Positions 1 through 64,000 of a stretch of 64,000 nt of DNA are shown piece after piece. Source of the stretch: Variovorax sp. CAN15 (GTDB lineage Bacteria > Pseudomonadota > Gammaproteobacteria > Burkholderiales > Burkholderiaceae_C); the NCBI RefSeq assembly GCF_030462475.1, contig NZ_JASMRZ010000014.1:40671-104670 (forward strand). The letters run 5' to 3'. The notes under the pieces were generated by a model. That model did not search any database and had not been told where the DNA came from. It saw nothing but the letters and a program-made list of their open reading frames with translations. Position 1 is the first letter of the stretch, and each line of letters starts with the position of its first letter. The position numbers were made by a program, and so were the translations under genes.

Positions 1-195
1 GGTGGAGGCCAGGCGCGTATCGGTGACCGACTCGGCGGTCATGCGGATCTCGGCCGGTTCCGGCAGGTCGACGCGGCGGAACACGATGCCCGTGTCGGCT
101 GGCGCCGGCCGCAGCGTCAGCTCCACGCGCTGGCCGCTGTGGAGCCCCACGCCCACGGCGCGGCTGATGGACTTGAGCGTTCGTTGTTGCAGCAC
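1..195 (-). CDS. lpxC: LpxC, UDP-3-O-acyl-N-acetylglucosamine deacetylase (N-terminal part only)
   Basis: Reading the minus strand from a GTG at 195 gives [20 protein letters not shown] followed by [11 protein letters not shown], the typical LpxC N-terminus with its G-L-H-S-G motif. LpxC is the zinc deacetylase that commits the cell to lipid A synthesis in the cytoplasm. Sixty-five codons are visible and the gene runs off the left edge, so the catalytic HKxxD part is outside the window. The ORF track misses it because no stop lies inside the window. Its place directly downstream of ftsZ on the same strand is the usual end of a proteobacterial dcw cluster. The GTG start is chosen because the family begins with M-(L/I)-x-Q-R-T. 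Confidence 0.9.
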
Positions 196-411
196 GGCCG
201 GGATTTTAGGCGCGCGACGGCCGTGGCGGCCTATGCCCCTCGCTATGGCACCGATAGACATGGGTTCTGTGCAAATCCTTCGAATTGGCCCGGAATGGAC
301 GCAAAGGGCACGAGCCGAGCGCAGCGCCTAGAGCCAGCGGACGTCCCTTTCAGGTCGTCCCCGTGCCCCTTGCGCCCTCTCGTGCCCTCTGCGTCCGGCC
401 GGTCCCTTCGC
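196..411. other. lpxC-ftsZ intergenic, left part, no gene seen
   Basis: This is the first part of a 318-bp gap between lpxC and ftsZ. I see no conserved reading frame; the track ORFs here are shadows. A TAAAAT hexamer (203-208, minus strand) lies just before lpxC but has no convincing -35 partner, so I do not call a promoter. Confidence 0.5.
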
Positions 412-504
412 GAAACACCGCGGAACCGGCTCTGCCGGGCCGCAGGTGTTGCCCCCCGGTAGGGGGTTGGCGAAGCGACACGAAGTGCGCGCAGCCTGGG
501 GTGC
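412..504 (+). repeat. About 95-bp hairpin-rich intergenic repeat, copy A
   Basis: The segment reads roughly gaaacaccgcggaaccgg...ggcgaagcgacacgaagtgcgcgcagcctgggg. It matches 6401-6495 (opposite orientation) and 29119-29214 (same orientation) with only scattered differences. Each copy holds CCGCGGaaCCGGCtttGCCGGgCCGCGG-type nested inverted repeats and then a C-run/G-run hairpin. It lies just downstream of the ftsZ stop, where it could act as a terminator or RNA stabiliser. Its dispersal makes a REP-like element the simplest reading. Confidence 0.8.
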
Positions 505-513
505 GAGCCAGGT

Positions 514-1728
514 TCAATCAGCCTGGCGACGCAGGAACGCCGGGATCTCGAAGTCGTCCATGCCGCCCGAGGACAGCGCGTCGACCTTCGCAGCGGCCAT
601 CGTGCGGTTGGTGCGCCACACGCTGGGAACGGCCATGCCGTCGTAGTTGGGCTGGCTGCCGCCCGCGCCGCCGGCGTGACCCACGCCACCGAGCGTCGGC
701 ACGGTGAACGGGATGTTGTCGGTGCCGGTGCGGATGACTTCCAGTGTCGGCTGCTGGCGGCGAGCGTCGGGACGCGAGAGGCCGGTGGCCACCACGGTCA
801 CGCGCATTTCGTCGCCCAGGCTGTCGTCGTAAGCGGCACCGTAGATCACATGCGCGTCCGGCGATGCATAGGCGCGGATGGTGTTCATCGCCAGCTTCGA
901 CTCGTTCAGCTTCAACGAGCCCTTCGACGCCGTCACCAGCACCAGCACGCCCTTGGCGCCGGAAAGGTCGATGCCTTCGAGCAGCGGGCAGGCCACGGCC
1001 TGTTCGGCGGCGATGCGCGCGCGGTCGGGGCCGGCGGCCGCGGCCGTGCCCATCATGGCCTTGCCGGGCTCGCCCATCACGGTGCGCACGTCTTCGAAGT
1101 CGACGTTCACGCCGCCGTACTCGTTGATGATTTCCGAGATGCCGCCCACGGCGTTCTTCAGCACGTCGTTGGCCTGCGCGAAGGCTTCGTCCTGCGTGAC
1201 GTCCTCGCCCAGCACGTCGAGCAGCTTCTCGTTGAGCACCACGATCAGCGAGTCGACGTTCGCCTCGAGCTCGGCCAGGCCGGCGTCGGCGTTGGTCATG
1301 CGACGGCCGCCCTCCCAGTCGAAGGGCTTGGTCACCACGCCCACGGTGAGGATGCCCATTTCCTTCGCCACGCGGGCGATCACGGGCGCGGCGCCGGTGC
1401 CGGTGCCGCCGCCCATGCCGGCGGTGATGAACAGCATGTGCGCGCCGTCGATTGCGGCGCGGATGTCGTCCACCGCGAGCTCGGCCGCTTCACGGCCCTT
1501 GTCGGGCTTGCTGCCCGCACCCAGGCCGCTGGTGCCCAGCTGGATGATCTTGTGCGCGTTGCTGCGCTGCAGGGCCTGTGCGTCGGTGTTCGCGCAGACG
1601 AACTGAACGCCCTGCACGCCACGCTCCATCATGTGGGCGACCGCATTGCCGCCGCCACCGCCGACACCGATCACCTTGATCTGCGTGCCCTGGTTGAACT
1701 CTTCGACTTCGATCATTTCGATGGTCAT
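514..1728 (-). CDS. ftsZ: FtsZ, tubulin-like division GTPase
   Basis: FtsZ polymerises with GTP at midcell to form the Z ring. The 404-residue product has the tubulin signature GGGTGTG near residue 105, the N-terminal VGGGGGNAV nucleotide-binding loop, and the conserved C-terminal peptide DDFEIPAFLRRQAD that binds FtsA and ZipA. The length is normal. The start is supported by AAGGAG about six bases upstream. It is the last division gene of the cluster, 170 bp after ftsA, and that gap carries a possible own promoter. The linker between GTPase core and C-terminal peptide is Gly/Ala-rich. Confidence 0.98.
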   Translation of the reverse strand: MTIEMIEVEEFNQGTQIKVIGVGGGGGNAVAHMMERGVQGVQFVCANTDAQALQRSNAHKIIQLGTSGLGAGSKPDKGREAAELAVDDIRAAIDGAHMLFITAGMGGGTGTGAAPVIARVAKEMGILTVGVVTKPFDWEGGRRMTNADAGLAELEANVDSLIVVLNEKLLDVLGEDVTQDEAFAQANDVLKNAVGGISEIINEYGGVNVDFEDVRTVMGEPGKAMMGTAAAAGPDRARIAAEQAVACPLLEGIDLSGAKGVLVLVTASKGSLKLNESKLAMNTIRAYASPDAHVIYGAAYDDSLGDEMRVTVVATGLSRPDARRQQPTLEVIRTGTDNIPFTVPTLGGVGHAGGAGGSQPNYDGMAVPSVWRTNRTMAAAKVDALSSGGMDDFEIPAFLRRQAD

Positions 1729-1768
1729 TTTTAACTCCTTGAATCTTGCAGTTGCCGTTATGTGTCTG

Positions 1769-1798
1769 TGAATATTTCTTGTACGGTGACAGGCTCAA
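1769..1798 (-). promoter_or_regulatory. Possible ftsZ promoter
   Basis: On the minus strand TTGAGC (1798-1793) and TATTCA (1774-1769) are 18 bp apart, about 40 bp before the ftsZ start. The stretch is AT-richer than its surroundings. Extra ftsZ promoters inside the ftsA-ftsZ region are common in other bacteria; here it rests on sequence match only. Confidence 0.35.
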
Positions 1799-1898
1799 CG
1801 ATGAGACCGTCGCGATGGAGGACCTGTTCGTCGCCATCGCTCGTTGAAATGCATGGGAGGGCTGCCGCGCGCGAGCCAGAGTGGAGACTTGATCATGG

Positions 1899-3128
1899 CT
1901 AGAAATTCCCCACGATGAAGTCCTTGAAACGTCCGAATGCAGTCTTTACCGACCCATTCTTCTGCGCGACCTTGAAGCCGCGCATGCGCGCGAAGCGCGC
2001 CTCCTCGAGCAGGCCCATCACCGTCGCGGCGCGAGGCTGCGCGACCATGTCCGACAGCGCGCTCGAATACTTCGGGATGCCGCGTCGCACGGGCTTGAGG
2101 AAGATGTCCTCGCCGAGTTCGACCATGCCGGGCATCACGGCGCTGCCGCCCGTGAGCACCACGCCCGACGACAGCACTTCTTCGTAGCCCGACTCGCGCA
2201 CCACCTGCTGCACCAGCGAGAAGATCTCCTCGATGCGCGGCTCGATCACGCCGGCCAGCGCCTGCTTGCTCAGCATGCGCGGGCCACGGTCGCCCAGGCC
2301 CGGCACTTCCACCTGCGTATCGGGGTCGGCCAGCAGCTGCTTGGCAAAGCCGTTCTCGACCTTGATGTCTTCCGCGTCCTTGGTCGGCGTGCGCAGCGCC
2401 ATCGCGATGTCGCTGGTGATGAGGTCGCCCGCGATCGGAATCACCGCCGTATGGCGGATCGCGCCATTGGTGAAGATCGCCACGTCGGTCGTGCCCGCGC
2501 CGATGTCGACCAGCACCACGCCCAGCTCACGCTCGTCTTCGGTCAGCACCGCCTGGCTCGAGGCCAGCGGGTTCAGCATCAGCTGGTCGACTTCCAGGCC
2601 GCAGCGGCGCACGCACTTGATGATGTTCTCGGCCGCGCTCTGTGCGCCGGTCACGATGTGCACCTTGGCTTCGAGCCGCATGCCGCTCATGCCGATCGGC
2701 TCCTTCACATCCTGGCCGTCGATCACGAACTCCTGCGGCTCCACCAGCAGCAGGCGCTGGTCGCTGGAGATGTTGATGGCGCGCGCCGTCTCCACCACGC
2801 GGGCCACGTCGGCGGGCGTCACTTCCTTGTCCTTCACCGCCACCATGCCGCTCGAATTGATGCCGCGGATGTGGCTGCCGGTGATGCCGGTGTAGACGCG
2901 GCTGATCTTGCAGTCGGCCATCAGCTCGGCCTCTTTCAGCGCCTGCTGGATGCTCTGCACGGTGGCGTCGATGTTCACCACCACGCCGCGCTTCAGGCCG
3001 TTGCTCGGCGCGATGCCGAGGCCGGCCAGCTTCAGCTCGCCGCCGGGCAGCACCTCGGCCACGACCACCATCACCTTGGCGGTGCCGATGTCGAGTCCTA
3101 CGACCAGGTCTTTGTATTCTTTGGGCAT
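1899..3128 (-). CDS. ftsA: FtsA, actin-like Z-ring membrane anchor
   Basis: FtsA is an actin-fold ATPase that tethers FtsZ filaments to the inner membrane and recruits later division proteins. The 409-residue product opens with DLVVGLDIGTAKV (phosphate 1 motif), has VLVDIGAGTTDVA (phosphate 2) and GVVLTGGSAVMPG (adenosine motif), and ends in the amphipathic helix GRFKDFIVGNF that inserts in the membrane. Length is typical. It follows ftsQ by 30 bp and precedes ftsZ, the conserved Q-A-Z order. Confidence 0.98.
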   Translation of the reverse strand: MPKEYKDLVVGLDIGTAKVMVVVAEVLPGGELKLAGLGIAPSNGLKRGVVVNIDATVQSIQQALKEAELMADCKISRVYTGITGSHIRGINSSGMVAVKDKEVTPADVARVVETARAINISSDQRLLLVEPQEFVIDGQDVKEPIGMSGMRLEAKVHIVTGAQSAAENIIKCVRRCGLEVDQLMLNPLASSQAVLTEDERELGVVLVDIGAGTTDVAIFTNGAIRHTAVIPIAGDLITSDIAMALRTPTKDAEDIKVENGFAKQLLADPDTQVEVPGLGDRGPRMLSKQALAGVIEPRIEEIFSLVQQVVRESGYEEVLSSGVVLTGGSAVMPGMVELGEDIFLKPVRRGIPKYSSALSDMVAQPRAATVMGLLEEARFARMRGFKVAQKNGSVKTAFGRFKDFIVGNF

Positions 3129-3158
3129 TGGGATATGTCCTCGATTCCTCGGTATTCG

Positions 3159-3947
3159 CTACTTGATTTTTCTTGGGGCCTCGGGCGAGACCGTGGTGAC
3201 GCCGCGCAGCCGCAGGGCATACGCGTCGTTGTGGCGCAGGTCCGCGCCTTCGACGTCGGCCATGGTGCGGCGGTACTGGCCCGCGACCTGGGTCACGGTC
3301 TTCAGGAAGCGCTGCAGGCGGGCCGTCACCTCTTCGCTCTGGCCGCGGCCGAGCTCGATCTCCGCGCCGCTGTCCAGCACCACCTTCCAGCTGCCCCGGC
3401 TCGACAGTGAAAGCTCGTCGATGCTCAGGTCGTAGGGCTGGAACTGCGGCTGCAGCACGCGGTACATGCCCAGCACCTGGCCGGCCTGCTCGATCGGGCC
3501 GTCCAGGCGCGGCAGGCTGTCGTCCACCTCGGCCACGTTGGCCTCGAACACGTCGCCGAAGCCGTTGATCAGCTTCGAGCCGGCCTCGTCGCCCCAGGTG
3601 GCCACGGGCACCTGCTCGGTCAGCGTCACGCGCAGCTTGTCAGGGAACTCGCGGCGCACCACCGCGCTGCGCACCCACGGCACCGACTCGAAGGCCGCGC
3701 GCGCGCGGGCCAGGTCGATGGTGAAGAAGTTGCCCGACAGCTGCGGCGCCACGTTGGCGCGCAGCGTGACCGCGTTGTTGTGCGTGACCTCGCCGTCCAC
3801 CTTGATGCCGGCGATGGGGAAGAAGGGCTGGCGCAGCACCCACCACGCGCCCGCCGCAAGCAGCATGAGCGCCACCGCCGCGAACGCAAGGTTGGCGACG
3901 ATGTTCATGAGCTTGACGTCGAAGGGCGCGGGGATGCTGTCGGCCAT
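3159..3947 (-). CDS. ftsQ: FtsQ, divisome assembly protein
   Basis: FtsQ is a bitopic inner-membrane protein that links early and late divisome proteins through FtsB/FtsL. I start it at ATG 3947 (MADSIPAPFDVKLMNIV), not at the longer track ORF, whose extra residues are out-of-frame ddlB. The 262-residue protein has one membrane segment at about residues 18-38, then a POTRA domain (IAGIKVDGEVTHNN to TLTEQVPVATW) and the FtsQ beta domain. Only two bases separate it from the ddlB stop, so the two are probably translationally coupled. Confidence 0.95.
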   Translation of the reverse strand: MADSIPAPFDVKLMNIVANLAFAAVALMLLAAGAWWVLRQPFFPIAGIKVDGEVTHNNAVTLRANVAPQLSGNFFTIDLARARAAFESVPWVRSAVVRREFPDKLRVTLTEQVPVATWGDEAGSKLINGFGDVFEANVAEVDDSLPRLDGPIEQAGQVLGMYRVLQPQFQPYDLSIDELSLSSRGSWKVVLDSGAEIELGRGQSEEVTARLQRFLKTVTQVAGQYRRTMADVEGADLRHNDAYALRLRGVTTVSPEAPRKIK

Positions 3948-3949
3948 GG

Positions 3950-4921
3950 CTATAGCGAGCCTCCCGTTGCGTCCAGCGTGGCGGAAGCCAGCACCCGCAG
4001 GCACAGCTCCTCGTACGGGATGCCCGCGGCGCGCGCGGACATCGGCACCAGCGAATGACTGGTCATGCCGGGCGAGGTGTTCATCTCCAGCAGGAAGGGC
4101 TTGCGGTCGCTCGCGCGGATCATCACGTCGGCGCGGCCCCAGCCGCGGCAGCCGAGCGTGCGGTAGGCGGCCAGCGTGATGCGCTGGATCTCGCGTTCCT
4201 CGGCCTCGGGCAGGCCGCTCGGGCACTGGTACTTCACGTCGTCGGTGAAGTACTTGTTCTGGTAGTCGTAGGCGCCCTCGGGCGCGGCGATGCGCACCAC
4301 CGGCAGCGCGCGCGCGTCAAGCCCGTGGCCGAGCACGGCGCAGGTCACTTCCTCGCCTTGGATGAACTCTTCGCAGAGGACGTCGGCGTCGTACTTGGCG
4401 GAGAGCGTGACCGCGTCCTGCATCTGCGAGTAGCCCTCGACCTTCGTCACGCCGATGGACGAGCCCTCGCGCGGCGGCTTCACGATCAGCGGCAGGCCGA
4501 GCACGTCGGGCACGGCCATGACCTGCTCGCGGCTTTGCTGGTCGAAGGCCAGGCGCACGTACTTGGGCGTGGGCAGGCCGTCGGCCTGCCAGATGCGCTT
4601 GGTCATGACCTTGTCCATCGCCACGCTCGAGGCCATCACGCCCGAGCCAGTGTAGGGAATGCCGAGCAGTTCGAGCGCGCCCTGCACGGTGCCGTCCTCG
4701 CCGTGGCGGCCGTGCAGCGCGACGAAGCAGCGCGCGAAGCCTTCGCTCTTGAGTTCAGACAGGTCTCGCTGCGACGGATCGAAGGCATGCGCATCCACGC
4801 CGCGCGAGCGCAGCGCGTCGAGCACGCCGGTGCCCGACATCAGGGAGATTTCGCGTTCGGCGGAACTGCCGCCGAACAGCACGGCAACCTTGCCGAAGAG
4901 TTTGGGGTCCTGAAGGCTCAT
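3950..4921 (-). CDS. ddlB: D-alanine--D-alanine ligase
   Basis: It joins two D-alanines with ATP to make the D-Ala-D-Ala end of the peptidoglycan stem. ATP-grasp features are present: [14 protein letters not shown] at the N-terminus, [12 protein letters not shown], the loop GSSIGVTKV, and [15 protein letters not shown] near the C-terminus. At 323 residues it is slightly longer than E. coli DdlB. The ATG at 4921 overlaps the murC stop (ATGA), which fixes the start; the track ORF wrongly runs on into murC in another frame. Confidence 0.96.
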
Positions 4922-6393
4922 GAGGCCCTCCCTTTGCGCGAGCCGCGCTCGGATGTTGAAGGGGCGGCAACGCCGGTTGCGGCACCGGCCGCGCCGAGCT
5001 CGACCACCTTGGCAGGCACCGCGCCGATGGAGCCCGCGCCCATCGAGAGCACCACGTCGCCCGCTCGGGCGTTGTCGAGAATGGCGCGCGGCATGGCGGC
5101 GATGTCGTCGACGAACACCGGCTCGACCTTGCCCGCCACGCGCAGGGCGCGCGCCAGCGTGCGGCCGTCGGCCGCCACGATGGGCGCCTCGCCGGCGGCG
5201 TAGACCTCGCCGAGCAGCACCGCGTCGGCTGTGCCGATGACCTTCACGAAGTCCTCGAAACAGTCGCGCGTGCGGGTGTAGCGGTGCGGCTGGAAGGCCA
5301 GCACCAGCCGGCGGCCGGGGAAGGCGCCGCGCGCGGCCGCGATGGTGGCGGCCATTTCCACCGGATGATGGCCGTAGTCGTCGATCACGGTGAAGGTGCC
5401 CGTGGCCCCCTCGCCCTGCACCGCCACCTCGCCATAGCTCTGGAAGCGGCGGCCAACACCCTTGAAGCCGGACAGGCCGCGCTGCACCGCCTCGTCGGAA
5501 ATGCCGAGTTCCACAGCCACGGCGATCACCGACAGCGCATTGAGCACGTTGTGCTGGCCCGGCAGGTTCAGCACAACGGGCAGGTCGGGCAGCGTCACGC
5601 CGTTGCGGCGCTGCGCGGTGAAGTGCATCTGGCCGCCGACGGCGCGCACGTCGATGGCGCGCACCTGGGCGTCCTCGCCGAAACCGTAGCTGGTGACCGG
5701 ACAGGTCACGTCGGCCACGATCTCGCGCACCGCCGGATCGTCGGTGCAAAGAATGGCCACGCCATAGAACGGCATGCGGTGCAGGAAGTCGACGAAAGCC
5801 TTCTTGAGCTTCGCAAAGTCGTGCCCGTAGGTTTCCATGTGGTCGGCATCGATGTTCGTGACCACCGCCATCACCGGCAGCAGGTTCAGGAACGAGGCGT
5901 CCGACTCGTCGGCTTCCACCACGATGTAGTCGCCGCTGCCGAGCTGCGCGTTGGCGCCGGCGCTGTTGAGGCGACCGCCGATCACGAAGGTCGGGTCGAG
6001 CCCGGCGGCCGCGAGCACGCTCGCCACCAGGCTGGTGGTGGTGGTCTTGCCGTGCGTGCCGGCAATCGCGATGCCCTGCTTCAGGCGCATCAGCTCGGCC
6101 AGCATCAGTGCGCGCGGCACGACCGGAATTCGCTTCTCGCGCGCGGCCAGCACCTCGGGGTTGTCCGACTGCACCGCGGTGGAAGTGACGACCGCGTCCG
6201 CGCCGTCGATGTGCGCGGCCGCATGGCCCACGAAGGTGCCGATGCCCAGGCCCGCGAGCCGGCGCAGCGTGGCGCTGTCGGCCAGGTCGGAGCCGGAAAT
6301 CTTGTAGCCCAGGTTGAGCAGCACCTCGGCGATGCCGCTCATGCCGGAGCCGCCGATGCCCACAAAGTGGATATGACGAATAGCGTGCTTCAT
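4918..6393 (-). CDS. murC: UDP-N-acetylmuramate--L-alanine ligase
   Basis: MurC adds L-alanine to UDP-MurNAc, the first stem-peptide step. The 491-residue product begins [20 protein letters not shown] with the dinucleotide-like G-x-G-G-S-G-M loop and has the Mur ligase P-loop [10 protein letters not shown] near residue 110. I reject the upstream ATG at 6456 used by the track: it lies inside the dispersed repeat, and the family starts at [17 protein letters not shown] stretch sits a few bases before ATG 6393. The gene overlaps ddlB by 4 nt. Confidence 0.95.
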
Positions 6394-6400
6394 GCCGGCA

Positions 6401-6495
6401 CACCCCCAGTCTTCGCGCACTTCGTGTCGCTTCGCCAACCCCCTTGCAGGGGGCAATGCCTGCGGCCTGGCAAAGCCAGTTCCGCGGCATTCCCC
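6401..6495 (-). repeat. Hairpin-rich intergenic repeat, copy B
   Basis: The minus strand here reads ggggaatgccgcggaactggctttgcc...ggcgaagcgacacgaagtgcgcgaagactgggggtg, matching copies A and C. It fills most of the 130-bp gap between murG and murC in the middle of the dcw operon. Transcripts from murG into murC must cross it, so strong termination is unlikely, but local RNA folding could affect murC. Confidence 0.8.
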
Positions 6496-6523
6496 GAAAG
6501 TCCATGGAACATCGACGGGAGCT

Positions 6524-7588
6524 TCATTTGGTTAACTCCTCGCAGGCGCGGACGACCGCCTCGACGGCTTCGGTCTTCCGCATGGTCTTGGCCTTCGCGG
6601 CCTTCTCTATCAGCGCGTCGCGCCCGGTTTTCTGTAGCAAGTCAGCCAGCAATTCAGGAGTGAGGTCGGCCTGCTGCACCAGCCATCCGCCGCCCGCGTC
6701 CACGAGGAAGCGCGCGTTGGTGGTCTGGTGGTCGTCGACCGCCGAGGGAAAAGGCACGAACAGCGCTGCTGCGCCGACGGCCGCGATTTCTGTGACGGTG
6801 CTGGCACCGGCGCGCGCGACGATCATGTCGGCGTCCGCATAGGCCTGCGCCGTGTCTTCGATGAAGGGCGTGAGCTCGCCTTCGACGCCTGCTGCCTCAT
6901 AGTTGGCGCGCAGTTCGTCGATCTGCCTGGCGCCGCTCTGGTGCAGCACCTGCGGGCGCGCGGCCGGCTCGATGCGGGCCAGCGCCTGCGGCACCACGGT
7001 GTTGAGGCCGCGCGCGCCGAGGCTGCCGCCCACTACCAGGAGCTTCAGCGGCCCGGTGCGGCCCGCGAAGCGCTCTGCCGGTTCGGGCTTGGATGTGAAC
7101 GCTGCGCGCAGCGGGTTGCCCACCCATTGCGCCTTCTTCAGCACATTGGGGAAGGCGGTGAACACGCGGTCGGCCACGCCCGCCAGCACCTTGTTGGCAA
7201 GGCCGGCCACCGAGTTCTGCTCGTGCAGCACCAGCGGCTTGCCCATCAGCACGCCCATCATTCCGCCCGGGAAGGTGATGTAGCCGCCCAGGCCCACCAG
7301 CACGTCGGGCTTCACGCGGCGCACCACGCCCAGGCTCTGCCAGAAGGCGCGCAGCAGCTTCAGCGGCAGCAGGAACAGCGTCAACGGGCCCTTGCCGCGC
7401 ACGCCGCCGAACTGCACCGGCTCGAAGGCGAAGCCGCGCGGCGGCACCAGCTTCTCTTCCATGCTGCCGGGGGCGCCGAGCCAGTGCACCTTCCAGCCGC
7501 GCTCGCGCAGGGCCTCGGCCACCGCGAGTCCGGGGAAGATGTGGCCGCCGGTGCCGCCGGCCATGACGAGTGCGGTGCGGCCGGTCAT
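6524..7588 (-). CDS. murG: MurG, lipid II synthase (GlcNAc transferase)
   Basis: MurG transfers GlcNAc from UDP-GlcNAc onto lipid I at the inner face of the membrane. The 354-residue protein has the N-terminal [14 protein letters not shown] loop, [11 protein letters not shown], the second glycine loop [12 protein letters not shown], and the UDP-binding segment [15 protein letters not shown]. The start at ATG 7588 is set by AGGAGG spaced six bases upstream and by homology. The longer track start adds 38 residues from a duplicated ftsW/murG junction. Confidence 0.95.
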
Positions 7589-7667
7589 ACGCGGCCTCCT
7601 CTCATCAGCGGCGCATGCGCGCCGCAGCGCTTCGCGCAGACACGGTTTTGATGAAACCATGTCCTCA
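7589..7667 (-). repeat. Partial duplication at the ftsW-murG junction
   Basis: On the minus strand AAAACCGTGTC and GGAGGCCGCGTATGA each occur twice, once at the ftsW end and once just before murG. The second set carries the murG Shine-Dalgarno and start. The extra DNA between them includes GC-rich palindromes. This looks like a tandem duplication that changed an overlapping ftsW/murG junction into a 76-bp gap. Confidence 0.6.
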
Positions 7668-8963
7668 TACGCGGCCTCCGCGCATGAGGACACGGTTTTC
7701 ATAGTCGATGCGCAGCACGATCGCCAGCGCCACCATGTTCATCAGGATGGCCGAGCCGCCGAAGCTCATCAGCGGAAGCGTCAGCCCCTTGGTCGGCAAC
7801 GCGCCGAGGTTCACGCCCATGTTGATGAAGGTCTGGAAGCCCAGCCACACGCCCACGCCCTGGGCCACGAGGCCCGAGAACACGCGGTCGAGCGCGATGG
7901 CCTGGCGGCCGATGTGCATGATGCGGCGCGTGAGCCAGAGGAACAGGCCGATGATCAGCAGCACGCCGACGAGGCCGAATTCCTCGCCGATCACGGCCAG
8001 CAGGAAGTCGGTGTGCGCCTCGGGCAGCCAGTGCAGCTTCTCGACGCTGCCGCCGAGGCCCACGCCGAAGATCTCGCCGCGCCCGATGGCGATCAGCGAG
8101 TGCGACAGCTGGTAGCCCTTGCCCAGCGCGTGCTCCTCGCTCCACGGATCGAGGTACGCGAAGATGCGCTCGCGGCGCCACGGGCTGCTCGCGACGATGG
8201 TGCCGAAGGCGACCACCACCAGCGCGGCGATCAGGAAGAACATGCGCGCATTCACGCCGCCCAGGAACAGGATGCCCATGGCGATCACGGCGATCACCAT
8301 GAAGGCGCCCATGTCGGGCTCGGCCATCACCAGCATGCCGACCACCACCACCGCCACGCCCATGGGCAGCACGGCGCGGAAGAAGCGTTCCTTGATCTCC
8401 ATCTTGCGCACCATGTAGCTGGCGGCGTAGAGCACCATCGCGAGTTTGGCCAGCTCCGAGGGCTGGAAGCGCATGATGCCCATCGGCAGCCAGCGACGCG
8501 CGCCGTTCACGTTGATGCCGATGTGCGGAATGAGCACCGCCACCAGCAGCAGCAGCGAGGCCACGAAGAGCCAGGGCGCGGCGCGCTCCCAGGTCTTCAT
8601 CGGGATCTGGAAGGCCAGCAGCGCGGTGATGAACGCGAACACCACCGAGGCCGCATGCCGCGTGAGAAAGTACGAGGCGCTGTAGCCCGCGCGCGCGAAA
8701 CGCGGGTTGTCAGGCAACGCGATGGAGGCCGAATACACCATGATCAGGCCCCAGGTCAGCAGCGCAACCGTGACCCAGACCAGCGCCTGGTCGAAGCCCA
8801 GCACGCGCATCGGCGTGGCTTTCGTCTGCGCGATGCCGGCGCCGCCCAGCCGCACGGGCAGGTGCACGGGCAGCGAGTCGATCCCGCTGCGCGCGCGCCT
8901 GAACCAGCCGCCGAAACGGCTGGTGGATGGGTTGGGCGTGGCGCCTGATGCGGCAGAGTTCAA
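7665..8963 (-). CDS. ftsW: FtsW, SEDS-family septal glycan polymerase
   Basis: FtsW is a polytopic SEDS protein that polymerises lipid II at the septum together with FtsI. The hydrophobic core holds about ten membrane segments and the motifs [20 protein letters not shown] and [15 protein letters not shown] start at TTG 8963, which overlaps the murD stop (TTGA) and has AGGAG five to six bases upstream. This gives 432 residues with a roughly 60-residue cytoplasmic N-terminus. A shorter start at the M of [12 protein letters not shown] is possible. The track merges it with an out-of-frame part of murD. Confidence 0.9.
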
Positions 8964-11125
8964 ACCTGCTCCTGCGTCGTCGAGTCGCCCAGGCCGCGCG
9001 GGCTGTCCTCGTAGGCCTGCACGGCCTCGCGGAACACCTCGGCGCGGTGCGCGTAGTCCTTGAACATGTCGAAGCTCGCACAGGCCGGTGACAGCAGCAC
9101 GGCATCGCCAGGGTTGGCGCGCGCGGACGCGAGCTTCACGGCTTCGTCCATCGAGGCGGCATGCAGCAGCGAGACGCCGGTCGATGCCAGCGCGGCCTCG
9201 ATGAGCGGCGCGTCGCGGCCGATGAGCACCACGGCGCGCGCGTACTGGCGAACGGGCGCGGCGAGCGGCTCGAAGTCCTGCCCCTTGCCTTCGCCGCCGA
9301 GGATGACGACCACGCGGCGTTCCTCGCCCAGGCCGGTCAGCGCGGCGGCGGTGGCGCCCACGTTGGTGCCCTTGCTGTCGTCGAAGTACTCGACCTCGTC
9401 GATGATCGCGACCGGCTCCACGCGGTGCGGCTCGCCCTGGTACTCGCGCAGGCCGTAGAGCATGGCGTTCAGCGGGCAGCCGGCGGCGCTGGCCAGCGCC
9501 AGGGCGGCAAGCGCGTTCATGGCGTTGTGGCGGCCGCGGATGCGCAGCGCGTCGGCGGGCATCAGCCGCTGAAGGAAGATTTCTTCCTCGACCACGGCAC
9601 CGCGCTTGCGCTTCTGCGTTTCGTCGGCCTCCAGCGCACGCACCAGCCAGGCCATGCCGTTGACGCGCTCGATGCCGTAGTCGCCCGGGCGCAGCGGCAT
9701 CGCGGAACCGAAAGTGACGTGCGTGCGGATCTGCGGACGCTGCAGCTTGACCTTGACGGGCGCGGGCAGCATGGCCATCACGCCGGCATCGTCGCGGTTG
9801 AGGATCATGAGCCCTTGCGCGCCGAAGATGCGCGCCTTGGCCGCACCGTACGACGCCATGTCGCCGTGCCAGTCCAGGTGGTCCTGCGTGAGGTTGAGCA
9901 CCGTCGCGGCCGTGGGCTCGAAGCCCTGCACGCCGTCGAGCTGGAAGCTGGACAGCTCCAGCACCCACACGTCGGGCAGCGTCTCGGCATCCATGTGCGC
10001 CGAGAGCGTGTCGAGCAGCGTCGGGCCGATGTTGCCGGCCACGGCCACGGTCTTGCCCGCGCGCTCGACCAGCTGGCCGGTGAGCGAGGTGACCGTCGTC
10101 TTGCCGTTGGTGCCGGTGATGGCGAGCACCGCGGGCGTGTAGCCCTTGGGGGCCTCGGGCTCGACCGGAGGCGCCAGTTCGAGCTGCGGCGAAGGCTCTT
10201 CCTCGACGGCGGCCGAGGCCGGGTTGGTGGCGGAGAGCTCGGCGATGCGCGCGACGAACTCCGCAGCTTCCTTGGCTGCGGTCGGGACGTAGGGCTTGCC
10301 GGTGGTGGGCAGGCGCGAAATGGTCGCGGGCGCCGTGGCAGGCGCCGTTGCCGGAGCTTCGGGCGCTTCGGCAGCGAGGGCTTCCGGCGCTTCTTCGGCG
10401 CCGGTTGTTTCGGCGGTTTCCGGCGCCGATTCAGGCGCGGGCGCTGCTTCGGAGGCTGGTTCCGCAACGGCTTCGGCCGGCACGGCCACTTCGCCTTCCT
10501 GCGGTGGCGGCACGGCAACGCTGATCGACGGATCGCGCGGCATCGCTTCGGCCATCGCGGGGGTGGCCGGCTCGGGCTGGGCTTCAGCGGCCTCCGCTGT
10601 TTCTACTGGCGCAGGCGCTTCTGCAGGCTCGACCGGAGCTGCGGCCTCGGCAGGCGCGGGCTCTTCCAGCGCCAGCTCCGCCTGTGCTTCGGGCACGGCG
10701 GGAGCTTCGGCAACCGGCTCGGCTTCCACAGCAACGACAGCCTCCGGCTCCGGTTCGGCTTCGACCACCGGCACTTCCACCGTCCGCAGATCCAGCAGTG
10801 CACGCGCGAAAAGATCCAGCTCGCCGCCGACCGGCAGGCCCACGGCGCGCGCCGCATCCGCCACCGGCGCGATGGTCGCGGGCGACAGGCCCGGCGAGCG
10901 GTACACGGCGCGGATCGGCGTGCCCTCGACCAGCGCGGCCGAGAACGGCCCGCCGACGAAGTTCACGCCGGGCAGCTCCTCGCGCAGCTTCGGAAGCAGC
11001 GCCGGCGCCTCGCGCGTGTCGGCCACGGTCACGACCGCGCCGTGCCGCGCGCACCAGCGCGCCATCGCCAGCCCGGACGCGCCGAGGCCGAGGATGAGGA
11101 CGGGGAGGTCTTTCAGGTGCCGCAT
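8960..11125 (-). CDS. murD: MurD, UDP-MurNAc-L-Ala--D-Glu ligase with large inserted Pro/Ala/Glu block
   Basis: MurD adds D-glutamate to UDP-MurNAc-L-Ala. The N-terminal UDP-binding domain ([15 protein letters not shown]) and the ATPase loop [13 protein letters not shown] (about residue 336) are normal, as is the C-terminal domain with [11 protein letters not shown]. The protein is 721 residues instead of the usual 450-500. Residues of about 113-327 form a low-complexity block rich in Ala, Pro, Glu and Val, placed between domain 1 and the ATPase domain. The reading frame stays open and codon use stays GC-rich, so this is an insertion and not a frameshift. Confidence 0.95.
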
Positions 11126-11144
11126 GCTTTTCTTCTTTTCTCTT

Positions 11145-12323
11145 TCACCGCAGCTTCAGCGTCGAAAGGCCCACGAGGCACAGCAGCATCGTGATGATCC
11201 AGAAGCGCACCACGACCTGCGTCTCGCGCCAGCCGCTCTTCTCGAAGTGGTGATGCAGCGGCGCCATCTTGAGCACGCGCCGGCCTTCGCCGAAGCGCTT
11301 CTTGGTGTACTTGAAGTACGTGACCTGCGCCATCACCGAGATCGCCTCGACCACGAAGATGCCGCCCATGATGAAGAACACGATCTCCTGGCGCACGATG
11401 ACCGCGATGGTGCCCAGCGCGCCGCCCAGCGCCAGCGCGCCCACGTCGCCCATGAAGACCTGCGCCGGGTGCGTGTTGAACCAGAGGAACGCGAGCCCCG
11501 CGCCGGCCATGGCCGAGCAGAACACCAGCAGCTCGCCGGAGCCGGGGATGTTGGGGAACAGCAGGTACTTGGAGTACACCGCGCTGCCCGTGACGTAGGC
11601 GAACACGCCCAGCGCCGAGCCCACCATCACCACCGGCATGATCGCCAGGCCGTCGAGGCCGTCGGTCAGGTTCACCGCGTTGCTCGCGCCCACGATCACC
11701 AGGTAGGTGAGGATGACGAAGCCGATGCCCCCCAGCGGATAGCTCACTTCCTTGAAGAAGGGCACCAGCAGGTTGATCTTGGGCGGGAAGTCGAGGTCGA
11801 AGCCCGACTGCACCCACGCGAAGAACAGCTGGATCACGCGCCAGTTGGAGCTCTCGGAGATGCTGAAGAGCAGATAGAAGGCCGCGATCAGGCCGACCAC
11901 CGACTGCCAGAAGTACTTCTCGCGCGAGCGCATGCCTTCCGGGTCCTTGCGCACCACCTTGCGCCAGTCGTCCACCCAGCCGATGGCGCCGAAGCCCATG
12001 GTGACCCACAGCACGATCCACACGAACCTGTTGGAGATGTCGAACCACAGCAGCGTGGCGAAGGCAATGGAGAACAGCACCAGCACGCCGCCCATGGTGG
12101 GCGTGCCGCTCTTGGTGAGGTGCGTTTCCATGCCGTAGCCGCGCACCGGCTGGCCGATCTTGAGCGCCGCGAGGCGGCGGATCACGAAGGGGCCGGCCAC
12201 CAGGCCGACCACGAGCGCCGTCAGCGCGGCCATCAGCGCGCGGAAGGTGAGGTACTGGAAGATGCGCAGGAACCCGAACTCGGGCGACAGCGTCTGCAGC
12301 CATTGGGCGAGGGTCAGCAGCAT
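11145..12323 (-). CDS. mraY: MraY, phospho-MurNAc-pentapeptide transferase
   Basis: MraY makes lipid I from UDP-MurNAc-pentapeptide and undecaprenyl phosphate in the inner membrane. The 392-residue polytopic protein carries [44 protein letters not shown] and the [10 protein letters not shown] motif near the end. It lies between murF (22-bp gap) and murD (19-bp gap). The start at ATG 12323 has no clear Shine-Dalgarno, which suggests coupling to murF translation. Confidence 0.97.
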
Positions 12324-12345
12324 GTGGTTTCGCGCGGCTCATGCG

Positions 12346-13782
12346 TCATGACCGGCCTCCTTTTGTTGTTGTGTGTCGTTGTAGCTGTGCCTCGACGACC
12401 TGTACCACGCGTTCCATCTTCATGAAGCGCGATCCCTTGACGAGCACGCTGCCGACTTGCGGCAGGCGCGCGAGCACGGCCGCGGCGAGCGCGTCGAACT
12501 CTTCGAAATGGCGTCCGTCGGCACCGCCGAAGGCGGCGACGGTGTGCGCCGTCGCGGCGCCCAGCGTGTAGACGGACTCGATGCCGCGCCGGCGGGCATG
12601 CTCGCCGACTTCGGCGTGGAACTCCGGCGAGCGGTCGCCCACCTCGCCCATGTCGCCCAGCACCAGCAGGCGCGGGCCCGGCAGTGCGGCGAGCACGTCG
12701 ATGGCGGCGATCACCGAATCGGGGTTGGCGTTGTAGCTGTCGTCGACCAGTGTGACGGCATGGCCGCCGGACAGCTCGATCTCGCTGGCGCGCGAGCGGC
12801 CCTTGACCGGCTCGAAGGCCGACAGGCCGGCGCCGATGGTCTCCGGCGGCACGCCGGCTGCCAGCGCGCAGGCCGTGGCGGCGAGCGCGTTGACGACGTT
12901 GTGCCGGCCCGCGATGTGCAGGCGCGCGTCGAAGGTGCCCACCGGCGTGCGGATGCTCGCGGCCCAGGCGCCCTGCTTCCATTCGGCGTGCTGCAGCGAC
13001 ACATCCGCGTCCTCGTGCTCGCCGAAGGTCAGGCAGCGGCGCGAGCCGCCGTCGTGCGCCATGTCGGTCCACAGCGGGGTGAACTCGTCGCCGCAGGGGA
13101 AGACGGCCGTGCCGTCTTCCGGCAGCACCGCGAACACGGCGGCGTTCTCGACGGCCACCGCCTCGACGGTGGCCATGAACTCCTGGTGCTCGCGCTGCGC
13201 GTTGTTGACCAGCGCGATGGTCGGGCGCGAGATGGCGGCCAGCCGCGCGATCTCGCCCGGGTGGTTCATGCCCAGCTCGAGCACCGCGCGCTGGTGCTGC
13301 GCGCGCAGGCGCAGCAGCGTGAGCGGCACGCCGATCTCGTTGTTGAAGTTGCCGGCCGTGGCGAGAGAGCGCTCGGCGCGGAAGGCGAAGAGCACGGCCG
13401 CGATCATCTGCGTGACCGTGGTCTTGCCGTTGCTGCCGGTCACGGCGATCAGCGGCAGGTCGAACTGCGCGCGCCAGCCCGCGCCGAGCGCGCCCAGCGC
13501 AGCCAGCGAGTCGGGCACCTCGAGGCCTGCGAGGCCCGCGGCTTCCAGGCCGTGGTGCGCGATGGCGGCCACGGCGCCCTGCGCCTTGGCCTCGACCAGG
13601 AAATCGTTGGCATCGAAGCGCTCGCCCTTGAGCGCGACGAACAGGTCGCCGGGCGCGAGCGTGCGCGTGTCGGTGTGAACGCGGGCGATGACGATGGAGC
13701 CGTCGCCCACCAGGCGCGAACCCGGAATCCATTGCTGGATCCGGGACAAGGTGATGTCGAGGGGCGTCGTGATGCCGGTCAT
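12346..13782 (-). CDS. murF: MurF, UDP-MurNAc-tripeptide--D-Ala-D-Ala ligase
   Basis: MurF attaches D-Ala-D-Ala to the muramyl tripeptide, using the DdlB product encoded nearby. The 478-residue protein has the Mur ligase P-loop AVTGSNGKTTVTQM near residue 115, ELGMNHPGEI, and the C-terminal segment LVDDSYNANPDSV. The start MTGITTPLDIT at 13782 overlaps the murE stop (ATGA). The track ORF extends further only by reading murE DNA out of frame. Confidence 0.96.
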   Translation of the reverse strand: MTGITTPLDITLSRIQQWIPGSRLVGDGSIVIARVHTDTRTLAPGDLFVALKGERFDANDFLVEAKAQGAVAAIAHHGLEAAGLAGLEVPDSLAALGALGAGWRAQFDLPLIAVTGSNGKTTVTQMIAAVLFAFRAERSLATAGNFNNEIGVPLTLLRLRAQHQRAVLELGMNHPGEIARLAAISRPTIALVNNAQREHQEFMATVEAVAVENAAVFAVLPEDGTAVFPCGDEFTPLWTDMAHDGGSRRCLTFGEHEDADVSLQHAEWKQGAWAASIRTPVGTFDARLHIAGRHNVVNALAATACALAAGVPPETIGAGLSAFEPVKGRSRASEIELSGGHAVTLVDDSYNANPDSVIAAIDVLAALPGPRLLVLGDMGEVGDRSPEFHAEVGEHARRRGIESVYTLGAATAHTVAAFGGADGRHFEEFDALAAAVLARLPQVGSVLVKGSRFMKMERVVQVVEAQLQRHTTTKGGRS

Positions 13783-15338
13783 GCCGCGGCTCCCCTCTTT
13801 GCCAGCGCCTGCAGCGCATGGGCCTTGTCCGAGAACTCGATGCGCTGGCCGGCTATTTCCTGCCAGGCCTCGTGGCCCTTGCCGGCGATCAGCACGACAT
13901 CTTGCGGGGCGGCCTGCGCGATCGCGTCGGCAATGGCGGCCGCGCGGTCGGGCTGCACCTGCGCCGCGTCGGGGCGCGAGAAGCCTCGCAGCACCTGGCT
14001 GATGATCGCGTCGGGCTTTTCGCTGCGCGGGTTGTCGCTGGTGACGATCACGCGGTCGGCCTGGCGCTCTGCGACGGCGGCCATCATCGGGCGCTTGATC
14101 GGGTCGCGGTCGCCGCCGCAGCCGAACAGGCACCACAGCGCGCCGCCGCGCTGCTTTGCCAGCGGGCGCAGGCCGATCAGCGCCTTGTCGAGCGCATCGG
14201 GCGTGTGGGCGTAGTCGACCACGGCCAGCGGGGCGCCTTCGCCGGTGCCCGCGCGGTCCATGCGGCCGGGCACGCTGGTGAGGTTGGCGCAGGCGGCCAC
14301 GGCTTGCGCCAGCGTGAGGCCCAGCGCGCGCAGCGTGCCGAGCACGCCCAGCAGGTTCGAGACGTTGTACTGGCCGATGAGCCCGGTCGGCAGCCGCTCC
14401 ACGGCCGGCGAGCCCTGCTCGGCCACCGAGAATTGCAGGCCCTGCGCGTCGTAGCCGATGTCGCGCGCCATGAGGCGGGCCGGCTTGCCGGCGGCCGAGA
14501 CGGTCCAGACGTCGAGCGCGCCGATGCCGGCGTCGATCAGGTTCGCGCACAGGCTGGCGCCGTGCGTGTCGTCGATGTTGATCACCGCGGCGCGCAGGCC
14601 TGGCCAGCGGAACAACTCGGCCTTGGCCTGCCAGTAGGCGTCCATGCTGCCGTGGTAGTCGAGGTGGTCCTGCGTGAAGTTGGTGAACACGGCCACGGCG
14701 ATCTGCGCGCCGTCGAGCCGGCGCTCGGCAATGCCGATGGACGAGGCCTCGATGGCGCAGGCGCCGAAGCCGCGCGTGACCAGTGAGCGCAGTTCGCGCT
14801 GCATCATCACCGGGTCGGGCGTGGTGAGGCCGGTATAGGCCAGATCGGGCGGCACGCCGATGCCGAGCGTGCCCATCACCGCGCAGGGCGACGGCGCGTC
14901 GCGCTGCATGGTGCCGTCGGGCGTCATCACGCGCACGCCGCCCGCCGCGCGCAGCGTGGAGAGCGACTCGGCCAGCCACCAGGCGGTGGAGGTCTTGCCG
15001 TTGGTGCCGGTCACGGCCAGCACGTCGAGCAGGGCCGAGGGGTTGTCGTAGAAGGCCGAGGCGATCGGGCCGGTGGCGGCCTTCAGGCCGGGGTAGCTCA
15101 CGATGCGGTCGTCGCCTTCAAAGCCGAAGGCCTCGACGCCCTCGTGCTCCACCAGGCAAACCGCCGCGCCCTGTGCCAGCGCGGCCGCCACGTGCTTTCG
15201 CCCGTCGGTGGCAGCGCCCGGCCAGGCGATGAAGACGTCGCCCGCGCCCACGGCGCGGCTGTCGGCGTGCAGCGCGGCCTGCGGCGCGCGCTCCTTCAGC
15301 CAGGCGGCGACCAGTTGGGGGGAAGTGAAGGTCAGCAT
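13779..15338 (-). CDS. murE: MurE, UDP-MurNAc-dipeptide--meso-diaminopimelate ligase
   Basis: MurE adds the third amino acid. The motif TSDNPRSEKPDAII contains DNPR, which marks ligases that use meso-diaminopimelate rather than lysine, as expected for a Gram-negative. The P-loop AVTGTNGKTSTAWW and the TQDHLDYHGSM motif are present. The product is 519 residues, starting at ATG 15338 two bases after the ftsI stop. dapF for diaminopimelate supply lies in this window near 31 kb but in a separate operon. Confidence 0.96.
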   Translation of the reverse strand: MLTFTSPQLVAAWLKERAPQAALHADSRAVGAGDVFIAWPGAATDGRKHVAAALAQGAAVCLVEHEGVEAFGFEGDDRIVSYPGLKAATGPIASAFYDNPSALLDVLAVTGTNGKTSTAWWLAESLSTLRAAGGVRVMTPDGTMQRDAPSPCAVMGTLGIGVPPDLAYTGLTTPDPVMMQRELRSLVTRGFGACAIEASSIGIAERRLDGAQIAVAVFTNFTQDHLDYHGSMDAYWQAKAELFRWPGLRAAVINIDDTHGASLCANLIDAGIGALDVWTVSAAGKPARLMARDIGYDAQGLQFSVAEQGSPAVERLPTGLIGQYNVSNLLGVLGTLRALGLTLAQAVAACANLTSVPGRMDRAGTGEGAPLAVVDYAHTPDALDKALIGLRPLAKQRGGALWCLFGCGGDRDPIKRPMMAAVAERQADRVIVTSDNPRSEKPDAIISQVLRGFSRPDAAQVQPDRAAAIADAIAQAAPQDVVLIAGKGHEAWQEIAGQRIEFSDKAHALQALAKRGAAA

Positions 15339-15340
15339 GT

Positions 15341-17095
15341 TCAGAAGCTCTCGTCGACGCCCTGCGTCATCACAAGCGGTTTGACCGCCAGATCGGGCGG
15401 TACGTTCATCATGCGCAGCGTCTGCTGCACGACCTCGCTGAACACGGGAGCGGCCGCCAGGCCGCCGAAATACTGCCCGTCGCTGGGCTCGTCGATCATC
15501 ACCGCGACGATGATGCGCGGCTTCTCGATAGGTGCCATGCCGGTGAACCAGGCGCGGTACTTGTTGCTGGCGTAGCCCTTGCCGACCTGCTTGTGGGCCG
15601 TGCCCGACTTGCCGCCGACCGAATAGCCCACCGTCTGCGCGCGCGTGCCGGTGCCGCCGGGGCCGGCGGCCATCTGCAGCATCCTGCGCACCGCCAGCGC
15701 GTTGGAGGGCGAGAACACGCGCACGCCGACCGGCGGCTCGGAGTTCTTCAGGATGGTCACCGGAATCAGCGAGCCGTCGTGCGCGAACGCGGTGTACGAA
15801 TGCGCCATCTGGAACAGCGAAGCCGACAGGCCGTAGCCGTAGGCCATGGTGGCCTGCTCGACCGGCTTCCAGGTCTTCCAGGGGCGCAGCCGGCCCGTGA
15901 CGGCGCCGGGGAACTGGATCTGCGGCTTCTGGCCGTAGCCGAGCGCGGTGTAGGTGTCCCACATCTCGTGCGGGGTCATCTTCTGGGCGATCTTGAGCGC
16001 GCCGACGTTGCTCGACTTCTGGATCACGCCCTCGACCGTCAGCGTGCCGTAGTTGTGCGTGTCGCTGATGGTGAAGCCGCCGATCTGGTAGCGGCCGGGG
16101 CCGGTCTCGATCAGCGTCGATGGCTTCACGCGGCCGGCTTCCAGCGCCATGGCCACGGTGATCGGCTTCATGGTCGAGCCGGGCTCGAAGGTGTCGGTGA
16201 GCGCTCGGTTGCGCAGTTGCTCGCCGCTGAGATTCTGGCGCTTGTCAGGCACGTAGCTCGGGTAGTTGGCCAGCGCCAGCACCTCGCCGGTGACGGAATC
16301 GAGCACCACCACGCTGCCGGCCTTGGCCTTGCGCGCGGTCACTGCGTCGCGCAGCTTCTGGTAGGCGAAGAACTGCACCTTGCTGTCGACGCTGAGCTGG
16401 ATGTCCTTGCCGTCCAGCGGCGGCACGGTCTCGCCCACGCCCTCGACCACGCGGCCCAGGCGGTCCTTGATGACGCGGCGCGAACCGGCCTTGCCGGCCA
16501 GGTCCTTGTTGAAGGCCAGCTCGATGCCTTCCTGGCCGTTGTCTTCCACGTTGGTGAAGCCCACCACGTGCGCGGCTGCCTCGCCCTCGGGGTACTGGCG
16601 CTTGTATTCCTTGCGCTGGTAGATGCCCTTGAGGTTCATGGCCGCGATCTGCTTGGCGATGGGCTCGTCGACCTGGCGCTTGATCCAGACGAAGGTCTTG
16701 TCCTCGTCTTCCAGCTTCTTGTCGAAGTCCTTCTGCGGCATCTCCAGCAGCTTGGCCACCTGCTTGAGCTTGGCGCGCACTTCGGGGTCGTCGCGCTCGA
16801 TGTCTTCCGGAATGGCCCAGATGCTGGGCGCCACCACGCTGGACGCCAGGATGAGCCCGTTGCGGTCGAGGATGCGGCCTCGGTTGGCCGGCAGTTCCAG
16901 CGTGCGCGCGAAGCGCACCTCGCCCTGCCGCTGGAAGAAGCTGTTGCCGATGACCTGCACGTAGGCCGCGCGGCCGGCCAGCACCAGGAAGCCGAAGGCG
17001 ATGCCCGCGACGATGAGCTTGCTGCGCCACACCGGCGTCTTGCTCGCGAGCAAGGGGCTGGTGGTGTAGCGCACGCTGCGGTTGCCTCGGCTCAT
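15341..17095 (-). CDS. ftsI: FtsI (PBP3), septal transpeptidase
   Basis: FtsI cross-links septal peptidoglycan in the periplasm, working with FtsW. The 584-residue protein has a short cytoplasmic N-terminus, one membrane anchor at about residues 27-48, a pedestal domain, and a penicillin-binding transpeptidase domain with STMK (catalytic Ser, residues 307-310), SSN (361-363) and KSGT near residue 490. Its ATG overlaps the ftsL stop by 4 nt. Confidence 0.97.
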   Translation of the reverse strand: MSRGNRSVRYTTSPLLASKTPVWRSKLIVAGIAFGFLVLAGRAAYVQVIGNSFFQRQGEVRFARTLELPANRGRILDRNGLILASSVVAPSIWAIPEDIERDDPEVRAKLKQVAKLLEMPQKDFDKKLEDEDKTFVWIKRQVDEPIAKQIAAMNLKGIYQRKEYKRQYPEGEAAAHVVGFTNVEDNGQEGIELAFNKDLAGKAGSRRVIKDRLGRVVEGVGETVPPLDGKDIQLSVDSKVQFFAYQKLRDAVTARKAKAGSVVVLDSVTGEVLALANYPSYVPDKRQNLSGEQLRNRALTDTFEPGSTMKPITVAMALEAGRVKPSTLIETGPGRYQIGGFTISDTHNYGTLTVEGVIQKSSNVGALKIAQKMTPHEMWDTYTALGYGQKPQIQFPGAVTGRLRPWKTWKPVEQATMAYGYGLSASLFQMAHSYTAFAHDGSLIPVTILKNSEPPVGVRVFSPSNALAVRRMLQMAAGPGGTGTRAQTVGYSVGGKSGTAHKQVGKGYASNKYRAWFTGMAPIEKPRIIVAVMIDEPSDGQYFGGLAAAPVFSEVVQQTLRMMNVPPDLAVKPLVMTQGVDESF

Positions 17096-17463
17096 CGCGC
17101 GGCCCTCGCTGCCGTGGCCGGCTTGGCCGCCGGCTTTGCTGCCGGCTTGGTCGTGACGGCAGGCATGGGCGCCACTGGTGCAACGGCGGGGATCACCGAG
17201 CCATCGGGACGCACGTACTGCGTGATCGCCGGCGAGGTGGTGCGCATCTGCAGCTGCTCCTTGGCGAGCTTCTCCACGCGCAGCGGCGTGGCTTGCGCGC
17301 GCTTCTCGACCTGCAGGCGGTCGCGCTCGGTCTCGAGGCGGCGGGCGTCCTGCTGCGCGCGGTCGAGCTCGGTGTAGAGCTGGCGCGACAGGTACTGGGT
17401 GTGCACAAGGTACAAAGCCGTCGCGATGACGGCCAGCAGGAGGAGCAGATTTACGCGGGCCAT
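17092..17463 (-). CDS. ftsL: FtsL, bitopic divisome protein
   Basis: FtsL forms a coiled-coil complex with FtsB and FtsQ and helps activate FtsWI. I start at ATG 17463 (MARVNLLLLLAV) instead of the longer track ORF, since the family begins with the short cytoplasmic stretch and membrane segment. The 123-residue protein has one membrane helix at about residues 4-20, a charged coiled coil (ELDRAQQDARRLETERDRL), and an unusual Ala/Pro/Lys-rich C-terminal tail of about 35 residues with TKPAAKPAAKPA repeats. Confidence 0.9.
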   Translation of the reverse strand: MARVNLLLLLAVIATALYLVHTQYLSRQLYTELDRAQQDARRLETERDRLQVEKRAQATPLRVEKLAKEQLQMRTTSPAITQYVRPDGSVIPAVAPVAPMPAVTTKPAAKPAAKPATAARAAR

Positions 17464-17464
17464 G

Positions 17465-18388
17465 TCAGTCGGCCCCGGTACGTTCTGCCACGCGAAGAAT
17501 GGCACTTCGCGATCGCGGATTGCCGCTCACCTCGGCTTCCGAGGGCTTGATGCGCTCCAGCGCGCGCAGCTTCATGGCCTTCGGCGCGGCGAAGGGCGCG
17601 CGGCGGTCGTAGACCTCCTTCGAGTGCTTGGCAATGAACTGCTTGACGATGCGGTCTTCCAGCGAATGGAAGCTGATCACCGCGAGCCGCCCGCCGGGCT
17701 GCAGCACGGAAAGGCTGGCTTCTAGCGCCTGTTGCAGCTCTTCAAGCTCGGCGTTGATGAAAATCCGAAAAGCCTGAAATGTGCGCGTTGCAGGGTTCTG
17801 GCCCGGCTCGCGGGTTTTGACCGTGCCAGCCACGAGCTCGGCCAGTTCGGTGGTGGTTGAAATTGGGCCCCGTTCTTGTCGGCGAGCAACAATCGCCTTT
17901 GCAATCTGAACAGCAAACCGTTCTTCGCCATAGTCACGGATCACCTCTGCAATCTGCTGGAGTTCGGCCGTTGCCAGCCACTCGGCCACGCTCTCGCCGC
18001 GCGTGGTGTCCATGCGCATGTCGAGCGGGCCGTCGAAACGAAAACTGAAACCGCGCACCGGGTTGTCGATCTGCGGCGAACTCACGCCCAGGTCCATGAG
18101 CAGGCCGGCGACGCTCGCGTCGGGCAGTTCGCCGATCGAGCGGAATCCCTGATGGCGGATGGAAAAACGCGCATCCGGGATGCGCGCTGCTTCGGCCACT
18201 GCTTCCGCATCCTTGTCGAATGCGATGAGCCTGCCTTCCGGCGCCAGCCGCGCGAGGATCGCCCGCGCGTGCCCTCCCCGTCCGAAGGTGGCGTCCACGT
18301 AGGTGCCGGTAGCCGCAGTGCTGCCGGATAGAAGAGCTTCCACCGCCTCGCCGAGCAAGACGGTCGTGTGGGTCCAGGGCGTGTTCAC
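17465..18388 (-). CDS. rsmH: RsmH, 16S rRNA m4C1402 methyltransferase
   Basis: RsmH (MraW) N4-methylates C1402 in the ribosomal P site. The 307-residue protein has the SAM-binding segment [26 protein letters not shown], the [16 protein letters not shown] motif and the C-terminal [14 protein letters not shown]. The start is GTG 18388 ([16 protein letters not shown]), nine bases after the mraZ stop region and preceded by GAGGGG. The track ORF starts too early, inside mraZ. One base separates it from ftsL. Confidence 0.95.
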
Positions 18389-18396
18389 GGTGCCCC

Positions 18397-18825
18397 TCAG
18401 AACGCGAAGTCCTGGAATACGTCCGGCATCTCGCCCTGGGTGGCCTCGGCCTCCTTGGCCTCGTAGGTGGCCTTGTCCCAGAGCTCGAAGTGGTTGCCCA
18501 TGCCCAGCAGCAGCGTCTCGCGCGTGATGCCGGTGGCCGCGCGCAATTCGGGCGACACGAGGATGCGGCCGGTGCCATCCATCTCGACGTCCATGGCGTT
18601 GCCCAGGAAGACGCGCTTCCACCACTGCGCCGACATCGGCAGCGCGGCGATGCGCTCGCGGAATTTTTCCCATTCGGGACGGGGGAACACCATCAGGCAT
18701 CCGTGCGGATGCTTGGTGATCGTGAGCTGGCCGCCTGCCGTCGCGCTCAGGACGTCACGATGCCGGGTCGGCACGGAGAGCCGCCCCTTGGCATCCAGAC
18801 TGAGCGATGAAGCGCCTTGAAACAC
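18397..18825 (-). CDS. mraZ: MraZ, AbrB-like regulator of the dcw cluster
   Basis: MraZ is a DNA-binding protein made of two SpoVT/AbrB-like repeats; in other proteobacteria it binds in front of its own operon and represses it. The two repeats are seen as [15 protein letters not shown] and [15 protein letters not shown] choose GTG 18825 ([14 protein letters not shown], 142 residues), which matches the family start M-F-x-G-A and has AGGGG about ten bases upstream. GTG codons at 18831 and 18861 are alternatives. It is the first gene of the cluster. Confidence 0.9.
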
Positions 18826-18871
18826 GACCACGAAACCCCTGTGTTGGGAGTGCTGCGGCACCCGAAAGGGG

Positions 18872-18913
18872 CACTACCCGCACTTTTTCCCACTTAACTG
18901 CACTTTTTTGCAC
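18872..18913 (-). promoter_or_regulatory. MraZ operator: GTG boxes at 10-bp spacing
   Basis: On the minus strand the sequence runs AGTGCAAAAA AGTGCAGTTA AGTGGGAAAA AGTGCGGGTA GTGCC. GTG occurs at 18913, 18903, 18893 and 18883, exactly 10 bp apart, with a fifth after 9 bp. MraZ of other proteobacteria binds TGGG/GTG-type direct repeats of this spacing. The array starts at the -10 box and extends downstream, the right place for autorepression. Confidence 0.75.
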
Positions 18914-18939
18914 TGTAGCAGGAAACACTTCGGAAGCAA
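18912..18939 (-). promoter_or_regulatory. Sigma70-type promoter of the dcw cluster
   Basis: TTGCTT (18939-18934) and TACAGT (18917-18912) on the minus strand are 16 bp apart. The putative -10 touches the first MraZ box. The predicted transcript would start near 18905 and leave a leader of about 80 nt before mraZ. No better promoter is visible between hslU and mraZ. Confidence 0.6.
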
Positions 18940-18983
18940 CTGGCCGTTTGGGCTATTTTTTGTAATGGAATCAACGACTTAGC

Positions 18984-19009
18984 GCCGATTCCAAATCCTT
19001 GGAATCGGC
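18984..19009. other. Perfect 9-bp inverted repeat between hslU and mraZ
   Basis: GCCGATTCC aaatcctt GGAATCGGC forms a perfect stem of nine base pairs. It lies downstream of hslU on the minus strand but no T-run follows, so it may be a Rho-assisted stop, an RNA end structure or an operator. Confidence 0.5.
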
Positions 19010-19037
19010 GAATTTCGTTGAAAATGAAGTACTTAGC

Positions 19038-19061
19038 TCACGCAGTGAAAGTGATGCGTGA
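19038..19061. terminator. Inverted repeat just after hslU
   Basis: TCACGCA agtgaaagtga-type loop TGCGTGA: seven perfect base pairs around a 10-nt loop, starting about 36 bp after the hslU stop. No T-run follows on the minus strand, so the terminator call is tentative. Confidence 0.35.
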
Positions 19062-19096
19062 AGGATTCCCGCGTTACAGCGGAAGGAGAAGCGGCT

Positions 19097-20419
19097 TCAG
19101 AGGATGAAGCGCGAAAGGTCTTCGTCGTGACTTAGTGCCGCGAGGCGCTGGTCGACATAGGCGGCATCGATGCGGATCGATTGCCCTTCGAGGCGGGTCG
19201 CGTCGAAGCTTACCTCATCCAGCAGCCGTTCCATCACGGTAGACAAACGGCGCGCGCCGATGTTCTCGGTACGCTCATTCACCTCGAAGGCGATGGCTGC
19301 CAGCCGGTTCACGCCCTCGGGGGTGAATTCGAGCGTCACGCCTTCCGTCGCCAGCAGCGCCTGGTACTGCTTCACCAGCGACGCGCGCGTCTGTGTGAGG
19401 ATGCTCTCGAAGTCCGCCACCGAGAGCGACTGCAGCTCCACGCGGATCGGAAAGCGCCCCTGCAGCTCGGGAATGAGGTCGCTGGGCTTGCTCAGGTGGA
19501 AGGCGCCGCTCGCAATGAACAGCATGTGGTCGGTGCGAACCACTCCGTACTTGGTGCTGACGGCGGTGCCCTCCACGAGCGGCAGCAGGTCACGCTGCAC
19601 GCCCTGGCGCGACACGTCGGAGCCCTGGGACTCGCTGCGGGTGGCAACCTTGTCGATCTCGTCGATGAAGACGATGCCGTTCTGCTCGGCATTGGCGATG
19701 GCCTGTGTGCGGATCTCGTCCTCGTTGACCAGCTTGGCGGCTTCCTCGTCGGTCAAGAGGCGCAACGCTTCGGCGATCTTGAGCTTGCGCATCTTGCGCT
19801 TGCCGCCGCCGAGCTGGCCGAACATGCCGCGCAGCTGCTCGGTCATTTCCTCCATGCCGGCCGGGCCCATGATCTCGAGAGGCGCGCGGGTCTCGGCGAG
19901 GTCGAGTTCGATTTCCTTGTCGTCGAGCTGGTGCTCGCGCAGCTTCTTGCGGAAGGCCTGGCGGGTGGCGTTGCCGGAGTCGGCGGCAGCACCGTCGGCA
20001 CCGCGCGCGGGAGGCAGCAGCACGTCGAGGATGCGCTCCTCGGCCGCGTCCTCGGCTCGCGCGCGCACCTTCACGCTCTCCGCCTCGCGGGTCTGCTTGA
20101 CGGCTATCTCGGCGAGGTCGCGGATGATCGAATCGACGTCCTTGCCCACGTAGCCCACTTCGGTGAACTTGGTGGCCTCGACCTTGATGAAGGGGGCGTC
20201 GGCCAGGCGCGCGAGGCGGCGGGCGATCTCGGTCTTGCCCACGCCCGTGGGACCGATCATGAGGATGTTCTTCGGCGTGATCTCGTGGCGCAGCTTGTCG
20301 TCGACCTGCTGGCGGCGCCAGCGGTTGCGCAGAGCGATGGCCACGGCGCGCTTGGCCGCCGGCTGGCCGACGATGTGGTTGTCGAGCTCGGAGACGATCT
20401 CCTGGGGGGTCATGGACAT
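19097..20419 (-). CDS. hslU: HslU, ATPase subunit of the HslUV protease
   Basis: HslU is an AAA+ unfoldase that feeds proteins into the HslV peptidase. The 440-residue product begins [19 protein letters not shown], has Walker [10 protein letters not shown], the pore motif GYVGKD, Walker [11 protein letters not shown], and the sensor-2 GARRL segment near the end. Start ATG 20419 lies two bases after the hslV stop and matches the family; the longer track ORF adds out-of-frame hslV sequence. It is the last gene before the hslU-mraZ gap. Confidence 0.97.
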
Positions 20420-20421
20420 GG

Positions 20422-20976
20422 TCAGAGCGCTTCCACCGTGTGGTTCATGTTCGTGTAAATGCAGATTTCTCCGGCGATCGCCAGCGATTTGCGCACGATC
20501 TGCTCGGCCGAAAGCTCGGTGTTCTCGATCAGCGCCTTGGCCGCCGACTGGGCATAAGCACCGCCCGAGCCGATGGCGATCACGCCGTCTTCGGGTTCCA
20601 GCACGTCGCCGTTGCCTGTGATGATGAGGGAGGTGGTGGCGTCGGCCACGGCGAGCATCGCTTCGAGCTTGCGCAGCACGCGGTCGGTGCGCCAGTCCTT
20701 GGTGAGCTCGACCGCGGCGCGGGTCAGGTGCCCCTGGTGCTTCTCGAGCTTGGCTTCGAAGCGCTCGAAGAGCGTGAAGGCGTCGGCCGTGGCGCCGGCA
20801 AAGCCTGCGAGCACCTTGCCGTGATAGAGGCGGCGCACCTTGCGCGCCGTGCCCTTGATGACGATGTTGCCGAGAGTGACCTGCCCGTCCCCGCCGATGG
20901 CGACCTGATCGCCCTGGGGGGTCTTGCGGCGCACGCTCACGATGGTGGTGCCGTGAAACTGTTCCATCGCAGCCAT
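20422..20976 (-). CDS. hslV: HslV, peptidase subunit of the HslUV protease
   Basis: HslV is a proteasome-beta-like threonine peptidase. The sequence [11 protein letters not shown] contains the Thr that becomes the catalytic N-terminus after processing, and GGDGQVTLG and [13 protein letters not shown] are typical. The listed start gives 184 residues; an internal ATG at 20967 ([10 protein letters not shown]) would give 181 and a propeptide closer to other family members. Neither has a strong Shine-Dalgarno. It is co-directional with hslU and overlaps nothing. Confidence 0.95.
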
Positions 20977-21023
20977 CTGGGGATGCGCGCCGGCAATGCA
21001 ACCGCCGCAAGGCGGTGCGAATT

Positions 21024-22697
21024 TCAGTTTTTCCTAACAGCCACCGTGGCGTGATCGGCAATGCCTACCAGGTTGAACAGGGCCGCGATGAGCCGGTGCG
21101 CATCAACGAACTGCACGCGCTCGCCATTGGCATCGCGCGCGCGCACCCAGCTCAGCAGCGTGCCCGCGGCAGCGAGGTCCATGCGCAACAGCGCCGCGCA
21201 CGAGATGACAGGCGCCGTGGTGTGGCGCAGGTGGTTGTCCAGCCGCTGCCAGTTCGACAGCGACTCGCCCCGCAGGTCGCCCGCCAGCGCGGCAAAACCG
21301 CTGTCGGTGGAAGGAAAGCTCTCGGAATCGCCACCGACGGACAGCAGAGACCACACCGAGCTGGGACGGCTCGCGGGCGGCGCGGCCAGCGTGGTGCACT
21401 CGCCCTTCGGGTCTGCCCAGGCGGGCGGCGACACCTCATAGGTGATGCAGTAGTTGAGCGCCACCAGCTCGAAGTCGTCGGGCAGGTGCATCATGCGCAG
21501 CGCCGCCAGGTGCAGCTGCCACCAGATGTCGTCGGTGCCCCGCTCGTTGTTGGGCGCTGCCTCGGACAGCACGGCCAGCAGTTGCGCCGAGCCCATGAAG
21601 CGCAGTTGCACCGGCGAATCGGCCCAGTGCGTGAAGAGCACGCGCAGCGGCGCGGCAGCCTCGGGCTCGATGGCATGCAGGCCGCGCCAGTCGAGCGTCC
21701 ACACCGAGCCTGCCTTCGACAGCGCGCGGGTGAGGTCCATGAGGCCGTCGCGCGCCAGGCGTGCGGGGCAGACCCAGTCGGCGGAAGCACCACCTTCGGC
21801 GATGCCGGCAGCCTCCTCGCTGGCGGTGACGGCCTTGACGCTGCGCGCAAGCTCCTCCAGCGAGACCCAGTCAGGGCCCATGCGCCGCATGCGCTGCGCA
21901 TAGCGCATGCGGGCGGCGGCGAACTTGGCGGCATCGCCAGTGGCACGGTACAGGTCGAAAAGCGCCCGCCAGCGGCTGTCGTCGCGCTCGGAGGCCGCGT
22001 CGGACGCGCTTTCGACGGGCGACACGCTGTCGGGTGGGGAAGCCAGCGCCTGCAGCAGGATGGCCTCGGCGCCGATGTCGTCGCCGTGGGCGAAGCGGAT
22101 CACGGCTTCCTCGAGCGCGCCGTCGTGCGCAAGGCGCGACGAGAGCAGCGGCACGGCTGCCACGGCCGGAGCGGCAGCAGCCTCGTCGCCGCCCTGGGCC
22201 ACCTCGACCGCCAGGGAGGGCGGCGCAGGCTCTGAAAGCAGCTCGTCGGTGTCCACCGGGGGCAGGGTCTCCGCGCCGGCATCGGGCGGCGGGTTGACCA
22301 GCGTTTCGCCGTTCGGGCCGCGCCCCTTCCACCACTGCTGCGACATCTGCTGCTCGATCTCGTCGATCTTCTTGAGCGTGAGCGCGCGGCCCTCCGATTT
22401 CCCGGAGGAGCTGTTGACGTTGAAAGAAGACGGCGTGACCGTCGCCTCGAAGGCATGCGCCGCGGCCTCGCGCTGGCGCAGCTTGCGCAGCATGTCGAAC
22501 TCTCGCCGACGCACGAAATCGTTGCGCTGGCGCCGCTCGATCATCTCCTTGAGCATCTCCCGGCTGTAGGTCTGCGCGGGGAGCGAGGAGTCCGAACCGG
22601 AGGAGGAAGGCGCGTCCAGCTCCGACCAATCCTTCAGGGGATTGCGGACAAACTTGGCCACCTTCGAGAAAAGGCGCCCCGATTCTTCCTTTGGCAT
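21024..22697 (-). CDS. STAS-like domain protein between dksA and hslV
   Basis: The 557-residue protein starts [20 protein letters not shown]. Residues of about 40-85 are charged and helical ([20 protein letters not shown]). A low-complexity Ala/Pro/Glu linker follows, then two alpha/beta segments; the last 60 residues ([20 protein letters not shown] to [13 protein letters not shown]) look like a STAS fold. I see no catalytic residues, signal or membrane segment. It sits between dksA and hslV with gaps of about 50 bp, so it may share their transcript. The function is unknown; a scaffold or regulatory role is a guess. Confidence 0.7.
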
Positions 22698-22746
22698 TCG
22701 GCGAAGGCTATCGAAGAGACTGGCTTTTATCTACCTTGGTCCCGTT

Positions 22747-23748
22747 TCAATCCCCGAACATCTTCTGCTTGAGTTCGCGGCGCTGCTGCGCCTCGAGCGA
22801 CAGCGTGGCCGTCGGGCGGGCCAGCAGGCGGCCGACGCCGATGGGCTCGCCGGTCTCGTCGCAGTAGCCGTAGTCGCCGGCGTCGATGCGCTGGATCGAC
22901 TGCTCGATCTTCTTGAGCAGCTTGCGCTCGCGGTCGCGGGTGCGCAGCTCGAGGGCGTGTTCTTCCTCGATGGTGGCGCGGTCGGCCGGGTCGGGCACGA
23001 CCACCGTGTCTTCACGCAGGTGCTCGGTGGTCTCGCCGGCGTTCTCGAGGATGCCGCGCTTGAGTTCTTCGAGCTTCAGGCGGAAGAACGCCATCTGCTT
23101 TTCGTTCATGTACTCGTCGTCCGGCATGGCGATGACTTCGGCATCGCTCAGTTCGGCGGGCGACTTGGTCTTCCAGTTGTTGGCCAGTTTCGGGTCTTTC
23201 TTGATGGCGAGGGGCGGCGGAGGCACCAGCGCGTTGGAATGGCTCTGCGAGAAGGTGGACTTGGCGGCCGTCGATGCCACCGACTGCGGCATCGAGGGGA
23301 CGGTCAGTTGCGACAGCCGGGACACGCGGCCACCACGCGCGGCGGGAGCGGGCGTGGCGGTTTGAGCGGGCATCGAGGGTGTCGCCGGGGCGGAAGTGGA
23401 GGCGGCAGCCGTTTTTTTCATGGGGATCGAGGGGACAGAGGAAACAGCCGCAGGACGGCCGACGGGTTTGGATGACGATGAGCCCACGCCCGCGGTCTTC
23501 GTCGCGGCGGTTGCAGGCTTGGCGGACTTCTTGGTCGCAGCGGTCGCGGCCTTGACCGGTGGTGCTGCGGGCTTTTTGGACGGCACGCCTTTCTCGTTGG
23601 TCACGGAGCCGGAAACCTTCCTGGCCACGGGTACAGCCTGCTTCGCAGCCGGCGCCTTTTTCGCGGCGGGCTTGGTTGCTGGCGTGGCCTTGGCGGCGGG
23701 TTTCTTCACGGTGACTGGCTCCTTGGACGAACTGGAACGCGCTTTCAC
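22747..23748 (-). CDS. dksA: DksA, RNA polymerase secondary-channel factor with long basic N-terminal extension
   Basis: DksA works with ppGpp to retune rRNA and amino-acid promoters. The DksA core is in the last 135 residues: the coiled-coil tip DPADRA (253-258) matches the essential DxxDxA motif, and the globular part ends in RPTATLSLEAQQRRE. The zinc finger is degenerate, with only Cys296 left of the usual four. Residues 1-195 are an added Lys/Ala/Pro/Ser-rich tail like histone H1. The GTG start at 23748 has a strong GGAGGAG upstream, so the tail is probably translated. An ATG later in the tail is an alternative. Confidence 0.92.
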   Translation of the reverse strand: MKARSSSSKEPVTVKKPAAKATPATKPAAKKAPAAKQAVPVARKVSGSVTNEKGVPSKKPAAPPVKAATAATKKSAKPATAATKTAGVGSSSSKPVGRPAAVSSVPSIPMKKTAAASTSAPATPSMPAQTATPAPAARGGRVSRLSQLTVPSMPQSVASTAAKSTFSQSHSNALVPPPPLAIKKDPKLANNWKTKSPAELSDAEVIAMPDDEYMNEKQMAFFRLKLEELKRGILENAGETTEHLREDTVVVPDPADRATIEEEHALELRTRDRERKLLKKIEQSIQRIDAGDYGYCDETGEPIGVGRLLARPTATLSLEAQQRRELKQKMFGD

Positions 23749-24113
23749 TGGGTGTCTCCTCCCATCGGAGCCCTTTGCAGCCTCCAGGCCGCACAGGCTC
23801 CCGTTGTCGGGGTGCCCGCCAAGTGGCGAACCCCGGGGTTATACCCCCGAAAGCCTGCCAGAAACGTACGGCGCCCCGTGCCGGAAGTCACATCTTGTCC
23901 TCGGGAGCAGGACGTGGCTTGCGAAACAGGCGCGCGATTGTATAGAGAACTCGAAGGCGCGGGACATGTTCCGGCGTGCTGTCCGACTCCGTTAGCATCG
24001 CGCGGCGCCGCCGGAGGGGGCGGCGCGCGGCCCCGGCTTTTGCCCATATGGCGCCGGGGGCCTATCCGATCATTCCGATCAATCGCAAGACAGACACAAG
24101 AAAGCAACAAGCC

Positions 24114-25610
24114 TTGAACAAGAAAGCAGTTTTGGGAGTCCTGGCCGCGGCCATCGCCGTCGCCTACGGCGGCAGCACCTGGTGGGCCGGGTCGCAGATC
24201 AAGTCGCGCTACGACGCCGCGCTGGACGAATTGCCGAAGCAGACCGCGCTGGTGCGCGTGACCGAGCGCAAGTACGAGCGCGGCTTCCTGGGCGCCGTCA
24301 GCACCGTCACGCTGGAGATCGGCTGCGCGGCCGATGCCGCGGCAAGCGCGCAGCAGCCCGCCGCCGACCGGACGGGAGATGAAGAAGAACAGGCCGAGGA
24401 AGACGACGGCTCCGCCATCAAGCCCCCGAAGCAGCTTCGCCTGACCATCCGCGACACCATCCACCACGGCCCGCTGGCCGGCGGCACCCTGGCGGCCGCC
24501 ACCATCGACAGCGAACTGGTGCTCGACGACAAGGCGCAGGCCGAGGCCAAGAAGCTGTTCGGCGAGGCCAAGCCCCTGTCGGCGCGCACCAAGGTTGGCT
24601 TCGACGGCGCCTTCACCACCGATCTGACGGTCGCGCCCGCCAGGCTGGCCGAGGAAGGCAAGGGCCGCCTCGACTGGCAGGGCATGAAGGTCCGCATGGA
24701 AGTCAACGCCGCACGCACCCAGGCCCGCTACGACCTGAGCATGCCCGGCCTCGACTTCAGCGACACGAAGAGCGGCGCGACCATGAAGATGGGCAAGCTC
24801 ACCGCCAAGGCCGACATGGACAGCAGCGCCGGCTTGTTCCTGGCCACCGGCAAGACCGAGGGCAAGCTCGACAGCCTCGAATTCGCCGTGCGCAAGAAGC
24901 CCGCCGAGGACGGCGCCGCGCCGCCCAAGGCGCTGCCCACCGTCGTGCTGCAGGGCATCGACCTGGTGGGCGAGGCGAGCATCAAGGACGGCCTCTACGC
25001 CTCCACCGGCACCCTCAAGGGCACCGGCAAGATCGGCGAGACCAGGATCGACAGGTTCGAGCTGACCAGCGGCGCGCGCCGCATTCACGGCGCCGGCTAC
25101 AGGAAGCTGGCCGACGCCTGGATGCAGTCCAGCGCCGCCAGCGGCTGCGGCAAGGGCGGCAGCAAGGCCTCCCAGGCCGCCATGCAGGCGCTGGCCGAAC
25201 AGCTCGCGCCCGATCTCAAGGCCATGGCCAAGTACGCCCCCGAGGCCGGCATCGACAAGCTGGTGGTCGAAATCGACGGCAAGCGCGCCGAACTCGGCTA
25301 CTCGGTCGGCATGGCCGGCGTGACCGACGAAGACCTGCAGTTGCCGGGCACGGCGCTGATGATGAAGCGCGGCGTGCTCAAGGCCCACGCGCGGCTACCC
25401 ATGAAGTGGCTCGAGAAGCTGGCCGAGACCGGCGCCGAGAGCGGCCAGACGCCCCCGCCCGAAATGGTGGCCGGCCTGGTCGAACAGGGCGAGGAAAGCG
25501 GCTTCGTGAAGCGCGACGGCGACGACGTCACCGCCCAGGCCGAGTTCAGCGACGGCAGCCTGAAGGTCAACGGCAAGCCGCTGGGTGGCATGGGCAGCGC
25601 GGGCAAGTAA
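24114..25610 (+). CDS. DUF945 (YdgA-like) family protein
   Basis: The 498-residue protein begins with a signal-anchor (NKKAVLGVLAAAIAVAYGGSTWW) followed by QIKSRYDAALDEL and ERKYERGFLGAVSTV, the usual opening of DUF945 proteins. These are secreted or membrane-anchored proteins of unknown role. An acidic loop (GDEEEQAEEDD) lies near residue 90. I start at TTG 24114, which gives the family N-terminus M-N-K-K; an in-frame ATG at 24048 would add 22 residues ahead of the signal. It is divergent from dksA and convergent with the CobW gene. Confidence 0.75.
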   Translation: MNKKAVLGVLAAAIAVAYGGSTWWAGSQIKSRYDAALDELPKQTALVRVTERKYERGFLGAVSTVTLEIGCAADAAASAQQPAADRTGDEEEQAEEDDGSAIKPPKQLRLTIRDTIHHGPLAGGTLAAATIDSELVLDDKAQAEAKKLFGEAKPLSARTKVGFDGAFTTDLTVAPARLAEEGKGRLDWQGMKVRMEVNAARTQARYDLSMPGLDFSDTKSGATMKMGKLTAKADMDSSAGLFLATGKTEGKLDSLEFAVRKKPAEDGAAPPKALPTVVLQGIDLVGEASIKDGLYASTGTLKGTGKIGETRIDRFELTSGARRIHGAGYRKLADAWMQSSAASGCGKGGSKASQAAMQALAEQLAPDLKAMAKYAPEAGIDKLVVEIDGKRAELGYSVGMAGVTDEDLQLPGTALMMKRGVLKAHARLPMKWLEKLAETGAESGQTPPPEMVAGLVEQGEESGFVKRDGDDVTAQAEFSDGSLKVNGKPLGGMGSAGK

Positions 25611-25622
25611 GCCGCGGTGTTT

Positions 25623-25736
25623 CTCCCTCCCCCGCTGGGGGAGGGCCGGGGTGGGGGCACGACGGCCGCCGAAGAAATCGCAGCGTCAGATCGAAGGCCT
25701 GCCCCCATCCCAACCTTCCCCCAGCGGGGGAAGGAG
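25623..25736. terminator. Long inverted repeat between convergent genes
   Basis: Two 37-bp arms (25623-25659 and 25700-25736) are inverted copies with about 32 matches. Each arm contains its own CCCCCgctGGGGG hairpin. They lie between the ends of the DUF945 gene (+) and the CobW gene (-), so a two-way terminator or a paired REP-like element is likely. There are no long T-runs. Confidence 0.6.
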
Positions 25737-25748
25737 CAAGTCAGGGCC

Positions 25749-26804
25749 TCAGACCAGGCACTGCTCCAGGCCCTGCTCCAGAATTTCGCGCGGCAGCTCG
25801 ATGCCGATGAACACCATGCGGCTCTGGCGCGCCTCGTCCTTGCCCCATTCCGGGCCCAGGTCGCTGCCCATCAGCTGGTGCACGCCCTGGAAGATCACCT
25901 TGCGCTCGGTGCCCTTCATGTTCAGCACGCCCTTGTAGCGCAGCATGCGCGGGCCGTAGATGTTGACGATCGCGCCCAGGAAGTCTTCCAGCTTGGCCGG
26001 GTCGAAGGCGCGGTCGGCCTTGTAGACGAAGCTCTTGACGTCGTCGTCCGTGTGGTGATGGTGGCCATGGCCGCCCTCGTGCTTGTGCGAGGGATGGTCG
26101 CAGTGCTCGCCATGCGCGTGGTCATGGTCGTGATGATCGTGGTCGTCTTCCTTGAGGAAGTCGGGGTCGATGTCGAGCTTGGCGTTCAGGTTGAAGCCGC
26201 GCAGGTCGAAGATGTCCTTCAGCGGCACGTCGCCGAAATGCGCCTTCTGCTGCGGCGCGCGCGGGTTCATGTGCTTCAGGCGGTGAATGAGCGCCTCGGT
26301 TTCCTCGGCCGACACCAGTTCGCTCTTGCTGATGAAGATCTGGTCGGCGAAGCCCACCTGGCGGCGCGCTTCCTGGCGGTCGTTGAGCTGCTGCGGCGCG
26401 TGCTTGGCGTCCACCAGCGTGAGGATCGAATCGAGCAGGTAGCTCTCGGCGATCTCGTCGTCCATGAAGAAGGTCTGGGCCACGGGGCCGGGGTCGGCCA
26501 GGCCGGTGGTCTCGATCACCACGCGGTCGAAATCGAGCAGGCCCTGGCGCTTCTTGGAGGCCAGCAGCTGCAGCGCCTCGCGCAGGTCTTCGCGGATGGT
26601 GCAGCAGACGCAGCCGTTGCTCATCTGCACGATCTGCTCCTTCGACTCGGTCACGAGGATGTCGCTGTCGATGTTCTCCTCGCCGAACTCGTTCTCGATG
26701 ACCGCGATCTTCTGGCCGTGGGCCTCGGTCAGGATGCGTTTGAGCAGCGTGGTCTTGCCCGAGCCGAGAAAGCCGGTGAGGATGGTCGCGGGAATGAGGG
26801 CCAT
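25749..26804 (-). CDS. CobW/COG0523-family GTPase with His-rich metal loop
   Basis: Members of this G3E GTPase family deliver metals such as zinc or cobalt to target proteins. The 351-residue protein has Walker A TGFLGSGKTTL, the CxCC metal motif NGCVCCTIRED, ETTGLADPGPV and a guanine-specificity SKSEL. Between the GTPase and the C-terminal CobW domain lies a very His/Asp-rich stretch (about residues 222-255) suited to binding several metal ions. No zur-box-like operator or cobalamin gene is nearby, so zinc rather than cobalt handling is the more likely role, but this is open. Confidence 0.9.
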   Translation of the reverse strand: MALIPATILTGFLGSGKTTLLKRILTEAHGQKIAVIENEFGEENIDSDILVTESKEQIVQMSNGCVCCTIREDLREALQLLASKKRQGLLDFDRVVIETTGLADPGPVAQTFFMDDEIAESYLLDSILTLVDAKHAPQQLNDRQEARRQVGFADQIFISKSELVSAEETEALIHRLKHMNPRAPQQKAHFGDVPLKDIFDLRGFNLNAKLDIDPDFLKEDDHDHHDHDHAHGEHCDHPSHKHEGGHGHHHHTDDDVKSFVYKADRAFDPAKLEDFLGAIVNIYGPRMLRYKGVLNMKGTERKVIFQGVHQLMGSDLGPEWGKDEARQSRMVFIGIELPREILEQGLEQCLV

Positions 26805-26913
26805 GGGGAAAGTGCTCCGGAAGCGGAAAACGGGAAATGGGGGCCGTGGACGGCGCGGCCCGGCAGTTTAGCCAATGCCACTGAGTTGCGTTGGCGGCAG
26901 GGTCAAGCCCGCT

Positions 26914-28128
26914 TCAGGCGGGCTTCCTGACCACCACCAGCCCTTTCAGGTACTCGCCTTCCGGGAACTCGATGGTCATCGGATGGTCCGGCGCCGCGCC
27001 AAGCCGCTCGGCGATGTAGCCGTCCACGCCCGCGTCGAGCCCCGCCGAGGCCACGATCTTGTGGAACAGGTCTGCGCTGATGCCGCCCGAGCACGAGAAG
27101 GTCAGCAGCACCCCGCCCGGCTCCAGGATCTTCAGCGCAAGGCGGTTGACGTCCTTGTAGGCCCGCGCGGCGCGCTCGGCATGCGCCACCGTGGGCGCGA
27201 ACTTGGGCGGGTCGAGCACGATGGCGTCGAAGGTGCGGCCCTGGTCGATGAACTCGCGCAGCACGGTGTTGACGTTGGCGTCGAGGAACTCGGTCTCGAT
27301 GCCCTGCCCCTCGAAGCCATTGAGCGCCAGGTGCCCGCGCGCCCGCTCCAGCGCCGGCAGCGAGGAATCGACCGACACCAGCTGCGCGCCCTCGAGCGCG
27401 CCCGCGGCCTTGAGCCCCGCCAGCGCCGCCACCGTGAATCCGCCCGTGTAGCAGAAGCAGTTCAGCACGCGCCTGAAGCGCCGGTGCTGCGCCAGTTCGG
27501 CAAAACGCTGGCGGCTGTCGCGCTGGTCGAGGTAGAAGCCGGTCTTGTGGCCGGTGGCGATGTCCAGCGACAGCTTCCAGCCGTGCTCGCGGATGACGAT
27601 CTCGGTCGGCCCTTCGCCGCGCAGCCAGCCCGTGACCGGCTTCAGCCCCTCGCGCTCGCGGCCGCTGGCGTCGGAGCGCTCGTAAAGCTTCGTGAGGCCC
27701 GTGGCCTTGAGCAGCGCATCGGCCAGCGCGCCCTTCCAGCGCTCCACGCCGGCCGAGAGGAACTGCGCCACCAGCGTGTCCCCATAGCGGTCGACGATCA
27801 GCCCCGGCAGGCCGTCGGCCTCGCCATGGATCAGCCGCACGCCGTCGCTCTGCAGATCGAACAGGCCCCGCGCATTCACGGCACGGGCGCACAGCGAGGC
27901 AAGGAAAGCTGCATCGATGCGCTGCGTCTCGACGAAGCTCCAGGCCCGCGCGCGGATCTTGGAAGTCGGGCTGAACGCAGCCCACGCGAGGAAGGCGCCG
28001 TCGTGCGACTCGACGCGCACCGTCTCGCCGGAATCGGCGCCGCCGCGCGCGATGGCGGATTCGAACACCCAGGGATGGCGGCGCTGCAGCGAGCGCTCCT
28101 TGCCGGGTTTGAGGCGAAGGGTTTTCAT
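26914..28128 (-). CDS. rlmI: RlmI-like 23S rRNA m5C methyltransferase
   Basis: The 404-residue protein starts with a PUA domain (KTLRLKPGKERSLQRRHPWV) and ends in a Rossmann methyltransferase with VLNCFCYTGGFTVAAL (SAM loop), LVSVDSSLPAL and the catalytic-region motif VLDPPKFAP, then LTFSCSGGIS with the Cys expected of the family. E. coli RlmI methylates C1962 of 23S rRNA; I transfer that role by similarity. It lies 13 bp after xerC and may be the last gene of the dapF-xerC transcript. Confidence 0.88.
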   Translation of the reverse strand: MKTLRLKPGKERSLQRRHPWVFESAIARGGADSGETVRVESHDGAFLAWAAFSPTSKIRARAWSFVETQRIDAAFLASLCARAVNARGLFDLQSDGVRLIHGEADGLPGLIVDRYGDTLVAQFLSAGVERWKGALADALLKATGLTKLYERSDASGREREGLKPVTGWLRGEGPTEIVIREHGWKLSLDIATGHKTGFYLDQRDSRQRFAELAQHRRFRRVLNCFCYTGGFTVAALAGLKAAGALEGAQLVSVDSSLPALERARGHLALNGFEGQGIETEFLDANVNTVLREFIDQGRTFDAIVLDPPKFAPTVAHAERAARAYKDVNRLALKILEPGGVLLTFSCSGGISADLFHKIVASAGLDAGVDGYIAERLGAAPDHPMTIEFPEGEYLKGLVVVRKPA

Positions 28129-28141
28129 TGTTTCTTGTTGC

Positions 28142-29095
28142 TCACTTGTCTTTGTCTTCGCGGGCCTTGGCGCGCGGATGCGCCGCGTCGTACACCTTGG
28201 CCAGGTGCTGGAAATCCAGCCGCGTGTAGACCTGCGTGGTCGCGATGTTGGCGTGGCCCAGCAGCTCCTGCACCGCGCGCAGGTCGCTGCTGGACTGCAG
28301 CACGTGGCTCGCGAAGGAGTGGCGCAGCATGTGCGGATGCACCGGCGCCGCGAGGCCGGCCTTGAGGCTGCGCTCGCGCAGCAGCTTCCACACCGCCTGC
28401 GACGACATCCGCATGCCCTTGGCGCTGATGAAGAGCGCGGCCGCCGCCTGCGGGTCGCGCAGCCGGGCCGTCGTCAGCCCGGGGCAGTCGCCGCGCACCG
28501 CGAGCCAGTCGCGCAGCGCCTCGGCCGCCTTGCTGCCCATGGGCACGATGCGCCGCTTGCTGCCCTTGCCGAGCACGCTGGCCTCCATGGCGTCCAGGTC
28601 GACCCAGCCGCGCGCCGTGCCGCTGGCCTGCGCATCGAGGCCGGTCAGCTCGCTCACGCGCAGGCCGCAGCCGTAGAGCACTTCGACGATGGCGCCGTCG
28701 CGCGCCTCGGTCCACGGGTCGGCCTCGGGGTCGTACAGTTCGGCGAGCCGCACCGCGTCGTCCACGCCCAGCGCCTTGGGCAGCGGCCGGCTGGCCTTGG
28801 GCGCGTGCACGTCCTGCACCGGGTTGAAGCCGACCAGCCCTTCGTGCCCCAGCCAGCGGTAGAAGCTGCGCCAGCACGACAGCACCAGCGCGATGCCGCG
28901 CGGCTCGCGCCCGGCGCTGTGCAGCTGCGCCATCCAGCGGCGGATGTGGGCGGTCTGCACCCGGTCCAGCGGCAGCTTCGCCTCGGCGGCGTGCTCGCGC
29001 AGGGACTGCAGGTGGAAGGCATAGAGTTCGACCGTGCGCGCCGCGAGCTGGCGCTCGACGCGCACGTGCTCCAGGTATTTCTCGATCCAGTCCAT
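28142..29095 (-). CDS. xerC: XerC, tyrosine recombinase for chromosome dimer resolution
   Basis: XerC with XerD resolves chromosome dimers at dif. From ATG 29095 (MDWIEKYLEHVRVERQ) the protein has 317 residues: an N-terminal SAM-like core-binding domain, then the catalytic residues Arg in YGCGLRVSEL, Lys in GKGSKRR, H-x-x-R in HPHMLRHSFASH, His in LLGHANIATTQVYT and the Tyr nucleophile. The track start at 29923 is wrong, since it reads through repeat copy C and ydcF. The dapF-DUF484-xerC order matches the enterobacterial locus. Confidence 0.95.
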   Translation of the reverse strand: MDWIEKYLEHVRVERQLAARTVELYAFHLQSLREHAAEAKLPLDRVQTAHIRRWMAQLHSAGREPRGIALVLSCWRSFYRWLGHEGLVGFNPVQDVHAPKASRPLPKALGVDDAVRLAELYDPEADPWTEARDGAIVEVLYGCGLRVSELTGLDAQASGTARGWVDLDAMEASVLGKGSKRRIVPMGSKAAEALRDWLAVRGDCPGLTTARLRDPQAAAALFISAKGMRMSSQAVWKLLRERSLKAGLAAPVHPHMLRHSFASHVLQSSSDLRAVQELLGHANIATTQVYTRLDFQHLAKVYDAAHPRAKAREDKDK

Positions 29096-29118
29096 TTGCT
29101 CAGCGCAGGGTATGGCTC

Positions 29119-29214
29119 GGGAATACCGCGGAACCGGCTTTGCCGGGCCGCGGGTATTGCCCCCGGCGAGGGGATTGGCGAAGCGACACGACGTGCGCGA
29201 AGCCTGGGGGCGCA
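29119..29214 (+). repeat. Hairpin-rich intergenic repeat, copy C
   Basis: The plus strand reads gggaataccgcggaaccggctttgccgggcc...ggcgaagcgacacgacgtgcgcgaagcctggggg, the clearest copy of the repeat. It fills the gap between the ydcF-like stop (29215) and the xerC start. Nested stems CCGCGG/CCGCGG and CCGGC/GCCGG around TTT are perfect here. Confidence 0.85.
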
Positions 29215-29850
29215 CTAGAACAGGTAGCCATGGCCGGCATTGTTGATGATGGCTGCCGGCTCGCGCAATGCGCCCTTGGAGAACGGTCCGAGCGCCTGCC
29301 AGCACGAGGTGGGCGCCGCCGCGTACTGCACCTCGAAGCTCCGGTCGAAGCCGCTCATCTTCACCAGCCGCTCGACGCGCCACAGGTGGAAAGGCTCCGA
29401 CACGATGACCACCCTGCGCACACCGGCCGCCAGCAGCAGCGGGCGCGACAGCGACAGGTTCAGCCGCGTGGATGTCGATGCGGGCTCCAGCAGCATCGGA
29501 CCCGAGAAGCCCGAGGCGATCGCGTGTTCCCCCATCGTGATGGCCTCGATGCGGCTGTCCTCCTGATCCACGCCGCCCGAAAAGGCCAGTTGCCTGACCA
29601 GCCCGGCCTTCGCCAGCGCCAGGGCCGTATCGACCCGCCCGGTCAGGCACGGGTGCGGCTTGCCGTCGAGGTATGCGCGGCTGCCGAGCACCAGCGCCGC
29701 ATCGGCCTGCTGCCGCGGCGGATTCGCGAGCAAATATTCGGAATGCCGCCAGATGAACGCCCCGATGGCCGCATACACCAGCGCCACAGCCACCAGCCCG
29801 AAGGCCAGCACGACCTGCCAGGGCCGCCTCAGCCAGCGCGGACGTTTCAA
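29215..29850 (-). CDS. DUF218 (YdcF/SanA/ElyC-like) membrane protein
   Basis: The protein has one N-terminal membrane helix (VVLAFGLVAVALVYAAIGAF) and a DUF218 domain: AALVLGSRAYLDGKPHPCLTGRVDTAL, SGGVDQEDSRIEAITMG, EPASTSTRLNL and VVIVSEPFHLWR. Relatives act in envelope integrity and polysaccharide or vancomycin-sensitivity phenotypes. The best start is TTG 29850, which overlaps the DUF484 stop (TTGA) and gives 211 residues; there is no clear Shine-Dalgarno. Its insertion between DUF484 and xerC is unusual compared with the basic dapF-DUF484-xerC layout. Confidence 0.75.
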   Translation of the reverse strand: MKRPRWLRRPWQVVLAFGLVAVALVYAAIGAFIWRHSEYLLANPPRQQADAALVLGSRAYLDGKPHPCLTGRVDTALALAKAGLVRQLAFSGGVDQEDSRIEAITMGEHAIASGFSGPMLLEPASTSTRLNLSLSRPLLLAAGVRRVVIVSEPFHLWRVERLVKMSGFDRSFEVQYAAAPTSCWQALGPFSKGALREPAAIINNAGHGYLF

Positions 29851-30551
29851 GGACGCAGCCGCGAAAGCGCGCCCGAGGCCAGCTCGGCGATGCGCTCCAG
29901 GAAGTCTGTGCCCATCTCGGCATTGAAGCGCTGCGCGTCGGGCGAGGCCAGCACCAGCAGGCCGAAGGCCGGCGACTCCGGGCCGGGGCGCAGCGGAATC
30001 AGCGCGAGCGACATCGCGGCGTGCGGCTCGGGCAGCCAGCTGGCTGCTTCGAAGCCCGAATTGAGCCCGCAGTACGGCGAGGTCAGCGAGGTGGCCAGCG
30101 CCTTCACGTCGTCGCTCACCCACTGGGCGTAGGCCTCGTTGAGGTATTCGCTGCCGCAGTCCCACACCTTGATGGCCGTCTGCGGCACCAGGAAGAGCGA
30201 CTGCAGGTCGACCGCGATGCGGTACGGCAGGCTGCGCGGGTCGCGCGTGGTCAGCAGGCCCGTGGTCCAGCGCTGCAGGCGGTCGGCGATCACGACGTTC
30301 TCGGTGCCGTGGCGCATCATGTCCATCAGGCGATGCTCCAGCGCCTTGATCTTCTCGCGCAGCATCTCGGCCTGCCGCTCCTGCAGGCTCACGGCGCGGT
30401 TGCCGTGCGGGCTGGTGAGCTGCACCTGCGCCAGCAGCTGGGCATGGCGCTCGAAGAAGTCGGGCGTGTTCGCCAGGTAGTTGGCGATGTCGTCTTCGGT
30501 GATCGGGTTCATGGCGTTGGCGTCGTTGTTGTTGCTCGTGAAGTTGGTCAT
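29847..30551 (-). CDS. DUF484 (GAF-like) family protein
   Basis: The 234-residue product contains the DUF484 pattern: [40 protein letters not shown], and a GAF-like C-terminal half ending in [16 protein letters not shown]. The function of the family is unknown, and no ligand-binding residues can be named. ATG 30551 overlaps the dapF stop (ATGA); an internal ATG at 30512 ([13 protein letters not shown]) is nearer to the family start. It is co-transcribed with dapF by position. Confidence 0.85.
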
Positions 30552-31423
30552 GGCAGCTCCGGCACCTCGATGTCTCCCTCGAAGACCGTGACGGCCGGCC
30601 CGGTCATCAGCACCGGCTGGCCCTCCCCCTGCCACTCGATCGTGAGAACGCCGCCGTGCGTCTGCACGTCCACGCGGCGCTCCAGCAGCCCGAGGCGGAC
30701 GCCCGCCACCACCGCCGCGCAGGCGCCGGTGCCGCAGGCCAGCGTTTCGCCGGCGCCGCGCTCGAACACCCGCAGCCTGATGCTGGAACGGTCGAGCACC
30801 TGCATGAACCCCGCATTCACCCGCTGCGGAAAGCGCGGGTGGTGCTCGATCTGCGGGCCCTGTTCGGCCACCGGAGCGGTGTCGACGTCGTCGACCACCT
30901 GCACCGCGTGCGGGTTGCCCATCGAGAGCACAGCTACCGAAACGATAGCGCTGCCGGCCTGGGTGCCCAGGGCCAGGTGCCACTTGTGCCACGCGCCCTC
31001 GGGCAGAGGGTCGAGCCCCGCGGGGTCGAAGGGCACGCGGGCGGGTTCGAAGATGGGAGCGCCCATGTCGACCGTGACGCGGCCGTCGGCGCCCATGCGG
31101 GGTTCGATGACGCCGGAGAGGGTCTGGACGCGCACCTGCCTCTTCTCGGTCAGGTGGTGTTCGCTGACGAAGCGCATGAAGCAGCGCGCGCCGTTGCCGC
31201 ACTGCTCCACCTCGCCGCCGTCGGAGTTGTGGATGACGTACTGGAAATCGATGCCTTCGCCCGGCGAGGGCCGCACGGAGAGGATCTGGTCGGCGCCGAC
31301 GCCGAAATGGCGGTCGGCCAGGAAGCGGTATTGAGCGGCGCTGAGGCCCAGCGTGCCGCGCGTTTCGTCCAGCACGACGAAATCGTTGCCGGCTCCCTGC
31401 ATCTTGGTAAAGCGGATTCGCAT
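30548..31423 (-). CDS. dapF: DapF, diaminopimelate epimerase
   Basis: DapF converts LL- to meso-diaminopimelate, the residue used by the MurE encoded in this window, and is also needed for lysine. The 291-residue protein starts [19 protein letters not shown]. The two catalytic cysteines are in [10 protein letters not shown] and [11 protein letters not shown], and the SMGNPHAV motif is present. The length is normal. The start at ATG 31423 is set by the family N-terminus; the track ORF is longer and reads through the GNAT gene region. Confidence 0.97.
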
Positions 31424-31479
31424 CCGGGGATTATCGCCACGGGCATCGCCCCTGGCGACCGGAGGGCTCATGCCCTGCC

Positions 31480-31794
31480 TCAAAGACCGAGCAGCTTGCG
31501 GCCTTCGTCGGCCAGCAGGTCGTGCGTCTCGGGGTGCTTGCGCATGTAGGCGGCGAACACGGGGCACTGCGGAATGACGCGCAGGCCACGCTCGCGCGCG
31601 GACGCCAGGCCCGCGAGCACCAGTTGCCTGGCGACGCCCTGACCCTGCAGCGCCTCGGGCACCAGGGTGTGGACGAAAGTGATGACATCGCCCGCAAGGG
31701 AGTAGATCGCGACCGCACGTTCGCCCTGCGATGCGAATTCGAATCGGTGCTTCGATGGATTGTCTTGAACGACGGGGGGAAGAGGCGTGGTCAT
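31480..31794 (-). CDS. Small GNAT-like acetyltransferase (Acetyltransf_CG type)
   Basis: The 104-residue protein from ATG 31794 has the pattern of the compact GNAT group: [19 protein letters not shown], the acetyl-CoA loop [15 protein letters not shown], and [17 protein letters not shown]. It is a single small domain with no membrane segment. The substrate is unknown. It lies between the alpha/beta hydrolase gene and dapF with a GC-rich hairpin upstream, and may be the last gene of the hydrolase transcript or separate. Confidence 0.8.
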
Positions 31795-31820
31795 GAAGAT
31801 GGTCTCGAAATGGAGAAGGA

Positions 31821-31870
31821 GGCGTCCGCGCATGCGCGGCGGACGCCACGGACGCCACAGGCGTCCGACG
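31821..31870. terminator. GGCGTCC-repeat hairpin after the alpha/beta hydrolase
   Basis: GGCGTCCGC (31821-31829) and GCGGACGCC (31839-31847) form a perfect 9-bp stem, and two more GGACGCC/GGCGTCC units follow up to 31867. The element lies between the hydrolase stop and the GNAT start. It could end or weaken the hydrolase transcript; no T-run is seen. Confidence 0.4.
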
Positions 31871-31875
31871 ACCGA

Positions 31876-32697
31876 TCAGGCCCGGATGAACGCCAGCAGA
31901 TCGGCGTTCACCTGGTCAGCGTGCGTGGTGCAGGTGGCATGCGGCGCACCCGCGTAGACCTTGAGCTGGCTGCCCTTGATCATCTCGGCCGCAAGCTTGC
32001 CGGTGGCCTCGAAGGGCACGACCTGGTCGTCGTCGCCGTGGATCACGAGCGTGGGCACGTCGATCTTCGCCATGTCGGGGCGGAAGTCGGTTTCCGAGAA
32101 CGCGGTCACGCAGTCGATGGTGGCCTTGATCGAGGCCTGCAGCGCGATCTGCAGCGTCTGCTTGAAGACGCCCTGCGACACCTTGGCGCCGGGGCGGTTG
32201 GTGCCGTAGAAGAGCGTGCTGAAGTCGTCGAGGAACTGCGGGCGGTCAGCGGCCAGTCCGGCACGGATGCCTGCGAACAGCGAGGCGTCGGGGCCCACGG
32301 GGTGGTCGGCCGTCTTCATGAACAGCGGCGTCACGGCGCTGATGAGCGCCAGCCTGGCCACGCGCGAGCTGCCCTTGCGCGCGATGTAGCGCGTCACGTC
32401 GCCGCCGCCCATCGAGAAGCCAGCGAGGATCACGTCCTTCAGGTCGAGCTTCTCGATCAGCTCCGCGATGTCGTCGGCGAAGGTGTCGTAGTCATAGCCC
32501 GTCCACGGCTGGCTCGAGCGGCCGAAGCCACGGCGGTCGAACGCGATCACGCGGTAGCCGCGTTCCGCGAAGAACAGCATCTGGGCGTCCCACATGTCGG
32601 CGCTGAGCGGCCAACCGTGGCTGAAGAGAATGGGCTGGCCCGAGCCCCAGTCCTTGTAGTAGAGCTCGGTGCCGTCGCGCAGTGTGAGAGTGGTCAT
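31876..32697 (-). CDS. Alpha/beta hydrolase of the non-haem chloroperoxidase type
   Basis: The 273-residue protein from ATG 32697 ([18 protein letters not shown]) has the oxyanion HGW segment, the nucleophile elbow GFSMGGGD, the acid in [11 protein letters not shown], and the final His in [22 protein letters not shown] is typical of cofactor-free haloperoxidases and related esterases. The physiological substrate is unknown. GGAGA lies nine bases before the start. It is the downstream-most enzyme of the minus-strand run that faces the LysR gene at 38 kb. Confidence 0.88.
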
Positions 32698-32755
32698 GAT
32701 TTCTCCAGTGAAGTGAATAAACGAACGAATGAAGGGAAGAAGGAAAAAACGGAAC

Positions 32756-34357
32756 TCAGATCGCAAGAAAGTGATGCACCTCGGGCTTGCCCGGCCCGAT
32801 GTGGAAGCGCAGCGCCTCGCTCTGCAGGTCCGCGTCGGCGTGCGATACGCGGTGATGCTGGCGCAGATGCTCAGCCCACGACTCGACGAGGAACCACTCC
32901 ATCACCCGCTGCGCGTCGGCCGTGTGCTCGTGCACGCCCCAGGCATAGGCGCCGTCGCGGCGGCGCTCCAGCGACAGGCGCTTCATCACGGCCAGGAACG
33001 CGGGGCGGTCTTCCTTGCGGATGCGGTACTCGACCTGGATCATCACCGGCCCGCGGTCGTGCGCCACCGGCTCGGCCAGCAAGGGCTCCGGCCAGTGGTT
33101 CGATGCCTGCAGATCGGCCTCGCCGGCCGGAAGCCGCACGCGGTGGAAGACCAGGCCAGCCACCACCAGCCCCACGGCACCGGCCACCAGCGTCATGGGC
33201 ACGCCAATCTGGTGCGCCACCAGGCCCCAGCCCAGGCTGCCGGCCGCCATCGCGCCGTTGAACACCGTCAGGTACACGGCCAGTCCGCGTCCACGCACCC
33301 AGTTCGGCAGGATCGACTGCGCCACGCCGTTGAGCGTGGTCAGCGCCACGATCCAGCCCAGGCCCAGCACCAGCAGCAGCGCCACCGCCAGCCACTTCGG
33401 CGGGGCGAAGACCAGGCTGCCCATCACGGCAGCCGTGAGCAGCGAGGCCAGCAGCATCATTCCGTCGGCGTCGAGCCGGGCGCGCAGCCTCGGCATCACC
33501 AGCGCGCCGCCGATGGCGCCCGCGCCCACCGCGCCGAGCAGCACGCCGTAGAAGCCGGCCGAGCCGCCGAGCATCTGCCGCGCCACCAGCGGCAGCAGCG
33601 CCCATACCGAGCTTGCGAACAGGAAGAACACCGCCGCGCGCAGCAGCACCACGTGCAGCTCCTTGCTGGCGCGGGTGTAGCGCAGGCCGGCACGGAAGGC
33701 GCCGAGGAAGTTCTCCGTGAGCGCCGTGTCTTCCGCCGGCGGGCGCTTCCACCACAGCAGCGCCGCGATCACGAACACGTAGCTCAGCACGTCGACGCCA
33801 TAGGTGGCCGCCGCGCCGAAGCTCGCAAGAATCAGCCCGCCCGCCGCCGGCCCGATGGAACGCGCGATGTTGATGCCCAGCGAATTCAGCGCCACCGCGC
33901 CCTTCAGGTCGGATCTAGGCACCAGCTCGGGCACGATCGACTGCCAGGTCGGCCCCATCAGCGCCGCGCCGATGCCGCCCACGAAGGTCAGCGCGATCAG
34001 GTACTCCACCGTGAGCGAGCCGGTGTGCGAGAGCACCAGCAGCGCGCCGCTGACCGCCGCGAGCACCAGCTGCACGAAGATCAGGAAGCGCCGCCGGTCG
34101 AGAATGTCCGACAGCACGCCCGCCGGAATCGCCAGCAGGAAGATCGGCAGCGTGGCCGCCGTCTGGATCAGCGCCACCGCCGTCGGGCTGGCCGACAGGT
34201 CGGTCACCAGCCAGGAGCTGGCCACGTCGCGCATGAAGCTGCCGATGTTGCCAAGCACGGTGGCGGCCCAGAGCACCGCGAAGACCGGCTGGCGCAGCGG
34301 CGCGAAGGCGCCGGGTTGCGCCGCGGGCGCGGTCGTGCCTTGCGAGGTTTCAGACAT
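32756..34357 (-). CDS. MFS_3 exporter with C-terminal ABM-like domain
   Basis: Residues of about 20-420 hold twelve membrane segments with the MFS loop motif [14 protein letters not shown], as in EntS-type exporters. Residues of about 440-533 ([20 protein letters not shown] to [16 protein letters not shown]) are soluble and resemble an antibiotic-biosynthesis-monooxygenase-like ferredoxin fold. The track GTG is rejected for ATG 34357, which has AAGGAG seven bases upstream. The start overlaps the DoxX end by 8 nt. The exported substrate is unknown; the isochorismatase and amidohydrolase neighbours hint at a small metabolite. Confidence 0.85.
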
Positions 34358-34748
34358 GTGCACGCTCCTTCAGGTCGTGCCAGGCGACGAGCAGGAAACC
34401 GCCGACCAGGCCCAGATGCTCGAAGAAGGAGTTTGCCGCCATGAAACGCTCCTGCCCCACTGGCATCTGCCAGAAGCGCAGCGCCACGAAAGTCGCCATC
34501 AGCGTGAATCCGCCGAGCGCCAGCGCGCCGAGCCAGCGCAGGCGGCCGGTGAGGATGAGCGCCGAGGCGCCCAGCTCCAGCACGATGACAGCCACGGCCA
34601 GCGGGCCGGCGGGCGAAAGGCCGAAGTGGTTCATCTCGGCAAGGGCCGCGTCGAAGTCCATCGCCTTGTTCAGGCCGCCTTGCAGGTAGGCGGCGCACAG
34701 CAGCAGCAAGGCGATCCAGCGCAGCAGGGGTGCGGTTGACCAGCGCAT
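34350..34748 (-). CDS. DoxX-family membrane protein
   Basis: The 132-residue protein has four membrane helices and the DoxX pattern AAYLQGGLNKAMDF, LELGASALILTGRLRWLGA and FFEHLGLVGGFLLVAW. DoxX-like proteins are small integral membrane proteins often placed beside oxidoreductases; their exact role is not known. The ATG at 34748 is preferred over 34754 because AGGAGG then lies six bases upstream. It sits between the amidohydrolase and MFS genes with overlaps, so it is part of the same operon. Confidence 0.85.
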   Translation of the reverse strand: MRWSTAPLLRWIALLLLCAAYLQGGLNKAMDFDAALAEMNHFGLSPAGPLAVAVIVLELGASALILTGRLRWLGALALGGFTLMATFVALRFWQMPVGQERFMAANSFFEHLGLVGGFLLVAWHDLKERAHV

Positions 34749-34759
34749 CGTCATCCTCC

Positions 34760-36763
34760 TCAGACCGCCCAGCAGGCGCAGCCGAGAGCGCCCCAGAAGC
34801 TCTTCAGGTCGCCAACGGGCAGCTTGCTGCTCCAGGCCGTGGCGTGGCTGTGGCCGTGCACGTTGCAGTTGTTGGCGCAGCCGCAGGACATGGCTGCATT
34901 GCGCATGACCTTCTGCAGCGGCGCCCCCTCCTTCTTGTCGGCCCAGCCGGCGTAGCCGCCGAAGGTGCGCGCGGGGGACCAGTCGGGCATGGCGGGCGGC
35001 GGCGCGCCCTCGTCATGCGCGGCGAAGGCGCCGACGCCCCAGACCACCTTGCCGCCCACCATGGTCAGCAGCGCGGTCGTGTCTGCGATGTCCGATTCGG
35101 GGCAGGCGAAGAAGTCGCGGTCGGGCACCACCAGGTCGGCGAGCTGGCCGGCCTGGATGCGGCCCTTCTTGCCCTCCTCGTTCGAGAACCAGGTGACGTT
35201 CTCGGTCCACATGCGCAGCGCCTGCTCGCGGTCGAGTAGGTTGCGCTGCGGCGTGATCTGCAGGCCACCCACCGTCTTGCCCGTGACCAGCCACGACAGC
35301 GACACCCACGGGTTGTACGAGGCCACCCGCGTCGCGTCGGTGCCGGCCGAGACCTTCAGGCCGCGCTCCAGCATGCGCTTGACCGGCGGCGTGGCCTCGG
35401 CCGCGGCGGCGCCGTAGCGCTCCACGAAATACTCGCCCTGGTAGGCCATGCGGTGCTGCACCGCCACGCCGCCGCCCAGCGCGGCGATGCGGTCCATCGA
35501 CTTTTCCGAGATGGTTTCGGCATGGTCGAAGAACCAGTTCAGGCCGGCCAGCGGCGTCTCTTTGTTGACCTTTTCGAACACGTCGAGCGAACGGCTGATG
35601 GTCTCGTCGTAGGTGGCGTGCATGCGCCAGGGCCAGCGGTTCTGCGCCAGGATGCGGACCACGCCTTCGAGGTCGCCTTCCATCTCGGGCGCCATCTCGG
35701 GGCGCGGCTGGCGGAAGTCTTCGAAGTCGGCGGCCGAGAACACCAGCATCTCGCCCGCGCCATTGTGGCGGAAGTAGTCGTCGCCCTGCTTGTACCTGGA
35801 GTTGGCGGTCCAGTTCAGGAAGTCTTCCTTCTCCTGCTTGGGCTTCTGCGTGAACAGGTTGTAGGCCAGGCGGATGGTGAGCTGGCCGTCGTCGGCGAGC
35901 TTGCGGACGACTTCGTAGTCGTCGGGGTAGTTCTGGTTGCCGCCGCCCGCGTCGATGGCGCCGGTCACGCCCAGGCGGTTGAGCTCGCGCATGAAGTGGC
36001 GCGTGGAATTGAGCTGGTAGTCGAAGGGCAGCTTCGGGCCCTTGGCCAGCGTGGCGTAGAGGATGGCCGCGTTCGGCTTGGCCAGCAGCAGGCCGGTGGG
36101 GTTGCCGGCGCTGTCGCGCACGATCTCGCCGCCGGGCGGCGCGGGCGTGTCCTTGGTGTAGCCCACGGCGCGCAGCGCGGCGCCGTTGAGCAGCGCGCGG
36201 TCGTACAGGTGCAGGATGAAGACCGGCGTGTCCGGCGCCACCGCGTTCAGTTCCTCGATGGTCGGCAGGCGCTTCTCGGCGAACTGGTGTTCGGTGAAGC
36301 CGCCCACCACGCGCACCCACTGCGGCGCGGGCGTGACCGCCACCTGGCGCTTCAGCATGCCCATGGCATCGGCCAGGCTGCGCACGCCGTCCCAGCGCAG
36401 TTCCATGTTGTAGTTCAGGCCGCCGCGGATGATGTGCAGGTGGTTGTCGATCAGCCCCGGCAGCACGCGCTTGCCCTGCAGGTCGATCACGCGGGTGGCG
36501 CCGCCGGCCAGCGGCAGCACCTCTTCGGCGCGGCCGACGCGGGTGAAGCGGCCGTCCTTGATGGCCACTGCATCGGCCATCGGGTTGGCGCGGTCCAGCG
36601 TGGTGAAGCGGCCGTTGTGCAGGATCAGGTCTGGGGTTTCGGTGTTGGTGGACATGGTGTCGGAGAAGGAAGCGACCGCAAGGCCGGGAGCTGCGAGGGT
36701 GGCGCCGAGCGCTCCGAGAGAGCCAAGGAGACGGCGGCGGTTGGAATCTGCGGATGGGTTCAT
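34760..36763 (-). CDS. Secreted (Tat-type) amidohydrolase_3 family metal hydrolase, YtcJ-like
   Basis: The 667-residue protein starts MNPSADSNRRRLLGSLGALGATLAAP, a twin-arginine signal with a hydrophobic core. The amidohydrolase part has LPGLIDNHLHIIRGGLN (first metal His pair), WRMHATYDETI, WFFDHAETI and a C-terminal GTDATRV with the catalytic Asp. Relatives hydrolyse N-formyl or other amide bonds; the substrate here is unknown. The last 60 residues add a Cys/His-rich tail (MSCGCANNCNVHGHSH, then GCACWAV). ATG 36763 overlaps the XapX stop by 4 nt. Confidence 0.85.
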   Translation of the reverse strand: MNPSADSNRRRLLGSLGALGATLAAPGLAVASFSDTMSTNTETPDLILHNGRFTTLDRANPMADAVAIKDGRFTRVGRAEEVLPLAGGATRVIDLQGKRVLPGLIDNHLHIIRGGLNYNMELRWDGVRSLADAMGMLKRQVAVTPAPQWVRVVGGFTEHQFAEKRLPTIEELNAVAPDTPVFILHLYDRALLNGAALRAVGYTKDTPAPPGGEIVRDSAGNPTGLLLAKPNAAILYATLAKGPKLPFDYQLNSTRHFMRELNRLGVTGAIDAGGGNQNYPDDYEVVRKLADDGQLTIRLAYNLFTQKPKQEKEDFLNWTANSRYKQGDDYFRHNGAGEMLVFSAADFEDFRQPRPEMAPEMEGDLEGVVRILAQNRWPWRMHATYDETISRSLDVFEKVNKETPLAGLNWFFDHAETISEKSMDRIAALGGGVAVQHRMAYQGEYFVERYGAAAAEATPPVKRMLERGLKVSAGTDATRVASYNPWVSLSWLVTGKTVGGLQITPQRNLLDREQALRMWTENVTWFSNEEGKKGRIQAGQLADLVVPDRDFFACPESDIADTTALLTMVGGKVVWGVGAFAAHDEGAPPPAMPDWSPARTFGGYAGWADKKEGAPLQKVMRNAAMSCGCANNCNVHGHSHATAWSSKLPVGDLKSFWGALGCACWAV

Positions 36764-37053
36764 GCGTCGCGCCTGCCGGAGGACGGTGCCTCCGACTTGT
36801 TCACCGCCGTCGGCTGCGCACACTTCGGGAGTTCGCCGAACACATGCGGCTTGACCTGGTGGTGCAGCCACGAGGTGGCCACCGCATCGGGCCTGATCAC
36901 GCTCTTGATGAGCGGCGGGATCTGCTCGCCGAGCAGGATCCCGAGAAGCCCCACCAGGGCGATGACCGGCGGCGCCGGCGAGCGCACCTGGAAGAGTGCG
37001 TAGATCACGCCGACCAGCAGGCCGAGCGCGAGGGAAACAACGTAGGTCTTCAT
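36760..37053 (-). CDS. XapX-domain small membrane protein
   Basis: The 97-residue product MKTYVVSLALGLLVGVIYALF has two hydrophobic helices, then LVGLLGILLGEQIPPLIKSV, the XapX pattern, and a polar tail containing SWLHHQVKPHVFG. XapX proteins have no known function. The gene is coupled to the amidohydrolase (ATGA) and often accompanies such genes in Burkholderiales (from memory, not checked). The longer track ORF adds non-coding sequence. Confidence 0.8.
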   Translation of the reverse strand: MKTYVVSLALGLLVGVIYALFQVRSPAPPVIALVGLLGILLGEQIPPLIKSVIRPDAVATSWLHHQVKPHVFGELPKCAQPTAVNKSEAPSSGRRDA

Positions 37054-37144
37054 GGTCAGCTTGTCCTTGACGAAGTTATCGAAAGCGCGACGCGAGGCGC
37101 GAAGAAACCGTAGCGAGCGCTCCGAGGTCGCGCCGAGGACCGCA

Positions 37145-37162
37145 GCCGTACCCAGGTACGGC
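37145..37162. repeat. Perfect palindrome GCCGTACC-CA-GGTACGGC
   Basis: An 8-bp perfect inverted repeat with a 2-bp centre lies in the 161-bp gap between the isochorismatase and XapX genes. The flanks (gaggaccgcag... ...gaggaccgcag) form a direct repeat around it. It could be an operator, an RNA hairpin or part of a dispersed repeat. Confidence 0.4.
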
Positions 37163-37214
37163 GAGGACCGCAGGTGCGAGATCGGGGCGCGCAGTAGGTT
37201 TATTCGTGCCTCGA

Positions 37215-37868
37215 TCAGCCTTCGTGGGCGCCGAACATGGTCTTGGCGTAGGTCACGCCCAGGCCGTAGGCGCCGCCCACCTTCTTCGCGATGCCGGTGG
37301 TGAGCTCGTAGGTCTCGCCGCGGGCCCAGTCGCGCTGCAGCTCCAGCAGGTATTGCAGCGAGGTCATCGGCTGCGCGCCGGCCTGCACCATGCGCTCCAT
37401 CGCGCGGTTGTGCGCCTCGGTCGACACGTCGCCGCAGGCGTCGGCGATCACGTACACATCGAAGCCCTGGTCGAGCGCCGAGAGCGCCGGGCCGACGATG
37501 CACACGCTGGTCCACAGGCCCGCCAGCACGATGCGCGGCTTGCCGATCTGGTTCACGCGCTCGATCACGGCGGCGTCTTCCCAGGTGTTCATCGAGGTGC
37601 GGTCCAGCATCTTCTGGCCCGGGAAGGCGTCGGTGATCTCGCTGAACATCGGGCCCGAAAAACTCTTCTCGGCCACCGTCGTGAGGATGGTCGACACGCC
37701 GAAGCCGGCCGCCGCCTGCGCCACCAGCGCGGCGTTGTTGCGCAGGTTCACGGCGTCGATCGAATGCGTGGCGAAGGCCATCTGCGACTGGAAGTCGATC
37801 ATCACCAGCGTGTGATCGGTGGGGGTCAGCAGCTTGGAACCGGCGGTGGGGGTGGCTTTGATGGACAT
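37215..37868 (-). CDS. Isochorismatase-like (cysteine) hydrolase
   Basis: The 217-residue protein has the catalytic triad context of the family: Asp in TLVMIDFQSQMAF, Lys in TVAEKSFSGPM, and Cys in LWTSVCIVGPAL. This family includes nicotinamidases, ureidoacrylate hydrolases and isochorismatases, so the name is generic. The start ATG 37868 has AGGAG ten bases upstream. It is the first gene of the minus-strand run 37868-31876 and divergent from a LysR gene, the usual layout for LysR-controlled operons. Confidence 0.85.
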   Translation of the reverse strand: MSIKATPTAGSKLLTPTDHTLVMIDFQSQMAFATHSIDAVNLRNNAALVAQAAAGFGVSTILTTVAEKSFSGPMFSEITDAFPGQKMLDRTSMNTWEDAAVIERVNQIGKPRIVLAGLWTSVCIVGPALSALDQGFDVYVIADACGDVSTEAHNRAMERMVQAGAQPMTSLQYLLELQRDWARGETYELTTGIAKKVGGAYGLGVTYAKTMFGAHEG

Positions 37869-37893
37869 GTGAAAAACTCCTGCGGGTTGGTTG

Positions 37894-38019
37894 AATGTTC
37901 GATCTGATTCACAATCGCTTCCGGAGAGAAATCTCCTTGGCATGGAACGAATCATCGAGGCCCCAATGGTCGTCATCGACGAAACTTTTCATCGCCAATG
38001 ATCGAATTTTTCGAACATT
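37894..38019. promoter_or_regulatory. Divergent operator region: AATGTTCGA / TCGAACATT
   Basis: AATGTTCGA (37894-37902) and its exact inverse TCGAACATT (38011-38019) flank the 190-bp region between the isochorismatase and LysR genes. A second partial palindrome TCGAAttttTCGA overlaps the right site. The region is AT-richer than its surroundings. LysR-type proteins bind such dyads near divergent promoters, so these are candidate sites for the adjacent regulator. Confidence 0.5.
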
Positions 38020-38058
38020 ACCCCTCCACCCCTTCTCCACCCTCTTGCAGGCCACCGC

Positions 38059-38976
38059 ATGCTCAAACTCAGCCTGGAAGCCATCGAGATCGTCGACGCC
38101 ATCGCGCGCCACGGCTCCTTCGCCGCAGCCGCCTCGCATCTCAACAAGGTGCCCTCCACCATCTCCTACGCCGTGGGCAAGCTGGAAGAGCAGCTCGGCA
38201 TGCTGCTCTTCGAGCGCAACGGCCCGCGCGTGAGCCTCACCGCCGCCGGAGAGGAAATGCTCAAGGAAGGCCGCTGGCTGCTCGGCGCCGCGAGCGACCT
38301 CGAATCGCGCATGCGCCAGATCGCCACCGGCTACGAGTCGGAAATCCGCTTGGTGCACGACTCGCTCATTCCCACCCAAGCCCTCATTGGCGACATCTGC
38401 GCCTTCGAAGACCTGCGCTGCGGCACGCGGCTGCGCATCGGCTGCGAGGCGCTCACCGGCAGCTGGGAGGCGCTGCGCGAGGGCCGCGCCGACATCGTCA
38501 TCGCCGCGGGCGACGGCCCGGCCGGCGGCGGCTACCAGGCCGTGACCGTGGGCAGCCTCGACTTCGCCTTCTGCGTGGCGCCCACGCACCCGCTCACGCG
38601 GCTGGGCCGGCCGCTGCAGCGCGGCGACCTGCTGGAGTGCAACGCCATCGTGGTCGGCGACAGCGCACGCACGCTCTCGGAGCGCACCGTCGGCCTGCTG
38701 GCCGGACAGCCGCGCATCACCGTGCCCTCGATGCCCGCGAAGATCGCCTGCCAGGTGGCCGGCCTGGGCCACGGCTTCCTGCCGCGCGCCTGCATCGTGA
38801 ACGAGCTCAAGCGAGGCACGCTGGTCGAGCTGCCGACAGAAGAGCCACGCCCGCCCGAGGCCTTCTGGCTGGCGTGGAAGACCGGCGCGCAGGGGCAAGC
38901 GCTGCGCTGGTGGCGCGAGCGGATGAATCGCAAGCTGATTCCGGCGCTGCTGCCGCGGTCGTCAGTCGGGTTGTGA
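38059..38976 (+). CDS. LysR-family transcriptional regulator
   Basis: The 305-residue protein has the N-terminal winged helix (AIARHGSFAAAASHLNKVPSTISYAVGKLEEQLGMLLFER; quoted in pieces, the family signature) and a periplasmic-binding-like effector domain, with PRITVPSMPAKIACQVAGLGHGFLP typical of the second lobe. The effector is unknown. It is transcribed away from the isochorismatase operon across a shared region with matching dyads, so it probably controls that operon. Only 23 bp separate it from the AraC gene downstream. Confidence 0.92.
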   Translation: MLKLSLEAIEIVDAIARHGSFAAAASHLNKVPSTISYAVGKLEEQLGMLLFERNGPRVSLTAAGEEMLKEGRWLLGAASDLESRMRQIATGYESEIRLVHDSLIPTQALIGDICAFEDLRCGTRLRIGCEALTGSWEALREGRADIVIAAGDGPAGGGYQAVTVGSLDFAFCVAPTHPLTRLGRPLQRGDLLECNAIVVGDSARTLSERTVGLLAGQPRITVPSMPAKIACQVAGLGHGFLPRACIVNELKRGTLVELPTEEPRPPEAFWLAWKTGAQGQALRWWRERMNRKLIPALLPRSSVGL

Positions 38977-38999
38977 GCGGGAACGAACGCCGGTGCCGC

Positions 39000-39740
39000 A
39001 TGTACGACCCAATTCAAGATGGCATAGAGAAGACCGCGCGCGCGGTCCGTTACACGGAAGCTAAGCCTCCGGCGCATTTTTCCGGCCTGGTGCATTGCTA
39101 CTGGGAGCTCAAGACGGAAAGCCCCCTTGCGGACGACTTCTGCCTCCACGCCATGCCCGACGCCTGTGTGAACATCCTGTTCAACCAGATCGACACCGAC
39201 ATTGCCGGAGTCACCGCACTGCGCACGAGACACGAGGTACTCAACCTCGGGAGATCGTTTCACTATGTCGGCATACAGCTGCTGCCAGGGGTGTGGCGAG
39301 GCAATCCGCAGGAAATTGCCGATCAGTTTGTCGGCACTTCCTACCTCGGGGAACTGCCTCTGGTTGCCACGAGCAGGGAGATTGCTCCCTGCGACTTTTC
39401 CGCCAAGCAGCAAGTCATGTCAGCGCTGGTGCAGTGGTTCATCGACGCAGGAATGGCCGTAAGCAACCCTGTCACAGAAAGGATCCTGGCGAAGCTCGAC
39501 AGCATTCGCACGGTGGCCGACATGGCGACAGTTGCATGCCTCTCGCCGCGCCAGCTGCAGCGCACATTGAAGACAACAACGGGCTTTTCACCACACGACC
39601 TGCTCAAGGTATTGCGCATCCAGCAATCGTTCAAGCGGCACTATCTGGACCTGTACGCCGACCAGTCCCACTACATCCATTCATTCCGCCGGATCACCGG
39701 CTACACCCCCGCCAAGTACGCGGGGAAGTTCGATGTCTGA
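39000..39740 (+). CDS. AraC-family transcriptional regulator
   Basis: The 246-residue protein has an N-terminal sensor (HFSGLVHCYWELKTES, MPDACVNILFNQ) of the DUF6597 kind and a C-terminal double helix-turn-helix: TVADMATVACLSPRQLQRTLKTTTG and the second helix pair ending FRRITGYTPAKYAGKF. The effector is unknown. I use ATG 39000; a GTG at 38973 overlaps the LysR stop and is possible. Base composition is less GC-rich than the flanking genes, shared with the VOC gene after it, which suggests that the pair arrived together. Confidence 0.88.
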   Translation: MYDPIQDGIEKTARAVRYTEAKPPAHFSGLVHCYWELKTESPLADDFCLHAMPDACVNILFNQIDTDIAGVTALRTRHEVLNLGRSFHYVGIQLLPGVWRGNPQEIADQFVGTSYLGELPLVATSREIAPCDFSAKQQVMSALVQWFIDAGMAVSNPVTERILAKLDSIRTVADMATVACLSPRQLQRTLKTTTGFSPHDLLKVLRIQQSFKRHYLDLYADQSHYIHSFRRITGYTPAKYAGKFDV

Positions 39741-39807
39741 CTTACACAATACATGCAGCTGACAGCCTCCTAAATTGAGCGCTTCTTCATCAACAAAGGA
39801 GTGCCTC

Positions 39808-40188
39808 ATGGCAAAGTCGAATGCAATCGGGTGGTTTGATATCTACGTCCATGACATGGATCGGGCCGTCACCTTTTACGAGGGCGTGCTGCGCCAGAAA
39901 CTCGAGCCCATCGGCGACCCGACCGGCGAAACCCGGATGATGAGTTTCCCTACGGACATGGGTATCTATGGCGCGGGCGGCGCCTTGGTGAAATCCAGCC
40001 ATGCCCGCCCAGGCGTGGGCGGCACTTTGGTGTACTTCAGCGTGGACGATTGCGCGACAGAAGAGTCACGCGTCGTCGCAGCGGGCGGCAAGGTGGCGCG
40101 GCCCAAGTTCTCCATTGGGGAGTTCGGCTGGGTCAGCCTGTTCGAAGACACCGAGGGCAATCTGGTTGGCCTCAGCTCCATGAAATAG
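39808..40188 (+). CDS. VOC-superfamily (glyoxalase-like) protein
   Basis: The 126-residue protein has one vicinal-oxygen-chelate unit: GWFDIYVHDMDRAVTFYEGVL, a middle GGALVKSSHARPGVGGTLVYFSV and FEDTEGNLVGLSS with a possible metal Glu. Substrate and reaction are unknown; members range from glyoxalases to resistance proteins. AAAGGAG seven bases before ATG 39808 sets the start. It lies 67 bp after the AraC gene and probably is its target. Confidence 0.88.
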   Translation: MAKSNAIGWFDIYVHDMDRAVTFYEGVLRQKLEPIGDPTGETRMMSFPTDMGIYGAGGALVKSSHARPGVGGTLVYFSVDDCATEESRVVAAGGKVARPKFSIGEFGWVSLFEDTEGNLVGLSSMK

Positions 40189-40218
40189 CCGAGCAAGCAC
40201 TCGGCCGGAGCGCGGCCT

Positions 40219-40235
40219 GCAACAAGCTCTGTTGC
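40219..40235. terminator. Hairpin between convergent VOC and isomerase genes
   Basis: GCAACA agctc TGTTGC forms a 6-bp stem inside GC-rich flanks, in the 73-bp gap between two convergent genes. The position fits a shared terminator; there is no T-run on the plus strand. Confidence 0.4.
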
Positions 40236-40261
40236 GGTGCCGAGCCCTTGTCCGTCCCCTC

Positions 40262-40891
40262 TCAGCCCGCCGTGCGCAGCTTGTCCAGCGCCCGGTCGAG
40301 GAACGCGAGCCGGTCCTGTCCCCAGAAGCGTTCGCCGTTCAGGATGAAAGTCGGCGCGCCGAACACGCCCGCTTCCACCGCTTCGGCACTGTTGGCGCGG
40401 TACACCGCCAGCACTTCCGCCGACTGCTCCATCGCCTGCAGCGAGGCGCCGTCGTAGCCGTTCTCGTCGGCCACGGCGATGCGCACCTCGGCCTTCGACG
40501 TGTCGCGCTCCTCGGCCCACAGCGCGCGCAGCAGCGCGTGCGACAGCGGCTGGGCATCGAGGCCCTTGAGTTGCGCGGCGATCACCATCCAGCCCGGGTA
40601 CTTGTTCCAGTTCGGGTCGGTCGGCGCGCCCTTCGGGTAGTGCGCGGGCTCCAGGTTCATCGGCATGCCGAGGTAGTCGCTCCAGCGCGCGAGCTCGAGC
40701 GCGTGGTACGTGCGGCGCGGCTCGGGTCGCGTCTTCAGTGGAATGCCGCCGGTCTGCGGCACCACGGCCTGGAAGTCGTAGGGCTTGAGCACGAGCCGCA
40801 CGTGGTGGCGGCGCACGATGTCTTGAAGTTGCGGGCCGCCGAGGTAGGCCCAGGGGGAGGAGAGGCTGTAGTAGCAGTCGAGTGCGATCAT
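40262..40891 (-). CDS. DsbA-like 2-hydroxychromene-2-carboxylate isomerase family protein
   Basis: From ATG 40891 the 209-residue protein reads MIALDCYYSLSSPWAYLGGPQ, with the Ser-Pro in place of the DsbA CxxC, then LKPYDFQAVVPQTGG and GVFGAPTFILNGERFWGQDRL, the glutathione-transferase kappa/HCCA isomerase pattern. HCCA isomerase acts in naphthalene breakdown, but many genomic members have other substrates, and no naphthalene genes are near. The longer track start is in a non-conserved Arg-rich frame. It is divergent from the MFS gene. Confidence 0.85.
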   Translation of the reverse strand: MIALDCYYSLSSPWAYLGGPQLQDIVRRHHVRLVLKPYDFQAVVPQTGGIPLKTRPEPRRTYHALELARWSDYLGMPMNLEPAHYPKGAPTDPNWNKYPGWMVIAAQLKGLDAQPLSHALLRALWAEERDTSKAEVRIAVADENGYDGASLQAMEQSAEVLAVYRANSAEAVEAGVFGAPTFILNGERFWGQDRLAFLDRALDKLRTAG

Positions 40892-40995
40892 GGTTTCGAT
40901 TATCTTCAGCGCATGCCCGCCAGTGCAGCGTTCCTCGCGCCCCTCACCCTTCTCCCCTCGGGGTCTGCGCAGGCTCGCGCCGTGACTGCGGCGCG

Positions 40996-42183
40996 ATGAA
41001 GTTCCCGGCCTTTCTCTTCTCGCTCTTCCTCTCCAGGCTCGCCGACCAGATCCTGCTTTTCCTCGTGCCACTGGTCGTGTTCCAGGTGACGCAGGACGTG
41101 GCGTGGTCGGGCTATGCCTTCGCGGCGGAGACGCTGCCGCGGTTTCTCTCGTTTCCCATCTGCGGCGCGCTGTGCGACCGGGTGTCGCCGCTGAAGCTGC
41201 TGCGCGGCAGCCAGATTCTTCGCGCGCTGGTCTGCGTGCTCGGCGTGCTGGCCAACGAAGCCATGGGCGGCATCGGCTGGCTGGTGGGCCTCTCGGCGGT
41301 GTGCGGCGTACTCACCACGCAGGGCGTGATGGCGCGCGAGGTGATCCTGCCGCAGATCGCCAACGGCAACCGCTTCGACAAGGTGCTGGCCTACGCCCAG
41401 ACCGCCGAGCAGACCGGCACCGTGCTCGGCCCGCTGGTGGCCGCGGCGCTGTTCGCGCTGTGGCCGTGGCAGGCGGTGGTCGGCGCGGCGGCCGGCTTCT
41501 TCCTGCTGGCCGATGTCGCGACCTCGTACTGGCGCCGCGGCAACCGCATGGAGCTGCACGAACCGCAGGGCGAGCCGGGCCACATCCTGCGGCCCATCGC
41601 GACCGCGCTCGGCCACGTGCTGAGACTGCCGGGCCTGCTTCGGCTGACCATGCTCACCTCGGGCGTGAACCTGATGCTCGGCACCACCCTCGCCTCATCC
41701 GCCGCGATGGTCACCGGGCTGCACCAGCGCTCGGCCACCTACTACGCGACGCTGCAGACCCTCGGGGCCGTCGCCACCATCGCGATCCTGCTGGCGATCA
41801 TCCGCGGGTCGATCCCGCTCAGGCGCATGGGCGTCACCGCGTACGCGCTGATCTTCTGCGGCGGCCTGCTCACCGCCGCCAGCGCCAGCCATTGGGGCTA
41901 CGCGGCTGGCTTCCTGCTGGTGGTCGGGTTCGACAAGATGTTCAGCATCTACATCCGCATCCACAGGCAGCGGATCATTCCGGCGCACGACTACGGCAAG
42001 ACCACCGGGGTGATCGTGCTGCTGAACAACCTGACGCAGCCGCTGGCGGGGCTGGCCGTGGGGGCATTTTCGGATTCGGTGCACGCGCGCGGGGTGATAT
42101 TTGCGCTGTGCATGGTGGTGGGAAGCATTGGCCTTGCTGCTGCCGTGGCAAACAGGCGAAAGCCTGCTGCTACCGGATCTTGA
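40996..42183 (+). CDS. MFS-family transporter
   Basis: The 395-residue protein from ATG 40996 (MKFPAFLFSLFLSRLADQIL) has about eleven to twelve membrane helices. The loop GALCDRVSPLKLLRGSQ corresponds to MFS motif A, and AEQTGTVLGPLVAAALF to the mid-region motif of export proteins. The substrate is unknown. It is divergent from the DsbA-like gene with about 100 bp between them. Its 3' end overlaps the remnant end of the broken DUF1016 gene on the other strand by 14 bp. Confidence 0.8.
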   Translation: MKFPAFLFSLFLSRLADQILLFLVPLVVFQVTQDVAWSGYAFAAETLPRFLSFPICGALCDRVSPLKLLRGSQILRALVCVLGVLANEAMGGIGWLVGLSAVCGVLTTQGVMAREVILPQIANGNRFDKVLAYAQTAEQTGTVLGPLVAAALFALWPWQAVVGAAAGFFLLADVATSYWRRGNRMELHEPQGEPGHILRPIATALGHVLRLPGLLRLTMLTSGVNLMLGTTLASSAAMVTGLHQRSATYYATLQTLGAVATIAILLAIIRGSIPLRRMGVTAYALIFCGGLLTAASASHWGYAAGFLLVVGFDKMFSIYIRIHRQRIIPAHDYGKTTGVIVLLNNLTQPLAGLAVGAFSDSVHARGVIFALCMVVGSIGLAAAVANRRKPAATGS

Positions 42184-43050
42184 CGGCGCGGACGACGTCC
42201 TGCAGTTGCCGTGGCGAGGGAAGCTTGCCTTTCATCTCCGTCGGCAACTTGCCCTGCAATTGGTATTCGGCCACCCCGATCGGGTTCGACTTGCTCTTGA
42301 GCGCGAACTCCACCTCCAGGCAATCCTTCTCTGCGCACAGGATGATCCCGATGGAAGGGGCGTCGTCCGGCGCACGCTACCTCTCATTGCTCGCCTGATG
42401 CCCAGGAATTCGAGGTTGTAGCTGCTCTTCAATGCTTCTTCGGCCTGCTCCGCCAAGTGGCCCGGCAGCGCAAGCGAGAAGTTGTGGCTCTTCCGGTCGG
42501 CGAGCGAGCGTTCGTACGCCTGAGCCTTGATCTGGTTGAGCAGCACGTTGCGACTCCAGCCCAACGCGGCGATCGCCCGCAAGTAGAAGAGTCGCTGCGC
42601 CGCAACTCCCAGCTTGCTCAGCAACAGCAAGTGATGGCCCCATGGAATTTCTGCGACAAGCCGTCGCACAAGCTCTTCAGCCCAATCGGGAAACAGCGCC
42701 ACCGCAGACCGTCTCGGCGGGCGCTTGCCGCTTTCTGCGACAAGCTGTCGCAGAATTTCCGGGCTCGTGTATTCCTCGTACAACCGCCGCATGTCCCAGA
42801 CGTTCCGCGCGGAAAAGCCTTGGGTGCCTGGGAACGATGCACGCAAGTCCCGGGCAATCTGCTCAACCACCGACTGCCCCCAGCCCCGAGTGCGTTGCTG
42901 CTCGACGATGGCCTTGCCGATATCCCAGTAAAGCGCGATCAGCTCGCGGTTCACCGCACGTGCGGCCGACAGGCGCGCGGCGGCTACGCGCGATTTCAAC
43001 TCACTGATGAATGTGGCGTAGTCGTTCGAGATCTCGTTGCGGCGATTCAT
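42170..43050 (-). pseudogene. DUF1016 (YhcG-like) nuclease gene, broken by internal deletion and frameshift
   Basis: From ATG 43050 the frame encodes a good DUF1016 N-terminal domain (ALYWDIGKAIVEQQ, GFSARNVWDMRRLY, IPWGHHLLLLSKL, then SSYNLEFLGI). Right after this it shifts. In another frame the C-terminal end of the family continues (DDAPSIGIILCAEKDCLEVEF, NPIGVAEYQLQGKLPTEMKG, stop at 42170). The region in between, which should hold the PD-(D/E)xK catalytic core of about 100 residues, is missing. The track ORF to 42232 ends in a nonsense Arg-rich tail. Family members are linked to defence and restriction; this copy cannot be an active nuclease. Confidence 0.85.
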
Positions 43051-43263
43051 CGTTGGCACTTTAGGCGAGGCCTTCGCGCGCCCCGCCAACCCAACCGCAA
43101 AACTGCAGCTTGCGTGAGAAATTCCTGGCCGATCGATACTGGTCCACAAAGTCGACACATGCCTGCGTCGCCAACGGATCACTCCGGCGAACGACTGCCA
43201 CAAGGCAATGGGGCGGAGACACCATAGGCATCACCGCCGCGGCCAGCAGTCAGAAGGCGGCCG

Positions 43264-44004
43264 CTACAACACCTTGACCGCACGCCCGATGAACTGGATC
43301 GGCCCGGTCGGCCTGTCGATGGGCGAGCCGTTCTCGGGCTCCAGCGTGAGTTCGAACAGCTGGTTCGGCTCCAGCGGCGGCAGCTTGTCGATGGGAATGC
43401 GCAGCGTCTGGCCCTGCTTGACCAGCCCCAGCGACACCGGGCCGCGCCATTGATCGGCCTTGGTCCAGAACTGCAGCGTCTTCTGCGGCGGCACCTCGAT
43501 CGTGCCCAGCGGCACCAGGCTCAGCTGGCGCGACGACGTGGTCTGGATCACCCAGCCGGGCGACTTGTCCTGCGGGGCGACCAGCACCACCATGTACTGC
43601 GGCGTGGGCAGCGGCCGGGTGACAAGCACCGCCACCATCAGCGCAGCGGCCGCAAAGCCGCCCGCAGCCAGGCCGCGCCAGAGCTGCAGATTGTTCCACC
43701 AGCTCGCGAAGCCCGATGCACGCGCCGGCTGCCCGGCCTTCGGTGCGGCGGCGGCAGCGCTGCCCAGCGTGCGCTCGATGCGCGACCACAGCGCGGGTGA
43801 AGGATCGACCGGCGCCGCGAGCGAAGCCAGCGGCAGCAGCCGTGCCTCCCATGCCTGCACCGCCTCTCGCAGCGCGGGCTCGCCGCGCATGCGGGCTTCG
43901 ACCGCCGCGCGTGCATTGGCCGACAGCGTGCCCAGCACGTACTCGCCGGCCAGCGCGTCGATGTCATCGAAGTTGCCGAGGCTGGAGGAAGCGGTGCCGC
44001 TCAT
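43264..44004 (-). CDS. Anti-sigma factor (RskA-type)
   Basis: The 246-residue protein begins with a zinc-free anti-sigma domain (LAGEYVLGTLSANARAAVEARM, VQAWEARLLPLA), has one membrane helix (AAGGFAAAALMVAVLV) at about residue 120, and an extracytoplasmic RskA domain (VAPQDKSPGWVIQTT, ELTLEPENGSPIDRPTGPI). It should hold the partner sigma factor at the inner membrane. ATG 44004 overlaps the sigma stop by 4 nt, which fixes both the start and the pairing. Confidence 0.92.
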   Translation of the reverse strand: MSGTASSSLGNFDDIDALAGEYVLGTLSANARAAVEARMRGEPALREAVQAWEARLLPLASLAAPVDPSPALWSRIERTLGSAAAAAPKAGQPARASGFASWWNNLQLWRGLAAGGFAAAALMVAVLVTRPLPTPQYMVVLVAPQDKSPGWVIQTTSSRQLSLVPLGTIEVPPQKTLQFWTKADQWRGPVSLGLVKQGQTLRIPIDKLPPLEPNQLFELTLEPENGSPIDRPTGPIQFIGRAVKVL

Positions 44005-44573
44005 GCCATGCACTCCCGCAGCGCGCGCATGCCGCGCTGGATCCAGGCCTTGACCGTGCCCAGCGGCGTCTGCAGCCGCTCGGCGATTTCGCCGTGCGAG
44101 CAGCCTTCCACATACGCATAGAGGATGCAGTCGCGCCGCGCCGGCTCCAGCCCGCCCAGGCAGCCTTCGAGCCTGCCCAGGTCCGCGCGCAGCTCGAACG
44201 GATCGGCGGAGGTGGCGTAGGCCGCGAGCGCGGCCTGGTCGTCGATGGCCTCTGCCGCGTCTTCGCTCACGTCCACCTGGCGTGCGCCGCTGCGCACCAT
44301 GTTCAGCGCGGCATTGCGCACCACGCTGTAGATCCAGCCCCGGCCTTCGCCGCGCGCCGGGTTGAAGGTTTCCGCACGCTGCCAGATGCTGATGAAGGCG
44401 TCGTGCAGCACGTCTTCGGCCTGCTGGCGCTGGCGCACGATGCGCAGCGCCACGCCCAGCAGGTAGCGGCTCTCGCGCTGGTAGAGCTGCTGCAGGGCCT
44501 GACGGTCACCGCGTGCGCAGGCCATGAGGGCAGCGTCGTAGTCGAAGGGCGAAATGGGTGGCGGGTTCTGCAC
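44001..44573 (-). CDS. ECF-type sigma factor
   Basis: Region 2 is seen as YLLGVALRIVRQRQQAEDVLHDAFISIW and NPARGEGRGWIYSVVRNAAL, and region 4 as LEPARRDCILYAYVEGCSHGEIAERLQTPLGTVKAWIQRGM. Together with the RskA-like partner this is an ECF sigma factor of the SigK type. I use GTG 44573 (190 residues); ATG 44525 (MACARGDRQAL) is an alternative. Neither has a clear Shine-Dalgarno. The track ORF continues upstream into the DUF3455 gene out of frame. The signal sensed is unknown. Confidence 0.88.
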   Translation of the reverse strand: MQNPPPISPFDYDAALMACARGDRQALQQLYQRESRYLLGVALRIVRQRQQAEDVLHDAFISIWQRAETFNPARGEGRGWIYSVVRNAALNMVRSGARQVDVSEDAAEAIDDQAALAAYATSADPFELRADLGRLEGCLGGLEPARRDCILYAYVEGCSHGEIAERLQTPLGTVKAWIQRGMRALRECMA

Positions 44574-44623
44574 GGCCCGATGGTAGTGGAGCCGGCGGGC
44601 CCGCCGCCGAATCGCCCCCCCGA

Positions 44624-45199
44624 TCAGGACGCCTTCCAGAAGATGTAGTCGGCCTGGTACTGCACCACCTGCTTCTGGCCCTTGGTGGCCGGCGTGCAAG
44701 GCACGGCCGCCGGCGCCACGCCGCCTTGCAGCGCCACGCGCTGGATGTAGGTCACGCCCGTCATCGCGCCGCTGCCCGTGGCCGGGTTGGCCTTCACCAG
44801 CTGGAACGGCAGGCTGGTCGGGCCAGAGGGCGCGACCGCCAGCTGCGTGGCCGTGAGCTTGGAGCCGTCGTTCGACTCCCAGGTGGCCGGCGGGCCGTAG
44901 TACTTGCCGACCTGCTTGCCGCTGCGGTCCCACAGCTTGGCGTCGGGGCCGACGAACACCCACTCGGTCTGGCCTGGGGCGTTGGCCTTGTCGCGGCATT
45001 CGTAGGTGATGTCGCCCTTGCCCACGGTTTCCATCGCGACCTTGTTGCCGGCCGGCACCTGGATGGTGGGGGGCAGGCTGGACTGGTTGAAGGCGGGGGT
45101 CATCGCGCCCGAAGACATCGAGCCACAGGCCGTCAGGAACGCTGCGGCGGAAACGGCGCCGAGAACGGCGAGCGAACGGGTGGAACGAGAGGTGTGCAT
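44624..45199 (-). CDS. DUF3455 lipoprotein
   Basis: The 191-residue protein has a lipoprotein signal (LAVLGAVSAAAFLTAC, lipobox L-T-A-C at about residue 25) and the DUF3455 pattern: IQVPAGNKVAMETVGKGDITYEC, WVFVGPDAKLWDRSGKQVGKYY, GVTYIQRVALQGGVAP and a paired Cys. AGGAG lies about ten bases before ATG 45199. It is upstream of the sigma gene on the same strand, so it may be part of the regulon or the sensing chain. Function not known. Confidence 0.88.
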   Translation of the reverse strand: MHTSRSTRSLAVLGAVSAAAFLTACGSMSSGAMTPAFNQSSLPPTIQVPAGNKVAMETVGKGDITYECRDKANAPGQTEWVFVGPDAKLWDRSGKQVGKYYGPPATWESNDGSKLTATQLAVAPSGPTSLPFQLVKANPATGSGAMTGVTYIQRVALQGGVAPAAVPCTPATKGQKQVVQYQADYIFWKAS

Positions 45200-45349
45200 G
45201 GAATTTCTCCTGGGTTGTAGAAGGTCAGCAGCTCCTCGCTGCTGAGGGGTCTACACGCCAGGGAGAGGTTTGGATGCAGGGGGGCGAAGTTTTCTTAGGC
45301 GCTCGTCTTTTATCGAATCCGAGTCGGATCGTGAAATACGAGCAGTCGA

Positions 45350-45483
45350 TTGACGATAGACAACAGTGTTTTCAGCGACGCCCACGTACAACGCGCCGTC
45401 ATCTATCCGAAGCGTATCGAATGAAACAAGGAAATTTCGTGAGCGGCGATCCGCCGAGCAACGGAGGCCGGGCGTTGCCCTGT
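45350..45483 (+). repeat. PAAR leader repeat, copy 1
   Basis: The sequence ttgacgatagacaacagtgtt followed by a diverged stretch up to the codons for GDPPSNGGRALPC matches 58266-58398; the first 21 bases are identical and the rest partly so. It covers most of the gap between the DUF3455 gene and the PAAR gene. It may hold the promoter (TTGACG at 45350) and serves as a shared 5' module of two PAAR-type loci. Confidence 0.7.
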
Positions 45484-45516
45484 CAGACATCAATCGCACT
45501 GATCAAGGGAGCGTAA
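45421..45516 (+). pseudogene. PAAR head peptide (31 residues), truncated gene or leader peptide
   Basis: The short frame MKQGNFVSGDPPSNGGRALP ends in CQTSIALIKGA and a TAA two bases before the next PAAR gene. The N-terminus copies the usual opening of PAAR proteins (V-x-GD-x-x-x-x-GG). It stops where a full PAAR protein would continue, so it is either a remnant of a replaced gene or a translated leader that couples to the PAAR gene. Confidence 0.55.
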
Positions 45517-45518
45517 AG

Positions 45519-46073
45519 ATGGGAGAGATACTTTCAATCATCAGGCTGGGCGACAGGACTACGCACGGCGGGACAGTGGCCGAAGCATTCCCGATCGGAA
45601 GAGCAGACGTCTATGAAATCCCCGCGGCAGGGCTCGGCCACTTGACCATTTGCCCTCTCCATCCGGGACCACATCGCATAGCAGAAGGTGTTTCTTCGTA
45701 CACGGTTGACGGCATTCCTGTTGCCGTCGAGGGCATGCTTACCACTTGTGGAGCGGCATTGATTCCTTCGCAGCACACCGCGAGAGTTGAACGAGTCAGC
45801 ACAGCGGTCATCGCAGACTCGGATGAATTCCATCAAGATCATGCGGGCTACTGGCACTCGGGTCCCGCCCCCAAGATTCCTCACGACGAGCAATTCGTCT
45901 TGCTGGACATGAAGTCAGCAAGGCCTCTGGCCAACATGACCTACCAAATCAAGACCGAGTCGGGTGAGATCATTTCCGGCGTGACCGATTCAGAGGGAAA
46001 AACTCAACGCGTCACGACCACATTGCCAGAGCAACTTGTGTTCAGCATCGTTCATCAAGGCGTCAAGCAATGA
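45519..46073 (+). CDS. PAAR-domain protein (type VI secretion spike tip) with C-terminal extension
   Basis: PAAR proteins cap the VgrG spike of type VI secretion systems and carry effectors. From ATG 45519 (GGGAG eight bases upstream) the 184-residue product has MGEILSIIRLGDRTTHGGTV and GIPVAVEGMLTTCGAALIPS, the repeated PAAR turns. Residues of about 125-184 (EQFVLLDMKSARPLANMTYQ, VTDSEGKTQRVTT) form a beta-rich domain like those at VgrG/PAAR C-termini. The stop overlaps the next gene's ATG (ATGA), which suggests loading of that product. No vgrG or other T6SS gene is in the window. Confidence 0.82.
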   Translation: MGEILSIIRLGDRTTHGGTVAEAFPIGRADVYEIPAAGLGHLTICPLHPGPHRIAEGVSSYTVDGIPVAVEGMLTTCGAALIPSQHTARVERVSTAVIADSDEFHQDHAGYWHSGPAPKIPHDEQFVLLDMKSARPLANMTYQIKTESGEIISGVTDSEGKTQRVTTTLPEQLVFSIVHQGVKQ

Positions 46074-47005
46074 CTGAACAAGTTGCCGCAGTCGGCACGG
46101 GCGCCACAAACCAGACACCCGGCTCCACAGTTGTTGTATCGGTCGCCGATCTCACACTCGCATGGGAGATCCAGAGCAACACAATCAACAACGACAAGTT
46201 GCCGATCATCCCGACGGCGTCGCGGGTTCAGAGCGGCCAGATCCTTTACCGTTTGAAGATCAAGGCCACGGTAACCAGCATCGGCAGGAACGCGCCCGAG
46301 GCCGGGCACGCATTGACCGTCTCGAGCGACAGAGGGGGTGACACCATCAGGACCTCCTCTGCTGCGACAGATGCTGCAGGCACCGTGATCGTGACCTTGG
46401 AGAGCCGAGAAAAAGGAAAACTCAAACTGTCGATCTCGGAGAGGGACGTCACCTTTGTTCCGCTAGAGATCACTTTGTCGGATGCCTGGTATGAAAGTCC
46501 CTTCCTGCTGACGGGCTACAACGTCTGCAACGAGTCCGATTTCAACGGAGCAATGGTCACGGCGAACGGACTTTCAAATCAGCATCGCGATGACTTTCTC
46601 TTCGGCGCCAGAGGCGTCGTGATGCAGGGCACAGGAATGGCTCTCAATGGTCAGTACGTTCGGCCAACTCGTGTCGGTTCGACATGGGCAACAAATTCCC
46701 GGGGCCATCCAACCCGAATGGCAAACCCTGGAGGCGTCACGTTTGCCTACACGGCCGGAGTCCATGGCGCTTTTGGAGCAGTCACGGCGGGGCGGTCAAT
46801 TGCGGTGGACCCCAGAGTTATCCCACCCCACGGGAAGGTAGAGATCGACTCTATCGGCACGCGATATGCGGACGATCGCGGAAGCAGAATTCGGGACTAT
46901 CACATCGACAACTTCCTAGGTGCTGGAAACAGCGTGGTGCAAGCATGGCAAGCGAGCGGTTTCAACAGCACCCAACGCAAGGTCAAATTCATAGGAGGCC
47001 TCTAA
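46070..47005 (+). CDS. Probable T6SS effector with C-terminal 3D (MltA-like) peptidoglycan-hydrolase domain
   Basis: The 311-residue protein has an N-terminal part of unknown fold, an Ig-like beta domain at about residues 60-140 (YRLKIKATVTSIGRN, DAAGTVIVTLES) and a C-terminal domain at about 145-311. The latter contains LLTGYNVCNES and RSIAVDPRVIPPHGKVEIDS then RYADDRGSRIRDYHID, matching the 3D domain of lytic transglycosylases: A-V-D-x-x-x-I-P-x-G and the catalytic D in A-x-D-x-G. It has no signal peptide, as expected for a T6SS cargo delivered by the overlapping PAAR gene. The enzymatic activity is an inference. Confidence 0.7.
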   Translation: MTEQVAAVGTGATNQTPGSTVVVSVADLTLAWEIQSNTINNDKLPIIPTASRVQSGQILYRLKIKATVTSIGRNAPEAGHALTVSSDRGGDTIRTSSAATDAAGTVIVTLESREKGKLKLSISERDVTFVPLEITLSDAWYESPFLLTGYNVCNESDFNGAMVTANGLSNQHRDDFLFGARGVVMQGTGMALNGQYVRPTRVGSTWATNSRGHPTRMANPGGVTFAYTAGVHGAFGAVTAGRSIAVDPRVIPPHGKVEIDSIGTRYADDRGSRIRDYHIDNFLGAGNSVVQAWQASGFNSTQRKVKFIGGL

Positions 47006-47008
47006 CCC

Positions 47009-47419
47009 ATGAAACCACGATACGGCTCAATGCTCATCGCGCTCGGCGCACTTCTCTCGGCCGCACCGGCAGCTTGGGCCGACGGCACTGTCAGTTTCGA
47101 GCAGGACGTGCTGCCCATGATCAAGGTCAGGCCGGAGTTCGAAAAATTCCTGCTCGGGACACTCAAGGTCACCGATGCCGGATCAGGTACGCGCATCTCC
47201 GAACAGGCAATGCCTCACCTCGGTGGCGCTCGCATGGGGCCCTACGAGTTCAGAGCGACTTGGCGCAGTTCCAACGGCGACGTTCCGGTCACGCTCATCA
47301 TCGACACCAACACCAAATTTTTCGACAGGGCTGGTCGGGAGATCAGGAACGGCAGCCTGAAGAAGGCAGTCAGCGTGAAAGAAACGTTCGACTCCATCGA
47401 GATCGAGCAACCTCGTTGA
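47009..47419 (+). CDS. Secreted small protein, candidate immunity protein
   Basis: The 136-residue protein starts with a clear signal peptide (MLIALGALLSAAPAAWADG) and has a mixed alpha/beta mature part (VLPMIKVRPEFEKFLLGTL, YEFRATWRSSNGDVPVTLII). I recognise no family. AGGAGG ten bases upstream supports the start, three bases after the effector stop. A periplasmic protein directly behind a peptidoglycan-targeting T6SS effector is the typical position of its immunity protein, but this is inferred from position only. Confidence 0.6.
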   Translation: MKPRYGSMLIALGALLSAAPAAWADGTVSFEQDVLPMIKVRPEFEKFLLGTLKVTDAGSGTRISEQAMPHLGGARMGPYEFRATWRSSNGDVPVTLIIDTNTKFFDRAGREIRNGSLKKAVSVKETFDSIEIEQPR

Positions 47420-47432
47420 GCACCGCAGCCGC

Positions 47433-47903
47433 ATGAAATACCTCAACGCCATCATCCCTCTTGCCTGCGCCCTGGTGCCCACGTGGACCCTCGCTTGCTC
47501 ATTCGGCGGCCTCGAACACGACGTTCAGTTCGCCCCCGCAAGCACAAATCTCGAATCGCAGCAGGTCGTCTCGCTGACGAACTGGTTTGTCGAGCAGCAG
47601 AACCCGAAAAGGGCGACCGGAGGCATCTACCGTGCCGACATCCATGCAAGCGCCATCAAGGACGATGCCGCTTCGTTGAAGAAAGCGAACCTCCGGCTTG
47701 CCGAGATCGCCGATCTGTTGAAAACCTTGAGCACCACGGCCTCCGTCGAAGTGCAAGGGCACATCGATGAGTTCGAAAGCCAGGCGATAAGGCACCCGGA
47801 GCGTCTGGATGTTCTGAACGCAACCGTTCAACCCGCGTGCGCCAAAACAGTCTCGTGCTGCAAATGGTCAGAAGGATCTGCAGCGCCGCCCAAGCAGCAG
47901 TAA
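47433..47903 (+). CDS. Secreted OmpA-like-fold protein, paralogue 1
   Basis: The 156-residue protein has a signal peptide (IIPLACALVPTWTLAC) and a mature part starting CSFGGLEHDVQFAPASTNLESQQ, then LKKANLRLAEIADLLKTL. It shares the layout C-S-x..-F-x3-S-x2-L-x3-Q-x3-L-x2-W with the next gene and with the protein at 58337. These elements resemble a degenerate OmpA-type peptidoglycan-binding domain. Located in the effector cassette, it may be an additional immunity or envelope-protection protein. The C-terminus has three Cys residues. Confidence 0.6.
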   Translation: MKYLNAIIPLACALVPTWTLACSFGGLEHDVQFAPASTNLESQQVVSLTNWFVEQQNPKRATGGIYRADIHASAIKDDAASLKKANLRLAEIADLLKTLSTTASVEVQGHIDEFESQAIRHPERLDVLNATVQPACAKTVSCCKWSEGSAAPPKQQ

Positions 47904-47907
47904 GCCG

Positions 47908-48375
47908 ATGCACCGACGAATTCTCTGGGCTTTGGCCGCCATCCTCGCTGCGGGGCAAGCAACAGCATGCAGCTACATCGTGGCAACTCAGATCAGCTTT
48001 GAGAGCGGCTCTGCGGATCTGGACCGATCGCAGATCATCAAGCTCTCGGAGTGGCTGAACCGTTCCTACGCAGTCTTTCCCACGTACACGGGCGCAGGAG
48101 TAGAAACCGGGGCTTTCGGAGCCGTTCCCAGCGAGGCCAAGGCGTTGGCTGAACTGCGTGCGGCCAACACAGTGAGAGCGCTGCGCGTGTTGCTGCGCGC
48201 CGACCTTCCTGTGGAGACGCACTCCCAGGCATACCGCTCTCCAAAGAGCCCATTCGGTGAGAGCAACGATTTCGCTTCAATTCACCTCTATCCCGACGTT
48301 GAGGGACTGACGCTACTGAACTGCCGTCCGGCCCCAGCCCCGACGCCGAGCGTTGACGCAAAGGCCTCACCGTGA
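47908..48375 (+). CDS. Secreted OmpA-like-fold protein, paralogue 2
   Basis: The 155-residue protein has the signal ILWALAAILAAGQATAC and a mature part CSYIVATQISFESGSADLDRS, QIIKLSEWLNRSY, then SEAKALAELRAANTVRALRV, which resembles the OmpA helix that follows the N-x2-L-S-x2-RA motif. It is a paralogue of the gene before it (4-bp gap) and of the protein at 58337. Function is unknown. Its stop overlaps the next start (GTGA). Confidence 0.6.
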   Translation: MHRRILWALAAILAAGQATACSYIVATQISFESGSADLDRSQIIKLSEWLNRSYAVFPTYTGAGVETGAFGAVPSEAKALAELRAANTVRALRVLLRADLPVETHSQAYRSPKSPFGESNDFASIHLYPDVEGLTLLNCRPAPAPTPSVDAKASP

Positions 48376-48686
48376 ACAACCATCGGCGCAACGTGCTTGG
48401 ATGCCTGAGCGTGCTGGCATGGTTCCTGACGATGCCGGCTGTATTCGTAGCCGTTGGGGCCTTGGACCAGCGCAAGTTCCAGTCGATCTCTGACAACATC
48501 GCGCCGATCATCGCCACGATTCTCTTTGCGTGGGCGATCTGGATTTACTGGCGCTTCGTTCCGGGCGCTCCCCGGATCTGGCAGCGAATCGGCTATCTGG
48601 CTGCTTTCCTGATGGGGATATGTCTGCTGGGGGTGAGCGCAATGTGGGTGACCTTCTGGGTCATGATGGCGATCCACGGTGCTTAG
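48372..48686 (+). CDS. Small integral membrane protein, unknown
   Basis: From GTG 48372, which overlaps the previous stop, the 104-residue protein has three hydrophobic helices (LGCLSVLAWFLTMPAVFVAV, IIATILFAWAIWIYW, LAAFLMGICLLGVSAMWVTF). No family is recognised. Translational coupling to the OmpA-like gene places it in the same cassette; it could be a membrane immunity protein or unrelated cargo. Confidence 0.55.
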   Translation: MNNHRRNVLGCLSVLAWFLTMPAVFVAVGALDQRKFQSISDNIAPIIATILFAWAIWIYWRFVPGAPRIWQRIGYLAAFLMGICLLGVSAMWVTFWVMMAIHGA

Positions 48687-48790
48687 CGGACGTACGCCTG
48701 TACCAGACCGCCGAGGTATTCGGGACGGGGAGCAATTTCGGAAACCATCTGGAACATCAACATGCAAGATCGATTAGCCGCAAAGACGAT

Positions 48791-49156
48791 ATGCACGAAC
48801 TGATTGAGCGGTGGCACAAATTTGCCGGGCAGTCCAAAGAGGAAATTGCCGCCCAGTTCAATGACGAGACCCGCGCGCTCTTCGCAGAGTTTTTTACGAA
48901 GAGCTTCCATGACACCGGCCCCCAAGGTGCCCGATGGGCCTCGGCTGATGAATTTGCACAGTACGTTCTTGAACTCAGAGCCAACGAGAGGGCTTGGTCA
49001 CGATACCTGGGTGACACCATCCTTCGAGCGCACGATCTCATGGAGGAAGGCCGGCTGGACGAGGCCAAGCAGGAATTGCGCACCTTCCAGGATATTTGTC
49101 CGTGGATCTTCTTTGCAGGCGTCGCCGAAACACAGTTGCAGAGCTTGCCCGACTAA
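48791..49156 (+). CDS. Small cytoplasmic alpha-helical protein, unknown
   Basis: From ATG 48791 the 121-residue product MHELIERWHKFAGQSKEEIA is charged and mostly helical (ADEFAQYVLELRANERAWSR, LMEEGRLDEAKQELRTF) and has no signal. The longer track ORF begins inside the previous gene and lacks support. It has no recognised family; the last helix pair looks TPR-like. It lies between two envelope-protein genes of the cassette. Confidence 0.5.
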   Translation: MHELIERWHKFAGQSKEEIAAQFNDETRALFAEFFTKSFHDTGPQGARWASADEFAQYVLELRANERAWSRYLGDTILRAHDLMEEGRLDEAKQELRTFQDICPWIFFAGVAETQLQSLPD

Positions 49157-49159
49157 CCT

Positions 49160-49609
49160 ATGCCCCTTCTCTTGCGCTACTCCCGCCTTCCGCTTTTCTG
49201 CCTGATGGCGCTCAGTTCTCTGGTGCACGCTGAAGATAAAAATTGCGATCTGGCAGCCCCGCCAAAAAGCGCCGCCATCAACAGCGTCCACGGGTACTTC
49301 ATATTCATGTTCCCCCGGAGCATCGCCTCGAACTACACCGGCTGCCGAACCATCTGGGGTGAGCGAGGAGAGGTGTTCATGACGGTGAAGTACGAGAACG
49401 GCCTCCCCTACACCCTGACGCAGTTCAATCCTGAAGATCGCAAGCCCGTACTTGAGTGCCGGTACAACAACAAGACGTTGAAGACGGCGCGGAAAGGTTG
49501 CCCGTCCTATGCGCGGATGGTTGAAGACGCCGCAAGAGAATGGCCACCGGTGGAAGAGAGCCAGCTGCTGCCTCTGCCAAGACCGGAGCAAGATCCGCGC
49601 AGAGATTGA
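49160..49609 (+). CDS. Secreted small protein, unknown, end of the effector cassette
   Basis: The 149-residue protein has a signal peptide (LPLFCLMALSSLVHAED), three to four cysteines, and a beta-rich core (HGYFIFMFPRSIASNYTGCR, VFMTVKYENGLPYTLTQF). No family is recognised. It starts three bases after the previous stop, so it is probably co-transcribed. A periplasmic location and the context suggest another immunity-type protein. Confidence 0.55.
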   Translation: MPLLLRYSRLPLFCLMALSSLVHAEDKNCDLAAPPKSAAINSVHGYFIFMFPRSIASNYTGCRTIWGERGEVFMTVKYENGLPYTLTQFNPEDRKPVLECRYNNKTLKTARKGCPSYARMVEDAAREWPPVEESQLLPLPRPEQDPRRD

Positions 49610-49692
49610 GCCGGAGGCGTTGGCCTCAAGAGCACCTCACCCCACGGGACAAGGCATCGCCAACTGCGTCTCCGGCGCAACCGCCGCCCCCA

Positions 49693-49983
49693 TCAAAGCT
49701 CATTGCAATAACAACTGACAGGCGCCCCAGCCAGCTCAGCCGCCATCGCATCCCAAGCACCTGACGCCACCACGCCCGCGATATGAGCCTCATGCTTGCT
49801 ACGTGACTCCCACGACTCGACCAGCGTGAACACGCAGTCGTTGTCGGCGCGCCCGAACAACTGCACGCCACGGCATCCATCCGCCGATGGCAGCGACTGC
49901 TTGACCTGCTGCATGAGTTCGGCGAACGCGGATGCGCGCTCGGGCTTGGCTTCGAAAGTGATGATGACGTTGATCGGGTTCAT
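49693..49983 (-). CDS. Antibiotic-biosynthesis-monooxygenase (ABM) domain protein
   Basis: The 96-residue protein INVIITFEAKPERASAFAEL has the dimeric alpha/beta-barrel pattern with the end motif TLVESWESRSKHEAHIAGV. Relatives are quinol monooxygenases or stress-related enzymes (YgiN type); the substrate cannot be told. It lies downstream of an AraC gene on the same strand with a 155-bp gap. Confidence 0.85.
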   Translation of the reverse strand: MNPINVIITFEAKPERASAFAELMQQVKQSLPSADGCRGVQLFGRADNDCVFTLVESWESRSKHEAHIAGVVASGAWDAMAAELAGAPVSCYCNEL

Positions 49984-50116
49984 GGAAATTTCTTTGTCGT
50001 TGGCTTGAAGAAAAAGGCAGACGGCAGGTTAGCCAGCCCCCTCCCCCGCGCCAAGGCGCGAAGCTGCGAAGAAATTGACCATGGCTGCGAAAGACGCAGC
50101 CGCCCCCACGTCGGTG

Positions 50117-50142
50117 AGTCAATCAGTCGGTCAGTCAATCAG
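50117..50142. promoter_or_regulatory. Direct repeat AGTCAATCAG, possible AraC site
   Basis: AGTCAATCAG occurs at 50117-50126 and 50133-50142, a 16-bp period, about 140 bp before the ABM gene and touching the AraC stop. AraC proteins often bind direct repeats, so it could be an operator; chance cannot be excluded. Confidence 0.3.
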
Positions 50143-51077
50143 CCCGACTGAACGCGCCGCACGTACTCGGCAGGCGTTGCCTCGAACCGCCTGCGAAACG
50201 CGCGATTGAAATGCGCCGCGCTCTCGAACCCCACCTTCGCAGCCGCATCGCCGGGCCGCAGCCCCGCGCCCAGCATCAGCATGCGCGCCTCTTCCAGGCG
50301 CAGGTCGCGAATGCAGCGCATCGGCGTGACCCCGGCCACCTCGCGAAAACTGTGCGCGAAGTGCGAAGGGCTCATGTGCACGTGGCTGGCAATTTCGGCC
50401 ACCGACAGTGGCCGGCCCAGATGGCGGCGCATGAAGGCGATGGCCGTCTGTATGCGTGCACCGGCCTTGGTAACGGCGCCCGCGCTGCGGATGGCGGCCG
50501 CGGCCTCGGAGCGCAGCAGCCGCAGCACGATTTCTTCAACCGCCAGCGGCGCGAGCGTGCGGCGGTCCACCGGGTCGTCGGCCGCCAGCAGCAGTCGGGC
50601 GAAGGCCTCGACCACCTCCGGCCCCACCGCAGCCGTGAAGTTCTCGGTCACGCGGGCGGGCTCGGCCAGCGTGCCGCTTTCCGCCAGCGCGACAAAAGAC
50701 TTCACCAGCATGTCGGGCGGCAGGTCGAGATGAATCGCGAGGTACGGATGCTCGGCGCTCGCCGCGACGACCGTGCCGAGGCACGCGACCTCGGCCCCGA
50801 GCACCAGGCACTGCGTGGCGCCGTAGTCGAGCGAACGACCGTCACCACCGAGGTACGCGGTCTTGCGGCCCTGCAAGACCACCACCACGCCCGGCGTGAG
50901 GCACTGGGTTTTCTCGTAACGCACAGGGCGCGAGAACCGGTAGCAGCGCAGCCCCGGATACAGCGCGTCGGTGCGGCCATCCGCAGGGGTTCGCGCCGCG
51001 ACCATGTCGCGCAGATGGGCCCAGGCGGCGGTGGGAATGGCCTCGGGCTTGTTGTCGGCGACGGGCGCGGCTGGCAT
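50139..51077 (-). CDS. AraC-family regulator with AraC_N sensor domain
   Basis: The 312-residue protein has an N-terminal cupin-like domain (YPGLRCYRFSRPVRYEKTQC, VVVLQGRKTAYLGG) of the AraC_N kind and a C-terminal double helix-turn-helix (RPLSVAEIASHVHMSPSHFA, HSFREVAGVTPMRCIRDLRL, AAKVGFESAAHFNRAFRRRF). It has no clear Shine-Dalgarno at ATG 51077. It probably controls the ABM gene downstream. The effector is unknown. Confidence 0.9.
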   Translation of the reverse strand: MPAAPVADNKPEAIPTAAWAHLRDMVAARTPADGRTDALYPGLRCYRFSRPVRYEKTQCLTPGVVVVLQGRKTAYLGGDGRSLDYGATQCLVLGAEVACLGTVVAASAEHPYLAIHLDLPPDMLVKSFVALAESGTLAEPARVTENFTAAVGPEVVEAFARLLLAADDPVDRRTLAPLAVEEIVLRLLRSEAAAAIRSAGAVTKAGARIQTAIAFMRRHLGRPLSVAEIASHVHMSPSHFAHSFREVAGVTPMRCIRDLRLEEARMLMLGAGLRPGDAAAKVGFESAAHFNRAFRRRFEATPAEYVRRVQSG

Positions 51078-51179
51078 CGGCTTTGTTGTGGGGAGAAGAA
51101 GAGAAAGAAGAAAGCAAGCGCGATGCGCAGCGTTGCCAGTCGACCGGCGCGTGCCCGTTGCCGGGGCACGCGGCTGGCG

Positions 51180-51494
51180 CTATTGGGTGCTGCCGACGTT
51201 CTGTCGCAGCGCCTCGCGCACTGCGCTGGTGGCGCCGTTGACGGTATCAATGCGCGCCGTCAGCGCGTCGTTGAGCACACCGAGCAAGGCGCTCAGCTCG
51301 GTGCGGCTGGGGGTGAGCTCCTCGCTGTCGTTCAGGGCGCTGGTGTCGACGAGTTTCCTGAGCGCGGCGTAGGCGCGCATCACGTCGTTGAGGTTGTCGG
51401 CGTCGTCGCAGGCTTGTAGGGCGAGGTCGTCGAGGTTGGGGGATGCGGGGTCCGGGGCACAGGATTGTGCGGACACGCGAGCGGATGCAGCCAT
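51180..51494 (-). CDS. Small helical protein of unknown function behind a structured leader
   Basis: From ATG 51494 (GGGAGG five bases upstream) the 104-residue protein MAASARVSAQSCAPDPASPN is mostly helical and acidic in the middle (LNDVMRAYAALRKLVDTSAL, SEELTPSRTELSALLGVLND). No signal or membrane segment is clear and no family is recognised. The 386-bp region upstream contains strong RNA hairpins including a terminator-like stem on this strand, so the gene may be controlled by attenuation. Confidence 0.6.
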   Translation of the reverse strand: MAASARVSAQSCAPDPASPNLDDLALQACDDADNLNDVMRAYAALRKLVDTSALNDSEELTPSRTELSALLGVLNDALTARIDTVNGATSAVREALRQNVGSTQ

Positions 51495-51568
51495 GAGAGG
51501 CCTCCCAAGGGATTTTGGTTTGCTACAACCGCCGCCCCCGCTTCCAAACGATGGCGGCAGCTCGAACA

Positions 51569-51720
51569 GGTTGGAAGACCGGAAAACCCCTTGAAGAGAA
51601 ACCGGCAGGGCTCGCGCCCTCCCGTTCGAGCCGCCTAAAAAAGCAGCGCGAACGAAAAAGCCGCAGACCATGTGCGGTCCTGCGGCTCTCGTCGCAGGGG
51701 TTTTGGCGGGCTTCCAAACC
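51569..51720. ncRNA. Structured non-coding segment with long inverted repeat upstream of the Septu-like genes
   Basis: GGTTGGAAGACCGGAAAACCCCTTG (51569-51593) pairs with CAGGGGTTTTGGCGGGCTTCCAAACC (51695-51720) with about 21 of 25 matches. Between the arms lie AGGGCtcgcGCCCT and the stem AGCCGCAGACC/GGTCCTGCGGCT. A GATCGCGC-T8-GCGCGAC hairpin follows. No reading frame is conserved. It could be the leader of the minus-strand gene, or an RNA part of the defence locus; which strand is transcribed is unknown. Confidence 0.45.
51655..51687 (-). terminator. Intrinsic-terminator-like hairpin (minus strand)
   Basis: Minus-strand AGCCGCAG-g-ACC gcacat GGT-CTGCGGCT is an 11-bp stem directly followed by TTTTTCG. 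It lies about 165 bp before the minus-strand gene at 51494, with no gene upstream of it on that strand, which fits an attenuator or the end of a short RNA. Confidence 0.55.
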
Positions 51721-51823
51721 CGATCGCGCTTTTTTTTGCGCGACGGGGCAGTATATCGATGTACGGCAAACTAATCGACACTCCAATGCCAAGCCCGATC
51801 CGGGCACGTCCCGAGCCCATATA

Positions 51824-51851
51824 TTGCCGAGCAATACGACGCAGATAATCT
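51824..51851 (+). promoter_or_regulatory. Promoter of the Septu-like operon
   Basis: TTGCCG (51824-51829) and TAATCT (51846-51851) are 16 bp apart and about 30 bp before the ATPase start, in AT-richer sequence. It is the only good match in the 160 bp upstream of the operon. Confidence 0.5.
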
Positions 51852-51880
51852 CTGCAAGCGCAGAAAACATAAGGACCATT

Positions 51881-53197
51881 ATGAGAATTGACTCGATACG
51901 GCTGGTGAACTATCGATGCCACCAAGACCTTCCAGTGGACTTTTCTCCTGGATTCAACGTTCTCGTGGGGGCCAACGGGAGCGGGAAGACTACGATCCTG
52001 AAAGGTCTTCGTGACTGCTTGGGAGGACTCACGATGTACTTCAATCTAAGGCGTGGTCAATCAAATCCACTCTTGGACCCCGGAGACGCAAGAGTGAGCA
52101 TTGCAGAGGTTAAAAAACGTCGGCGCTTTGAGCCCTGCTATCCCATTGAGTTGATTGCGACGGGACAGGCTTTCGGCACTCCAATCGAATGGTCATGGAA
52201 GAAGGCTGGCTCCATTGAACCTCCTCTGATTTCGGGAAATCCCCCCGGACCACTCTGGGTATCACAGCGCCAGCTCCCGAACTCGAGCGATGAGACGCTT
52301 AGCAAAACATTGCCGATTGCAGTGTTTTATGGTGCGAATCGCAGATGGCTACAAGAAGCACCGAGTGAGTTAGAAGCTGCAACGGAGCGTCACGCAAGAG
52401 CAGACGGATACGAGAGATGGTGGGAAGCCTCCCTAGATTCGTCGGCTTTGGCAGGATGGATGATCTCCAAGAGCCTAGAGCGCCTTCAAACAGCAGCCGA
52501 GTTGAGGCACTCGTTTAATGAAGTCTTCGATGACGAACTAGGCCTAGTCAACTCAGCATTGGCAGGTGCTGTCGAAGGCCTAAAAGGCATTCGATATGAC
52601 ATGAAACAACGAGGGCTTCTTGTTGAGTGGGACGAAGGTCTATCCAAAGAACGCGCCCCTACGCTGTATGAGAACCTGAGTGATGGTCAGCGCTCCGTGA
52701 TCTCTCTTGTTGCAGACATCGCTCGCCGAATGTGCCTTCTAAACCCACACCTTGGTCAAAGTGTGCTGAGAGATTCACCAGGCGTAGTGTTGATCGACGA
52801 GCTCGATATGCACTTGCATCCCAAGTGGCAACGGATGATCACCAATGGGCTGAAGGCCGCTTTCCCCGCTGTCCAGTTCATCGTCGCGAGTCATTCGCCG
52901 CAGGTACTTGGAGAGCTCATGCCAAATGAGATTATCTTGCTCAGCCCCAACGGCATCACGCACCCCAAGGTCAGCTATGGAGTTGATTCGAGCCGCGTTC
53001 TTGAGGAAATCATGGGGGCTTCTGCTCGCCCCCCAATCATTGAAGAAAAGCTATCCGAATTATTTGCTGCCTTGGAAAGGAATCAGCTGGAGCTAGCACG
53101 GGAGAAACTCAAAGCACTACAAAAAGAAGCTCCAGGTCTCGCGGAGCTTGCTGGTGCAACTGCGTTGCTAAAGAGGAAGGAGATCATTGGGAAATGA
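51881..53197 (+). CDS. AAA/ABC-type ATPase of a Septu-like defence system (PtuA-like)
   Basis: From ATG 51881 (AAGGA five bases upstream) the 438-residue protein has Walker A VGANGSGKTT (residues 29-38), the ABC signature-like LSDGQRSVIS near 266, Walker B VVLIDELDMHLHP near 303, and the switch His in ASHSPQVLGEL. This is the RecF/OLD-like ATPase type. Its stop overlaps the start of an HNH nuclease gene (ATGA). An ATPase with an HNH partner is the layout of Septu (PtuA-PtuB). GC is clearly lower than in the dcw region and the codon use differs, a sign of transfer. No reverse transcriptase is adjacent. Confidence 0.82.
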   Translation: MRIDSIRLVNYRCHQDLPVDFSPGFNVLVGANGSGKTTILKGLRDCLGGLTMYFNLRRGQSNPLLDPGDARVSIAEVKKRRRFEPCYPIELIATGQAFGTPIEWSWKKAGSIEPPLISGNPPGPLWVSQRQLPNSSDETLSKTLPIAVFYGANRRWLQEAPSELEAATERHARADGYERWWEASLDSSALAGWMISKSLERLQTAAELRHSFNEVFDDELGLVNSALAGAVEGLKGIRYDMKQRGLLVEWDEGLSKERAPTLYENLSDGQRSVISLVADIARRMCLLNPHLGQSVLRDSPGVVLIDELDMHLHPKWQRMITNGLKAAFPAVQFIVASHSPQVLGELMPNEIILLSPNGITHPKVSYGVDSSRVLEEIMGASARPPIIEEKLSELFAALERNQLELAREKLKALQKEAPGLAELAGATALLKRKEIIGK

Positions 53198-53841
53198 GAT
53201 ACGTGAACAAGAAATCCGCTCCTGAACTTTTTCAGCAATGGATGGAGCTTGAGAACGAAGACTGGCAACCGAGCTACGGTGACCTGCAGAATCCTCAAAA
53301 GCACGCCCTGCACGAATCGCTTCTATCCGAGCAAGGTTGGACTTGCTGCTACTGTGGGCAATCAATCGACTTCGACAGCAGTCACATTGAACACTTTCGC
53401 CCACAGGAAAGCCACGAGAATTTGGCTCTGCACTACGGGAATCTCTTCGTTTCCTGTGGAAGAAAATTCGAAGTGACAACGCCATCGCACTGCGGGCATG
53501 CCAAGAGCAATCAGTTCGACGAGCACCTGCACATATCGCCGCTGGACCAGACATGTGAAACTAGATTCCTCTATACGCTAGACGGGCAAATCTGCGCAAA
53601 CGATCCTGCTGACGCAGGCGCGGACTACATGACTAGCTTGCTCAAACTAGACATCCCATTCCTGCGCAATCGACGTGAGGAAGTAATCAAAAGAGTTTTC
53701 GATGAAGACTTTATGAGCACCGCGACAAACGAGTCCTTGCTGGAGTTGAGCCGAGCCTTTCGCGCGCTAGACAAAGAAGGTAGAGCAGACGATCTAGGGC
53801 ATGTTGTTGCGCGCTTCGCAGAGCAACAGGCGACAGGATGA
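53194..53841 (+). CDS. HNH nuclease of a Septu-like defence system (PtuB-like, TIGR02646-type)
   Basis: The 215-residue protein has the zinc-binding TCCYCGQ (residues 50-56), the nuclease motif SSHIEHFRPQ (63-71), ALHYGNLFVSC, and HCGHAKSN with the second Cys/His pair. This is the pattern of TIGR02646-type HNH proteins found in Septu and in retron-associated Septu modules. It would cut DNA (or another nucleic acid) when released or activated by the ATPase during phage infection. Coupled translation with the ATPase supports a complex. The trigger and target are not visible. Confidence 0.82.
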   Translation: MRYVNKKSAPELFQQWMELENEDWQPSYGDLQNPQKHALHESLLSEQGWTCCYCGQSIDFDSSHIEHFRPQESHENLALHYGNLFVSCGRKFEVTTPSHCGHAKSNQFDEHLHISPLDQTCETRFLYTLDGQICANDPADAGADYMTSLLKLDIPFLRNRREEVIKRVFDEDFMSTATNESLLELSRAFRALDKEGRADDLGHVVARFAEQQATG

Positions 53842-53875
53842 AAGCTAGTTTGCAACACCAGCCTTTTTCTATTTA

Positions 53876-53890
53876 TTGACTTGTAGTCAA
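53876..53890. promoter_or_regulatory. Palindrome TTGACT-TGT-AGTCAA upstream of an MFS gene
   Basis: A perfect 6-bp dyad with a 3-bp centre lies in a short AT-rich region about 80 bp before the MFS start. It resembles TetR-type operators. No regulator gene is adjacent, so the binding protein would be encoded elsewhere. The TTGACT half could also be a -35 element. Confidence 0.4.
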
Positions 53891-53968
53891 ATATTTTCTC
53901 TCTCAGCCGCTATTTATCCGCAAAGGTAACCGCAAGACACTCCCTCTCATCCCAGAAGGAGTGCCCTC

Positions 53969-55171
53969 ATGCCCATCGCCCTACTAGCGCTAACCCTCAG
54001 CGCCTTCGCCATCGGAACGACCGAGTTCGTCATCGTTGGCCTCATCCCCACAGTCGCAGCCGACCTCCACATCGGCCTCCCCTCCGCCGGCCTGCTGGTC
54101 AGCCTATACGCACTGGGCGTCGCCATCGGCGCGCCGGTGCTCACCGCGCTCACGGGCAAGCTGCCGCGCAAGGCGCTGCTGCTCGGGCTGATGGCGCTGT
54201 TCACGGTCGGCAATCTGCTGGCGTGGAAGGCGCCGAGCTATGAATCGCTGATTGCCGCCCGCGTCCTCACGGGGCTGGCGCACGGGGTGTTCTTCTCCAT
54301 CGGCTCGACGATTGCCACCGGCCTGGTGCCGAAGGAAAAGGCGGCGAGCGCCATCGCGATCATGTTCACGGGCCTCACGGTGGCGCTGGTCACGGGCGTG
54401 CCGCTGGGCACGTTCATCGGGCAGCACTTCGGCTGGCGCGAGACTTTCCTGGCGGTGTCGGCGCTGGGCGTTATCGCCTTCATCGGCAGCTGGATCTTTG
54501 TGCCCAGCAACATCCGCCACACGCCGCCGGCCTCGCTGGCGCAGCAGGCCAAGGTGCTGGCCGAGCCGCGCCTGTTGCTGGTGTATGCGAAGACGGCCAT
54601 CGGCTATGGCGGCTCGTTCATTCCGTTCACGTTCCTGGCGCCGATCCTCACCGACGTGTCTGGCTTCAGCGCGGGCGCTGTGGGCTGGGTGATGCTGGTG
54701 TACGGCATCTCGGTGGCGGTGGGCAACATCTGGGGCGGCAAGCTGGCCGACCGCATGGGCCCGATTCCGGCGCTGAAGGTCATCTTCGCGCTGCTGGCCG
54801 CGGTGCTGCTGGTGTTCAACTTCGCGGCGCCGCACAAGTGGCTGGCCCTGCTGGCGGTGCTGATGTGGGGCGCGGTGGCTTTCGGCAACGTGCCGGGGCT
54901 GCAGGTGTATGTCGTGAAGCAGGCCGAACGCTTCACGCCGCAGGCAGTGGACGTGGCCTCGGGCCTGAACATCGCGGCTTTCAACCTGGGCATTGCCGGC
55001 GCGGCCTGGGCCGGTGGGCTGATCGTGACGCACCTTGGGCTGATGCACACGCCGTGGATTGGCGCGCTGGTGGTGCTTGTCTCTCTGGCTCTCACGCAAT
55101 GGAGCGGATCGCTTGATCGGCGTGCAGGCATTCCGGTTCGCGCTTCGGGGCCGGTGCCGGTCGGTCACTGA
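53969..55171 (+). CDS. MFS drug/arabinose-type exporter (DHA1 family, AraJ/YdhP-like)
   Basis: The 400-residue protein has twelve membrane helices and the family hallmarks [15 protein letters not shown] in helix 1, the motif A region [20 protein letters not shown], and [15 protein letters not shown]. These proteins export small compounds such as purine analogues or arabinosides. AAGGAG about eight bases before ATG 53969 supports the start. It is followed after 41 bp by an aldo/keto reductase, a common pairing. Confidence 0.88.
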
Positions 55172-55212
55172 ACCTCCCCTCTTTTTCTCAACACACAAGG
55201 ACAACACACATC

Positions 55213-56031
55213 ATGAACACGAGCAACAACACCATTCCCGCCTTCGGCCTCGGCACCTTCCGCCTGAAGGGCCAGGTGGTCATCGACTCGGTGAAGAACG
55301 GCCTCGACGTGGGCTACCGCACCATCGACACGGCGCAGATCTACGGCAACGAAGCCGAGGCGGGCCAGGCCATTGCCGAAAGCGGCGTGGCCCGCAGCAG
55401 CCTCTTCATCACCACCAAGATCTGGACCGACAACTACGCCAAGGACAAGCTGGTGCCCAGCCTGAAGGACAGCCTCGCGAAGCTGCGCACAGACCATGTC
55501 GACCTGACGCTGATCCATTGGCCCTCGCCCGGCAATGCGGTGCCGGTGGCCGAATTCATGGGCGCGCTGGCAGATGCCAAGGCGCAGGGGCTCACGAAGC
55601 ACATTGGCGTGTCGAACTTCAATATCGCGCTCATGAAGGAAGCCATCGCGGCCGTGGGCGCGGAGCAGATCGCAACCAACCAGATCGAGCTGCACCCGTA
55701 TCTGCAGAACCGCAAGGTGGCCGAGTTCGCCAAGAGCGTTGGCATCCACATCACGTCGTACATGACGCTGGCCTACGGCAAGGTGCTGGGCGACCCGGTT
55801 GTCGAAGCGATTGCCAAGGCCCACGGCGCAACCACCGCGCAGGTGGTGCTGGCGTGGGCGATGCAGCTGGGCTACGCGGTGATTCCGTCGTCCACCAAGC
55901 GCGCGAACCTCGAAGGCAACCTGAAGGCGCTGCAGCTGAAGCTGTCGGACGCCGAGATGGCGCAGATCGCGGCGCTCGAGCGCAATGAGCGCCTGACAGA
56001 CCCGGCCGGTCTGGCGCCGGCCTGGGACTGA
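55213..56031 (+). CDS. Aldo/keto reductase (DkgB-like)
   Basis: The 272-residue NADPH-dependent reductase has the AKR catalytic tetrad: Asp and Tyr in [13 protein letters not shown], Lys in LFITTKIW, and His in [10 protein letters not shown], then the cofactor segment [15 protein letters not shown]. It is most like DkgB (YafB), which reduces 2,5-diketogluconate and methylglyoxal-type carbonyls; the real substrate is open. It is probably co-transcribed with the MFS gene upstream and convergent with the beta-trefoil gene. Confidence 0.9.
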
Positions 56032-56050
56032 GCCCCCTGAGCAATGCTCT

Positions 56051-56605
56051 TCAGCCCGCGTTGCCCACGGGCCTGAAGCCCCAGGCCTGCGCGCGGAACC
56101 CGGTGAAGCTGATGGGGCCGGCCACGGCGCCAGCCTCCGACTTGTTGTCCGTGAGCCCGATGACGAGCGGAGCATTCGAATTGCTCGCCCCCAACTTGCA
56201 CTGGATGTACCAGTAGCCGGGTTCCTCGGTGGACAGAAGGCTCCAGAGTTGCCTGTCGGCATCGTCCAGGCCGGGAGGCATCATCACGAGGGGTGTGGGC
56301 ACGCTCGTGGAGTCCGGCTTCAGCGTCAGGACGAACCCGGTGCCCATCTGCGTCTGCAGATACCACCAGCCCGGCGCCTGGGGCGAGGGAACGAACAGCC
56401 ATTGCTGGTTGCCGGCCTGCGGCAGCTTGAGCGTGTAGCCGATGACCCCTGCGCCCTTGGCCGGGCTGTTGCCGTTCACGTCCAGCACGTAGTGGCCGTC
56501 GGGCAGGTACTGGATGTTGTACGGACCGAGATCCAGCTTCTCGATGGGAATCGCGGGTGAGGATGCGGGTGCTGGCGCTGCAGCACCTGTTGCGGTGATC
56601 GACAT
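56051..56605 (-). CDS. Beta-trefoil (ricin-B-like) protein, partner of the patatin gene
   Basis: The 184-residue protein has three similar segments, each with a Gly and Trp pair (GNQQWLFVPSPQAPGWWYLQ, DRQLWSLLSTEEPGYWYIQC, and AQAWGFRPV), the pattern of a beta-trefoil. It lacks a clear signal peptide; the N-terminus is Ala/Pro-rich. It lies 55 bp downstream of a patatin-like gene on the same strand, so the two may act together, with this one as a binding module. Exact ligand unknown. Confidence 0.6.
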   Translation of the reverse strand: MSITATGAAAPAPASSPAIPIEKLDLGPYNIQYLPDGHYVLDVNGNSPAKGAGVIGYTLKLPQAGNQQWLFVPSPQAPGWWYLQTQMGTGFVLTLKPDSTSVPTPLVMMPPGLDDADRQLWSLLSTEEPGYWYIQCKLGASNSNAPLVIGLTDNKSEAGAVAGPISFTGFRAQAWGFRPVGNAG

Positions 56606-56660
56606 CGTCGTTTCTCCTTTCCTGGAATGCGTTTTCCTGCTTGCAGGTGGTGCTCAGTGC

Positions 56661-57650
56661 TCAGCCGAGCGCGTGTTCGACCCAGTACTTCCGCACCAGG
56701 GCCTCGGCATACGCGGTGTCCGCGTTGGCGCCTTTGTCCTGCAGCAGCTGCAGGGCCTGCGGGTAGACCGTGTTCTCCGGCACGAAGAAGGGCAGCGTCG
56801 GGTTGATATTGGTGTAGCGGTCGCCCAGCAGCATCTTGGCGAGCATCGGCATGAGCTCGGTCGAAGTGCCGTTCAGGCTCATGTCGAGCACAGGCGAAGA
56901 CTTCGTCTGGTTCATGAGGAACGGCGGCGAATTGTTGAAGGGGTTCGCCACGCCGTTCATCCATTGGTCGGCGCCCCACTCGTGGGTGTCGCTGGCGACC
57001 CAGTCGGGCATGTAGCCGGTGCCGATGGTGATGGCCGCGATGTCTTCGAGCGCATGGCCCGCCTTCACCGCCAGCGCAATCGCCGCGACCGTGGGGTCGT
57101 GGTTGAAGAAGCAGCCGTCGACGTTGCCTTCGAACGAACCCAGCTGCCCCGGCATCGCACCGCTGGAAGTGGCCGCCTTGGCGATCTCCACGTCGCCATG
57201 GTCGGGGATCATGTTGGTGTACATGACCGGCTGCCAGGGTATGGCCGTCTGCACCGAGTTCTTCACCTCGAGCCCGCCGACGTTGAAGGTGACGAAGAGC
57301 ACCTTCCTCGTGACGATGTCCTGGACCTTCGTGGTGCCATGCAGCGCGACCTGCGAGGCGTAGACCTCGTCGATGGGGTACGCGGGCCGCTTCGGATCGG
57401 TGTTCATCTTTTCGTAGAACCCGATCTCGCCCTTCTGGCTGGTGAAAAGGTTGATGAGGTCCTGCGGCGACTTGCCCGCCAACAGCTCGCTCGTGATGAT
57501 CGAGCCGGTGGAGCACCCCGCGATGAGGTCGCTGTTGGCGATGATCTGCGGGTACTTCTGGTAAATCTTGTTCAGTACCGATACCGACATCAGCCCCCGT
57601 ATGCCACCGCCTACGAACGAGAGGATGGTGAATTTCTGCGTTTCCGCCAT
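56661..57650 (-). CDS. Patatin-like phospholipase
   Basis: The 329-residue protein has the oxyanion loop SFVGGGIRGLMS, the nucleophile elbow AGCSTGSII (G-x-S-x-G), and the dyad Asp in NVDGCFFNHDP. These are the features of patatin-type phospholipases/lipases. No signal peptide is present. The track TTG start is rejected for ATG 57650, which has AAGGAG six bases upstream. CapV-like lipases of CBASS are patatins too, but no cyclase gene is adjacent. T6SS lipase effectors are another patatin niche; context here does not decide. Confidence 0.85.
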   Translation of the reverse strand: MAETQKFTILSFVGGGIRGLMSVSVLNKIYQKYPQIIANSDLIAGCSTGSIITSELLAGKSPQDLINLFTSQKGEIGFYEKMNTDPKRPAYPIDEVYASQVALHGTTKVQDIVTRKVLFVTFNVGGLEVKNSVQTAIPWQPVMYTNMIPDHGDVEIAKAATSSGAMPGQLGSFEGNVDGCFFNHDPTVAAIALAVKAGHALEDIAAITIGTGYMPDWVASDTHEWGADQWMNGVANPFNNSPPFLMNQTKSSPVLDMSLNGTSTELMPMLAKMLLGDRYTNINPTLPFFVPENTVYPQALQLLQDKGANADTAYAEALVRKYWVEHALG

Positions 57651-57839
57651 AGCCAACTCCTTTCAAGAGAAATGACTTCCATGAAATGACTTCCCGGCCG
57701 GGGAAGCGGAGTCTGGGCGCGTCGGGCGTTTGCCGCTACGAGTGGAATCCCGTTCAATCCAACTCTGTAATTCCGCAAACCGCGCAAGCATTCGCAATGA
57801 AACCTTGCGCGGCAAAACTTGCTGCGAAGGTAGTCGTCT

Positions 57840-58094
57840 TCACGCCGCGGTCTCGCAAATCGAATCGAGCGCGTACCTTAGTTCGCGCTCTTCTTCCGGG
57901 GTCATCGCGAGCACGAGGTTGCGGAACTCGGCCTTGTAGCAAGGCAGCATCAACGCCGCGGTGAGCGAGTGAACGCCGCTGCCGCGCGCGATGTGGTCGT
58001 GGCATGCGATGACGCTGCGATAGGTTTCGAGTGCGCGTGCGACTCGGGTTGAGGTTCGGGTTGCAGTGCTCTCATCGCTTCTGTTGAAGATCAT
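57840..58094 (-). CDS. Small protein of unknown function
   Basis: From ATG 58094 (AGGAG seven bases upstream) the 84-residue protein MIFNRSDESTATRTSTRVAR is helical (ALETYRSVIACHDHIARGSG, LVLAMTPEEERELRYALDSI). No family, signal or membrane segment is recognised. It sits alone between the patatin gene (about 190 bp away, with nothing recognised in the gap) and the second PAAR leader. Confidence 0.5.
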   Translation of the reverse strand: MIFNRSDESTATRTSTRVARALETYRSVIACHDHIARGSGVHSLTAALMLPCYKAEFRNLVLAMTPEEERELRYALDSICETAA

Positions 58095-58265
58095 CGGCGG
58101 CTCCTCTTGGCGCACGATCAGTGACGCCGTGAAGTCACTCTATTCAGCGACGGAAAAAACGGTGAGTAACAACATCGTCGCGAATCGGACGGCGCACTCC
58201 CTAGGCCGCACCGGGAATCAGCGCCGAGTCGTGATCCGTGCTTTTCGTGAGAAATTTCTGAGCGT

Positions 58266-58398
58266 TTGACGATAGACAACAGTGTTAGCGCGCTCGGCCT
58301 CATACAACGCCTCGTCACAAGACGGGAGCGTATTGAATGGAACGAAAAATTCTCGTGGTCGGAGATCCGCCCATGCCTGGCGGCCGGGTGCTGCCCTA
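58266..58398 (+). repeat. PAAR leader repeat, copy 2
   Basis: ttgacgatagacaacagtgtt at 58266-58286 is identical to the start of copy 1 at 45350, and similarity continues (atacaacgcc, gagcgtattgaatggaac, gatccgcc..ggcggccgggtgctgccct) into the first 22 codons of the next gene. Both copies have the same orientation. Confidence 0.7.
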
Positions 58399-58891
58399 TG
58401 ACGGGCCCTTGCTCGATCTATTTCTGCGCATTCTGGCTCTCGCCCTTGCAATGCTCAGCCCGGTCGCCGCGCTCGCATGCAGCCCTATCAAGGTCTTCTA
58501 TGTGTACTTCGAGCGCGACTCGGCGACGGTATCTCCCGATCAGATACTGAAGCTTGACGCCTGGATGCAGGAGCTTCGAACGCGGTACGCCAACCACGAA
58601 GCGATCTATATCGGAGCATCAGTCAACCCGGAAGAACGAGACCACGATCCCAAAGGCCTGGGCCTGGACCGGGCACGCAACGTGGCTCTCGTTCTTCGAG
58701 AAGAACTGCGCTTCAATGCCAGGATCGCCCTTCCCAAGAGCGGCTACGTCGCCGACCCTGCGTCCCTTTCAAACGGACCCGCCGAAGACTCACGAGTTCT
58801 TGGAGTGCAGCTCGACTTCCTGCCGGCTTGCCCGCATGAATGCACCTGCCAGTTGGGCGATCCGCTCCATACGCAGCAGACTCCTCGCTGA
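58337..58891 (+). CDS. PAAR head fused in frame to a secreted OmpA-like protein (paralogue 3)
   Basis: The 184-residue frame opens MERKILVVGDPPMPGGRVLP, a PAAR N-terminus, and at about residue 25 switches to a signal-peptide-like stretch (LFLRILALALAMLSPVAALAC) and a mature part CSPIKVFYVYFERDSATVSP, QILKLDAWMQELRTRY, GLGLDRARNVALVLREEL. The last parts match paralogues at 47433 and 47908 and an OmpA-type fold. It is probably the product of a deletion that joined a PAAR head to a downstream immunity-type gene. Translation may instead begin at TTG 58409. Confidence 0.55.
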   Translation: MERKILVVGDPPMPGGRVLPYDGPLLDLFLRILALALAMLSPVAALACSPIKVFYVYFERDSATVSPDQILKLDAWMQELRTRYANHEAIYIGASVNPEERDHDPKGLGLDRARNVALVLREELRFNARIALPKSGYVADPASLSNGPAEDSRVLGVQLDFLPACPHECTCQLGDPLHTQQTPR

Positions 58892-58916
58892 CCGCGCAGC
58901 GATCCGTCCAGGAGAC

Positions 58917-59411
58917 TCAGGAAGCCCTGCGCGTCGCAGCCCAGTCCGAAAGAATCCCCACCGCCTCACGATCCATCTTCTGCTCCGCAGACAAGCTGCG
59001 CTGCGCCAGCGTCGCACCGGCCTCGATGCGCAGCGCCTCCACATCGATCGGATGCCGCGCCGCCACGGTCACTCCTTCGAACGCCTCCCCCGACTGCGCC
59101 AGTGAGGCCGCGTAGTAAAGCTTCGCAATGCCCGCGATGTGCATCGCCGCCACGCACATCGCACATGGCTCGCACGAGGTGTAGAGCTCGCAGCCCGACA
59201 GGTTCACGGTGCCCAGCTTGCGGCAAGCATCGCGGATGGCCTCGACCTCGCCGTGCGAGGTAGGGTCATGGTGCGCGACGGAGTGGTTGAAGCCTTCGCC
59301 GACGATCACGCCGTCCTTCACGACGACGGCGCCGAAAGGCTCGGTGCCGGGCTCCTGCAGAGCCTGGGCAGAAAGGGCCAGCGCCCGTTGCATGAAGTGT
59401 TCCTGGTACAT
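58917..59411 (-). CDS. Nucleoside/guanine deaminase-like zinc enzyme
   Basis: From ATG 59411 the 164-residue protein has the cytidine-deaminase-fold zinc motifs H-x-E in TSHGEVEAIRDAC and P-C-x-x-C in TSCEPCAMCVAAMH, with GTEPFGAVVVKDGVIVGEG before them. Bacterial relatives deaminate guanine, cytosine or related bases. The longer track ORF begins inside the MFS gene. It is the last gene of a minus-strand operon that also encodes a cytosine-deaminase-like amidohydrolase and two transporters. Confidence 0.88.
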   Translation of the reverse strand: MYQEHFMQRALALSAQALQEPGTEPFGAVVVKDGVIVGEGFNHSVAHHDPTSHGEVEAIRDACRKLGTVNLSGCELYTSCEPCAMCVAAMHIAGIAKLYYAASLAQSGEAFEGVTVAARHPIDVEALRIEAGATLAQRSLSAEQKMDREAVGILSDWAATRRAS

Positions 59412-59416
59412 CGTGT

Positions 59417-60697
59417 TCAGACCTTTCTGGTGGCCGCGCCGTCCAGCGCGGTGAGAGATGGTGCACCGGAATGCGCGGCGCGCGCATCGAACAGGCCCGC
59501 GGTAGCGGCGGCATAGCGACGCGGATCGAAACACAGCATGAGCGGCAGCAGCGCCACCACCACCGCTGCGAGGTAGGCCCATGCGAGCGTGAAGCCGCCG
59601 GTGTGCTCGCGCACCCAGCCGGTGACGAAGGGCGCGACGGCCGCAATCATGAAGCCGACGCCCTGCATGAAGCCCGCAAGCGCGCCGGCCTGCGCCGGGT
59701 CGGGCAGGTGGTCGAGCGCGAGCACCATGCACAGCGAGAACGCGCCGCCGAGGCCGAAGCCCAGCACGACGGCGATGGCGACTGCCGGCACGGGTGCGTC
59801 GAAGGTCAGCGCGCAGAAGCCGGCGAGCTGCGCAACGAGCGTGAGCACCAGCCAGGGGCGCAGATCACGGCCGCGACTGCGGGCGATGGCTGGCATCGCG
59901 AGTGCTGAAACCACCTGCGCGGCCGTCATCAACGCGAGCACCGATCCGCCCTGCTGCGCGGTCCATCCTTGTTGTGCATAGAAGTGCGGCAGCCACGCGA
60001 CGAGGCTGGTGTAGCCGCCGTTGATGAGGCCGAAGCACGCGGCCAGCAGCCATGCACGGCGGCTGGCGAAGCAGCGCAGCCACGAGAGGCCCTGCCTTGG
60101 CGCGTCGGCAGTGAATTCCATGCGCCGCATGTTGAGCCAGTACAGCAGCGCGAAGACGGCGAGCAGCGACCAGATCGACAGGCCTGCATGCCAGTCGGGC
60201 TGCGCGCCGCCGAATGCGTGCGCCACCCACGGGCTGGCCATGGCGCCGAGGCCGCCGCCGCCCATGATGGCGGCGGAGTACAGCCCCGTCATCACGCCGA
60301 TGCGCGCCGGATACGCCTGCTTCACCACGCCGGGCATCAGCGCCTGCACCAGGCCCACGCCCGCGCCGGCGAGCGCGGCGCTCCACAGCAGAGCTGCCGC
60401 GCCATCAGCCACGTATCGGCTTGCGCAAGCCAGGGCGATGGCCGCCAGCCCGAGCGCGACGCCGCCGCGCGCGCCGATGCGCTGGCCGACCGCCGCGCCC
60501 AAGAGCGAAGTGGCACCCATCGCGAACATCGGCAGCACGGTGAGCAGCGCCACCGCATGGAAGCCGATGCCGGTCGCGAGGCGGATGGGTTCGAGCAGCG
60601 GGCTGCTCGAAGTGAGAAAGGCGCGCAGGTTCAGCGCCACCAGCACGATGACGATCGCGAAGGCGATGCCTCCGTCATGACTGCGCCCACCCCTCAC
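59417..60697 (-). CDS. MFS transporter of the CynX/NimT type
   Basis: The 426-residue protein has twelve membrane helices and the CynX/NimT pattern: ALNLRAFLTSSSPLLEPI in helix 1, GAAVGQRIGARGGVALG (motif A region), GLVQALMPGVVKQAYP and FGLINGGYTSLVAWLPHFYA. Characterised relatives move cyanate or 2-nitroimidazole; here a nitrogen compound linked to the deaminases is likely. The GTG start overlaps the amidohydrolase stop (GTGA). Five bases separate its stop from the deaminase start. Confidence 0.85.
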   Translation of the reverse strand: MRGGRSHDGGIAFAIVIVLVALNLRAFLTSSSPLLEPIRLATGIGFHAVALLTVLPMFAMGATSLLGAAVGQRIGARGGVALGLAAIALACASRYVADGAAALLWSAALAGAGVGLVQALMPGVVKQAYPARIGVMTGLYSAAIMGGGGLGAMASPWVAHAFGGAQPDWHAGLSIWSLLAVFALLYWLNMRRMEFTADAPRQGLSWLRCFASRRAWLLAACFGLINGGYTSLVAWLPHFYAQQGWTAQQGGSVLALMTAAQVVSALAMPAIARSRGRDLRPWLVLTLVAQLAGFCALTFDAPVPAVAIAVVLGFGLGGAFSLCMVLALDHLPDPAQAGALAGFMQGVGFMIAAVAPFVTGWVREHTGGFTLAWAYLAAVVVALLPLMLCFDPRRYAAATAGLFDARAAHSGAPSLTALDGAATRKV

Positions 60698-61896
60698 AGA
60701 GACGCCACATCCGCCAGCAGCACGCCGTTGCGCGCCACGACGCGGCCGCCCGCCACCACCAGCTTGCGCACGGGGCGCGAGACCACGGCGTGCGCGACGG
60801 TCTGTGCGTCGACCAGCACCAGATCGGCGCGGCAGCCCGCCTCGAGCCCGTAGGCTTCGAAGCCGCAGCCGCGCGCGCCCGAGTGGGTGACGGTGTCGAG
60901 CGCCACGGCGATCTCGTCGTCGCGGCGCAGGTTGTAGCGCAGGCCGATGATCATGGCGCGCTCCAGCATGTCGGGGCTGCCGTAGGGCGACCAGGTGTCG
61001 CGGATGCCGTCGTTGCCGCCGAGCACGGTCACGCCGGCCTGCCTGCAGGCGATGAGCGGCGGCACGGTGCGCGAAGGCGGCGCGCTGGTGACGAGCACCA
61101 CGCCGAGCTTCGCCATTCGCGCGAGCAGCGTCTCGCGCTCGCGTTCGCTCACGTCGCCGAGGCAGAAGCCATGGCTGATGGCCACCTTGCCCTGCATGCC
61201 CAGCGCTTCTGTGCGCTGCAGGATCAGGTCGAGCGAGAAGGCGCCCATGGTGCCGGGCTCGTGCAGGTGGATGTCGACCGGGCGCTGGTGCCTGTGGGCA
61301 ATGCCGAACAGCACGTCGAGCGACTTGACCGGGTCGCCGTCGATGGCACAGGGGTCGAGGCCGCCGAGCACGTCGGCGCCCATCGCCAGTGACTGGTCGA
61401 GCAACTCGGCCGTGCCCGGACGGTCCAGCAGGCCCGATTGCGGGAACGCGACGATCTGGATCTGCTGCAGCTTGCGCAGCGCCTCGCGCGTGCGGATGGT
61501 GCCTTCGAGATGGCGCAGGCCGGCCTGGGTGTCGACGTCGACGTGCGTGCGCAGCCGCGTGGTGCCGAGCGCCAGGAAGGCCTTGGCCAGCACCAGCGAC
61601 TGCGCGGCCGCGTCATGCCCGCTGGCATGGCGAAAGGCGCGCTCGTTCTCGATCTTGTCGATGAGGTTCACGCCGACTTCGTTGCGATACCAGTCCATGC
61701 CCCACATGGTCTTGTCGAGATGCGTGTGGCCTTCGACGAGGCCGGGCAGCAGCAAGGCGCCGTGGCCTTCCTCGACGGCGGCGCCGGCCGGCGCGGCAAG
61801 CTCCGCGCCGAGCGCGGCGATGCGGTCGTCCTGCACCAGCACGTCGAGGGGGGAGGCGCCCATGGGGCGCACGTTGCGGATCAGGAGCGATGGCAT
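60694..61896 (-). CDS. Cytosine-deaminase-like amidohydrolase
   Basis: The 400-residue protein has LLLPGLVEGHTHLDKTMWG (H-x-H metal site), RTHVDVD, VDIHLHEPGTMGAF, KVAISHGFCLG and GGNDGIRDTWSPYG with the catalytic Asp: the cytosine deaminase/atrazine-type amidohydrolase pattern (CodA-like). Likely it deaminates a pyrimidine or similar ring; the exact substrate is not visible. It lies between the symporter gene (31-bp gap) and the MFS gene (overlap). Confidence 0.87.
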   Translation of the reverse strand: MPSLLIRNVRPMGASPLDVLVQDDRIAALGAELAAPAGAAVEEGHGALLLPGLVEGHTHLDKTMWGMDWYRNEVGVNLIDKIENERAFRHASGHDAAAQSLVLAKAFLALGTTRLRTHVDVDTQAGLRHLEGTIRTREALRKLQQIQIVAFPQSGLLDRPGTAELLDQSLAMGADVLGGLDPCAIDGDPVKSLDVLFGIAHRHQRPVDIHLHEPGTMGAFSLDLILQRTEALGMQGKVAISHGFCLGDVSERERETLLARMAKLGVVLVTSAPPSRTVPPLIACRQAGVTVLGGNDGIRDTWSPYGSPDMLERAMIIGLRYNLRRDDEIAVALDTVTHSGARGCGFEAYGLEAGCRADLVLVDAQTVAHAVVSRPVRKLVVAGGRVVARNGVLLADVASL

Positions 61897-61927
61897 GTGG
61901 GGCGGTCCGTTTCTCTATCTATGGCTG

Positions 61928-63403
61928 TCAGGCAGGCTGAGCGGCGATGGCGCGGCGGGTCGTGTTCGGGGTGAGCAGCGCCACCACGACGAACACCAGC
62001 GCATTCGTCGCCAGCGCCACGAGCCCGGTGTTGAGCGACTTGAACACGACCGGCGCGGCCGGGAACAGCGTACCCAGGTTGGAGCCGGTGGTCATCATGA
62101 AGCCCAACACCGCACTACCCGCCAGGATGCCGGCGAAGGCGGCGTGCCTGTTGCCGAAGGGCTTCTTCATGAGGCTGAAAAGCAGCGAGGGCAGCAGCTG
62201 CGTGAGCAGGCTCGAAGCGAAGATGGCCACCGACACGATGGTGGTGCCGCCGCGCAGCACGAAGTAAACCGCCACCAGCGCGAACACCGGCAGCACGCCG
62301 CGCGCCACACGCGACACCTGCCTGTCGGTGGCGTTGGGCGCGAAGCCTTCCTTGTAGACGTTCTTGCCGATCACGGTGGATGCGGTGAGCAGAATCATCG
62401 AGCCCGGCACCAGCGCGGTGAGCACGCCGGTTCCGCCGATCACGCCGACGAACCACGGGTCGAAGGTGTGCTTCACCAGGCCGAAGAGGGCCAGGTCGAC
62501 GTCGGAGCCCTTGAGCCCCGGCACCTGCAGGATGGCCGCGAAGCCCACGAGGAACAGGAAGGCGATGACCACCTGGTACAGCGGCATCAGGATGGTGTTG
62601 CGGCGCACCGCGCTCGCGCTCTTGGCGGCGTACACCGAGGTGAGGTTGAACGGGTAGAGGTAATAGCCCAGCGCCGTCAGCAGGATGGTCGAGTTGTACC
62701 AGGTGAGGTTCAGGCCCTCTTTCGGGAACTCGAAGAAGCTGGGGTTCGCCGCCTGGATGGCGGTGAACATCGGCGTGACGCCGCCGTAGTAGTGCCACGG
62801 CAGGTAGATGCCGAGGAACACGGCGAGCGCGAGGATGAGGATGTCCTTCACGATGGCGATGCTGGCCGAGCCATGGATGCCCGAGAACAGGATGTAGCTG
62901 ACCATGACCAGCGTGCCGATCCAGATCGCCACCTGCGGCGCGATGGAGCCGTACGAGGCCTCCGACACGATGATGCCGAGCCCGCGCAGCTGGATGGTGA
63001 GCAGCGCGACCATGCCCATGAGCGCCACGATGGACACCAGCACGCCCAGCGCACGGCTGTCGTACTTGTGAGCGAAGAAGTCGGAGAACGACACCAGCTT
63101 GTTCGCCGTGGCGTAGCGCCAGATGGCCGGCAGCATCCAGAAGGCCATCAGGTAGGCCAGGCCGCCGTAGGCCAGGATGTAGAAGGCCGGCGTGCCCTTG
63201 CTGTAAGACCAGCCGCTCGCGCCCAGGAAAGTGAAGGTGGAGAACGACTCGCCCGCCATCAGCAGGAATACCATGATGGCGCCCAGCCCGCGCCCGCCGA
63301 GCGCCCATTGCTCCAGGCTCATGGTGCGGCCGCGCCGCGCGAGCACGGCGAGCGCCAGCGCGCCGGCGACGAACAGGGCGATGACGCCGAGTGCCGCGTT
63401 CAT
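61928..63403 (-). CDS. Sodium:solute symporter (SSS family)
   Basis: From ATG 63403 the 491-residue protein has about thirteen membrane helices and the SSS signature regions AGESFSTFTFLGASGW, FSDFFAHKYDSRALG, GYYLYPFNLTSVYAAKS and ALVPGSMILLTASTVI. It should import a solute with Na+. The overlap with a DUF3311 gene (ATGA) is the normal small-subunit arrangement. The operon context points to a nitrogenous base or related compound as substrate. Confidence 0.9.
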   Translation of the reverse strand: MNAALGVIALFVAGALALAVLARRGRTMSLEQWALGGRGLGAIMVFLLMAGESFSTFTFLGASGWSYSKGTPAFYILAYGGLAYLMAFWMLPAIWRYATANKLVSFSDFFAHKYDSRALGVLVSIVALMGMVALLTIQLRGLGIIVSEASYGSIAPQVAIWIGTLVMVSYILFSGIHGSASIAIVKDILILALAVFLGIYLPWHYYGGVTPMFTAIQAANPSFFEFPKEGLNLTWYNSTILLTALGYYLYPFNLTSVYAAKSASAVRRNTILMPLYQVVIAFLFLVGFAAILQVPGLKGSDVDLALFGLVKHTFDPWFVGVIGGTGVLTALVPGSMILLTASTVIGKNVYKEGFAPNATDRQVSRVARGVLPVFALVAVYFVLRGGTTIVSVAIFASSLLTQLLPSLLFSLMKKPFGNRHAAFAGILAGSAVLGFMMTTGSNLGTLFPAAPVVFKSLNTGLVALATNALVFVVVALLTPNTTRRAIAAQPA

Positions 63404-63615
63404 CGCGCGTCTCCAGCGGAAGAAGAAGGCGCGTCGATGTCGCCTTCGGCGCGGTCGATGACCACCATGATCAGCGAGGTCAGCACCAGCCAGCTGACGT
63501 TCCACACCATCAGGAAGGGCATGCCGAGCACGAAGGTGGGGGCGACGGAGGACAGCCATCCCCCGCTGAAGAAGGCGGCGACCGGCAGTGCGGCAAGCCA
63601 TTTGGCGGATTTCAT
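63400..63615 (-). CDS. DUF3311 small membrane protein, symporter partner
   Basis: The 71-residue protein from ATG 63615 (GAGG a few bases upstream) has two membrane helices (LAALPVAAFFSGGWLSSVAP and FLMVWNVSWLVLTSLIMVV), the DUF3311 pattern. These genes usually lie directly before SSS symporters. The track start at 63717 is rejected because it lies within the operator region. It is the first gene of the operon. Confidence 0.85.
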   Translation of the reverse strand: MKSAKWLAALPVAAFFSGGWLSSVAPTFVLGMPFLMVWNVSWLVLTSLIMVVIDRAEGDIDAPSSSAGDAR

Positions 63616-63658
63616 GGAGGCCTCGATTCTTGTCTCGGGTTGGGATTTTCTGTGATTT

Positions 63659-63690
63659 TGGTTAACCATACAAATTAATTTGGTTAACCA
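63659..63690. promoter_or_regulatory. Two TGGTTAACCA palindromes, likely GntR operator
   Basis: TGGTTAACCA is found at 63659-63668 and 63681-63690, perfect 10-bp palindromes 22 bp apart (about two helical turns), in the divergent gap between DUF3311 and a GntR gene. TGGT-N-ACCA dyads are typical of FadR-type GntR operators. The AT-rich DNA between them probably holds a promoter, so the regulator would repress. Confidence 0.7.
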
Positions 63691-63780
63691 AACGGAGGCG
63701 GATGGTACGGAGCACACGGGGCCGAGTCAATCCGGGGGCTTTCCCTGAGGGGTGGCACGCAGGCAATAATCCGGCTGCCT

Positions 63781-64000
63781 ATGCCCTCCGCCGCCCGCAA
63801 ATCCCCAGCGACCGCCCCCTCCCCCGAACTCACGGAAGCCGACGACGCGAACGTGGACGAACGCGTCTACGGCGCCGTCTCCAAGGCCTTGCTCAGCGGC
63901 AAGCTGCGCCCCGGCACGCCGCTGCGCGAACGCGCGCTGGCCGAGGCGCTGGGCTGCACGCGCGGCGCGGTGCGCAAGGCGCTGGCGCGGCTGGGTTCGG
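63781..64000 (+). CDS. GntR-family regulator (N-terminal part)
   Basis: Seventy-three codons are visible from ATG 63781: a polar N-terminus of about 25 residues, then the winged-helix start ERVYGAVSKALLSGKLRPGT, PLRERALAEALGCTRGAVRK and ALARLGS. This is the FadR/VanR type (FCD effector domain expected beyond the window). It is divergent from the symporter-deaminase operon, with two matching palindromes in between, so it very probably controls that operon. Confidence 0.88.
   Translation, partial: MPSAARKSPATAPSPELTEADDANVDERVYGAVSKALLSGKLRPGTPLRERALAEALGCTRGAVRKALARLGS

Follow-up and report, generated by a model that had tools for sequence, protein, structure and literature searches.

A probable orphan T6SS immunity gene carrying the start of a lost PAAR effector in Variovorax sp. 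CAN15

Why would the beginning of a PAAR effector stand in frame before a secreted OmpA-like protein? The question is raised by a gene of Variovorax sp. CAN15, a soil bacterium, in the stretch of 64,000 nucleotides analysed here (the window). The ORF at 58337-58891 on the forward strand (184 aa) is open, as described in an earlier sequence-only reading, and runs from a PAAR head through a hydrophobic stretch ending in AALA to a Cys-containing OmpA-like domain (Table 1). We think it very likely that a deletion has rewired this gene into an orphan T6SS immunity gene, which uses the promoter, ribosome-binding site and start of the effector that was lost and is still probably protective.

Table 1. 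Features of the fused frame and of the first leader copy in the window
Feature	Position	Strand	Basis
Leader (promoter-like / 5' UTR) of PAAR-M35 gene, second copy	58263..58336	+	precedes most intact PAAR-M35 genes
PAAR head of 27-28 codons (MERKILVVGDPPMPGGRVLPYDGPLLDL) that starts at the ATG of the lost effector	58337..58420	+	HMM E 1.5e-17
Joint left by the deletion; breakpoint at 58417-58425, give or take a few bases	58412..58432	+	collinearity break against V. guangxiensis
Signal peptide, hydrophobic core and end (LFLRILALALAMLSPVAALA)	58421..58477	+	aligned with unfused relatives
OmpA-like immunity-type protein, mature part from Cys48 to the stop	58478..58891	+	HMM E 2e-62 (window protein in training set); OmpA fold in model
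First leader copy	45347..45420	+	73% repeat match; exact 21-nt box at 45350-45370
31-codon head remnant (MKQGNFVSGDPPSNGGRALPCQTSIALIKGA, stop), second decayed PAAR-M35 head	45421..45516	+	HMM HEAD positions 7-20, E 1.3e-4
Unrelated PAAR protein now after first leader	45519..46073	+	Pfam PAAR_motif 61 bits
Putative effector with a 3D domain and an Ig-like one (Big_1, under the cut-off)	46070..47005	+	Pfam 3D 32.2 bits
Remote OmpA-like immunity-family gene	47433..47903	+	HMM E 1.6e-10
Unfused OmpA-like immunity-family gene	47908..48375	+	HMM E 1.7e-41

Composition of the fused frame

Residues 1-29 are homologous to the starts of PAAR-M35 proteins (E 1.5e-17 with an HMM built from 30 relatives, a value that does not arise by construction), and 25 of 26 head residues are identical to the start of the PAAR-M35 protein of V. 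guangxiensis. The earlier count of 24 PAAR-type codons was thus right about the origin of the head and somewhat short in length, which is about 27-28 codons. Homology to PAAR proteins is confined to residues 1-28, and the PAAR motif (PF05488, about 70 residues) gave no Pfam match in the fused ORF. The Aspzincin_M35 domain with HEXXH is absent from the window locus, and searches of NCBIfam and PADLOC returned no match for the fused ORF.

The remainder of the ORF fits a secreted OmpA-like family with E 2e-62, a value that is partly by construction because the HMM, built from 31 relatives, includes the window protein; these relatives and those of PAAR-M35 were drawn from the same searches. The Pfam OmpA score (PF00691; 17.1 bits against a cut-off of 27.2) is on its own only suggestive, and a paralogue of the protein passes that cut-off with 28.7 bits. 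In an AlphaFold model (mean pLDDT 79) of the fused protein, residues 24-39 form a helix and the core is OmpA-like. Foldseek matched the model to PDB domains of the OmpA-like kind (best E 1.1e-4; 3td5 and similar) as well as to the TagL domain 5m38, so that peptidoglycan-binding domains of OmpA, OprF and TagL are among the fold matches. The in-frame passage into an OmpA-like domain, as first noticed, is confirmed. Of the Asp/Arg pair by which such domains bind peptidoglycan, Arg112, in the L-x-x-x-R helix motif, is invariant in the alignment of the 31 relatives, whereas the position of the Asp, usually part of TDxxG, is variable. The window protein shares with PF00691 periplasmic domains the fold match and the conserved Arg112, but differs from them in its score below the Pfam cut-off, the variable TDxxG Asp and a context of toxin-linked immunity.

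The mature part is 94-95% identical to the OmpA-like gene that lies downstream of the M35 toxin in V. guangxiensis. Alignment with unfused relatives indicates that the native start codon and the N-region of the immunity signal peptide were lost at the window locus. The signal peptide and its cleavage site were assigned by eye, and cleavage would fall before Cys48.

Ahead of the ORF, the leader carries a box (TTGACGATAGACAACAGTGTT, 58266-58286), a TACAAC about -35 from the ATG and a Shine-Dalgarno sequence, GGGAG, at 58324-58328. That it is a second copy was correctly noticed before, since 58263-58397 matches 45347-45481 (73% over 136 nt, E 2e-14). The same element lies upstream of most intact PAAR-M35 genes, and the exact box occurs in V. 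guangxiensis, Variovorax sp. Root473 and an uncultured Variovorax (a MAG) at these loci only; we suspect that it acts as a promoter. Many PAAR-M35 loci have a near-palindrome of the type TTGACA-N11-TGTCAA some 50-75 nt before the ATG, followed by TACAAC and a Shine-Dalgarno sequence, an arrangement reminiscent of a promoter and a site for its regulator.

Intact and deleted alleles at the window locus

The sequence-only reading had proposed that a PAAR body and effector were deleted, leaving the leader joined to an orphan immunity gene, and had suggested looking for strains in which an intact PAAR effector lies between these parts. Two such strains were found. In V. guangxiensis DSM 27352 the leader is followed by a PAAR-M35 metallopeptidase (329 aa) and then by an OmpA-like secreted protein, and Root473 has a PAAR-M35 protein of 336 aa followed by the immunity gene. 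Comparison with V. guangxiensis supports the deletion: both flanks are collinear, the break is at 58417, and 931 nt are missing from the window, from PAAR codon ~28 to inside the OmpA-like signal peptide. In V. guangxiensis these bases hold the rest of the PAAR gene, the M35 domain with HEVTHFDDTF and the native OmpA-like start. TCGAT or ATTT may represent microhomology at the breakpoint. A local misassembly of the joint is conceivable, though nothing suggests one. The cognate effector present in relatives is absent beside the window immunity gene, as in an orphan.

In the MAG (G100) the leader is joined directly to the immunity gene, which keeps its own GTG, and the head is absent. A single deletion in the MAG and the window was considered and rejected, as neither allele is derivable from the other: the MAG has no head and a native start, the window a head and no native start. 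Judged by its different joint, the MAG deletion is an independent event. Given this and the intact alleles of V. guangxiensis and Root473, an intact PAAR-M35 gene is the best-supported ancestral state at this locus. Block identities would fit a recombination event, upstream of the locus, with a lineage resembling the MAG; this conclusion is unaffected by it.

The opposite polarity, in which fusion came first and relatives became intact when a PAAR-M35 body was inserted into the fused gene, draws on the fused forms that more than one species shares at locus 1 and on contig C13. We give it hardly any credence, because the window locus is elsewhere either intact (V. guangxiensis, Root473) or differently joined (the MAG), 36 intact PAAR proteins have a contiguous start to which the head is homologous, and an insertion would have needed to bring the exact missing PAAR residues every time. 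A joint conserved across many genomes had been named earlier as evidence against a deletion; among 102 Variovorax genomes the window joint occurs in its own genome only.

Toxin-less joints across Variovorax

The survey covered these 102 genomes and a wider family sample, with counts taken from fetched loci. The OmpA-like family is present in 29 of the 102, and the wider sample adds the PAAR-M35-OmpA-like module in one further genus. In all 36 modules counted as intact, the head, PAAR body and M35 are present and an OmpA-like gene comes after M35, a gene order that suggests a toxin-immunity pair; three of the 36 carry a frameshift. At least 10 distinct junctions drop the M35 toxin yet keep the immunity gene (Table 2). 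Fusion by deletion, as first proposed, is supported, with the qualification that it is no one-off event: at least three other head-immunity junctions exist, two of them common to more than one species, so the fusion seems to be a recurrent outcome that is retained. At each of three sites (loci 1 and 2 and the C13 site) some species have an intact and others a deleted allele; at the C13 site the intact one is a PAAR-M35 module in G044.

Table 2. Toxin-less joints and related remnants
Joint	Genome or place	Structure
E1	window	in-frame head-immunity fusion
E2	G100 (MAG)	leader joined to immunity gene with own GTG
E3	contig C13 in G000 and G020	in-frame head-immunity fusion
E4	G050	in-frame head-immunity fusion, MMRRILVVG joined to GKVNKHRQ...
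E5	G088, G018, decayed copy in G020	in-frame head-immunity fusion, MDRE[IL] joined to ...
E6	G018	head, then last 8 M35 codons and stop; immunity gene with own ATG
E7	G040	PAAR retained, M35 core gone
E8	window's first leader	31-codon head remnant, then unrelated PAAR; further case
E9	G101	in-frame internal deletion; head and M35 tail kept
E10	G013 C23	toxin-less joint
E11	G008 C5	leader joined to last M35 codons
	G051, C13 site	further toxin-less orphan (L082 and L088 loci: intact G044, orphan G051)

The genome of the window itself holds related modules. On contig C44 an OmpA-like gene (172 aa) overlaps an intact PAAR-M35 gene, whose 334-aa product scores 43 bits for Pfam Aspzincin_M35, and contig C13 has a second, different head-OmpA fusion (MMRKVIVVGDPPAPGGAVLPYGGYVVW...), also found in V. 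guangxiensis. TssC genes were found, so T6SS genes are present. In G008 (L086:880-2300), a PAAR-M35 protein and its OmpA-like partner form one continuous ORF, with toxin and immunity in one frame. G013 carries a PAAR-M35 module and gave no TssC match, and thus may be without a T6SS.

In three of the four in-frame fusions there is no native ATG between the head and the signal-peptide core, and the long N-terminal extensions in the family alignment belong to fused members. Heads vary in length (about 27, 26, 9 and 5 codons) yet always include the effector's ATG, which would be compatible with a PAAR head that has a job of its own, whether as a tag for delivery or for docking to the spike, or as a lengthened signal peptide that alters targeting. 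We regard such a role as very unlikely: the lengths reveal no conserved functional unit, a 28-residue head is without most of the roughly 70-residue PAAR motif, and an N-terminal tag would go with the signal peptide.

The ORF could also be a decaying pseudogene, in frame by chance after the deletion, whose product is not made or exported. Pointing that way are a decayed head-immunity remnant at locus 1 of V. guangxiensis, the extra non-synonymous changes on the window branch (9 versus 2, with the re-aligned signal peptide counted in) and a dN/dS of about 0.66 for the C13 fusion, from only 11 changed codons. We nevertheless consider decay improbable, given that the window ORF retains its ribosome-binding site, start, reading frame, hydrophobic core and cysteines, and that four in-frame joints keeping the immunity ORF would be hard to get by chance. 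The E5 fused orphan, compared between two species (G088 and G018), is moreover under strong purifying selection (dN/dS 0.17, dS 0.85, 174 codons); such fusions therefore appear to be maintained genes, and maintenance after fusion is supported if the shared joint is ancestral. Between the window and V. guangxiensis immunity genes, dN/dS is 0.11 over 150 codons, a value that partly reflects pre-deletion divergence, and most of this divergence may be older than the deletion.

Proposed rewiring, known systems and neighbouring genes

We suggest the following course for the rewired orphan. The ancestor would have carried the leader, a PAAR-M35 metallopeptidase effector and an OmpA-like periplasmic immunity gene starting at or overlapping the effector stop. 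Immunity starts lie so in the intact modules, and immunity translation is therefore plausibly coupled to that of the effector. A deletion of ~0.93 kb, delimited by the comparison above, would have removed this coupling along with the effector, and the effector's Shine-Dalgarno sequence and ATG would have restored initiation. In E2 and E11 the native immunity start lies instead close behind the leader. The effector's promoter would now drive the immunity ORF, with translation beginning at the effector's first ATG, although a TTG at 58409 or an in-frame ATG at codon 13 could be used in its place. The residual PAAR residues would act only as an extended N-region before the Sec signal-peptide core and be removed with it at export, and the exported OmpA-fold protein probably still guards the cell against kin M35 toxins, such as that of V. 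guangxiensis. The same outcome has arisen repeatedly within the genus. It is somewhat more doubtful, though we lean towards it, that T6SS immunity regularly becomes stand-alone by a selected route of this kind, in which the toxin is excised and its promoter, ribosome-binding site and start are captured in frame, the PAAR N-region being tolerated as a lengthened signal peptide.

Vibrio cholerae is an established case of orphan immunity arising when effectors are displaced one after another (PMC5361080). The likeness extends to loss of the effector with retention of cognate immunity, immunity arrays and a conserved 5' module part between loci. The Vibrio arrays arise as new modules are inserted, whereas in Variovorax the effector is excised and its 5' end often fused in frame to immunity; a keyword search of that paper showed no head-immunity fusions. 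In P. aeruginosa isolates from cystic fibrosis, effector and immunity are lost together and orphan immunity is rare (tse4/tsi4; PMC12594252). PAAR effectors with a C-terminal Aspzincin_M35 domain are the source of the window head and leader and have an intact paralogue in the same genome, but the window locus is without their PAAR body and M35 domain. V. cholerae tsiV1-3 have promoters inside the effector gene (PMC3857813) and likewise express immunity independently of the effector, whereas at the window locus independence would come from the effector's own promoter and start codon. Orphan immunity is thus known, and what appears to be new is that an effector's 5' end is captured again and again; our literature search returned no head-immunity fusions and no pairing of PAAR with Aspzincin, an absence that is not proof of novelty. 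The locus gives a base-level view of an attack-and-shield pair becoming a shield only, with the before-state in sister species and several independent after-states, and it makes testable the general question of what keeps a downstream immunity gene translated after toxin loss. For annotators, 'PAAR' N-termini can occur on immunity proteins.

At the first leader copy (45347-48375), the leader and the 31-codon remnant are now followed by a PAAR gene unrelated to them, by a putative effector with a 3D domain that overlaps this gene by 4 nt (ATGA), and by several genes of immunity type; in V. guangxiensis the site is occupied by a different module of the PAAR-M35 kind. On the reverse strand, a patatin-like phospholipase-type ORF (56661-57656), with GGGIRG and GCSTGS motifs recognised by eye, adjoins another ORF of 184 aa (56051-56605).
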